From Flavobacteriales bacterium (GTDB lineage Bacteria > Bacteroidota > Bacteroidia > Flavobacteriales > BACL11), in contig JABICI010000105.1 of assembly GCA_018652335.1 (NCBI GenBank), forward strand, positions 1-34,216: 34,216 nucleotides of DNA. The letters are read 5' to 3'. Numbering within the stretch: the first letter of the stretch is position 1; each line of letters starts with the position of its first letter. The notes beneath the pieces are model-generated. The model worked only from the letters and a program-made list of their open reading frames with translations, was not told where the DNA came from and did not search any database. The translations under genes were made by a program, and so were the position numbers. Shown here in pieces: positions 1 to 34,216 of the stretch.

Positions 1-120
1 GTTATATTGTGCTCCTGTGTGAACAAGAAAAGACTGTTTCTTCCACTCTTTGCCTGCTTTTGATGTACCACTTTCAACACTTAATTTTCTACTTAATTTT
101 CCTTTTACTGATAAACTCAT
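1..120 (-). CDS. DUF3127 family protein, 5' part only (cut by window start)
   Basis: An open reading frame on the minus strand starts with ATG at 120 and runs off the window after 40 codons without a stop. The visible part begins MSLSVKGKLSRKLSVESG and continues with a G-x-EWKKQSFLV segment. This fits the DUF3127 pattern (a short beta strand with a KG-x-L start, then W-(R/K)-K-Q-x-F-(L/V)), small Bacteroidota proteins that look OB-fold-like. Function is not known to me. A perfect -7 box lies at 142-149 on the same strand, 21 nt before the ATG, which supports it as a real transcribed gene. The plus-strand reading frame over the same bases has no family resemblance and is a shadow. The family call rests on only 40 residues. 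Confidence 0.7.
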   Translation of the reverse strand, partial: MSLSVKGKLSRKLSVESGTSKAGKEWKKQSFLVHTGAQYN

Positions 121-141
121 TTCTTATTTTTTTAATTTATA

Positions 142-149
142 CAAATCTA
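142..149 (-). promoter_or_regulatory. Bacteroidota -7 box for the DUF3127 gene
   Basis: Read on the minus strand this is TAGATTTG, an exact match to TAnnTTTG. It sits 21 nt before the ATG at 120. I see no TTG at the expected -33 distance. Confidence 0.5.
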
Positions 150-184
150 AATAATTTTTTAACTCTAAAATCTTTAAGGAGTGT

Positions 185-217
185 TTTGTATATAAATGTT
201 AAAAAATAATATCTTTG
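185..217 (+). promoter_or_regulatory. Promoter of tRNA-Leu(UAG)
   Basis: TTTG at 185-188, a 21-nt spacer, then TATCTTTG at 210-217. Both boxes match the Bacteroidota consensus and the spacing is in the usual range. The tRNA begins 11 nt after the -7 box. The stretch just after the box (CGGTCCTT) resembles the one before tRNA-Gly at 24928-24935. Confidence 0.7.
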
Positions 218-227
218 CGGTCCTTTT

Positions 228-309
228 GCGGGTGTGGCGGAATTGGTAGACGTGCTAGACTTAGGATCTAGTGCCGCAAGGCGTGGGGGTTCGAGGCCCT
301 TCACCCGCA
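228..309 (+). tRNA. tRNA-Leu (anticodon UAG)
   Basis: Acceptor arm GCGGGTG (228-234) pairs with CACCCGC (302-308), with discriminator A at 309. The anticodon stem CTAGA/TCTAG encloses the loop CTTAGGA, giving anticodon UAG, which reads CUA and related leucine codons. The long variable arm and the T-arm GGTTCGAGGCC complete a class II tRNA. CCA is not encoded (next bases are CAT), so it must be added after transcription. It has its own promoter upstream and a hairpin terminator downstream, so it is a single-gene transcript. Confidence 0.96.
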
Positions 310-320
310 CATTTGTTATG

Positions 321-354
321 AAAACCGGGATACTAATATTGTCCCGGTTTTTTT
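321..354 (+). terminator. Rho-independent terminator after tRNA-Leu(UAG)
   Basis: AAAACCGGGA (321-330) pairs perfectly with TCCCGGTTTT (342-351). The T-run extends through 354. It lies 12 nt after the tRNA. Confidence 0.9.
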
Positions 355-453
355 AAAAAGATCAAATAAAACTATAAATTTATTCAATTATATATTCAAA
401 TATATATTCAAAATTTTTAGTTTATCATTATTTTCTAATCAGATAAATAAGTG

Positions 454-461
454 TATTTTCG
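454..461 (+). promoter_or_regulatory. Weak candidate -7 box upstream of tig
   Basis: TATTTTCG is a near match (one mismatch) to TAnnTTTG, 21 nt before the tig ATG. No convincing -33 box. The rest of the 352-482 gap is AT-rich with no other feature I can support. Confidence 0.3.
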
Positions 462-482
462 CATCCCATAAATATTAAAAAG

Positions 483-1835
483 ATGAACATAAAACAAAGC
501 AAAACAAAAGATTTAATGGCTGTTATTTCTGTTGAAGTAAGTGTGAATGATTATTCTGAGAAGGTTGAAAAAGCACTTCAAGGCTATCGCAAAACAGCTG
601 AAATACCTGGATTTCGAAAAGGAAAAGTGCCAATGGGAATTATAAATAAAAAATATAGAACTTCAATTGTAGTTGACGAAGTTAACAAGTTATTACAAGA
701 TGAATTATATAAGTATATTACATCTGAAAAAATAAGAGTTTTAGGATCGCCTATGCCCTTGGATACCAATGAAGTTGATTGGGAAAAAACAGATGATTTT
801 ATTTTTAAATATGAGATAGGCCTCGCTCCTGATTTTGAGGTTAAGATTACTTCTAAAGACAAATTAAATTATTATAAAATTAAAGCTGATTCAAAATTAG
901 TTGACGGATATTGCAATGATATTGCTAAAAAGTATGGAAAAATGAGTAATCCTGAAGTATCTGTTGACGGAGATCTTGTATTTTGTATAATAGAACAACT
1001 AGATCAAAATGGTGGTATCTTATCTAATGGTATCAAGCATGAAGCGACAGTATCAATGGATTTTATTTCTGATTCAAAAATTAAAAATAAATTTATTGGT
1101 TTAAAAGCAAATAGTTTTTTGACTGTTAATGTACTTAAAGCATTTACAAATCATGCTGATCTTGCTGCAATGCTAAATGTTGAACAAGTCGCACTTAATA
1201 GTTTAGTGTCAGAAGAATTCAAATTTACTGTTAAAAATATTAATAGACTTGAACCAGCTAGCTTAGATATTGATTTATTTGACAAAGTATATGGTCCTGG
1301 ATCTGTAAAAACTGTTAAAGAATTTAAATCTAAGGTTAAAAATGAAGCGGAAAATCAGTTTATTTCGGAAAGCGATAGAATGCTTAAGAATGATGTAGTA
1401 ACTTACTTTATAGATAAACTAAAATTAAAGATGCCCGATGAGTTTCTTAAGAGGTGGTTACTTAAGACTTCTGAACAGCCAATTACTATTGAAGTTCTAG
1501 ATAAAGAGTACGATATGTATGCAAAAAGCTTGCAATGGCAACTTATTGAAAATAAAGTAATGGAAATCTTTAATATTAAAGTCACACAAGATGATGTTTT
1601 AGCACATGCCAAAAAATTAATTGGTATTCAGATGAAACAATATGGTCAGCCAGAAGGTGATGACAAACAATTGACAGATATTGCAAATAATATTCTGAAA
1701 AATGAAGAAGAGAGAAAGAAAATATATGATCAAATATTTGACGAGAGAACATTAAAGGTTTACAAGGAAAATTTCAAATTAACTGAAAAGTCTATTTCTT
1801 ACGATCAATTTGTTAAATTAGCATCAGAAAAATAA
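483..1835 (+). CDS. tig: Trigger factor (ribosome-associated chaperone)
   Basis: Trigger factor binds the ribosome near the exit tunnel and holds nascent chains as they emerge. The protein is 450 residues, normal for the Bacteroidota form. The ribosome-binding signature is clear: the N-terminal domain contains IPGFRKGKVP at about residues 41-50, matching the GFRxGxxP loop that contacts ribosomal protein L23. The middle part, where other bacteria carry the FKBP-like prolyl isomerase domain (about 150-240), is divergent, as is common in this phylum, so isomerase activity should not be assumed. The C-terminal half is helical and charged and ends in a lysine-rich tail. It is followed at 16 nt by clpP and then clpX on the same strand, the familiar tig-clpP-clpX order, so co-transcription is likely. 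Confidence 0.95.
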   Translation: MNIKQSKTKDLMAVISVEVSVNDYSEKVEKALQGYRKTAEIPGFRKGKVPMGIINKKYRTSIVVDEVNKLLQDELYKYITSEKIRVLGSPMPLDTNEVDWEKTDDFIFKYEIGLAPDFEVKITSKDKLNYYKIKADSKLVDGYCNDIAKKYGKMSNPEVSVDGDLVFCIIEQLDQNGGILSNGIKHEATVSMDFISDSKIKNKFIGLKANSFLTVNVLKAFTNHADLAAMLNVEQVALNSLVSEEFKFTVKNINRLEPASLDIDLFDKVYGPGSVKTVKEFKSKVKNEAENQFISESDRMLKNDVVTYFIDKLKLKMPDEFLKRWLLKTSEQPITIEVLDKEYDMYAKSLQWQLIENKVMEIFNIKVTQDDVLAHAKKLIGIQMKQYGQPEGDDKQLTDIANNILKNEEERKKIYDQIFDERTLKVYKENFKLTEKSISYDQFVKLASEK

Positions 1836-1851
1836 ACAAAAGTTTAAAATT

Positions 1852-2526
1852 ATGGATTACGGAAGAGAATTTGAAAAATATGCAACACATCACAAAGGTA
1901 TAAGTAGTTTACATCTTAATGAGTTTAAGTCAATTCATGGAAATTATATTTCTCCAACTATTATTGAAGAGAGACAGATGAATGTAGCAAGTATGGATGT
2001 CTTTTCTAGATTAATGATGGATAGAATAATTTTTTTGGGAGTTCCCATAAATGATTATGTTGCAAATATTATTCAAGCACAACTTCTTTTTTTAGAATCA
2101 GTAGATGCAAATAAAGATATTTTAATATATCTAAATTCACCTGGAGGAGGCGTTTATGCTGGACTCGGTATTTATGATACGATGCAATATATTAATCCTG
2201 ATGTCTCTACAATTTGCACAGGAATGGCAGCCTCTATGGGAGCTGTTTTATTATGCGCTGGCGCATCTGGTAAAAGAACAGCTCTTAAGCATTCTCGAGT
2301 AATGATACATCAACCACTTGGTGGAACTCAAGGGCAAGCTTCTGATATAGAAATCACAGCGAATGAAATAAAGAAATTAAAGAATGAATTATATGAGATA
2401 ATTTCTAATCATTCTGGTCAAGATTTTAAGAAAGTCTGGAAAGATAGTGATAGAGATTACTGGATGACTGCTGAAGAAGCAAAATCATATGGTATGATTG
2501 ACGAAGTTCTAGAAAGAAAGAAATAA
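1852..2526 (+). CDS. clpP: ATP-dependent Clp protease proteolytic subunit ClpP
   Basis: ClpP is the serine peptidase chamber that degrades substrates unfolded by ClpX. The catalytic triad can be placed at Ser128 (in GMAASMGA), His153 (in RVMIHQPLGG) and Asp202 (in DSDRDYWM). The glycine-rich LNSPGGGVYAG segment (about 94-104), part of the substrate-binding and oxyanion region, is intact. At 224 residues it carries an N-terminal stretch of about 30 residues before the conserved core, as usual for Bacteroidota, probably with a short propeptide. Its stop codon overlaps the clpX start as TAATG, so translation of the two is probably coupled. It follows tig by 16 nt. Confidence 0.97.
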   Translation: MDYGREFEKYATHHKGISSLHLNEFKSIHGNYISPTIIEERQMNVASMDVFSRLMMDRIIFLGVPINDYVANIIQAQLLFLESVDANKDILIYLNSPGGGVYAGLGIYDTMQYINPDVSTICTGMAASMGAVLLCAGASGKRTALKHSRVMIHQPLGGTQGQASDIEITANEIKKLKNELYEIISNHSGQDFKKVWKDSDRDYWMTAEEAKSYGMIDEVLERKK

Positions 2527-3752
2527 TGTCAGAATCTGAAAAAGTAGTATGTTCTTTTTGCGCAAGGAATAAGCAGGATACAAATCTTCTGATTGCTGGA
2601 AATTCTGCACATATATGCGATGCTTGTATTTCTAAAGCTCATGATATGGTAGCTGAAGATTCTAAATCTCACAATAAAGTAGCTGATGATTTTAAGTTGT
2701 TAAAACCCAAAGCTATTAAAACATATTTAGATGAGTTTATTATTGGACAGGATGATGTTAAAAAGGTAATTTCTGTAGCAGTATATAATCATTATAAAAG
2801 ATTATTACAGGATAATACAAATGATGATATTGAGATTGAAAAATCTAATATTATTATGGTTGGGAGAACAGGTACTGGTAAGACTTTAATTGCACGAACG
2901 ATAGCAAAACTTCTTAAAGTGCCATTTTGTATTGCAGATGCAACAGTACTCACAGAAGCAGGTTATGTAGGAGAGGATGTCGAAAGTATACTTACTAGAC
3001 TATTACAAGCAGCTGATTATAATGTTGAAAATGCCAAACGAGGGATTGTTTTTATCGATGAAATTGACAAAGTTGCAAGAAAAGGAGATAACCCGTCAAT
3101 TACAAGAGACGTTAGTGGTGAAGGAGTGCAACAAGCAATGTTAAAATTGCTTGAGGGTACTATTGTGAATGTGCCACCGCAAGGAGGAAGAAAACATCCC
3201 GATCAAAAAATGATAGCACTTGATACTAAAGATATTTTATTTGTTAGTGGTGGTGCATTTGATGGTATAGAACAACATATTTCTAAAAGACTCAATACTA
3301 GAGCTCTTGGCTTTAGAGCTAATAATGAAAAAGGAATAAATAAAGAGAATTTACTTAAGTATGTGTCTCCACAAGATTTAAAATCTTTTGGTTTAATTCC
3401 TGAGCTAATCGGTAGGATGCCTGTTCTATCATATTTAAATCCTTTAAATCAAGCAGCGCTAAAGCGTATTCTTACAGAGCCAAAAAATGCTTTAACAAAA
3501 CAATATCAAAAGCTATTTGACATGGAAGGGATAGTACTGACATTTGAAGATAAAGCAATAGATTTGATTGTAGAGAAAGCATTAGAATTTAAGCTAGGTG
3601 CTCGAGGTTTACGATCTATTTGTGAAGCAATTATGCTTGAAGCAATGTATGAATTTCCTTCAGATGAGAATAAAAAAAAATTAAAGATAACTGCCTCATA
3701 TGTTAAATCTCAAATCACTAAACAATCACTCTCTAAACTAAAAGCTGCTTAG
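2526..3752 (+). CDS. clpX: ATP-dependent Clp protease ATP-binding subunit ClpX
   Basis: ClpX is a AAA+ unfoldase that feeds proteins to ClpP. The N-terminal zinc domain has Cys9, Cys12, Cys31 and Cys34 (C-x2-C, C-x2-C). The ATPase core shows Walker A GRTGTGKT, the pore-loop motif GYVGEDVE, Walker [12 protein letters not shown], the [16 protein letters not shown] segment and the GGRKHPDQK loop. The ClpP-docking loop reads ALGF in place of the IGF tripeptide of enterobacteria. Sensor 2 is seen in KLGARGLRS. Length 408 is normal. The start overlaps the clpP stop by one base. The stop overlaps by 4 nt with that of the convergent lipoprotein gene, with no terminator between them. Confidence 0.97.
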
Positions 3753-4555
3753 TTTATTATTGTTAATGGATGGGATTCTTCATTTACAATAACCTCTACA
3801 ACACAATCACATAAAGAATCTCCATAGTTAATGTTCCTATCGTTGTATCCATCTGGAGATACTTTTACTAATCCACTTTTAATAACACAATAAGGTAAAC
3901 AAGAAAAATCTAATTTGAGTGTATTTGTAATTGTTGTTATAAATGCATTTCCATTAACCCCATTACCACTTGATTTTCCTGAAATAGTATATGAATCATC
4001 AGAAATTTCGACTGTACTTTTGCCACTTATCCACTCCCAATTTGTAGTAGAATTCCAATTTATTGTTCCGTTGGAAGTATTAATGCTTGCATTCTTAACT
4101 TCAATATCAAATATAGTATTTCCAGTATTAATTATTCCCTGATTTATAATTACAACTTCGCCTTGTACTAAATTATTATTAATATAATAGTTGTTAAATG
4201 TACTTGAAATAACTGATGAAGAATCCGTGTATCTTCCTGAAAAAATCACGTTAATTACACCCCTTCTCAGCTTACCGTTATTTAAGCAATTTGAATTTCC
4301 AAAGTCAATAATTAATGTGTCAATATCTGAAGAGTTTGAATTAATTAAGTTATAATCTGGACATGATTTACTTTTACTACTATTTTGCATACTTTCTTTA
4401 ATAATATATATTACATCATTAAAAATATTTTCTGCAAATAAATTGTCTTGAGACGCTTGGGTACTGATTAAATCTGGATTATTTATAATATCTTCATCTT
4501 TACATGAGGAAAATGTCAACCCTATTAAGATTGTAATAATAAATATTTTTTTCAT
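3749..4555 (-). CDS. Putative lipoprotein of unknown function
   Basis: A 268-residue protein with a lipoprotein signal: MKKIFIITILIGLTFSSC, with lipidation expected at Cys18 followed by acidic residues (KDED). The mature part is rich in Asn, Ser, Thr and Ile, with alternating polar and hydrophobic residues suggesting beta structure. It has an IFSGRY segment near the middle, a TNWEWISG segment, and paired cysteines near the C-terminus (CLPYC, CDC). From memory it resembles a recurring Bacteroidota lipoprotein family with a D/N-x-GD-x-x-C-D motif near the end; function unknown. It follows folA by 9 nt, so it is probably the last gene of the thyA operon. Its 3' end overlaps clpX by 4 nt. Confidence 0.75.
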   Translation of the reverse strand: MKKIFIITILIGLTFSSCKDEDIINNPDLISTQASQDNLFAENIFNDVIYIIKESMQNSSKSKSCPDYNLINSNSSDIDTLIIDFGNSNCLNNGKLRRGVINVIFSGRYTDSSSVISSTFNNYYINNNLVQGEVVIINQGIINTGNTIFDIEVKNASINTSNGTINWNSTTNWEWISGKSTVEISDDSYTISGKSSGNGVNGNAFITTITNTLKLDFSCLPYCVIKSGLVKVSPDGYNDRNINYGDSLCDCVVEVIVNEESHPLTIIN

Positions 4556-4564
4556 TGTTTTTAT

Positions 4565-5068
4565 TTAATTTTTCTCCAAAGTTATAAAACTATAATCATA
4601 TGCATGATTCTCATCGGCGATGTACTTATTTCTACTTTTTTCTATCCATTGTGAACTTAATTTCTTGAAAAAAGTATCTCCGTCGTATTTGCTATGTATT
4701 CTTGTTAAATATATTTTGTCTACTAAATTTTTTGCAAGTGCTAGTTGATATATTTGTCCACCTCCAATTATAAATGCTTCAGATTCTCCATTTTTTTTAG
4801 CAACTTCCAAAGCCGATTCAATAGAGTTCACTACAGTACATTCTTTCGCAGTATAATTATCTTGTCTTGTGATAATTATGTTTACTCTATTTGGAAGTGG
4901 TCTGTATTTGTGTGGGATAGATTCAAAGTTTTTACGGCCCATAACTACATGATGACCCAGAGTTGTTTCTTTGAAAAATTGTGTGTCATTGGGAAACCTC
5001 CATATAAGATCGTTTTCCTTACCTATTGCACCATTTTCTGATGCTGCTACTATAATAGAAACTTTCAT
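4565..5068 (-). CDS. folA: Dihydrofolate reductase
   Basis: DHFR reduces dihydrofolate to tetrahydrofolate with NADPH, which regenerates the cofactor oxidised by thymidylate synthase. At 167 residues it is normal length. The Met20-type loop region reads NGAIGKENDLIWRFPND, the catalytic acid is Asp28, the NADPH-binding stretch is VVMGRKNFESIP, and IIGGGQIYQLAL supplies the second nucleotide-binding loop. The ATG overlaps the stop of the upstream dehydrogenase gene as TAATG, with thyA one gene further up. thyA and folA in one operon makes sense because the two reactions form a cycle; the gene between them is the unusual part. Confidence 0.97.
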   Translation of the reverse strand: MKVSIIVAASENGAIGKENDLIWRFPNDTQFFKETTLGHHVVMGRKNFESIPHKYRPLPNRVNIIITRQDNYTAKECTVVNSIESALEVAKKNGESEAFIIGGGQIYQLALAKNLVDKIYLTRIHSKYDGDTFFKKLSSQWIEKSRNKYIADENHAYDYSFITLEKN

Positions 5069-6171
5069 TATTTTATTATTTTTTTGTAAATTACTTTTCT
5101 TTCTTTAAGGTAATTATTGATGAATTTAAAATGCTTTCCTAAATATTCAGGAGGTGATATTCCGTGGTGTTTATAATTTCCATCAAGTATTAGATTAGCA
5201 ACAGCTGTACAAGTAAAACCTGTTGTTCTTGCCATTGATATTGTATTATCTTGAAATCGATCTAACAAGTTGTATTGATAGGTTATGGATTTACCATTCT
5301 CTATGCCTTTAATAATAATTCTCATTATTGTAAAGTCTTTATCTCCATTTTCCATTTTCCATTTAGGAAATAATAATTTAGCTGTCATATCAATTGGCCT
5401 GATTTTATTTCCGTTTACTTCAATTTCTTTATATGAAAAAAAACCGCTAGTACGTAGAACTTTAAGATATTCAACACATCCTGGATAACGTAAAGTCTTC
5501 TCAATCATATTTGGAACATGAGTCATGGTTTTTATTAAACTTCTCAATCCATCAGAATTCCAACTTTCAAGAGTGCCAATTTCGTCAAATGCAATTAATT
5601 CTGCATCTGATAAGGCTTCTTTTATGATGATTTGATTGTTTTGCACATATCTTGCGGGTCTAATATATTCTTCAATTACATCTATAGGAGAGAATACTGC
5701 TTGATATTCATAGGGCCATTCTCTTCTTTCTGGAAGTCCACCAACTAGACATTCATAATCAGTAATTTGCATATTAAGATCGTGATAACCAAAAATTATA
5801 TTACCCATTCCAGGCGCAACTCCACAATCCATAATTGCTATAACATTATTTTCTTTGGCTAGTTTATCTAATTCAAATGGATCTTCAGGATAAAAAGATA
5901 TATCAACAATATTTTTGCCTGCTTCAATAACATCCTTCATCATCTTGTAGCCCATAAACCCTGGTACGGCACCAATAACTAAATCAAACTCTTTTATTAA
6001 ATCTTGTAAGATTTTCGTGTTAGTAATATCAGCACATATTTTATCAATTCCTTCTAGTTTATTTAAGTTTTTTTGAGAAATATCTACTGAAGTAACTTTA
6101 TGTTTTTTTGATAAGTCTTTGGCCATAATGCCTCCTACTAATCCTGCCCCTAATACTATTATTTTTGCCAT
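5068..6171 (-). CDS. Saccharopine dehydrogenase-like / lysine 6-dehydrogenase-like oxidoreductase
   Basis: A 367-residue NAD(P)-dependent oxidoreductase of the saccharopine dehydrogenase superfamily. The N-terminus is a Rossmann fold with VLGAGLVGG at residues 5-13 and an acidic end of beta-2 (VTSVDIS). A CGVAPGMGN motif follows the nucleotide domain, and the C-terminal half has GGLPERREWP and LRYPGCVEYLK segments. In length and motifs it looks closer to L-lysine 6-dehydrogenase-type enzymes than to long fungal saccharopine dehydrogenase, but I cannot fix the substrate. It overlaps thyA upstream and folA downstream, each by one base (TAATG), so all three must be translated together. Why an amino-acid oxidoreductase sits in a thymidylate-folate operon is open. 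Confidence 0.8.
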   Translation of the reverse strand: MAKIIVLGAGLVGGIMAKDLSKKHKVTSVDISQKNLNKLEGIDKICADITNTKILQDLIKEFDLVIGAVPGFMGYKMMKDVIEAGKNIVDISFYPEDPFELDKLAKENNVIAIMDCGVAPGMGNIIFGYHDLNMQITDYECLVGGLPERREWPYEYQAVFSPIDVIEEYIRPARYVQNNQIIIKEALSDAELIAFDEIGTLESWNSDGLRSLIKTMTHVPNMIEKTLRYPGCVEYLKVLRTSGFFSYKEIEVNGNKIRPIDMTAKLLFPKWKMENGDKDFTIMRIIIKGIENGKSITYQYNLLDRFQDNTISMARTTGFTCTAVANLILDGNYKHHGISPPEYLGKHFKFINNYLKERKVIYKKIIK

Positions 6172-6965
6172 TAGATTGCTACTTTTCCTTTGATATGAGG
6201 ATGAAAATTATAGTCTACTAATTCAAAATCTGTAATCGAGAAATCAAAGATATTATCAATTTCTGGATTGATTTTCATTTTTGGTAATTTTTTGCAATCT
6301 CTACTTAATTGTAATTCTGTTTGCTCAAAATGATTTGTATAAATATGCGCATCTCCTAAGGTGTGTATAAATTCTCCTAATTTTAAATTACAGACTTGAG
6401 CAACCATCATAGTAAGCAAAGCATATGACGCAATATTAAATGGAACGCCTAAAAATATATCAGCACTTCTTTGATATAGTTGACATGAAAGTTTTCCATC
6501 TGCAACATAAAATTGAAAGAATGCGTGACATGGAGGTAAAGCCATTTGTTCAATTTCTCCAACATTCCATGCACTTACAATAATTCTTCTACTATCAGGG
6601 TTGTTTTTCAAAGTGTCTATTACTTGTTTAATTTGATCAATGTGTTTTCCGTCTGGGGCAGGCCAATTTCTCCACTGATATCCATAAACATTACCTAATT
6701 CGCCATTTTTATCTGCCCATTCATCCCAAATTCTTACTCCATTATCTCTAAGGTACTTTATATTAGTATCTCCTTTTAAAAACCAGAGTAATTCATGAAT
6801 GATAGATTTTAAATGTAACTTTTTAGTAGTTATGCATGGAAATCCTTCAGATAAGTCAAATCGCATTTGATGACCAAATACACTTTTTGTTCCAGTACCC
6901 GTTCGGTCTGCTTTTAACGCACCTTCCTTCATCACACGTGTCATTAAACCTAAGTATTGTTTCAT
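6171..6965 (-). CDS. thyA: Thymidylate synthase
   Basis: Converts dUMP to dTMP using methylene-tetrahydrofolate and yields dihydrofolate. The 264 residues equal the length of the E. coli enzyme and align along the whole length. The dUMP-binding start is [19 protein letters not shown], the catalytic cysteine lies in [13 protein letters not shown] (Cys146), and phosphate binding arginines are in [21 protein letters not shown] and the C-terminal KGKVAI are also conserved. It is the first gene of a tightly overlapped thyA-dehydrogenase-folA set, 54 nt after the nucleoside transporter stop. I found no good TAnnTTTG box in that 54-nt gap, so it may be co-transcribed from further upstream. Confidence 0.98.
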
Positions 6966-7019
6966 TATTTATTTGTAATTAATTTTTTATTTATTTTACT
7001 CATATGTTAATTTAATATT

Positions 7020-8699
7020 TTATAAAATCATTCCAACAATTACTGCTGTGAAAAGACAAGCGAGTGTGCCGGCAATAAGAGCAAGAATTCCTAGTTTTGA
7101 TAAATCTGTTCTTCTTTTTGGTGCCAAGGCACCTATTCCTCCAATTTGGATCCCTATAGAAGCAAAGTTAGCAAATCCACATAAAATGTAAGTTGCGATA
7201 ATTATTGATTTTTCTTCAAAGAATTTGCCACTTGCCTTCATCTCGCCTAAAGATACATAAGCTACAAATTCATTTAGTATAGTTTTTTCTCCTAGAAGTT
7301 GACCAACTAAAACCATATCTTGCTTACAAACACCCATAATCCAAGTGATTGGTGCTAATGTGTATCCAAGTATAAACTCTAGCGTCAGACCTTCATATTG
7401 ACCATTTGTAATGGAATTTACCCAACTATTTAATCCTGTATAGCCTCCAAAAAAATCTTTTAGAAAGTAATTTGCCATAGTAATAAAAGCAATAAATACT
7501 AGTAGCATAGCTCCAACATTTACTGCTAACTTTATGCCTTGAGTTGTCCCAATACTGATAGCTTCCAAAGCATTTGCTCCAATTTGTTCGTCCGAGATTT
7601 CCATAGTTTGATTTACCTCTTCTTTTTCAGGAAGTAATATTTTAGATGCTACAACAGCAGCAGGGGCAGACATAACTGAAGCTGCTAATAAATGTTTTGC
7701 AAAGAAAAGTTGTTGTATAGGGTCATTTCCACCTAAAAAACCAATATATGCAGCTAACACACCACCGGCTATTGTTGCCATTCCTCCTGACATAAGACAG
7801 AGAAGTTCAGACATAGTCATTTTATCAATATATGGTTTAATTAGTAGGGGTGACTCTGTCTGGCCTAAAAATATATTTCCAGCTGCAGCTAAGCTTTCAG
7901 ATCCTGATAAGTTCATGATTTTTTTCATAAAAACAGCAAATACATAAACTAACTTCTGTAATAAACCAAAATAAAAAAGCAAAGATGTTAGAGCGGAAAA
8001 GAAAATAATTGTAGGTAAAACTTGGAAGGCGAAAATAAATCCAAAGGAGTCGGTATTACTAATAATATCTCCAAATAAAAAAATAGAACCCTCTCGTGTA
8101 AATCCAAGTATAGTAACAAAAACTGAACTAAGCCACTCAAAACCATTTTGTATAATTGGAACCTTTAAAATTAATATAGCAAATACTATTTGTATCAATA
8201 ATCCTTTCCATACTAAGTGCCAATCAATATTTTTACGATTTTTAGAAAATAAGAAAGCAATGAATATTAATACAATTATACCTAGTATTCCTCTACCCAA
8301 GTTCTTGAATTTGAATTCTGATTTTTCTAATTGAGAATTAATTATTCCTTTCTGAAATTTATAATTTACTCCACTTTCATTTAATATTAATTGATTGTTA
8401 TTTAAAGAAATTTTATATTCTCTAGAAGTATCTGAGGGTTGATTATAATTAAAAACAAGTATATTGTCATCTAAACTCCATTTACCAGATGCAAATAAGC
8501 TGATTTTAGAAATTTCGTACTCAAATGTGCCGTTATTTCCAATAAAGAGGAAGTCTTTTTTAGAAATAGGTTTTAAATCTTCGTTTGTAGAGTCATTCTC
8601 TAAACGTATGCTTTCGAAAAACCATTTGCCTTCTAAATTTTGTGCAGTAATTATTAAAGAAATTAAAGTTAAAATAATAATAAAACAGATTCGTTTCAT
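7020..8699 (-). CDS. Concentrative nucleoside transporter (CNT/NupC type) with N-terminal beta-rich domain
   Basis: A 559-residue protein in two parts. Residues 1-20 look like a signal peptide ending at ITAQ, and about 21-120 form a soluble, beta-rich domain (EGKWFFESIRLENDS, FEYEISK, ASGKWSLDDNILVF) that looks lipocalin-like. From about 135 onward it is a CNT-family membrane transporter with around ten hydrophobic segments and the family motif GQTESPLLIKPYI; the C-terminal half carries the gate-type region. CNT proteins import nucleosides with sodium or protons. The start ATG abuts the stop of the bifunctional nuclease gene with no gap. Neighbouring thyA fits a nucleoside salvage role. The extra N-terminal domain is absent from E. 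coli NupC; I recall similar architecture in other Flavobacteriia. Confidence 0.88.
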   Translation of the reverse strand: MKRICFIIILTLISLIITAQNLEGKWFFESIRLENDSTNEDLKPISKKDFLFIGNNGTFEYEISKISLFASGKWSLDDNILVFNYNQPSDTSREYKISLNNNQLILNESGVNYKFQKGIINSQLEKSEFKFKNLGRGILGIIVLIFIAFLFSKNRKNIDWHLVWKGLLIQIVFAILILKVPIIQNGFEWLSSVFVTILGFTREGSIFLFGDIISNTDSFGFIFAFQVLPTIIFFSALTSLLFYFGLLQKLVYVFAVFMKKIMNLSGSESLAAAGNIFLGQTESPLLIKPYIDKMTMSELLCLMSGGMATIAGGVLAAYIGFLGGNDPIQQLFFAKHLLAASVMSAPAAVVASKILLPEKEEVNQTMEISDEQIGANALEAISIGTTQGIKLAVNVGAMLLVFIAFITMANYFLKDFFGGYTGLNSWVNSITNGQYEGLTLEFILGYTLAPITWIMGVCKQDMVLVGQLLGEKTILNEFVAYVSLGEMKASGKFFEEKSIIIATYILCGFANFASIGIQIGGIGALAPKRRTDLSKLGILALIAGTLACLFTAVIVGMIL

Positions 8700-9311
8700 C
8701 TATTTGCTTTTTCTAGAGTTAATTTCATCTCTTATTTCCGATGCTTTTTCATAGTCTTCTTCTTGAATCGCTATAGAAAGCATTTTTTGTAGTTTATTCA
8801 AATTAAAATTTCTGAGATCTTTCGGATTTGCACTTTTATCTTCTTCTTCATTTAGATTTAGCTCAGTGTAATCAGTGTCCTCTGATGAACCACTAGTTAA
8901 TATAATTCCAGCTCTAGATAATATATCTTCGTATGTATATATTGGACAACCATATCTTATTGCTATTGCTATTGCATCAGATGTTCTTGAGTCGATAGCT
9001 ACAATTTCATTAGTTATTCCATTTTTACAATAGAAAGAAGAGTGGAAAATACCCTCAATTAATGTGTGTATTACAATTTTTTCAACAATAATATTGAAAT
9101 TATCGCCTAAGGTTTTAAATAAATCATGAGTTAGAGGTCTATCAAGTTTTTCATTATCTTCTAAAGCAACAGCTATTGATCTTGCTTCACACCAGCCAAT
9201 TACAATTGGTAATTGTCTTTCTCCATCCGCCTCGTTTAAAAGTAAAACATATGCATTGTTTTGGGAATCACTTTGTTTTATTGCGGTAATATCTAACTGA
9301 ACAAAATTCAA
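8700..9311 (-). CDS. Bifunctional nuclease family protein (DUF151) with C-terminal UVR motif, TTG start
   Basis: The first 130 residues match the bifunctional nuclease (BFN, DUF151) family: RQLPIVIGWCEARSIAVALE, RPLTHDLFKTLGDNF, and IDSRTSDAIAIAIRYGCPIY. The C-terminal 35 residues form a UVR motif (LNKLQKMLSIAIQEEDYEKA), a helical pair known from UvrB/UvrC and McsA. BFN proteins have been reported with nuclease activity in some organisms; the cellular role here is unclear. The start must be the TTG at 9309-9311: there is no ATG in frame before the conserved core and a stop lies three codons upstream. It starts 1 nt after etfA ends, inside the etfB-etfA-BFN-transporter run. Confidence 0.88.
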   Translation of the reverse strand: MNFVQLDITAIKQSDSQNNAYVLLLNEADGERQLPIVIGWCEARSIAVALEDNEKLDRPLTHDLFKTLGDNFNIIVEKIVIHTLIEGIFHSSFYCKNGITNEIVAIDSRTSDAIAIAIRYGCPIYTYEDILSRAGIILTSGSSEDTDYTELNLNEEEDKSANPKDLRNFNLNKLQKMLSIAIQEEDYEKASEIRDEINSRKSK

Positions 9312-9312
9312 A

Positions 9313-10257
9313 TTATTTTATTTTTTTAATTTCTTCAATCAATTTGGGTACAATTTCAAATGCATCTCCTACAATTCCATAATCTGCAGCTTTAAAGAAT
9401 GGCGCTTCAGCATCCGAATTTATAGCAACCATAACTTTTGAAGAATTAACGCCAGCTAAATGTTGTATTGCCCCAGATATTCCAATAGCAATATATAAGT
9501 TAGGAGCAACTGCTTTACCAGTTTGACCAACATGTTCACTGTGAGGTCTCCAGCCTATATCAGATACAGGCTTGGAGCATGCTGTTGCTGCAAATAATAC
9601 ATCAGCTAATTCTTCAATAAGATTCCAGTTTTCAGGGCCCTTCATACCTCTACCTGCTGATACTATTATCTCAGCTTCAGCTAATGAGACTTTACCATTA
9701 GAAACTTCTTGTCCATTTATTGTAATGTTACCTTCTTTTACTGATTCAACTTTTTCTATTTGGCAATTTTTAGAATTTTCAATTATTTCAAATGCATTAG
9801 GAGCTAAAGTAATAATTGCTATTTCACTGTGAATTTCAATATTTTCTATTGCTTTACTTGAGAATGATTTTCTTTGTACTTGTATGGGATCAGTTGAAGT
9901 CGGTAATGCGATAACATTAGAAGCAATACCTGCTTTAAGTTTTGCTCCTAATCTAGGTCCAATCATCTTTGAGGTATATGAACTAGCAAATACAATGATA
10001 TTTACATCATTTATATTTTTTGAAATAAATTCTGTTGTTGCTTCGCTGTCACCTTTATGAATAATGTCAGATGTTATAATTTTAGTTGCTCCATATTTTG
10101 CTAGTTTCTCTAGTTCCTGCTTACTTTCATTCCCAAATGAAATAGCAACAAGATCTGTATCTAACAACTTCGATACCTCATTTGCGTATGATATTGCTTC
10201 AAAGGTACTTTTCCTAAAACTTCCATCCCAACTTTCTGCGTATATTAATACTGACAT
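9313..10257 (-). CDS. etfA: Electron transfer flavoprotein subunit alpha
   Basis: The alpha subunit of ETF carries FAD and passes electrons from acyl-CoA dehydrogenases towards the quinone pool. The 314-residue length is typical. The C-terminal FAD domain is clear: VSAGRGMKGPENW, then CSKPVSDIGWRPHSEHVGQTGKAVAPNLYIAIGISGAIQHLAG, and VMVAINSDAEAPFFKAADYGIVGD. The N-terminal domain is the divergent alpha/beta half. It is 18 nt downstream of etfB and followed after 1 nt by the nuclease gene, so it is in an operon. Menaquinone genes elsewhere in the window provide the probable electron acceptor pool. Confidence 0.97.
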   Translation of the reverse strand: MSVLIYAESWDGSFRKSTFEAISYANEVSKLLDTDLVAISFGNESKQELEKLAKYGATKIITSDIIHKGDSEATTEFISKNINDVNIIVFASSYTSKMIGPRLGAKLKAGIASNVIALPTSTDPIQVQRKSFSSKAIENIEIHSEIAIITLAPNAFEIIENSKNCQIEKVESVKEGNITINGQEVSNGKVSLAEAEIIVSAGRGMKGPENWNLIEELADVLFAATACSKPVSDIGWRPHSEHVGQTGKAVAPNLYIAIGISGAIQHLAGVNSSKVMVAINSDAEAPFFKAADYGIVGDAFEIVPKLIEEIKKIK

Positions 10258-10275
10258 TTTTTAATTTCTTTTTGT

Positions 10276-11022
10276 TTATATAACTTTCGCTTCATTTTGC
10301 AGTAACGATACTAATTCTCCAACATTATCAGATGAAACAAGTTTACAAGCCCCTTTTTCTGCAGGTTTTTCAAATTTAACAGAAGTGCTTAGGGTTTCAA
10401 TATTTGATGGTTCTATTATACTTAGTGGTTTTGTTCTTGCCTGCATAATTCCTCTCATATTAGGTATTCTAAGCTCGGACTCTTGTACTAAACCTTTTTG
10501 ACCTCCAATAATCAAAGGGAGTTTAGCTGATAATTTCTCTTTGCCGCCATCTATTTCTCTAGTTATTTGTGCTATACCATCTGAAAAATTAAGTCCGTTA
10601 CAGGCATTAATGAATGGTAGGCTTAGAAATTCTGCAACCATACCCCCTACAGCACCTCCATTATAATCAATAGATTCTCTTCCTGTTATTATTAAATCAT
10701 AGGAATTACTTTTTAAGTATTCAGCTATGTGATATGCTGTTGTATAACTATCTTTAGGCGTATGATTTATTCTTATTGCTTCATCAGCACCAATAGCTAA
10801 TGCTTTTCTAATGACAGGTTCCACTTTTTGCTCTCCTACTGTTATTGCAATAATTTTACCGCCGTGTTTTTCTTTTAGCAATATAGCTTTTGTGAGTCCA
10901 AACTCATCATATGGATTAATAACAAATTGCACTCCATTCTCATCAAATTTACTATCATTATCAACAAAATTAATTTTTGCTGTTGTATCAGGAACACTAC
11001 TTATGCACACTACAATATTCAT
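10276..11022 (-). CDS. etfB: Electron transfer flavoprotein subunit beta
   Basis: The beta subunit of the ETF heterodimer, 248 residues. Family features are the MNIVVCISSVPDT start, NPYDEFGLTKAILLKEKHGG, and the AMP-binding region ITGRESIDYNGGAVGGMVAEFLSLPF. The last 40 residues form the arm that wraps around the alpha subunit. The ATG at 11020-11022 is 28 nt after a perfect -7 box on the minus strand (11051-11058), which makes this the first gene of the long leftward run (etfB, etfA, BFN, transporter, thyA, dehydrogenase, folA, lipoprotein). Confidence 0.97.
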   Translation of the reverse strand: MNIVVCISSVPDTTAKINFVDNDSKFDENGVQFVINPYDEFGLTKAILLKEKHGGKIIAITVGEQKVEPVIRKALAIGADEAIRINHTPKDSYTTAYHIAEYLKSNSYDLIITGRESIDYNGGAVGGMVAEFLSLPFINACNGLNFSDGIAQITREIDGGKEKLSAKLPLIIGGQKGLVQESELRIPNMRGIMQARTKPLSIIEPSNIETLSTSVKFEKPAEKGACKLVSSDNVGELVSLLQNEAKVI

Positions 11023-11050
11023 TCTTATTGAATTTTAAATTAGTTTGATG

Positions 11051-11058
11051 CAAACTTA
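11051..11058 (-). promoter_or_regulatory. -7 box of the etfB operon
   Basis: TAAGTTTG on the minus strand, an exact TAnnTTTG match, 28 nt before the etfB start. No TTG at the right distance for a -33 box. Confidence 0.55.
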
Positions 11059-11155
11059 GAAAAAATGCAATTAATATTCTACTTTATTAGTACTTAAAAT
11101 ACATATTCTGAAATTATAAAAAGACGGTATAATTATGAAATTTGTATAAAAATAC

Positions 11156-11163
11156 TACTTTTG
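11156..11163 (+). promoter_or_regulatory. -7 box of hppA
   Basis: TACTTTTG, an exact TAnnTTTG match, 31 nt before the hppA ATG. A TTTG at 11141-11144 is too close (11 nt) to serve as a normal -33 box. The 172-nt divergent region between etfB and hppA otherwise shows only AT-rich sequence. Confidence 0.55.
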
Positions 11164-11194
11164 CACCCATTTTAACAACTAAACAAAAAACAAA

Positions 11195-13795
11195 ATGGAA
11201 TCATACATGATATATCTACCAATTATATTGGCTACAATAGGCCTTATTTATATGACTATAAAGAAGTCTTGGGTATTGAAACAAGATGCAGGTAATGGAA
11301 AAATGAAAGAAATTTCTGACCATATTTATGAAGGAGCGTTGGCTTTTTTAAAAGCTGAATACAGACTCTTAGCTATATTCGTAGTTGTTGTAAGTATATT
11401 GTTATTTATCGTGTCTACAATTGTGCCATCAACACACTGGCTTATTGTAATTGCTTTTATTTTAGGGGCAATTTTCTCAGCACTTGCTGGAAATATGGGC
11501 ATGAAAATAGCTACTCAAACAAATGTAAGAACTACTCAAGCTGCTCGTACGTCCTTACCTAATGCATTAAAAGTATCTTTTGGTGGTGGTACTGTTATGG
11601 GATTAGGGGTTGCTGGTCTAGCTGTTTTAGGTTTAACGGCTTTCTTTATCGCTTTCTACAATATTTTTATGGGTGGAACATGGACAAATACTCAGGATAT
11701 GACTATCGTTTTAGAAACTTTAGCTGGTTTTTCATTAGGAGCTGAGTCTATTGCTTTATTTGCTAGAGTTGGCGGTGGTATTTATACAAAGGCTGCTGAT
11801 GTAGGAGCTGATTTAGTAGGCAAGGTTGAGGCTGGTATTCCAGAAGATGACCCAAGAAATCCTGCAACTATTGCAGACAATGTAGGTGATAATGTAGGTG
11901 ATGTAGCAGGTATGGGGGCTGATTTATTCGGATCATACGTTGCTACTGTATTAGCTGCTATGGTTCTAGGAAACTATATTATTGAAGATATGGGAGGGAA
12001 TATTAATGATGCATTTGGGGGAATTGGACCAATTCTTTTACCAATGGCAATTGCTGGTGTTGGGGTTATTATTTCTTTGATAGGAACAATGCTTGTTAGT
12101 ATTAAGGACAATGATGCAAAGGAAGATCAAGTTATGGGTGCTTTAAACAAAGGAAATATCACATCAATTATATTAGTTGCAATTTCATCTTACTTTTTAG
12201 TAAATTATATGTTGCCATCTACTATGCAAATGGAATTTTTTGGAGAAGGACTAATTGAAATATCAGCTATGAGAGTTTTTTATGCTACAATTGTTGGTTT
12301 AATAGTAGGTGGTGTTATTTCTTCAGTAACAGAATATTATACAGGACTAGGTAAGAAGCCGATTTTAAAGATTGTAGAGCAATCAAGTACTGGAGCGGGA
12401 ACAAATATAATTGCAGGCTTAGCAACAGGGATGATATCAACATTTCCTACAATTTTACTATTTGCTGGAGCTATATGGAGTTCGTATGCTTTTGCAGGAT
12501 TTTATGGTGTAGCTATGGCGGCATCTGCAATGATGGCTACTACTGCAATGCAATTAGCTATTGATGCATTTGGACCAATATCTGATAATGCAGGTGGTAT
12601 TGCTGAGATGAGTGAGCAAGATCCAATTGTAAGAGAAAGAACAGATATATTAGATTCAGTAGGAAATACAACTGCTGCCACAGGAAAAGGTTTTGCAATT
12701 GCTTCTGCAGCATTAACTTCTTTAGCTTTATTTGCTGCGTATGTTACTTTTACTGGAATAGATGGTATAAATATTTTTAAAGCTCCCGTTTTAGCAATGT
12801 TGTTTGTTGGAGCTATGGTTCCAGTAGTTTTCTCTGCTTTAGCAATGAATGCTGTTGGAAAGGCGGCAATGGAAATGGTATATGAAGTAAGAAGACAATT
12901 TAAAGATATACCAGGGATAATGGAAGGCACTGGTAAGCCAGAATATGATAAATGTGTTGAGATTTCTACTCAAGCTTCATTAAAAGAAATGCTTGCACCT
13001 GGTCTTCTGACTATTTTATTTCCATTGATAATTGCTTTTGTTCCAATGTTGTTTGGAATGAACAATATGATTATTGCTGAAATGCTTGGAGGTTATATGG
13101 CTGGTGTAACTGTATCTGGAGTTTTATGGGCTATTTTCCAAAATAATGCTGGTGGAGCTTGGGATAATGCTAAAAAATCATTTGAGGCAGGTGTAATGAT
13201 TAATGGAGAAATGACGTACAAAGGTTCGGATGCACATAAAGCGTCAGTTACTGGTGATACAGTTGGAGATCCATTTAAAGATACTTCTGGTCCTTCAATG
13301 AATATTTTAATAAAATTAACTTGCTTAATTGGTTTAGTTATTGCTCCAGTTTTAGGTAATGGTGAACACGGTAATAGTGAAAAGGCTGAAGTAATTAAAG
13401 TTGAGGCTACAGAAGAAATAGAGCTGTCATCAAAATCATTAATAAACATATATGCTCAGGCTTCATTGTCTGGCTATGTAGTTGAATCTAAAGTTTTTGA
13501 GATGCTTACTATTGATAAATTTGAATGTCAAGATGATATTATATGTCAGAAAATTAGTGGTAAATTCACATTTCCAATTACTTTTACAGCTAATTCAGAC
13601 ATAGAAAATCAAGAAAATAAACTATCAGGAGTTTTAACTTTTTTTGAAGGTTCAAAGTTGAATGTTGAATTAGAATATATTTTCAAAAAAAATGAAAATG
13701 GTATTATGTTTATGACAGGAAAAATACCAGTTGTGTCGGTAAATATTGATGGAATTGAAAATAATTTTATTTTAAATATTAAGGCAAAAAAATAA
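11195..13795 (+). CDS. hppA: Membrane-bound K+-dependent pyrophosphatase (ion pump) with C-terminal extension
   Basis: An integral membrane pyrophosphatase that pumps H+ and/or Na+ using pyrophosphate hydrolysis. The active-site signature DVGADLVGKVEAGIPEDDPR and IADNVGDNVGDVAGMGADLF are complete, and the second acidic region FGPISDNAGGIAEMS and the third, NAGGAWDNAKK, are intact. The sequence GNTTAATGKG places Ala at position 494, where K+-independent enzymes have Lys, so it should need K+. Which ion is pumped cannot be told by eye. The normal pump ends around residue 721 (LVIAPVLG). A further ~145 residues, soluble and beta-rich, have no membrane segment and no match I recognise. Both ends of this family face the periplasm, so the extra domain should be periplasmic. 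Confidence 0.95.
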   Translation: MESYMIYLPIILATIGLIYMTIKKSWVLKQDAGNGKMKEISDHIYEGALAFLKAEYRLLAIFVVVVSILLFIVSTIVPSTHWLIVIAFILGAIFSALAGNMGMKIATQTNVRTTQAARTSLPNALKVSFGGGTVMGLGVAGLAVLGLTAFFIAFYNIFMGGTWTNTQDMTIVLETLAGFSLGAESIALFARVGGGIYTKAADVGADLVGKVEAGIPEDDPRNPATIADNVGDNVGDVAGMGADLFGSYVATVLAAMVLGNYIIEDMGGNINDAFGGIGPILLPMAIAGVGVIISLIGTMLVSIKDNDAKEDQVMGALNKGNITSIILVAISSYFLVNYMLPSTMQMEFFGEGLIEISAMRVFYATIVGLIVGGVISSVTEYYTGLGKKPILKIVEQSSTGAGTNIIAGLATGMISTFPTILLFAGAIWSSYAFAGFYGVAMAASAMMATTAMQLAIDAFGPISDNAGGIAEMSEQDPIVRERTDILDSVGNTTAATGKGFAIASAALTSLALFAAYVTFTGIDGINIFKAPVLAMLFVGAMVPVVFSALAMNAVGKAAMEMVYEVRRQFKDIPGIMEGTGKPEYDKCVEISTQASLKEMLAPGLLTILFPLIIAFVPMLFGMNNMIIAEMLGGYMAGVTVSGVLWAIFQNNAGGAWDNAKKSFEAGVMINGEMTYKGSDAHKASVTGDTVGDPFKDTSGPSMNILIKLTCLIGLVIAPVLGNGEHGNSEKAEVIKVEATEEIELSSKSLINIYAQASLSGYVVESKVFEMLTIDKFECQDDIICQKISGKFTFPITFTANSDIENQENKLSGVLTFFEGSKLNVELEYIFKKNENGIMFMTGKIPVVSVNIDGIENNFILNIKAKK

Positions 13796-13804
13796 TAAAA
13801 AAAG

Positions 13805-13850
13805 TATTTTAATATTATAAAAGGAATTAGATCTCTTTTATATTAAAATA
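13805..13850 (-). terminator. Long AT-rich hairpin terminator for the deoxynucleoside kinase
   Basis: Arms at 13805-13823 and 13835-13850 pair almost completely, with a 3-nt bulge. On the minus strand the hairpin is followed by a run of seven T. The right arm overlaps the last codons of the kinase. Without a T-run on the plus side it is less likely to stop hppA transcription. Confidence 0.6.
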
Positions 13851-14457
13851 AACCATTTATTTCTGCATCTATTTTTTCAATTATAGCACTTAAATCTTCG
13901 TCACTTTCAGTATAGTTTATATTATCAACATCAATGATTAATAATTTGCCCTTAGTATATTCTTCAATCCAGGCCTCATAGCGTTCATTTAGTCTAGTTA
14001 GGTAATCTAAACGAATACTATTTTCATAGTCTCTTCCTCTTTTTTGTATTTGCTCAACTAAAGTAGATACCGAAGCTCTCAAATAAATTAATAAGTCTGG
14101 TCCATCAATAAATCCATCCATAAGATTAAATATCTCCATATAATTATCAAAGTCTCTGGAGCTCATAAGTCCCATCTGGTGTAGGTTTGGGGCAAATATT
14201 TTAGCATCTTCAAAAATTGTTCTATCTTGTATATATGTTTTGCCACTTTCTTTAATTGAAACAATTTGTCTGAATCTACTATTTAGAAAATAAACTTGTA
14301 AGTTAAACGACCATCTCTGCATATCTTTATAAAAGTCATTTAAGTATGGATTGTTTTCTACATCTTCATAATGAGCTTCCCATTTATAATGTTTAGATAG
14401 TTTTGTTGTAAGTGTTGTTTTTCCTGAACCTATGTTTCCTGCTATGGCGATGTGCAT
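13843..14457 (-). CDS. Deoxynucleoside kinase family protein (copy 1)
   Basis: A 204-residue deoxynucleoside kinase, which phosphorylates deoxynucleosides using ATP for salvage. The P-loop is GNIGSGKT at residues 7-14. EDVENNPYLNDFY holds the catalytic/base-contact acid region, IQDRTIFEDAKIFA is the DR(S/T) motif with the usual arginine, and KRGRDYE is the LID arginine region. Substrate preference (dA/dG or dC/dT) is not evident. A second member of the family lies at 19204-19833, and the nucleoside transporter at 7020-8699 could supply substrates. It is followed by a strong hairpin terminator and preceded by the GH3-family gene 69 nt upstream. Confidence 0.9.
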   Translation of the reverse strand: MHIAIAGNIGSGKTTLTTKLSKHYKWEAHYEDVENNPYLNDFYKDMQRWSFNLQVYFLNSRFRQIVSIKESGKTYIQDRTIFEDAKIFAPNLHQMGLMSSRDFDNYMEIFNLMDGFIDGPDLLIYLRASVSTLVEQIQKRGRDYENSIRLDYLTRLNERYEAWIEEYTKGKLLIIDVDNINYTESDEDLSAIIEKIDAEINGLF

Positions 14458-14525
14458 TTTTATAATTTTTGTCTAAAATAAAAAAAGTATTATTGATAAA
14501 TATGATAATCTTAATTTAGTGTTGA

Positions 14526-16046
14526 TTATTGTTGAAAACTTCTGCTGATAGAAATAATATTATCTGCTAGTTCTCTATTTTCAGAAAGTCTGGGGACTTT
14601 AAACTGCCCTCCAAGTCTATTATTTTCCTTTAACCATATATAAAATTCATTATTTTCAAGTACAACTATTTTGGGCTCTTGAAGAATAATGTTTTGATAT
14701 CTTTTGGCTTCATAGTCAGAATTTATTTTTTTTAAGTAAATATCAATTTCCATAATAAACTGGTTTATATTTTCAGGTTTCTTATTAAATTCTATTAGCC
14801 ATTGATGACAACCACAATGTTCATCTAGAAAAATTGGAGCAACTGTATAATCAGAAATTGAACAATTAAACTTTTCACAACAATATGTTATTGCTCTGTC
14901 AGTATTATGTACCATTAATTCTTCTCCAAAGCTATTAATACAAGATGTAATTCTTCCTGTAATTTTAATTCTGAAAGGAAAAGTTGTAGTGAAACACACT
15001 AGATCCCCAATTATATATCGCCACAAACCAGCATTTGTAGTGATAATAATAACATAGTTGACTTTTTGTCTTACTTGATCTAAACCAATTGTTTCCCTTA
15101 TTCCTTTCTTATAATCAGATATTTCAATAAATTCATAAAATATTCCATTATTTAGAAGTAGTAGTAGACCTTTACTTTTTTTGAGGTCCTGTAAGCCAAA
15201 GAACCCCTCAGATGCATTATACCCTTCAAGATAATTCATTTTATTATTTGGAATTAATTTGTCAAATTGACTTCTATATGGTTCAAAGTTAATTCCCCCG
15301 TGCATATATAATTCTAAGTTCGGCCAAACTTCGCAAATATTTTTTTTACCACTAATTTTCACTATTCTTTTGAGAAGAATCAACATCCACGAAGGTACTC
15401 CAGTAATATTTGTTATATTTTCATTTATTGCTTGTATTGCTATTTTATTTAATTTTTGATTCCATTCTTTCATAAGGGCAGTTGAGATATCAGGGACACG
15501 ATGATAACTTACCCAAAATGGAAATTGATCAAGTAAAATTGCTGACAAATCGCCATTTTTATTAGATAAATCCTTTGATATTGATCCCCCAAGCATTAAT
15601 CCTTTCCCATTGTAAATGTTTTTTTTAGGAAAATTATTTTCATATAAAGATAACATATCTTTACCTGCTCTAAAGTGACAATGAGATAGGGAATCTTTAG
15701 TTATTGGTATATATTTACTTTTATTATCTGTTGTTCCTGAAGATTTTGCAAAGAATTTCACTTTGCCAGGCCAAAGAATATTTTTTTCATTATTTCTTGC
15801 CTTTTTAATATATGGCTCAATTTCTTCATATCTTCTAAGTGGTATATTGTTTTTGAATGTACTAATATCTTTGATATCATGAAATTTATGATCCTTACCA
15901 AACTTTGTTTTTTTGCCTTTTTTTATTAGATTTTCAAATACTATTTGTTGATACTTAGTTGGATTATTAATCCATCTATAAATATTATTATTACGTTTTC
16001 TCATCAAAAAAGAAAGTAATGTGTTTTTTAGAGTGAATTGAATCAA
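14526..16046 (-). CDS. GH3-family (auxin-responsive GH3-like) acyl-adenylating protein, probable TTG start
   Basis: Matches the bacterial GH3 family, ANL-superfamily relatives of the plant enzymes that couple carboxylic acids to amino acids. Recognisable parts are KFFAKSSGTTDNKSKYIP (ATP-binding motif), PNLELYMHGGINFEPYRSQF, YNASEGFFGLQ, and a C-terminal end with LGGQFKVPRLSENREL. Substrate in Bacteroidota unknown. The longest frame would start with an ATG at 16112 and overlap the divergent DUF2797 gene. Bacterial GH3 proteins usually begin about 10 residues before the (K/R)KR segment, which points to the TTG at 16044-16046 (506 residues) or possibly the ATG at 16004. I chose the TTG; start confidence is moderate, gene confidence high. 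Confidence 0.85.
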   Translation of the reverse strand: MIQFTLKNTLLSFLMRKRNNNIYRWINNPTKYQQIVFENLIKKGKKTKFGKDHKFHDIKDISTFKNNIPLRRYEEIEPYIKKARNNEKNILWPGKVKFFAKSSGTTDNKSKYIPITKDSLSHCHFRAGKDMLSLYENNFPKKNIYNGKGLMLGGSISKDLSNKNGDLSAILLDQFPFWVSYHRVPDISTALMKEWNQKLNKIAIQAINENITNITGVPSWMLILLKRIVKISGKKNICEVWPNLELYMHGGINFEPYRSQFDKLIPNNKMNYLEGYNASEGFFGLQDLKKSKGLLLLLNNGIFYEFIEISDYKKGIRETIGLDQVRQKVNYVIIITTNAGLWRYIIGDLVCFTTTFPFRIKITGRITSCINSFGEELMVHNTDRAITYCCEKFNCSISDYTVAPIFLDEHCGCHQWLIEFNKKPENINQFIMEIDIYLKKINSDYEAKRYQNIILQEPKIVVLENNEFYIWLKENNRLGGQFKVPRLSENRELADNIISISRSFQQ

Positions 16047-16080
16047 ATGTGTAAATTTAAAAGCTGAAAATACAAAAAAT

Positions 16081-16902
16081 ATGTTTCGAAATACACTAAA
16101 AAAAATGAACACATCATTAAAGGATGTGGTAAACTATACTCTAGATATACATGGAGAGATTCACGATATGAATAGATATATTGGTAAAAAATTAATTATT
16201 AAATGGAGTGGAAATGTTGTATGTAGTTGCGAAAAAATAATGACATCTTTTTATAGGAATTCAGGATACTGTTATAAATGTTATTGGGAATCCCCTTTAG
16301 CATCACAATCTATTTTTAAGCCTGAATTATGTACTGCACACTTAGGTATTGAGGAAAGGGATTTAGCTTGGGAAAAAGAATTTCAACTTACTCCGCATTA
16401 TGTTTATTTAGCTAATTCTTCTGGCATTAAAGTTGGAATAACTAGAGGAACACAGGGTGTTATAAGATGGATGGATCAGGGAGCAAGTCAAGCTATATTG
16501 TTAGCTGAAGTTCCAAACAGAAGATTCTCTGGAGATATTGAAGTTTCACTGAAGCGTTTTGTTGCAGATATAACTAATTGGCGTAAGATGCTTTCAGGAT
16601 CCCCAGATAAAGTTGATCTAGTCAAAATGAAAGAGGAACTTTCGGCTCATGTTCCAGATGAATTAAAACAATATATTTTACCGGATAATACAGTGACAGA
16701 GATTAACTACCCTGTCACCAAATATCCAGTTAAAATTAAAAGTGTAAAACTTGAAAAGCATCCAATTATAGAAGGAGTTTTATTAGGAATTAAAGGTCAA
16801 TACCTATTGCTTGATAAAGATAGAGTTTTTAATGTAAGGTCCCATGAAGGTTTTATTTCTGAGTTTAGTGTACAAGAAAAAATTCAAAAAACTTTATTTT
16901 AA
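16081..16902 (+). CDS. DUF2797 family protein
   Basis: A 273-residue member of DUF2797. A zinc-site-like set of cysteines (C48, C50, C64, C67) sits in VVCSCEKI and GYCYKCYWESP. Then come the family landmarks FKPELCTAHLGIEERDLAWEKEF, HYVYLANSSGIKVGITRGTQ and a DQGASQAILLAEVPNRRFSG segment, then NWRKML. The function of the family is unknown; the middle part recalls GIY-YIG-like VYLA...KVGIT, but catalytic residues are not confirmed. The start at 16081 fits because the first residues (NTLKKM) match the (G)xLRKM opening typical of the family. It overlaps the 3' end of sppA by 9 nt and is divergent from the GH3-like gene. Confidence 0.85.
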   Translation: MFRNTLKKMNTSLKDVVNYTLDIHGEIHDMNRYIGKKLIIKWSGNVVCSCEKIMTSFYRNSGYCYKCYWESPLASQSIFKPELCTAHLGIEERDLAWEKEFQLTPHYVYLANSSGIKVGITRGTQGVIRWMDQGASQAILLAEVPNRRFSGDIEVSLKRFVADITNWRKMLSGSPDKVDLVKMKEELSAHVPDELKQYILPDNTVTEINYPVTKYPVKIKSVKLEKHPIIEGVLLGIKGQYLLLDKDRVFNVRSHEGFISEFSVQEKIQKTLF

Positions 16903-18645
16903 TTCAATTGTAAAAGGAAGTCTAGCTTGTACTTTATCTCTACTAAGTAGATTTTCAATTGGCTTTGTCAATTCAGTTCGTACTCCTATTTTATCAAGTA
17001 AAATATTTGAAATATTTGAGCCTGAGGCAAATTTAGTTGCAAATTCTGAAAAAGGATCTTTCTTTTTTGGAAGTGATATAATACGATAATCATCAATATT
17101 AGCTAATGTTGATGCTATATCAATAGCTTTCTCAATGCCACCGTATGTGTCAATTAAACCTATTCTCTTTGCATCGTATCCTGTCCAAATTCTTCCTTGT
17201 CCAATCTCATCAACAGATGATTTACTAATATTTCTACCTTCTGAGACATGACTGATAAATGTCTCATAAACATTTGCTATACTTTTTTGAATCTTTCTTT
17301 TTTCATAATTAGTTAGTGGTCTATTAATCCCCATGTCAGCATATTTATTTGTGTTTGCTGTATCAATAGTAATTCCTAATTTGTTTTTATAGAAATTTTG
17401 TAAGTTAGGTATCATGCCAAACACACCTATTGAGCCAGTAAGCGTTGTAGGATTTGCTACAATACTATCTGCAGCACACGCAATATAGTAACCGCCACTT
17501 GCCGCATAATCACCCATAGAAACCACAAATGGTATTTTTGCTTCTTTCGTCAATATTGTTTCTCTCCATATTACATCTGAAGCTAAGGCACTACCTCCAC
17601 CCGAATTAATTCTAAAGACAATGCCTTTAACATTTTTATCTTCTCTGGCATCTTTAATCGCTTTAGCAGTAGTTTCTGAACCAATGCTGCTTTCGCTTCC
17701 CTTACCAGAACTTATTGAACCAGTGGCATAAATTATAGCAATTTTATTTCTACTAATATCTTTTGTATTGACTTTCACACTAGAGTACTTGTTAATAGAA
17801 ATTATATTCAACTTTTCACTTTGGGATAGAGATAATAAGCTGTCATTAACCTGATCTTGATACATTAAAGCATCAACATAATTTAATTCAATACAAGATT
17901 TAGCATTTTCTAACGAGAGTTGATTTGCATGATTTTGAACCTCAGAAATAGTAAGGCCTCTTTGATTAGCAATGCTGTCCATTAAATTATCAGCTATTGA
18001 GTTAAGAAAAAGGGACATCTGTTTTCTGTTTTCTGCGCTCATTTCAGTTAAAGTAAAAGGCTCAACTGCGCTTTTAAATTTTCCGTGTCTAATAATTTGC
18101 ATATCTATATCAAGTTTTTCTAGTAGACCTTTATAAAACATTGGAGATGCAGACAGTCCTTTTAAATCTATTACACCTTCAGGATTCAAATAGATGCTAT
18201 TTGAAATAGAGGATAAGTAATAAGATAATTGTGAATATACTTCTGAGTAAGAGATAATTCGCTTTCCAGTCTTTTTGAATTCAAGTAGTTTGTTTCTAAT
18301 TTCTTCTGTTTGTGATAAGCCAGCATTTACAATTGTATTATTTAAATAGATAGCAACTATATTGTCATCATATTTAGCTTTTTCAATATTATCAAGAACT
18401 TCCTTTAACTCTAAATTATCTAACATTTCTCCTGTAAAATTGAATGCTTCTAAGGGATTTGTTGGACTTCTCTCAACTATGGTATTATTAGATAAATCTA
18501 TTTTAAGAATACTATTCTTCTTAATTTTAACTTCATTATCAGTACTTGCAATTGAAAAAATTACTAGCATTATTATTAATAATAGTAGTATTGAAGAAAC
18601 TATACCAATTATAGTTGATAATATATTTTTTAAAAATGATTTCAT
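16894..18645 (-). CDS. sppA: Signal peptide peptidase SppA (67 kDa type)
   Basis: SppA is a membrane-anchored serine/lysine dyad protease that degrades cleaved signal peptides. One N-terminal membrane segment (residues 12-33) is followed by two tandem Clp/crotonase-like halves. Catalytic Lys191 lies in RHGKFKSAVEPF and the nucleophile Ser383 in MGDYAASGGYYIA. The frame can be extended 10 codons upstream to 18675, but a perfect minus-strand -7 box lies at 18665-18672, inside that extension. The ATG at 18643-18645 (MKSFLKNILST) is therefore the better start (583 residues). Convergent with DUF2797 (9-nt overlap) and divergent from folK. Confidence 0.95.
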   Translation of the reverse strand: MKSFLKNILSTIIGIVSSILLLLIIMLVIFSIASTDNEVKIKKNSILKIDLSNNTIVERSPTNPLEAFNFTGEMLDNLELKEVLDNIEKAKYDDNIVAIYLNNTIVNAGLSQTEEIRNKLLEFKKTGKRIISYSEVYSQLSYYLSSISNSIYLNPEGVIDLKGLSASPMFYKGLLEKLDIDMQIIRHGKFKSAVEPFTLTEMSAENRKQMSLFLNSIADNLMDSIANQRGLTISEVQNHANQLSLENAKSCIELNYVDALMYQDQVNDSLLSLSQSEKLNIISINKYSSVKVNTKDISRNKIAIIYATGSISSGKGSESSIGSETTAKAIKDAREDKNVKGIVFRINSGGGSALASDVIWRETILTKEAKIPFVVSMGDYAASGGYYIACAADSIVANPTTLTGSIGVFGMIPNLQNFYKNKLGITIDTANTNKYADMGINRPLTNYEKRKIQKSIANVYETFISHVSEGRNISKSSVDEIGQGRIWTGYDAKRIGLIDTYGGIEKAIDIASTLANIDDYRIISLPKKKDPFSEFATKFASGSNISNILLDKIGVRTELTKPIENLLSRDKVQARLPFTIELK

Positions 18646-18664
18646 TTGATTAATTTTTATTGGA

Positions 18665-18672
18665 CAAAAATA
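18665..18672 (-). promoter_or_regulatory. -7 box of sppA
   Basis: TATTTTTG on the minus strand, exact TAnnTTTG match, 19 nt before the ATG at 18645. It decides the start in favour of 18645 over 18675. Confidence 0.5.
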
Positions 18673-18704
18673 CAATTATTAATAGTCTATTCTTTCTTTC
18701 TTAT

Positions 18705-18712
18705 TACTTTTG
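18705..18712 (+). promoter_or_regulatory. -7 box of folK
   Basis: TACTTTTG, exact TAnnTTTG match, 16 nt before the folK ATG. Divergent from the sppA box, with 32 nt between the two. Confidence 0.55.
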
Positions 18713-18728
18713 ATTAAATTTAATACGT

Positions 18729-19214
18729 ATGAATGTTGCATATTTACAATTAGGAAGTAATATTGGAGATAGACTTAAAGAACTATCAAGCGCTGTCAAT
18801 TGTATAAAAGAAGAAATTGGAAATGTTCTTTCCGTCTCTAAGATTTATCAAAGCACGCCTTGGAGAGTTGAAGGGCAAGAGAATTATCTGAATCAAATTA
18901 TTAAGATTGAAACAAATTTATCATCTAATGAACTGTTAAGGGGCGTGCTTTTAATTGAAAATAATTTAGGCAGAATAAGGATAGAAAAATGGGGGGAAAG
19001 ATTAATAGATATTGATATAATCTTTTATAATGACGATATTATTGAAACTATAGATCTGTGTATTCCGCATAAACATATGCATGAAAGAAATTTTGTTTTA
19101 GTTCCATTAAATGAGCTGGCACCACTTTATGTTCATCCCAAATATAAAAGAACAGTAAATCAATTACTTAATGAAACTAAAGATAATGAACAAGTAATTT
19201 TATATGATGTATAA
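18729..19214 (+). CDS. folK: 2-amino-4-hydroxy-6-hydroxymethyldihydropteridine pyrophosphokinase
   Basis: HPPK moves pyrophosphate from ATP to 6-hydroxymethyl-dihydropterin in folate synthesis. 161 residues, normal. The start AYLQLGSNIGDR, then STPWRVEGQENYLNQ (pterin loop), then the signature WGERLIDIDIIFYND with the two metal-binding aspartates, and IPHKHMHERNFVLVPLNELAP are all conserved. It overlaps the next kinase gene by 11 nt, so the two are co-translated. A -7 box lies 16 nt upstream. With folE and folA in the window, three steps of the folate pathway are represented. Confidence 0.96.
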   Translation: MNVAYLQLGSNIGDRLKELSSAVNCIKEEIGNVLSVSKIYQSTPWRVEGQENYLNQIIKIETNLSSNELLRGVLLIENNLGRIRIEKWGERLIDIDIIFYNDDIIETIDLCIPHKHMHERNFVLVPLNELAPLYVHPKYKRTVNQLLNETKDNEQVILYDV

Positions 19215-19833
19215 ACATATTGCAATAGAAGGTAATATTGGAAGTGGAAAAACAACATTATCCAAAATGTTGTCTAGGGATAATAATGCTAGATTACTGT
19301 TAGAAGCATTCGCTGAGAATCCCTTTTTACCTAAGTTTTATAGAGAACCTTCAAAACATGCATTCGCCTTGGAATTATTTTTTATGGCTGAAAGATACCA
19401 ACAGTTCAAGCTAATAAAAAATCAAGATTTATTCAAAAATCAGATAATTTCAGATTATTTTTTCGTCAAATCAAAGCTTTTTGCTCAAACAAATCTTAAT
19501 AAAGACGAAATGCAACTATTTAATAGATTATATGAGATAACTTCTTCGTCAATTCCATCACCTGATTTGGTAGTTTACTTATATTCAGATATAAATAGAT
19601 TACAAAAAAATATTAAAAAAAGAGGTAGAGATTTTGAACAAAAAATTAGTGATGGTTACTTACACAGTATACAAGATAAATACCTAGATTATTTACGAAA
19701 ACAAAATGATTTTCCAGTGCTATTAATTGATGTTACTTTGGTTGACTTTGTTTCTGATAAATCTGTTTATAATCGTATAAAGGATATTTTAAAATTACAA
19801 TATAATCCTGGTATTTCTAAAATAGACTTATGA
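19204..19833 (+). CDS. Deoxynucleoside kinase family protein (copy 2, lacks DR(S/T) arginine)
   Basis: A 209-residue member of the deoxynucleoside kinase family. The P-loop is EGNIGSGKTT at residues 9-18. LEAFAENPFLPKFY corresponds to the conserved E-x-x-x-NP region of copy 1. Where copy 1 has DRTIFED, this protein has SDYFFVKSKLFA, so the usual arginine is replaced; KKRGRDFE keeps the LID arginines. The protein may use another substrate or have lost the nucleoside kinase role; from memory this variant occurs in other Bacteroidota next to folK. Two ATG codons (19204, 19207) are possible. It overlaps folK by 11 nt, so it is the second gene of that operon. Confidence 0.85.
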   Translation: MMYKHIAIEGNIGSGKTTLSKMLSRDNNARLLLEAFAENPFLPKFYREPSKHAFALELFFMAERYQQFKLIKNQDLFKNQIISDYFFVKSKLFAQTNLNKDEMQLFNRLYEITSSSIPSPDLVVYLYSDINRLQKNIKKRGRDFEQKISDGYLHSIQDKYLDYLRKQNDFPVLLIDVTLVDFVSDKSVYNRIKDILKLQYNPGISKIDL

Positions 19834-19860
19834 TGTTGTCGTAATGATTTTATATAAATA

Positions 19861-19886
19861 GAAAAACTCCATATGAAGCTTTTTTA
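19861..19886. terminator. Weak hairpin between convergent dNK (copy 2) and OmpA/TPR lipoprotein
   Basis: AAAAACTCCAT is followed by an imperfect complement ATGAAGCTTTTTT, with mismatches. The T-run on the plus side and A-run on the minus side could act in both directions. Weak. Confidence 0.35.
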
Positions 19887-19901
19887 TGATTATTAATAAT
19901 A

Positions 19902-21566
19902 TTACTTTGTTAAATCAATGAAATTGCTATCAGATCGTAAGTTGTAAAATTCATAATCGTTAACTGCTTCTGATTTAAACTTAGAATTAGCGTTAATAGC
20001 TTTTTTAAGCATATTAATAGCTCCATCATTATCTCCAGACCTAACCTTTGCTATTGAATTAAGATAATAGCACTCTGCGGTAGATTCATTGCAAGCAACA
20101 TTGTTTGATCCGTTCATTAATTTAGCTAGTGTCGCGTTATGTGATTTGCTGTTTTTGAAGTAACGAATTGCTTTATTATATTCTCCTTGTCTTATATCTA
20201 ATATTGCTTGGTTCCTTTCAGTTGTATTTGCTTTGTCAAATAAAACTTGAGCATTTGCTAGTTCACCAATTCTTGCTGCAATAATTCCTTTGTTTGTACT
20301 TATGTCAGAATTTTCTTCTTTAATTGATGTTGCTTTGTTAAGATAATCCATTGCAGAATTTAGATCGCCATTTGCTATGTGAATACAAGCAATATTATTG
20401 TACCCCCTCCAATCATTGTGAAGTTCAACTGCTTTATTGTAGATTTTGGTCTGATCAACTTCATTATCAGCTAATGTAGCTGAAAATAATAATTCTTCTA
20501 CACTTAATTCATTTGGATTAGTAATAGATAAAGAGGCAATTTCCTCATCAGATCTTTTAGGTTCATAAGATCTAATAATTATTGTCGCCTTTCTTAATTG
20601 AGGTAAAACATTATCTTCTATAGCATCATATATTTCAGCCAAATCTCTAATTTGTTGTTCTCTTACTTCAACATCAGATATAGAGTTAACAATGTTATTT
20701 ATTTTTCTTTTATCTTTAATATTAGAATCTTTTATTAAAGACTCAAATCCTTCCCAATCTTCACCAACAGATGATTCAGTATATAGGTCATTATTTCTTG
20801 CACCTTCTACTTTCAATGATCTTAACAATCTCTTAGTATAATTTAACGTGCTCTTCATTCTTTTCTCTGATACATTGTCATTCATATTAACTGCTCCTTC
20901 AGGAGAAGCATATGATATGATTTCTATAGAATGAGTTTTATAGCCTTTTTTAGAAAATTTCTTTAATTCAGTAATGTCTGCATCGCTTTTTTCAGTTGTT
21001 CTGATATTTGACTGATTAACTAAAAAGTATATAGTTGCTGACTCCTCTAAAATAGTCTCATGTTCATATCCATGATTATTGTTTGCTAAATCTTCATTGT
21101 CTTTAACTCTTGTTGACGTAGCAATAACTCCATTAGCGATATTAACAGGTCCTAAAACCTTTTCTTTGTCTTTCTGCTTAGCAGTAGCTCTTATTTCTAG
21201 GCGAGCATTTAACATTTTATCTGTATAGGTAATTTTATCTTGGTATTTAAAGCCTCCTCCTGTAGCATTGAATATTGTAGCTTCTCCTCCTGTAGCTTCT
21301 TCTCCTTGAATAATGATGGTTTTAAATGCTGTTTCTCCTTCATTATATACTAGTACTGGTGTGAAATCAACTGTCGCTTTTTTTGCAAAATATTTTGCAG
21401 GAAAATTTGCGTCTAAGTTTAGAGATACCTTTCCACCATGAGCTTGAAGTACTGGAGGTGTAGTTGTGAAGTTAACTGTATCGTATTTAGTTGCCATTTG
21501 ATCTATACCACAGCTACTAAAAAATATAATTGCAGTAAGAATATATGAGAATTTAAAGGTCTTCAT
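19902..21566 (-). CDS. OmpA-like / TPR outer-membrane lipoprotein
   Basis: A 554-residue lipoprotein: hydrophobic start and lipobox FFSSC with Cys19. Residues 25-165 are a beta-rich region with many T/V/K strands. About 178-345 resembles an OmpA-like peptidoglycan-binding domain, seen as IYFLVNQSNIR, IEIISYASPEG and a (N)xxVSEKRMKS segment. About 365-530 consists of tetratricopeptide-type helical repeats (for example GDLNSAMDYLNKATSIKEEN, GEYNKAIRYFKNSK, GDNDGAINMLKKAINANSK). It probably links the outer membrane to the cell wall or scaffolds other envelope proteins. A -7 box lies 31 nt upstream at 21597-21604. It stands alone. A similar layout occurs in other Bacteroidota; partner unknown. 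Confidence 0.8.
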   Translation of the reverse strand: MKTFKFSYILTAIIFFSSCGIDQMATKYDTVNFTTTPPVLQAHGGKVSLNLDANFPAKYFAKKATVDFTPVLVYNEGETAFKTIIIQGEEATGGEATIFNATGGGFKYQDKITYTDKMLNARLEIRATAKQKDKEKVLGPVNIANGVIATSTRVKDNEDLANNNHGYEHETILEESATIYFLVNQSNIRTTEKSDADITELKKFSKKGYKTHSIEIISYASPEGAVNMNDNVSEKRMKSTLNYTKRLLRSLKVEGARNNDLYTESSVGEDWEGFESLIKDSNIKDKRKINNIVNSISDVEVREQQIRDLAEIYDAIEDNVLPQLRKATIIIRSYEPKRSDEEIASLSITNPNELSVEELLFSATLADNEVDQTKIYNKAVELHNDWRGYNNIACIHIANGDLNSAMDYLNKATSIKEENSDISTNKGIIAARIGELANAQVLFDKANTTERNQAILDIRQGEYNKAIRYFKNSKSHNATLAKLMNGSNNVACNESTAECYYLNSIAKVRSGDNDGAINMLKKAINANSKFKSEAVNDYEFYNLRSDSNFIDLTK

Positions 21567-21596
21567 GTCTGGATGTATTAAAATTTATTATTATTA

Positions 21597-21604
21597 CAAA
21601 TGTA
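21597..21604 (-). promoter_or_regulatory. -7 box of the OmpA/TPR lipoprotein gene
   Basis: TACATTTG on the minus strand, exact TAnnTTTG match, 30 nt before the ATG. No matching -33 TTG. Confidence 0.5.
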
Positions 21605-21656
21605 AATAAAAATTTCAGGGGTAAGAGATGTTTTTTTTAGTGTTATTCACATTTAA

Positions 21657-21704
21657 TGTTAGTAATTAGCTAGTGATAAGTTGATACTTTTTCTATTACT
21701 AACA
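21657..21704. repeat. Inverted repeat downstream of trmH-like gene
   Basis: TGTTAGTAATTAG (21657-21669) pairs with CTATTACTAACA (21693-21704): 12 bp with one bulged T and a 23-nt loop. There is no T-run directly after it on the minus strand. It could be a terminator for the methyltransferase gene or a protein-binding site in the 150-nt gap. No other feature is seen in this gap apart from the -7 box at 21597-21604. Confidence 0.45.
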
Positions 21705-21716
21705 TAAAAAATATAG

Positions 21717-22253
21717 TTAGTTTTTAAAAGAAACTAATTTATTCCATAATTCCCAAATAACAATACCTGAACTAACGGATATATTTAAAGAATGTTTAGT
21801 CCCAAATTGAGGAATTTCAATTATTTCATTACAAAGATTTATCACATCATTGTTTACGCCATCTACTTCGTTACCAAATATTATTGCAATTGGATCTTTT
21901 GAGATATTAAAATTATTAAGCATTGTAGACTCTTTTACTTGCTCAACACCGATAATTTGATAGTTATTTTTTTTTAATTTTAACACGGCATCAATTGTAT
22001 TATTCTCATAATCCCAATCTACAGAATTAGTTGAGCCAAGTGCAGATTTTCTGATATCTTTATTTGGTGGGGTTGGAGTAATACCACATAGTATTATTTT
22101 TTCAATTAAAAAAGCATCAGAAGTTCTAAACACTGATCCTACATTTAAAGAGCTTCTTACATTGTCTAAAACAATCGTTATTGGAGTTTTTCTAGATTTT
22201 TTAAATTCTTCAATTGATATTCTTTCTAAATCCTTGTTTTTTAACTTCTCCAT
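21717..22253 (-). CDS. SPOUT-family RNA 2'-O-methyltransferase (TrmH/SpoU type)
   Basis: A 178-residue TrmH/SpoU-family methyltransferase using S-adenosylmethionine. Motif 1 is [17 protein letters not shown] with the catalytic-region arginines, motif 2 is [13 protein letters not shown], and motif 3 is [25 protein letters not shown]. These form the knotted SAM-binding site. The short length, with no substrate-binding N-terminal extension, suits a tRNA or small-target enzyme; the exact modified nucleotide is unknown. It is divergent from mutS; its -7 box faces the mutS box. ATG at 22251-22253. Confidence 0.88.
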
Positions 22254-22265
22254 CCTTTATATTTG
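22234..22265 (+). promoter_or_regulatory. Promoter of mutS
   Basis: TTG at 22234-22236, 21-nt spacer, then TATATTTG at 22258-22265, both matching consensus. It lies partly inside the 5' end of the divergent methyltransferase gene. It is downstream of the upstream-most mutS ATG (22214), so that ATG cannot be the start of a transcript from this promoter. Confidence 0.6.
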
Positions 22266-22268
22266 TTG

Positions 22269-22276
22269 CAAAATTA
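22269..22276 (-). promoter_or_regulatory. -7 box of the SPOUT methyltransferase gene
   Basis: TAATTTTG on the minus strand, exact TAnnTTTG match, 15 nt before the ATG at 22253. It faces the mutS -7 box (22258-22265) only 3 nt away. No -33 TTG at a normal distance. Confidence 0.5.
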
Positions 22277-22288
22277 AACAATAAATTT

Positions 22289-24889
22289 TTGATAAATAAG
22301 AACAAAAAAAAGAAAGTTACTCCTCTAATGGGGCAGTATAATAAAATAAAAGCCAAACACCCTGGTGCACTATTATTATTTAGGGTAGGTGACTTTTATG
22401 AAACTTTTGGAGAAGATGCAATATCTGTATCTTCAATTTTAGGTATTGTACTTACTGCTAGAAACAATGGAGATTCTAAAATTGAACTTGCAGGTTTCCC
22501 GCATCATTCTTTAGACACTTATTTGCCTAAATTAGTAAGGGCAGGAAGAAGAGTTGCAATTTGTGATCAGCTTGAAGAAGCAAAAGCTACAAAAGGAATT
22601 GTTAAAAGAGGAGTGACAGAACTGGTAACTCCTGGAGTTTCTTATAATGATCTTACTTTAGAAAACAAAAGAAATAATTTTCTTGCAACAATTTATTATG
22701 GAAAGTTATATATGGGAATATCTTTTTTAGATGTTTCAACTGGTGAATTTTTAGTTGGAGAGGGAACTAAAGATTACATAGATAAACTTCTTAATAGTTT
22801 TGAACCGATGGAGATAATTTATCAAAAAGATAAAAAAAATAAAATAGAAATAGATTTTAATATAACCTCTTCTACTTTCATGCTCGAAGACTGGGTATTT
22901 AATTTTGACTACGCAAATGAGTTGTTAAATAAACAGTTTGATACAAAGTCATTAAAAGGGTTTGGTATTTTAGATCTTCAAGAAGGAGTAGTCGCCGCAG
23001 GAGTAGCACTACATTATTTAAATGAAACAAAGCATCAGAAAACAAAGCATATTCTTAATATTAGCAGAATTCATAAAGATCATTATGTCTGGATGGATAG
23101 ATTCACTATAAGAAACCTTGAATTATTTTCTTCAACTAACGAAGGAGCTGTTACATTAATAGATGTTTTAGATAATACAAAATCCCCTATGGGAGGAAGA
23201 ATGCTTCGTAGATGGTTAGCGCTCCCTTTAAAAGATGTTAATCATATTAAGTTAAGACATCAGATTGTAGATGAAATATTTAGTGATGATGTTATTACGG
23301 ATTTATTGATTAAAGAAATAAGAGCAATTGGGGATTTAGAGAGGTTAATTTCGAAAGTTGCAACTTTAAGAATCAATCCAAGAGAGTGTTTCAGGCTTAA
23401 AGACGCACTCTTATCACTAAAACCTATTAAGAATCTATGCAACATAACAAATGTCAATGCACTTAGAGATATTTTAAATAAGATTGATTTATGTGGTAGT
23501 ATCATCTCAAAGATTGAAACAGAAATAAGTGATGATCCACCATTACTAATACACAAGGGAAATGTTATAAAAACAGGCTTTAATAAAGAATTAGATGATT
23601 TGAGATCAATTCAAAGTTCTGGAAAAGATTTTCTGAATAAAATTCTTGATAGGGAGATTAAAAATACAGGAATTAATTCTTTAAAAATTTCATTTAATAA
23701 TGTTTTTGGATATTATTTAGAAGTCAGAAATAAATATAAAGATCAAGTACCTTCTAATTGGATAAGGAAGCAAACTCTTGTTAATGCTGAAAGGTATATA
23801 ACAGAAGAATTGAAAGAATATGAAAATAAGATTATAAGTGCTGAGGATAAGATTCAAACTATTGAGAGTAGACTTTATAACGATTTAGTTCAAAGTCTTA
23901 CTGAATTTATTGAACCTATTCAAATAAATGCAAATTTAGTGTCTCAACTTGATTGTCTACTTAGTTTTTCATTAATAGCAAAAAAAAATAATTACTGTAA
24001 ACCACAAGTGAATATTAGTTCGAAATTAGTAATTAAACAAGGAAGACATCCAGTTATTGAACAACAATTAGATGCTGGCGATACTTATGTTCCTAATGAT
24101 ATATTTTTAGATAGAGATCAGCAACAGATAATGATGATTACAGGGCCTAATATGTCTGGTAAATCAGCCTTGTTAAGACAAACCGCCTTAATTGTATTAA
24201 TGTCTCAGATAGGTAGCTATGTACCTGCCAATTCTGCTGAAATAGGATTGGTAGATAAGATATTTACTAGAGTCGGTGCTTCTGATAATATTTCAATGGG
24301 AGAATCTACTTTTATGGTTGAAATGAGTGAGACAGCAAGTATTTTAAATAATCTTTCTGAAAATAGTTTGATTTTGATGGATGAAATTGGACGCGGAACA
24401 AGCACATATGATGGCGTCTCAATTGCTTGGGCAATTGCAGAGTATTTACATAATCATAAAACCAAGGCAAAAACATTATTTGCAACTCATTATCATGAAT
24501 TAAATGAAATGGCTAAAGAGTTTTCTCGAATAAAAAATTATAACGTTTCTGTTAAGGAAAATGGAAAGAATATTATTTTTATTCGAACTCTAAAGCAAGG
24601 GGGAAGTGAGCATAGTTTTGGGATTCATGTTGCAAAGATTGCAGGTATTCCAAAAAAAGTTATTGAAAAAGCATCTAAGATATTAAAGAAGTTAGAAACT
24701 ATAAAAGGAAGAAGTGAGAGATCTAATTCTTTGCACGAAGATGATGATTTGCAATTAAGTTTTTTTAAACTAGATGATCCTGTACTAGAAAAAATTAGAG
24801 ACGATATAAATCATTTGGATATCAACTCATTAACACCAATTGAAGCGTTAAACAAATTAAATGAAATCAAAAAACTATTACTAAAGTAG
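22289..24889 (+). CDS. mutS: DNA mismatch repair protein MutS, TTG start
   Basis: MutS recognises mismatches and starts repair. Starting at the TTG at 22289 gives 866 residues. Mismatch-binding F-x-E is in [12 protein letters not shown]. The ATPase has Walker [15 protein letters not shown], Walker [17 protein letters not shown], and a signature region between them ([19 protein letters not shown]). A longer frame begins with an ATG at 22214, but that lies upstream of a well-formed promoter and has no resemblance to MutS. A start just before the lysine run fits the family ([16 protein letters not shown]). The ATG at 22328 (MGQYN) is the alternative. No mutL is in the window. Confidence 0.96.
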
Positions 24890-24897
24890 ATTTTGAT

Positions 24898-24927
24898 TTT
24901 GTGGAATAGATTTTTTCTTTAAATTTG
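24898..24927 (+). promoter_or_regulatory. Promoter of tRNA-Gly / tRNA-Leu pair
   Basis: TTTG at 24898-24901, 18-nt spacer, then TAAATTTG at 24920-24927. The tRNA-Gly starts 12 nt after the -7 box. The following CCGTCCTT resembles the CGGTCCTT after the tRNA-Leu(UAG) promoter. Confidence 0.65.
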
Positions 24928-24938
24928 CCGTCCTTATT

Positions 24939-25010
24939 GCGAGTGTAGCTCAGGGGTAGAGCATCACCTTGCCAAGGTGAGGGTCGTGAGTTCGAATCTC
25001 ATCACTCGCT
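24939..25010 (+). tRNA. tRNA-Gly (anticodon GCC)
   Basis: Acceptor GCGAGTG (24939-24945) pairs with CACTCGC (25003-25009), discriminator T at 25010. The anticodon stem TCACC/GGTGA encloses TTGCCAA, anticodon GCC. D-arm AGCTCAGGGGTAGAGC and T-arm GTGAGTTCGAATCTCAT are complete. CCA is not encoded. The next tRNA starts 22 nt later, so they share a transcript. Confidence 0.96.
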
Positions 25011-25032
25011 CAAAGATGTTCATCTAAATACT

Positions 25033-25116
25033 GCCCGGGTGGTGGAATTGGTAGACACGTTGGACTTAAAATCCAATGAACATTTGTTCGTACGGGTTCA
25101 AGTCCCGTCCCGGGTA
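25033..25116 (+). tRNA. tRNA-Leu (anticodon UAA)
   Basis: Acceptor GCCCGGG (25033-25039) pairs with CCCGGGT (25109-25115) including a G-U pair, discriminator A at 25116. The anticodon stem TTGGA/TCCAA encloses CTTAAAA, anticodon UAA, reading UUA and UUG. The long variable arm (TGAACATTTGTTC) is class II. CCA is not encoded. UUA is the dominant leucine codon expected in this AT-rich genome. Confidence 0.96.
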
Positions 25117-25120
25117 CATA

Positions 25121-25154
25121 GCGGGAGGTTATCTAAAGATAGTCTCCCGTTTTT
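25121..25154 (+). terminator. Rho-independent terminator after the tRNA pair
   Basis: GCGGGAG (25121-25127) pairs with CTCCCGT (25144-25150), with an inner stem TATC/GATA and a loop TAAA. A T-run follows to 25154. It sits 4 nt after the tRNA-Leu. Confidence 0.88.
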
Positions 25155-25218
25155 GTTTTATAGCGGCAAGATTTTCTTCCTTTTTTTCTGTAGGAGATTA
25201 CTATTAAATAATATTTAT

Positions 25219-25226
25219 TAAAATTG
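25219..25226 (+). promoter_or_regulatory. Candidate -7 box of the second SPOUT methyltransferase gene
   Basis: TAAAATTG, one mismatch from TAnnTTTG, 16 nt before the ATG at 25243. Weak. Confidence 0.3.
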
Positions 25227-25242
25227 CAGAATATCATTTACA

Positions 25243-26028
25243 ATGAAAAAAATCACTTCTGTCCAGAATCATTTTATAAAATCATTAATATTATTAAGAG
25301 AAAAACCAAGAGCTCGAAGAGAAAATAGTCAATTTTTGATTGAAGGTGAAAGAGAAATTAATCTAGCTTTTAATGGGGGATATACTATTGAGATAATTTT
25401 ATTTTATCCAAAAATATATCCGCTTGAGAAAGCTCAAGAACTTTCTGGTAAGTCTGAAATAATAGAAATTAATAAAGAAGTTTTTAATAAGTTAGCTTAC
25501 AGAGAATCTACAGGAGGACTAATTGCAGTTGCAAGAACTAAAGATCTTGGTATTTCTAAATTAAAATTGTCAGATAATTCGCTAATTCTAATTGCAGAGG
25601 CAACCGAAAAACCTGGAAATATAGGAGCGCTTTTAAGAACAGCAGATGCAGCAAATCTTGATGCAGTTGTAATAGCTAATCCAAAGTGTGATATTTATAA
25701 TCCAAATGTTATCCGATCAAGTGTAGGTTGTATTTTTACGAACCAAATTATTGTTTGTGATTCAAAAGATGTTATTCATTTTCTAAAAGAGAATAATATT
25801 AGATTATTTTGTGCATCACTTCAAAACTCTACTTCTTATAATAATCAGAATTATAAAGAGTCAACCGCAATTGTTGTTGGAAATGAGACACATGGCCTTT
25901 CTGATTTTTGGTTAGATTTAGGTACAAATATTAAAATACCTATGCGAGGCAAGATTGATTCAATGAATGTTTCTGTTTCTGCAGCAGTTTTAATCTTTGA
26001 AGCTATAAGACAGAGAGAATTTTCTTAG
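25243..26028 (+). CDS. TrmH-family RNA methyltransferase (23S rRNA type, SPOUT)
   Basis: A 261-residue SPOUT methyltransferase with a small N-terminal substrate domain (about 1-100, SpoU_sub_bind-like: FLIEGEREINLAF) followed by the knotted catalytic domain. Motif 1 is EKPGNIGALLRTADAANLDAV, motif 2 is IVVGNETHGLSDFW, motif 3 is IKIPMRGKIDSMNVSVSAAVLIFEA. Architecture is that of RlmB/TrmH-like enzymes that methylate ribose in rRNA; the exact site cannot be read. It is the second SPOUT enzyme of the window. Its 3' end overlaps the convergent kdtA by 26 nt. Confidence 0.9.
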   Translation: MKKITSVQNHFIKSLILLREKPRARRENSQFLIEGEREINLAFNGGYTIEIILFYPKIYPLEKAQELSGKSEIIEINKEVFNKLAYRESTGGLIAVARTKDLGISKLKLSDNSLILIAEATEKPGNIGALLRTADAANLDAVVIANPKCDIYNPNVIRSSVGCIFTNQIIVCDSKDVIHFLKENNIRLFCASLQNSTSYNNQNYKESTAIVVGNETHGLSDFWLDLGTNIKIPMRGKIDSMNVSVSAAVLIFEAIRQREFS

Positions 26029-27187
26029 TTGCTCCAGATTTAGTTTTTACATAATCAATAGAGATTGAATTCTTAAAATCTATAAATTTCTCAATTGCAA
26101 AAACAAGTTCAGAATAATTAGCAACAGATATTCCTGCATCTAATTTGATTAGTTCTTTTGCCTCATTAAATTTGTGATATTTAGGTCCGAAAATAACTGG
26201 AAGTCCAAATGCAGTTGCTTCTAATAAATTGTGGATGCCTCTACCAAACCCACCTCCAATATATGCAAATGTTCCATATTTGTATATTTTAGAAAGATTA
26301 CCAATATTATCTATTATAAGAACTCTAGAATCTCTAATATTTTCTTCTGTAGCATTAGAGTATAGTATCCCATTAGTTTTATTCTGCAAAGATAAATTCC
26401 TATTCATTTCATGTGGTGCAATGATGTACTTGTATTGATGATTTTTACTTATATAATCAATTAATAGCTTTTCATCTGCAGGCCATGTGCTTCCACATAT
26501 TATAGTATCATTATTATTGCAGAAATTTTTAATTAACTCAATTTCTTCAGATTTTTTACTATTAGAGAGTACATTGTCAAATCGCGTATCACCTGAAACA
26601 GTGACATTATTAATATTAATAGAGTTTAAAAGTTTTTTTGAAGCTAAATCTTGTACAAAAAAGTAGCTAATATTTTTGAGTTGATTTGCCCACCATGTAA
26701 ATTTAAAAAATAATTGTTCTGAGCGAAATACTGAAGAAACACTATAAATAGGAATCTTTTTTTTCTTCAATTCATGGATGTAGTTAAACCAAAATTCATA
26801 TTTTATAAATACCGCTTTTATTGGATTAACAAGCATAATAAACTCTTTAGAGTTTGATTTAGTATCAGGTGGTAGATAGAATACCCAATCTACCAAAGCA
26901 TTATTTTTTTCTATTTCATATCCAGAAGGAGAAAAAAAGGTAAGTAAAATTTTATGATTTGGATTATTAGATTTGTATTCAGAAATAATCGGTTTTGCTT
27001 GTTCAAATTCACCTAAAGACGCACAGTGAAACCATACAATATTTTTTTTCTTATAAACTGATTTCTTGATTTTGAAGAGTAATTTTTTTCTTCCGCTCAA
27101 CCATAATCTTGCCTGTGGATTTGTAATCGAAGCAATTCTGATGATTAAAATATAACAGTTAATTACTATGTTGTATAAAAAACTCAT
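26003..27187 (-). CDS. kdtA: 3-deoxy-D-manno-octulosonic acid (Kdo) transferase
   Basis: Transfers Kdo from CMP-Kdo to lipid A precursor (also called waaA), an inner step of lipopolysaccharide assembly at the inner-membrane face. Near the N-terminus a hydrophobic anchor (FLYNIVINCYILIIRIAS) leads into NPQARLWLSGRKKLL, the catalytic-glutamate motif WFHCASLGEFEQAKP, then VDWVFYLPPD. The C-terminal GT-B half has CGSTWPADE and FAYIGGGFGRGIHNLLEATAFG, the sugar-nucleotide-binding part. The frame can be extended to 27247, overlapping the upstream gene; the ATG at 27187 matches the family start (MSFLYN...) and lies 4 nt after the upstream stop. Convergent with the SPOUT gene (26-nt overlap). Confidence 0.94.
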   Translation of the reverse strand: MSFLYNIVINCYILIIRIASITNPQARLWLSGRKKLLFKIKKSVYKKKNIVWFHCASLGEFEQAKPIISEYKSNNPNHKILLTFFSPSGYEIEKNNALVDWVFYLPPDTKSNSKEFIMLVNPIKAVFIKYEFWFNYIHELKKKKIPIYSVSSVFRSEQLFFKFTWWANQLKNISYFFVQDLASKKLLNSININNVTVSGDTRFDNVLSNSKKSEEIELIKNFCNNNDTIICGSTWPADEKLLIDYISKNHQYKYIIAPHEMNRNLSLQNKTNGILYSNATEENIRDSRVLIIDNIGNLSKIYKYGTFAYIGGGFGRGIHNLLEATAFGLPVIFGPKYHKFNEAKELIKLDAGISVANYSELVFAIEKFIDFKNSISIDYVKTKSGATKKILSVL

Positions 27188-27191
27188 GTCA

Positions 27192-27938
27192 TTAAAAATA
27201 ATGAAATTGTTCATCATTTTTTCTATTAATTGGAATGATAACTTCAAATTTTAAGCCTAAAAAATTATCCCAATTCCTCTTATTTGGATACTTAAGATTA
27301 TTTGCAAAATCATAATTTCTCTGAATTTTCGTGTAAGCAATTGTATAGTTTAATCCAGAGCTTATTTGAAACATTCCTTTTTCATGATAAAATTTATAAT
27401 CAATAGAAAATTTTGTGCTTATACCATTTGAGAATCGGTCATAACCTTTTTTCATATTCTCGTTAAGTTGAGGTATGTTTTGATTTTTTGTGTCTATAAA
27501 AATTTTATGTTGTAAATATCCAATACCTTGAGATAGATACACACCACTTAAATTCTTTTCTGAATTATGAAAACAAAAACCTGCTAGTAAATAGGTATTG
27601 AAGCCAATTTCCATTAGATTGATATTAGCATATTGACCATTACCTCCAATAACTCCACCATCAGATGATGAGATACCATCAAAAATTGATTCATCTTTAA
27701 TTTTGTTGCCAAACATATAACTTCCTTCAATTCCAAACAGATAATTTTTTGTTGTTTCAAAAAAATAGCATGCACCAACACTAGAATTATTTCCGAATGT
27801 TTTAGAGATGTTTCCAAATGCAAATTGATAATTGTAATTTACAGAAAAAGCAGACTGCTTATTTTCTTGAGCATTCAGTGTATTTGTGAAAATAAAAAAA
27901 AACACTGTAGTATAAAATTTAATTAAAAAGCCTTTCAT
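27192..27938 (-). CDS. Putative outer-membrane beta-barrel protein
   Basis: A 248-residue protein with a signal peptide (FYTTVFFFIFTNTLNAQ, cleavage expected near AQ-EN). The mature part shows alternating hydrophobic/aromatic strands (FSVNYNYQFAFGNIS, YLFGIEGSYMFGNKI, FLGLKFEVIIPINRK), typical of small outer-membrane barrels. I cannot name the function. It is 4 nt upstream of kdtA and probably co-transcribed, consistent with an envelope role. A one-mismatch -7 box (TACTTTAG on the minus strand, 27946-27953) lies 7 nt before the ATG, too close to be convincing. Confidence 0.75.
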   Translation of the reverse strand: MKGFLIKFYTTVFFFIFTNTLNAQENKQSAFSVNYNYQFAFGNISKTFGNNSSVGACYFFETTKNYLFGIEGSYMFGNKIKDESIFDGISSSDGGVIGGNGQYANINLMEIGFNTYLLAGFCFHNSEKNLSGVYLSQGIGYLQHKIFIDTKNQNIPQLNENMKKGYDRFSNGISTKFSIDYKFYHEKGMFQISSGLNYTIAYTKIQRNYDFANNLKYPNKRNWDNFLGLKFEVIIPINRKNDEQFHYF

Positions 27939-27997
27939 CTAATTGCTAAAGTAATATATGTAGCTTAAATGACGCAAATAAATATTTAATAATTACC

Positions 27998-28005
27998 TAT
28001 ATTTG
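27998..28005 (+). promoter_or_regulatory. -7 box of the PHP-type phosphatase gene
   Basis: TATATTTG, exact TAnnTTTG match, 19 nt before the ATG at 28025. No -33 TTG at a normal distance. Confidence 0.5.
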
Positions 28006-28024
28006 CTATATAAAAATTTAATTA

Positions 28025-28765
28025 ATGTTTAATTGGTTTACCAAAAGAAATAGTAAAAATAATCTAAGTCCTATAGATTTTTCTTCTATTAAGACAGATA
28101 TTCATTCGCATTTAATTCCAGGCATAGATGATGGTTCTCCAGATATGGATACTACAATCAATTTGATAAAAAGAATGAAAGAGCTAGGTTTTAGTAAACT
28201 TATAACTAGCCCTCACGTTATGAGTGATTTTTACAAGAATTCTAACGAGATAATTTTAAAAGGTCTTGATGATATTCGCTCTGAACTTAAAGCTCAAAAT
28301 ATCGATATTGAAATTGATGCAGTAGCAGAATATTATATAGATTATGATTTTGAAAATAAAATAGAAACTGAGAAGTTATTAACCTTCGGCTCTAATTATT
28401 TGTTAGTTGAGTTATCTTTTATGGAAGTTCCAAAAAATTTCTTTGATATTATTTTTAAATTGCAGTTAGCAGGATATAAAGTTGTCTTAGCACACCCTGA
28501 AAGATATAATTATTTCCAAATGAAAGATTATGAAGATTTAATTAATAGAGGAGTTTTTCTTCAGATAAATTGGCTTTCAATAATTGGCTATTATTCGCCA
28601 CAAATAAAGAAGAAAACAGAGGAGCTTATTTCTAAAGAAATGGTGAGTTTTATTGGTTCAGATTGCCACAATATGAATCATGCAAAATTATATTCTAAAT
28701 GTCAAAGTAAAAGATCTTGGCATCAATTACTCGAAAGCGGTAAGCTTTTAAATCACAAATTATAA
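28025..28765 (+). CDS. CpsB/CapC-like PHP-domain protein-tyrosine phosphatase
   Basis: A 246-residue PHP-domain metallophosphatase of the CpsB/YwqE type, which removes phosphate from tyrosine on exopolysaccharide-chain-length kinases. Metal ligands appear in the expected order: TDIHSHLIPGIDDG, ITSPHVM, the E in AEYYID, LAHPERYNYF, and FIGSDCHNMNH. Cognate BY-kinase and wzx/wzy genes are not in the window, so this may be a stand-alone regulator of capsule or lipopolysaccharide. It overlaps fabD at the 3' end by 13 nt (convergent). Confidence 0.88.
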   Translation: MFNWFTKRNSKNNLSPIDFSSIKTDIHSHLIPGIDDGSPDMDTTINLIKRMKELGFSKLITSPHVMSDFYKNSNEIILKGLDDIRSELKAQNIDIEIDAVAEYYIDYDFENKIETEKLLTFGSNYLLVELSFMEVPKNFFDIIFKLQLAGYKVVLAHPERYNYFQMKDYEDLINRGVFLQINWLSIIGYYSPQIKKKTEELISKEMVSFIGSDCHNMNHAKLYSKCQSKRSWHQLLESGKLLNHKL

Positions 28766-29640
28766 TTTGCACTACTTGATTCTAAATCTCGGTTTACCTT
28801 TCTGAATAATCCCTGTAATACTTTTCCAGGACCAACTTCTATCACTGATTTCAGGCCGTCTGATATCATTCTTTCCATTGTTTGAGTCCACAATACTGAT
28901 GATGTAAGTTGTAATTTTAGATTTTCTTTAATACTAGAAATATCAGTTACTTCACTGGCTGCAACGTTTTGATAAATTGGGCATATACCGTCTAAGAATT
29001 TGGTAGATTCTATAGCATTTTCTAGCTCTATTCTTGCAGATTCCATTAGGGGAGAATGAAAAGCTCCACCAACTGGAAGAATTACGGCTCTTCTAGCTCC
29101 AGCTTCTTTGAGTTTTTCACATGCTAATTTAACACCACTATTTGTGCCTGAAATCACTATTTGTCCGGGACAATTGTAATTTGCAGGAACGACTATTTCA
29201 TTTATCTCCAAACAGATTTTTTTAACAATATCATTATCTAAACCTAAAATTGCCGCCATTGATGAGGGGGTTTTTACACATGCTTTCTGCATAGCATTAG
29301 CTCTTTTAGCCACTAGCTTTAAACCATCAGTAAATGAGATATATCCAGCGGCTACTAATGCGGAAAATTCTCCCAGAGAATGTCCAGCAACTAAATCTGG
29401 GTTAAATGATTTTTCTAAAACTTTTGCTAGTATTGTTGAGTGTAAAAAAATAGCTGGTTGTGTTACATTAGTTTTAGTAAGTTCTTTTAAACTATCTCCA
29501 AACATGATATCAGTAATTGAAAATCCTAAAATTTCATTTGCATTTTCAAACATATCTCTTGCTTGTTTGGATGATTCATATAAATCATTTCCCATACCGA
29601 TATATTGAGATCCTTGTCCTGGAAAAACAAATGCTTTCAT
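28753..29640 (-). CDS. fabD: Malonyl-CoA:ACP transacylase
   Basis: Moves malonyl from CoA to acyl carrier protein for fatty-acid synthesis. 295 residues. The start AFVFPGQGSQYIGMG, then the nucleophile Ser88 in LVAGHSLGEFSAL, then the catalytic His in GGAFHSPLMESAR, and ending with VIEVGPGKVLQGL. Full-length. It follows folE by 21 nt and overlaps the phosphatase gene at the 3' end. Confidence 0.96.
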   Translation of the reverse strand: MKAFVFPGQGSQYIGMGNDLYESSKQARDMFENANEILGFSITDIMFGDSLKELTKTNVTQPAIFLHSTILAKVLEKSFNPDLVAGHSLGEFSALVAAGYISFTDGLKLVAKRANAMQKACVKTPSSMAAILGLDNDIVKKICLEINEIVVPANYNCPGQIVISGTNSGVKLACEKLKEAGARRAVILPVGGAFHSPLMESARIELENAIESTKFLDGICPIYQNVAASEVTDISSIKENLKLQLTSSVLWTQTMERMISDGLKSVIEVGPGKVLQGLFRKVNRDLESSSANYNL

Positions 29641-29661
29641 AATAAAAATTTATATAATAAT

Positions 29662-30225
29662 TTATTTAATAAGTTTCATAAACTCAGATCGTGTTTTTTC
29701 ATCAGACATAAATAATCCTGAAAAAGCAGATGTTGTTGTTGAGGAATGTTGTTTTTGAACACCTCTCATTTGCATACATAAGTGTTGAGCTTCAATAACT
29801 ACAGCTACTCCTTTTGGATTTAGAGTGCCTTGTAGGCAATCCTTTATTTCATCAGTAAGCCTTTCTTGTACTTGAAGTCTTCTAGAAAAAACGTCAACGA
29901 TTCTAGGTATTTTACTTAAACCTACAATGTGTCCATCTGGAATATAGGCAATATGTGCTTTTCCAAAAAAAGGAAGCATATGATGTTCGCATAGAGAATA
30001 AAGCTCTATATCTTTAACTAAAACCATTTGACTATAACTTTCGGCAAACATTGCAGAAGTTAAGATTTCTGAAGGATTTTCTTTGTATCCATTTGTTAAG
30101 AAGCTCATTGATTTTGCTACTCTTTCAGGTGTTTTAATTAAACCTTCTCTTTGTGGATCTTCTCCAATCTCAGTAAGAACAGATTTAATATTTTTTGCCA
30201 AATCTATATTGTAATTATCACTCAT
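29662..30225 (-). CDS. folE: GTP cyclohydrolase I
   Basis: Opens GTP to dihydroneopterin triphosphate, the first step of folate synthesis. Zinc ligands are in [22 protein letters not shown] (Cys and His) and [10 protein letters not shown] (Cys); [18 protein letters not shown] is the typical N-terminal part. The frame can be extended to 30255, but that ATG lies inside the palindromic promoter (30243-30263), and the ATG at 30223-30225 (MSDNYN) fits the family (187 residues). A -7 box on the minus strand at 30244-30251 lies 18 nt upstream. Divergent from mqnB, upstream of fabD. Confidence 0.95.
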
Positions 30226-30242
30226 ATGTCTATAATTAGAGT

Positions 30243-30263
30243 GCAAATATACCATATATTTGC
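30243..30263. promoter_or_regulatory. Palindromic divergent promoter between folE and mqnB
   Basis: GCAAATATA-cca-TATATTTGC is a perfect 9-bp inverted repeat with a 3-nt spacer. Each arm holds an exact TAnnTTTG box, reading away from the other: minus-strand 30244-30251 for folE, plus-strand 30255-30262 for mqnB. The plus box ends 4 nt before the mqnB ATG, so mqnB may be leaderless. I see no -33 TTG for either. Confidence 0.55.
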
Positions 30264-30266
30264 AAA

Positions 30267-30845
30267 ATGAAAGTATTGATAGTTGTTGCTACTAATTTTG
30301 AAATTACTTCAGATATGTTAAAGGTTTACCCAGTATTAGTCACTGGAATAGGCATGGTAAACACATCAATAAATTTAACAAGAGAGCTTTCAAAAAATAG
30401 ATATGATTTGGTGATTAATATGGGAATCGCTGGCTCTTTTAAAGATTCTATTAATATTGGAGATGTTGTTGAGATAACTGAAGATAGTTTTTCTGAAATT
30501 GGTTTTGAGAATAGTAATCAATTTAATAAGTTCAGTGAATTTGATATTAAAACTAGTTTTACTGTGAATCCAAAATCATCTCTAAAAAGAGTTAAATCAA
30601 TAACAGTTAATACAGTTCATGGAAACGCCCAATCAATTTCTGAGATTGTAGAAAGAGAAAATACTGATATTGAAAGCATGGAAGGCGCGGCAGTATTTAA
30701 TGTTTGCGAAGATTTCAATACAAATTGTATCCAGATCAGATCTATTTCTAATAAAGTTGAAGCGAGAAATAAAGATAACTGGGATATAAAAACTGCAATT
30801 ATTAATCTAAATAATGAGGTTGAGAGAATTATTACTAATTTATGA
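30267..30845 (+). CDS. mqnB: Futalosine hydrolase
   Basis: Hydrolyses futalosine, a step of the alternative menaquinone pathway. A 192-residue member of the MTA/SAH nucleosidase superfamily: [18 protein letters not shown], then [20 protein letters not shown], then the catalytic region [14 protein letters not shown]. Its 4-nt ATGA overlap with mqnD confirms the pathway assignment. The ATG at 30267 is the first Met and fits the family start ([13 protein letters not shown]). Upstream -7 box is only 4 nt away (see promoter entry). Confidence 0.92.
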
Positions 30846-31645
30846 AGATTACTTTAGGAATATCACCTTGTCCAAATGATACGTTTATCTTTGATGCTTT
30901 AATTCATCGGAAAATTGATACTGAAGGGATAGAATTTGATGTTCATTTTGCTGATGTTGAACATCTTAATAATAATGCTATTACTGGAACGTTAGATGTT
31001 ACAAAACTATCTTTTAATGCTTTCTCCAAATGCACTAAATCGTATTTGTTATTAGACAGTGGGTCAGCACTAGGCAGGGGTTGCGGTCCATTGTTGATAA
31101 AGAAGCCATCTACATTATTAACAAATAAAAGTAGAATTGTAGTTCCAGGCTTTAGTACAACTGCTAATTTACTATTAACTATTCTTAAGCCTAACTATAC
31201 AAATAAATATGAAAATATATTTTCAGAAATTGAAAAGGATATTCTTTTAGAGAATGCTGACGCTGGATTAATTATTCATGAGAATAGATTTACTTTTAAA
31301 AATAAAGGTCTAGTTGAAGTTTATGATTTAGGAGAACTTTGGGAAATCGAAAATAAACTTCCAATTCCACTTGGTGGTATTGCGATTAGAAGAGATTTAC
31401 CGCATTATCTGCAAAAGAAAATTGAAAGAATTTTATTTAATTCGGTACGTTTTGCAATAGAGAATCCAAATTCTTCAAAAGAATTTATAAAATCCCATGC
31501 CCAAGAGTTAGAAGATAGTGTAATTGATGCACATATCAACTTATATGTTAATGATTATTCAATATCTTTAGCAGATGAAGGACGAAAAGCAGTTCGTCTA
31601 TTATTTCAAAAAGTTGGTGTTAATTCTGATAATATTTTTCTATAG
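30842..31645 (+). CDS. mqnD: 1,4-dihydroxy-6-naphthoate synthase
   Basis: MqnD converts cyclic de-hypoxanthinyl futalosine to 1,4-dihydroxy-6-naphthoate. 267 residues, periplasmic-binding-like fold without signal peptide. The family opening LGISPCPNDTFIFDALIHRKID is clear, as are DVTKLSFNAFSKC, GSALGRGCGPLLI, IHENRFTF and LGGIAIRRDLP. It overlaps mqnB (ATGA). mqnA and mqnC are not in the window; they would be elsewhere. Confidence 0.94.
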   Translation: MKITLGISPCPNDTFIFDALIHRKIDTEGIEFDVHFADVEHLNNNAITGTLDVTKLSFNAFSKCTKSYLLLDSGSALGRGCGPLLIKKPSTLLTNKSRIVVPGFSTTANLLLTILKPNYTNKYENIFSEIEKDILLENADAGLIIHENRFTFKNKGLVEVYDLGELWEIENKLPIPLGGIAIRRDLPHYLQKKIERILFNSVRFAIENPNSSKEFIKSHAQELEDSVIDAHINLYVNDYSISLADEGRKAVRLLFQKVGVNSDNIFL

Positions 31646-31672
31646 TTAACTGAATTTTCGTAAAATTGTAAA

Positions 31673-33451
31673 ATGTTAAAAAATATTGCTTTACTTTTTT
31701 TTATTCCTTATTTATCAATAAGTCAAAACTTATATAACCCTCAAGAGCTTTATGATTTACCGGGCGGTATATTTGAAGAGGATTCGTTACGAGTTTTAAA
31801 CTTACAATTTTATAATCCAAATTATCATAATTATTTGGTGAACTCTTGGTTTTATTCCCCATCTGAAAGAATACCTGCATCTCTTACTGTTAATAATATT
31901 TTATACGATAGTGTAGGTGTTCGATATAAAGGAAACTCTACATTTTGCTTGCCCAATGATAATCAGAACGATAAAGTTCCATACAATATTGATTTAAATT
32001 ACTTTGTTAGTGGTCAAAATTTTTTAGGTTTAAATAAAATAAAACTTGCAAATGCATGGATGGATCCAACATTTGTCAAGCAAATTGTAAGTAGTAATAT
32101 TTATAGGAATTACTTGCCTACTGGAGAGTCAAATTTAGTTAGATTAAACGTTCAGGGTGACTATTTAGGCTTATATGTAAATGACGAATCTATAAATAAG
32201 CAGTTTCTTAAGAAACATTTTGACGAAAAATCTGGGCCTCTTTTTAAATGTGATAATATTGATAGATTTTGTGATACTGCGAATGCTCCCTCTGCTATGC
32301 CACCAAATCTGTATTATTTAGGCATAGATTCTACCTTATATTATGATAGCTATGACATGAAGTCAGATCAAGGCTGGGGAGAGCTAGTTAAGTTAACAAG
32401 GATTTTAAATCAAGATTTTTCTAATCTCGACAGTATTTTAAATATCGATAGAACCCTTTGGGCTTTTGCTGTAAATCAGGTGCTTCAAAATCTTGATTGT
32501 TACAATACATATTATGTACACAATTTCTATTTATATCAAACAAAAGATAAACTTTTCCAGATGATTCCTTGGGATCTTGATAATAGTTTTTCAGGAGCAA
32601 TTATGGGATGGGATTACTGGAGTCAATCGAATATATATGAATACGACCCATACTTTACTGGGCCAAATTTAGGTGGAGCTACTCAACCTTGGGATGAAAG
32701 ACCGTTGCTTTACAAATTATTAAATAATAATCATTACAGGAAAATTTATACTGCTCATATTAATACAATTATTGAAGAATCATTAGATACTAATATTATT
32801 AGAGCCAATATTGATAATTTACAGAACATTGCTTTTAGTGCGGCTGTACAAGATAATAATAAAGTTTTCACTATGAATGAGTATTATGAGAATGTAAATA
32901 ATGCAATCTGGGCAAGTTTTAGCTGGGGATTTGGAGGGATTTTAAATACAATTAACCAAAGGAAAGAATTCTTATTAAATCATCCTGAGATCTCTTTAGT
33001 TGCTCCTGATATTAATAATTTAACGCTTACTAACGATTTAGTAACAGTAGAGATATTTAATGCTGATATTGTTAATTTAATGGTAACAACTAGTGAATAT
33101 AATTCAAGATTTGAGTCTTTCTTGATGTATGATGACGGATCTAATGGAGATATCACTGCAAATGATGGTATATATTCTGCAATCCTTCCCCATTACAGTA
33201 GTGGTCTAGATGTTAAATTTTATGTAAAAGCAGAAAACAATGATGCTATTAAGTTGCATCCTCAAAGAGCTGAATATGAGTTTTTCATTTATTCTCCAAT
33301 TAGTGAGGTAATTAGTATTAATCCAAATCTAAGAAGAAATCTAATTTCTATTAAGAATGTACTTGGGAAAGAGGTAACAGAAGTTAAAAATACACCACTT
33401 TTTTATATTTACGATGATGGTTCTGTGGAGAGAAGAATTATTTTAAAGTAA
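31673..33451 (+). CDS. Secreted CotH kinase-family protein with type IX secretion C-terminus
   Basis: A 592-residue exported protein with a signal peptide (ALLFFIPYLSISQN). The core (about 80-430) is CotH-like: GVRYKGNST at 82-90, YLGLYVNDESINKQFLKKHF, and the catalytic MIPWDLDNSF with Asp301 and Asp303; CotH proteins are atypical secreted protein kinases. MYDDGSNGDITANDGIYSAILP is an extracellular beta-domain signature. The last ~45 residues (SIKNVLGKEVTEVKNT, then PLFYIYDDGSVERRIILK) match the C-terminal domain used by Bacteroidota type IX secretion. The target is unknown. It follows mqnD by 27 nt on the same strand but is probably unrelated in function. Confidence 0.88.
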   Translation: MLKNIALLFFIPYLSISQNLYNPQELYDLPGGIFEEDSLRVLNLQFYNPNYHNYLVNSWFYSPSERIPASLTVNNILYDSVGVRYKGNSTFCLPNDNQNDKVPYNIDLNYFVSGQNFLGLNKIKLANAWMDPTFVKQIVSSNIYRNYLPTGESNLVRLNVQGDYLGLYVNDESINKQFLKKHFDEKSGPLFKCDNIDRFCDTANAPSAMPPNLYYLGIDSTLYYDSYDMKSDQGWGELVKLTRILNQDFSNLDSILNIDRTLWAFAVNQVLQNLDCYNTYYVHNFYLYQTKDKLFQMIPWDLDNSFSGAIMGWDYWSQSNIYEYDPYFTGPNLGGATQPWDERPLLYKLLNNNHYRKIYTAHINTIIEESLDTNIIRANIDNLQNIAFSAAVQDNNKVFTMNEYYENVNNAIWASFSWGFGGILNTINQRKEFLLNHPEISLVAPDINNLTLTNDLVTVEIFNADIVNLMVTTSEYNSRFESFLMYDDGSNGDITANDGIYSAILPHYSSGLDVKFYVKAENNDAIKLHPQRAEYEFFIYSPISEVISINPNLRRNLISIKNVLGKEVTEVKNTPLFYIYDDGSVERRIILK

Positions 33452-33454
33452 ATA

Positions 33455-33934
33455 TTAGTAATGATATTTAAAATTTGCAATCTGTTTTTTTGTTAGCTTC
33501 CCATTTAACCAAGAGTTACTGATTTCAGCATTGTATTTATTGTAAAATTCAATAGCATTTTTATTCCAGTCAAGAACTTGCCAGCACATCCCATTCATTT
33601 TTAAATCTTTACAAATTTTAATTGTGGCTTCAAATAGTTTTGATCCAACTCCAGTTCTTCTGTATTTTTCCATAACAATAAAATCTTCAAGAAATAAAAA
33701 TTTTCCTTTCCATGTTGAATAGCGAAACCAATAAAAAGATAATCCAATTATTTTTTCGTCAATTTCTGCAACTAAGAATTTATAATGTTGTGAATCACCA
33801 AATCCATCAGTCTCTAATTCTTTTAATGTTATTGTTACCTCGTCAATTGCATTTTCATACTCTGCTAGTTCCTTAATCAAATTAAGAACAGATTTTAAAT
33901 CTTCTTTTCTTCCCTTTCTAATTTGAATTTTCAT
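33455..33934 (-). CDS. GNAT-family N-acetyltransferase (SAT/thialysine type)
   Basis: A 159-residue acetyl-CoA-dependent acetyltransferase. IQIRKGRKEDLKSVLNLIKELAEYE at the start, FLEDFIVMEKYRRTGVGSKLFEATIKI with the acetyl-CoA-binding R/Q-x-x-G-x-G/A loop (RRTGVG), and WQVLDWNKNAIEFYNKYNAEIS at the end. The pattern is close to spermidine/spermine and thialysine acetyltransferases (SAT2-like), but the substrate cannot be fixed by eye. It lies 3 nt beyond the CotH stop (convergent). Its ATG lies at the edge of a perfect 11-bp inverted repeat. Confidence 0.85.
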   Translation of the reverse strand: MKIQIRKGRKEDLKSVLNLIKELAEYENAIDEVTITLKELETDGFGDSQHYKFLVAEIDEKIIGLSFYWFRYSTWKGKFLFLEDFIVMEKYRRTGVGSKLFEATIKICKDLKMNGMCWQVLDWNKNAIEFYNKYNAEISNSWLNGKLTKKQIANFKYHY

Positions 33935-33957
33935 ATTAGTTAATTTTTAACTAATAT
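33933..33957. repeat. Perfect 11-bp inverted repeat at the GNAT start
   Basis: ATATTAGTTAA, three T, TTAACTAATAT. The left arm covers the first two bases of the GNAT start codon and the region just upstream. It could form an mRNA hairpin near the start or be an operator between the GNAT gene and the next gene. Being all but AT, chance formation cannot be excluded. Confidence 0.5.
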
Positions 33958-33983
33958 ATTCAATATTTTATTATTATTGTGAT

Positions 33984-34216
33984 GTGAAAATCATTATAAT
34001 AATTCAATTAATTTTTTTGCCATTAATTTTCTCTGGACAAGAAAGCTCTTTTTCATTTAATACAAGTTATGGCAAGCTATTAAATGATATGACGTCAAAT
34101 AGGATAAGTCTTTCACTTAATAATCTATTTATTAATCGGATAGGCGGATACGTATTGTTTGAGAATTCTAAAAATGATGCAGAAACATTGTTTGGATTAA
34201 AAATCAAATTACAAAA
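33984..34216 (+). CDS. Putative exported protein, 5' part only, GTG start (cut by window end)
   Basis: From a GTG at 33984-33986 the plus strand stays open to the window end (77 complete codons). The translation begins with a clear signal peptide, MKIIIIIQLIFLPLIFSGQE, then SSFSFNTSYGKLLNDM, RISLSLNNLFINRIGGYVLFEN, suggesting a mature outer-membrane or surface protein with beta strands. There is no ATG in frame back to an upstream stop; the ATG at 33982 is followed directly by TGA. A near-consensus TATTATTG at 33972-33979 could be a -7 box, leaving almost no leader. Function cannot be assigned. Confidence 0.6.
   Translation, partial: MKIIIIIQLIFLPLIFSGQESSFSFNTSYGKLLNDMTSNRISLSLNNLFINRIGGYVLFENSKNDAETLFGLKIKLQ

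Follow-up and report, generated by a model that had tools for sequence, protein, structure and literature searches.

Mirror-image -7 boxes between folE and mqnB enclose a spacer that has probably inverted repeatedly in a family of Flavobacteriales

The short region between the divergent genes folE and mqnB raises the question of why two biosynthetic genes should be separated by a perfect inverted repeat, and whether that symmetry serves a regulator, reflects two promoters placed back to back, or has some other history. In the 34,216-nt stretch of DNA analyzed here (the window, which is contig C104 in a genome of 143 contigs and 1.57 Mb whose closest relatives are mostly uncultured Flavobacteriales MAGs), positions 30242 to 30264 read TGCAAATATA CCA TATATTTGCA, with a left arm at 30242–30251, a right arm at 30255–30264, and the CCA spacer at 30252–30254. 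The arms are 10 bp each, 1 bp longer than the 9 bp given in a first-pass annotation that had otherwise correctly described a perfect repeat around a 3-nt spacer. Both arms fit TAnnTTTG, the -7 consensus of Bacteroidota sigma-A promoters, and the palindrome arises because the two boxes are the same word, TATATTTG, in opposite directions. The box in the left arm lies on the minus strand, from 30251 down to 30244, and points toward folE; the box in the right arm lies on the plus strand at 30255–30262 and points toward mqnB. Another inverted repeat with a 3-nt loop, this one with 11-bp arms, is present at window position 33943. As set out below, the locus is probably a compact divergent promoter whose spacer has been flipped recurrently by way of a hairpin, followed by the loss of 13 bp in the window's clade.

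On the left, folE (GTP cyclohydrolase I; 29662–30225, minus strand, counted from its likely true start) scores above the cut-offs of TIGR00063 and NF006825 and is followed leftward by fabD. On the right, mqnB (futalosine hydrolase; 30267–30845, plus strand) scores above the TIGR03664 cut-off, and its end is overlapped by an mqnD-like menaquinone biosynthesis gene (30842–31645, plus strand; PF02621). A longer FolE reading frame that reaches 30255, and would thus start inside the palindrome, was rejected: its ATG exists only in the short spacer form carried by the window, is not in frame in all loci of that form and is not conserved, and would lie upstream of the gene's own promoter and predicted transcription start. 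In more distant relatives, the usual order is fabD-folE-queD facing mqnB, as in Mucilaginibacter and other Bacteroidota (L230–L287). Outside the window's family nearly all loci (80 loci compared) have queD, encoding a QueD-like protein (PF01242), to the left of mqnB, followed farther out by folE and fabD; a few loci depart from this, with one or none of the three genes found. Within the family, no queD match was found at the place left of mqnB, where folE adjoins the box; fabD does so instead in L025, L029, and L030. At L023 (G035), the folE beside mqnB matches over only about 44 residues, is followed by fabD, and looks like a truncated remnant next to an intact mirror promoter. L017 offers a single natural case in which folE is no longer the neighbor: the closest ORF on the left, at a distance of 131 bp, is unrelated, and the left box has become degraded while the spacer and right box remain intact. 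A record titled Chryseobacterium gleum (L208) is a MAG contig that matches the small-genome family and is likely mislabeled. Because different genomes have folE, fabD, or queD as the leftward partner, the pairing of folE with mqnB, and so of folate with menaquinone synthesis, looks like an inherited older gene order, and the same variation speaks against the earlier suggestion of an operator that links the two pathways.

The proposal of back-to-back promoters for folE and mqnB gains support from the relatives and from the spacing of boxes across genomes. For this comparison we used one genome per species and left out of the mqnB matches two partial second copies (G028:C1 and G004:C99), weak hits with E of about 1e-5 or worse, and a split hit in G114. 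Both boxes were recognized in 43 of the 53 related loci by a script whose rule also accepted a left box ending in A; the 10 loci outside this rule were left out of the symmetry count discussed below. As first described, the rightward box of the window ends 4 nt before the mqnB ATG (30262 and 30267, respectively). By the script's rule this gap is 4 nt in 45 of the 53 loci and 5 nt in 4, with the box absent in 4; in L051 and L053 the start was wrongly extrapolated, and inspection by eye places the boxes 4 and 5 nt before an ATG. Distances from TAnnTTTG to ATG in the window's family are bimodal, clustering sharply at exactly 4 nt and more broadly at 16 to 31 nt. With ORFs called mechanically, and starts therefore approximate, boxes at exactly 4 nt make up 10 of the 56 lying no more than 60 nt away in 246 kb sampled from the window's own genome and 35 of 183 in 800 kb of G010, compared with 3 of 62 (and 4 at 5 nt) in 400 kb of G110, a comparator from another family.

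In the portions of the Flavobacterium studies drawn on here, the -7 box spans -12 to -5 from the transcription start in F. psychrophilum (PMC9723704) and T-12 to G-5 in F. johnsoniae (PMC6847099), a position from which a box 4 nt before an ATG is predicted to yield a transcript that begins on the A. The predicted mqnB start is thus 30267 on the plus strand, the A of the ATG, on the basis of the 4-nt spacing and the family-wide peak, and the predicted folE start, 4 nt after its box by the same published spacing (PMC9723704, PMC6847099), is 30239 on the minus strand, which would leave a 14-nt leader before the ATG at 30225. The locus would then be a compact divergent promoter made of two back-to-back -7 boxes for the housekeeping sigma factor of Bacteroidota, with transcription from the left box giving folE a short leader and that from the right box giving mqnB none. 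A leaderless mqnB, raised as a possibility in the first-pass annotation, is likely and would not be unusual in this family, since TAnnTTTG boxes peak 4 nt before ORF starts there and the 4-nt gap recurs at most mqnB loci. Leaderless transcripts account for 5.5% of mapped mRNAs in F. psychrophilum, as stated in the part of that study consulted (PMC9723704). In these small genomes, where boxes at 4 nt are far commoner than at neighboring distances, they may represent about a fifth of detectable promoters, which for annotation purposes supports leaderless starts as a sizeable class. Neither side of the palindrome has a normal -33 box, as originally noted, and no TTTG is seen by eye at that distance. 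In two genomes of the window's family, none was visible upstream of the 52 and 67 boxes inspected, so its lack at this locus is the family norm and a -33 TTTG is not a useful membership criterion there; for F. johnsoniae, the corresponding passage of PMC6847099 describes the -33 element as weak and much less evident.

In most relatives the boxes are separated by 15 to 16 nt rather than the 3 nt of the window, and this segment occurs in two orientations. Among the 36 loci of the window's family, with states set by script, orientation A (CTACCTTTTCTTTTGG toward mqnB, and close variants) is found at 19, and orientation B, the exact reverse complement of A or a close 15-nt relative, at 6 (L018, L021, L023, L024, L029, and L030, from G042, G012, G035, G022, G024, and G015, respectively); 9 have the short CCA form and 2 have another spacer. 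The 16-nt A and B forms agree at 16 of 16 positions after reverse complementation (15 of 16 at three loci that carry a single substitution) and at 3 to 4 of 16 directly, between species whose mqnB genes are 65 to 73% identical at the nucleotide level (about 0.69–0.73 for the exact A/B reverse complements). The flanking genes keep their sides in A and B loci, indicating that only the middle segment has turned, and assembly error is unlikely because several assembly series lie behind both orientations. Across the 14 loci with 16-nt spacers, B being flipped before alignment, 14 of 16 spacer columns are invariant, compared with 0 of 25 fourfold columns of mqnB. The letters of the spacer thus look strongly selected and its direction seemingly irrelevant, as both boxes face outward whichever way it lies. 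Neither spacer was found without mismatch elsewhere in the 52 family genomes. A dispersed repeat or a regulon was considered and set aside, given that the exact spacer occurs at this locus only in these genomes; near matches with two to three mismatches are scattered. An A-rich tract at the Mucilaginibacter locus seems to resemble orientation B.

On a tree of FolE, MqnB, and MqnD, which are three linked genes, the fewest changes between A and B number three. The tree holds 36 loci of the window's family and 2 of another; 7 of its 38 rows have no folE, and some deep nodes are weak. Placing all B loci in a single clade is rejected (p-AU 0.004), and a single clade of the four g12 B rows gives p-AU 0.026, the constrained groups in both cases having been chosen from the spacer sequences. 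Given this tree, the comparison shows that the segment has flipped at least three times in the family, and a segment that lies between inverted repeats, occurs in both orientations, and changes orientation at least three times on a tree has the marks of a hairpin-associated minute inversion. The CCA form of the window equals B minus 13 bp by one deletion and cannot be derived by one deletion from A. This suggests that the window's clade descends from a B-like form and makes the CCA at 30252–30254 a probable remnant of the 15- to 16-nt segment conserved in most relatives. The conserved spacer is absent from nine loci including the window, a loss for which our best explanation does not account.

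How far could the locus be explained with less? Ordinary close divergent promoters with a chance palindrome and no notable history would suit the base composition: inverted repeats with arms of at least 10 bp and loops of 3 to 16 nt number 5 in the window versus 1 to 6 in 12 Markov simulations (2 versus 0 to 1 for 3-nt loops), so that the bare palindrome is not rare in this AT-rich DNA, and both boxes are common in divergent gene pairs (11 of 21 in the sample of the window's genome, 24 of 57 in G010). The exact words tell another story. The box-NNN-box pattern, with up to two mismatches allowed, occurs once in the window, exactly, versus 0.23 expected, and across the 52 family genomes the outward arrangement CAAATATA-N1-30-TATATTTG occurs at 80 sites versus 12 inward, totals summed by hand over sites that are not independent and in many cases orthologous; the reversed control of the outward arrangement, with 1 to 30 nt between, gave 2 sites. 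Degenerate TAnnTTTG boxes have no genome-wide outward excess in 800 kb of G010 (35 outward versus 34 inward), and the counts are 15 versus 9 in the 246-kb sample and 3 versus 8 in G110. The signal resides in the exact words and their conservation and not in a general surplus of mirror boxes. With the arrangement conserved over many genera, the 4-nt gap kept, and the spacer both conserved and inverted, we regard a history-free chance palindrome as highly improbable. A dyad operator for a regulator tying menaquinone synthesis to that of folate (or pterin) would account for the perfect arms of the window and the alike box words of 26 of the 43 two-box loci, and the strong conservation of the spacer leaves room for some protein to bind there. 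Symmetry between the arms is nevertheless broken in the other 17 of the 43, although each arm still matches the -7 consensus fully or almost so: in the right box the two unspecified letters of TAnnTTTG have changed, whereas the left box retains TA at those positions. Spacer length ranges from 3 to 25 nt among loci, and spacer plus right box occur without mismatch only here, so no regulon is visible. An operator is on this evidence unlikely. The first-pass annotation had looked to sister genomes with the genes still adjacent for conservation of the palindrome; the boxes are indeed kept there, but neither the perfect symmetry nor the 3-nt spacer persists.

The two spacer orientations invite two further explanations. 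Inverted repeats flanking a segment that lies in opposite directions in different species recall a phase-variable element moved by a site-specific recombinase, yet the segment is only 15 to 16 nt, and the invertible promoters known to us are all far longer. Inversion also leaves promoter direction unchanged, since the boxes face outward in the A, B, and short forms and flipping turns nothing off, and no mixture of orientations was seen inside one genome (G039 is short at both copies and G028 is A at both), which together make such an element very unlikely. Alternatively, the spacer may never have flipped, A and B having arisen separately by convergence in AT-rich DNA. Both are A/T-rich tracts, and among the B forms those of 15 nt match less exactly than those of 16 nt, but a match that is complete when reversed and reaches about 4 of 16 positions when not, together with the restriction of each mismatch-free spacer to this one locus, strongly disfavors convergence, to which we give hardly any credence.

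Hairpin-mediated micro-inversion is the likeliest cause of the flips. The boxes would serve as a hairpin-capable inverted repeat, and the segment between them would turn, most likely by strand or template switching at the hairpin during replication; in the window's clade, the flipped copy would then have lost 13 bp, leaving CCA. The shortness of the segment leads us to favor strand switching over the action of a recombinase. Folded as DNA, all three spacer forms (A, B, and short) give hairpins (z of -3.8 to -5.2), and the arms are alike in all 6 B and 9 short loci, with none of the 17 unlike-arm loci flipped, a distribution that fits a hairpin requirement and is confounded by ancestry. Alternatively, a flipped copy may have spread through recombination confined to this small region.

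No flips were seen, on reading by eye, at five further sets of orthologous mirror promoters in the family: the rsgA group (16 loci), M20 peptidase/metallo-hydrolase, AdoHcyase/PPTase, a lipoprotein pair, and a P-type ATPase. The AdoHcyase spacer, being almost its own reverse complement, is uninformative on this point. The rsgA mirror promoter has a conserved 15-nt spacer (L090–L092, L101, L105, L106, and L188–L196); its divergent partner varies by genus, being an ABC ATPase gene or a putative secreted-protein gene, and the boxes and spacer stay. One of the two rsgA neighbors was not found by the script in L100 and L189. A second mirror promoter, whose 24-nt spacer separates two small putative lipoprotein genes (L110, which is G000:C64, L109, and L114), has one gene 4 nt from its box and is common to genera g1 and g5.

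Recurrent inversion of a conserved segment between mirror boxes appears to be new and joins two known kinds of thing; a search of the open-access literature found no report of such inversions at bacterial promoters, which is a weak form of absence, and one on futalosine genes yielded nothing of apparent relevance. The locus ties together symmetric divergent promoters and hairpin-driven micro-inversions, which are usually studied apart. Mirror boxes supply the inverted repeats, and their outward direction makes the promoter tolerant of flips, so that flipped copies can persist under selection and be counted. A conserved element able to work either way also makes it possible to test cleanly what occupies the space between divergent promoters. 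More speculatively, and with doubt outweighing confidence, mirror -7 boxes may be a natural site of micro-inversion, with the spacer an orientation-blind cis element whose letters are selected and whose direction drifts freely through repeated strand-switch flips at the hairpin, perhaps with both orientations in one population.

Minute hairpin inversions of chloroplast noncoding DNA were reportedly described by Kelchner and Wendel in 1996. In the sections of a chloroplast study considered here, small inversions of 4 to 50 bp, likely helped by hairpins, are pervasive (PMC12371153); like our locus, they involve a short segment, probably between hairpin arms, in both orientations, whereas at our locus promoter boxes form the arms and the inverted segment shows strong conservation. 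Template switching inverts loops in rRNA hairpins, where, in the excerpted account, loops are typically 4 nt and some are 7 to 8 nt (PMC8794818). There too the loop is turned in place between perfect arms, but the segment described here is about 14 to 16 nt of promoter DNA outside both predicted transcripts. Compared with Bacteroidota sigma-A promoters in general, the locus has the same TAnnTTTG boxes at the same 4-nt distance from the predicted start and differs in having two boxes back to back as a perfect palindrome, with one gene predicted to be leaderless. Bidirectional promoters of E. coli likewise use near-symmetric DNA to drive divergent transcription; in the part of that work cited here, their starts are most often 18 bp apart, with 10 and 23 bp also seen, and a shared -10 element is one configuration (PMC12825309). 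The boxes of our locus are separate, 3 bp apart, with predicted starts 28 bp apart (41 bp with 16-nt spacers), and we do not file it as an E. coli-type bidirectional promoter, although it may work like one; at both, one bound polymerase would presumably block the other.
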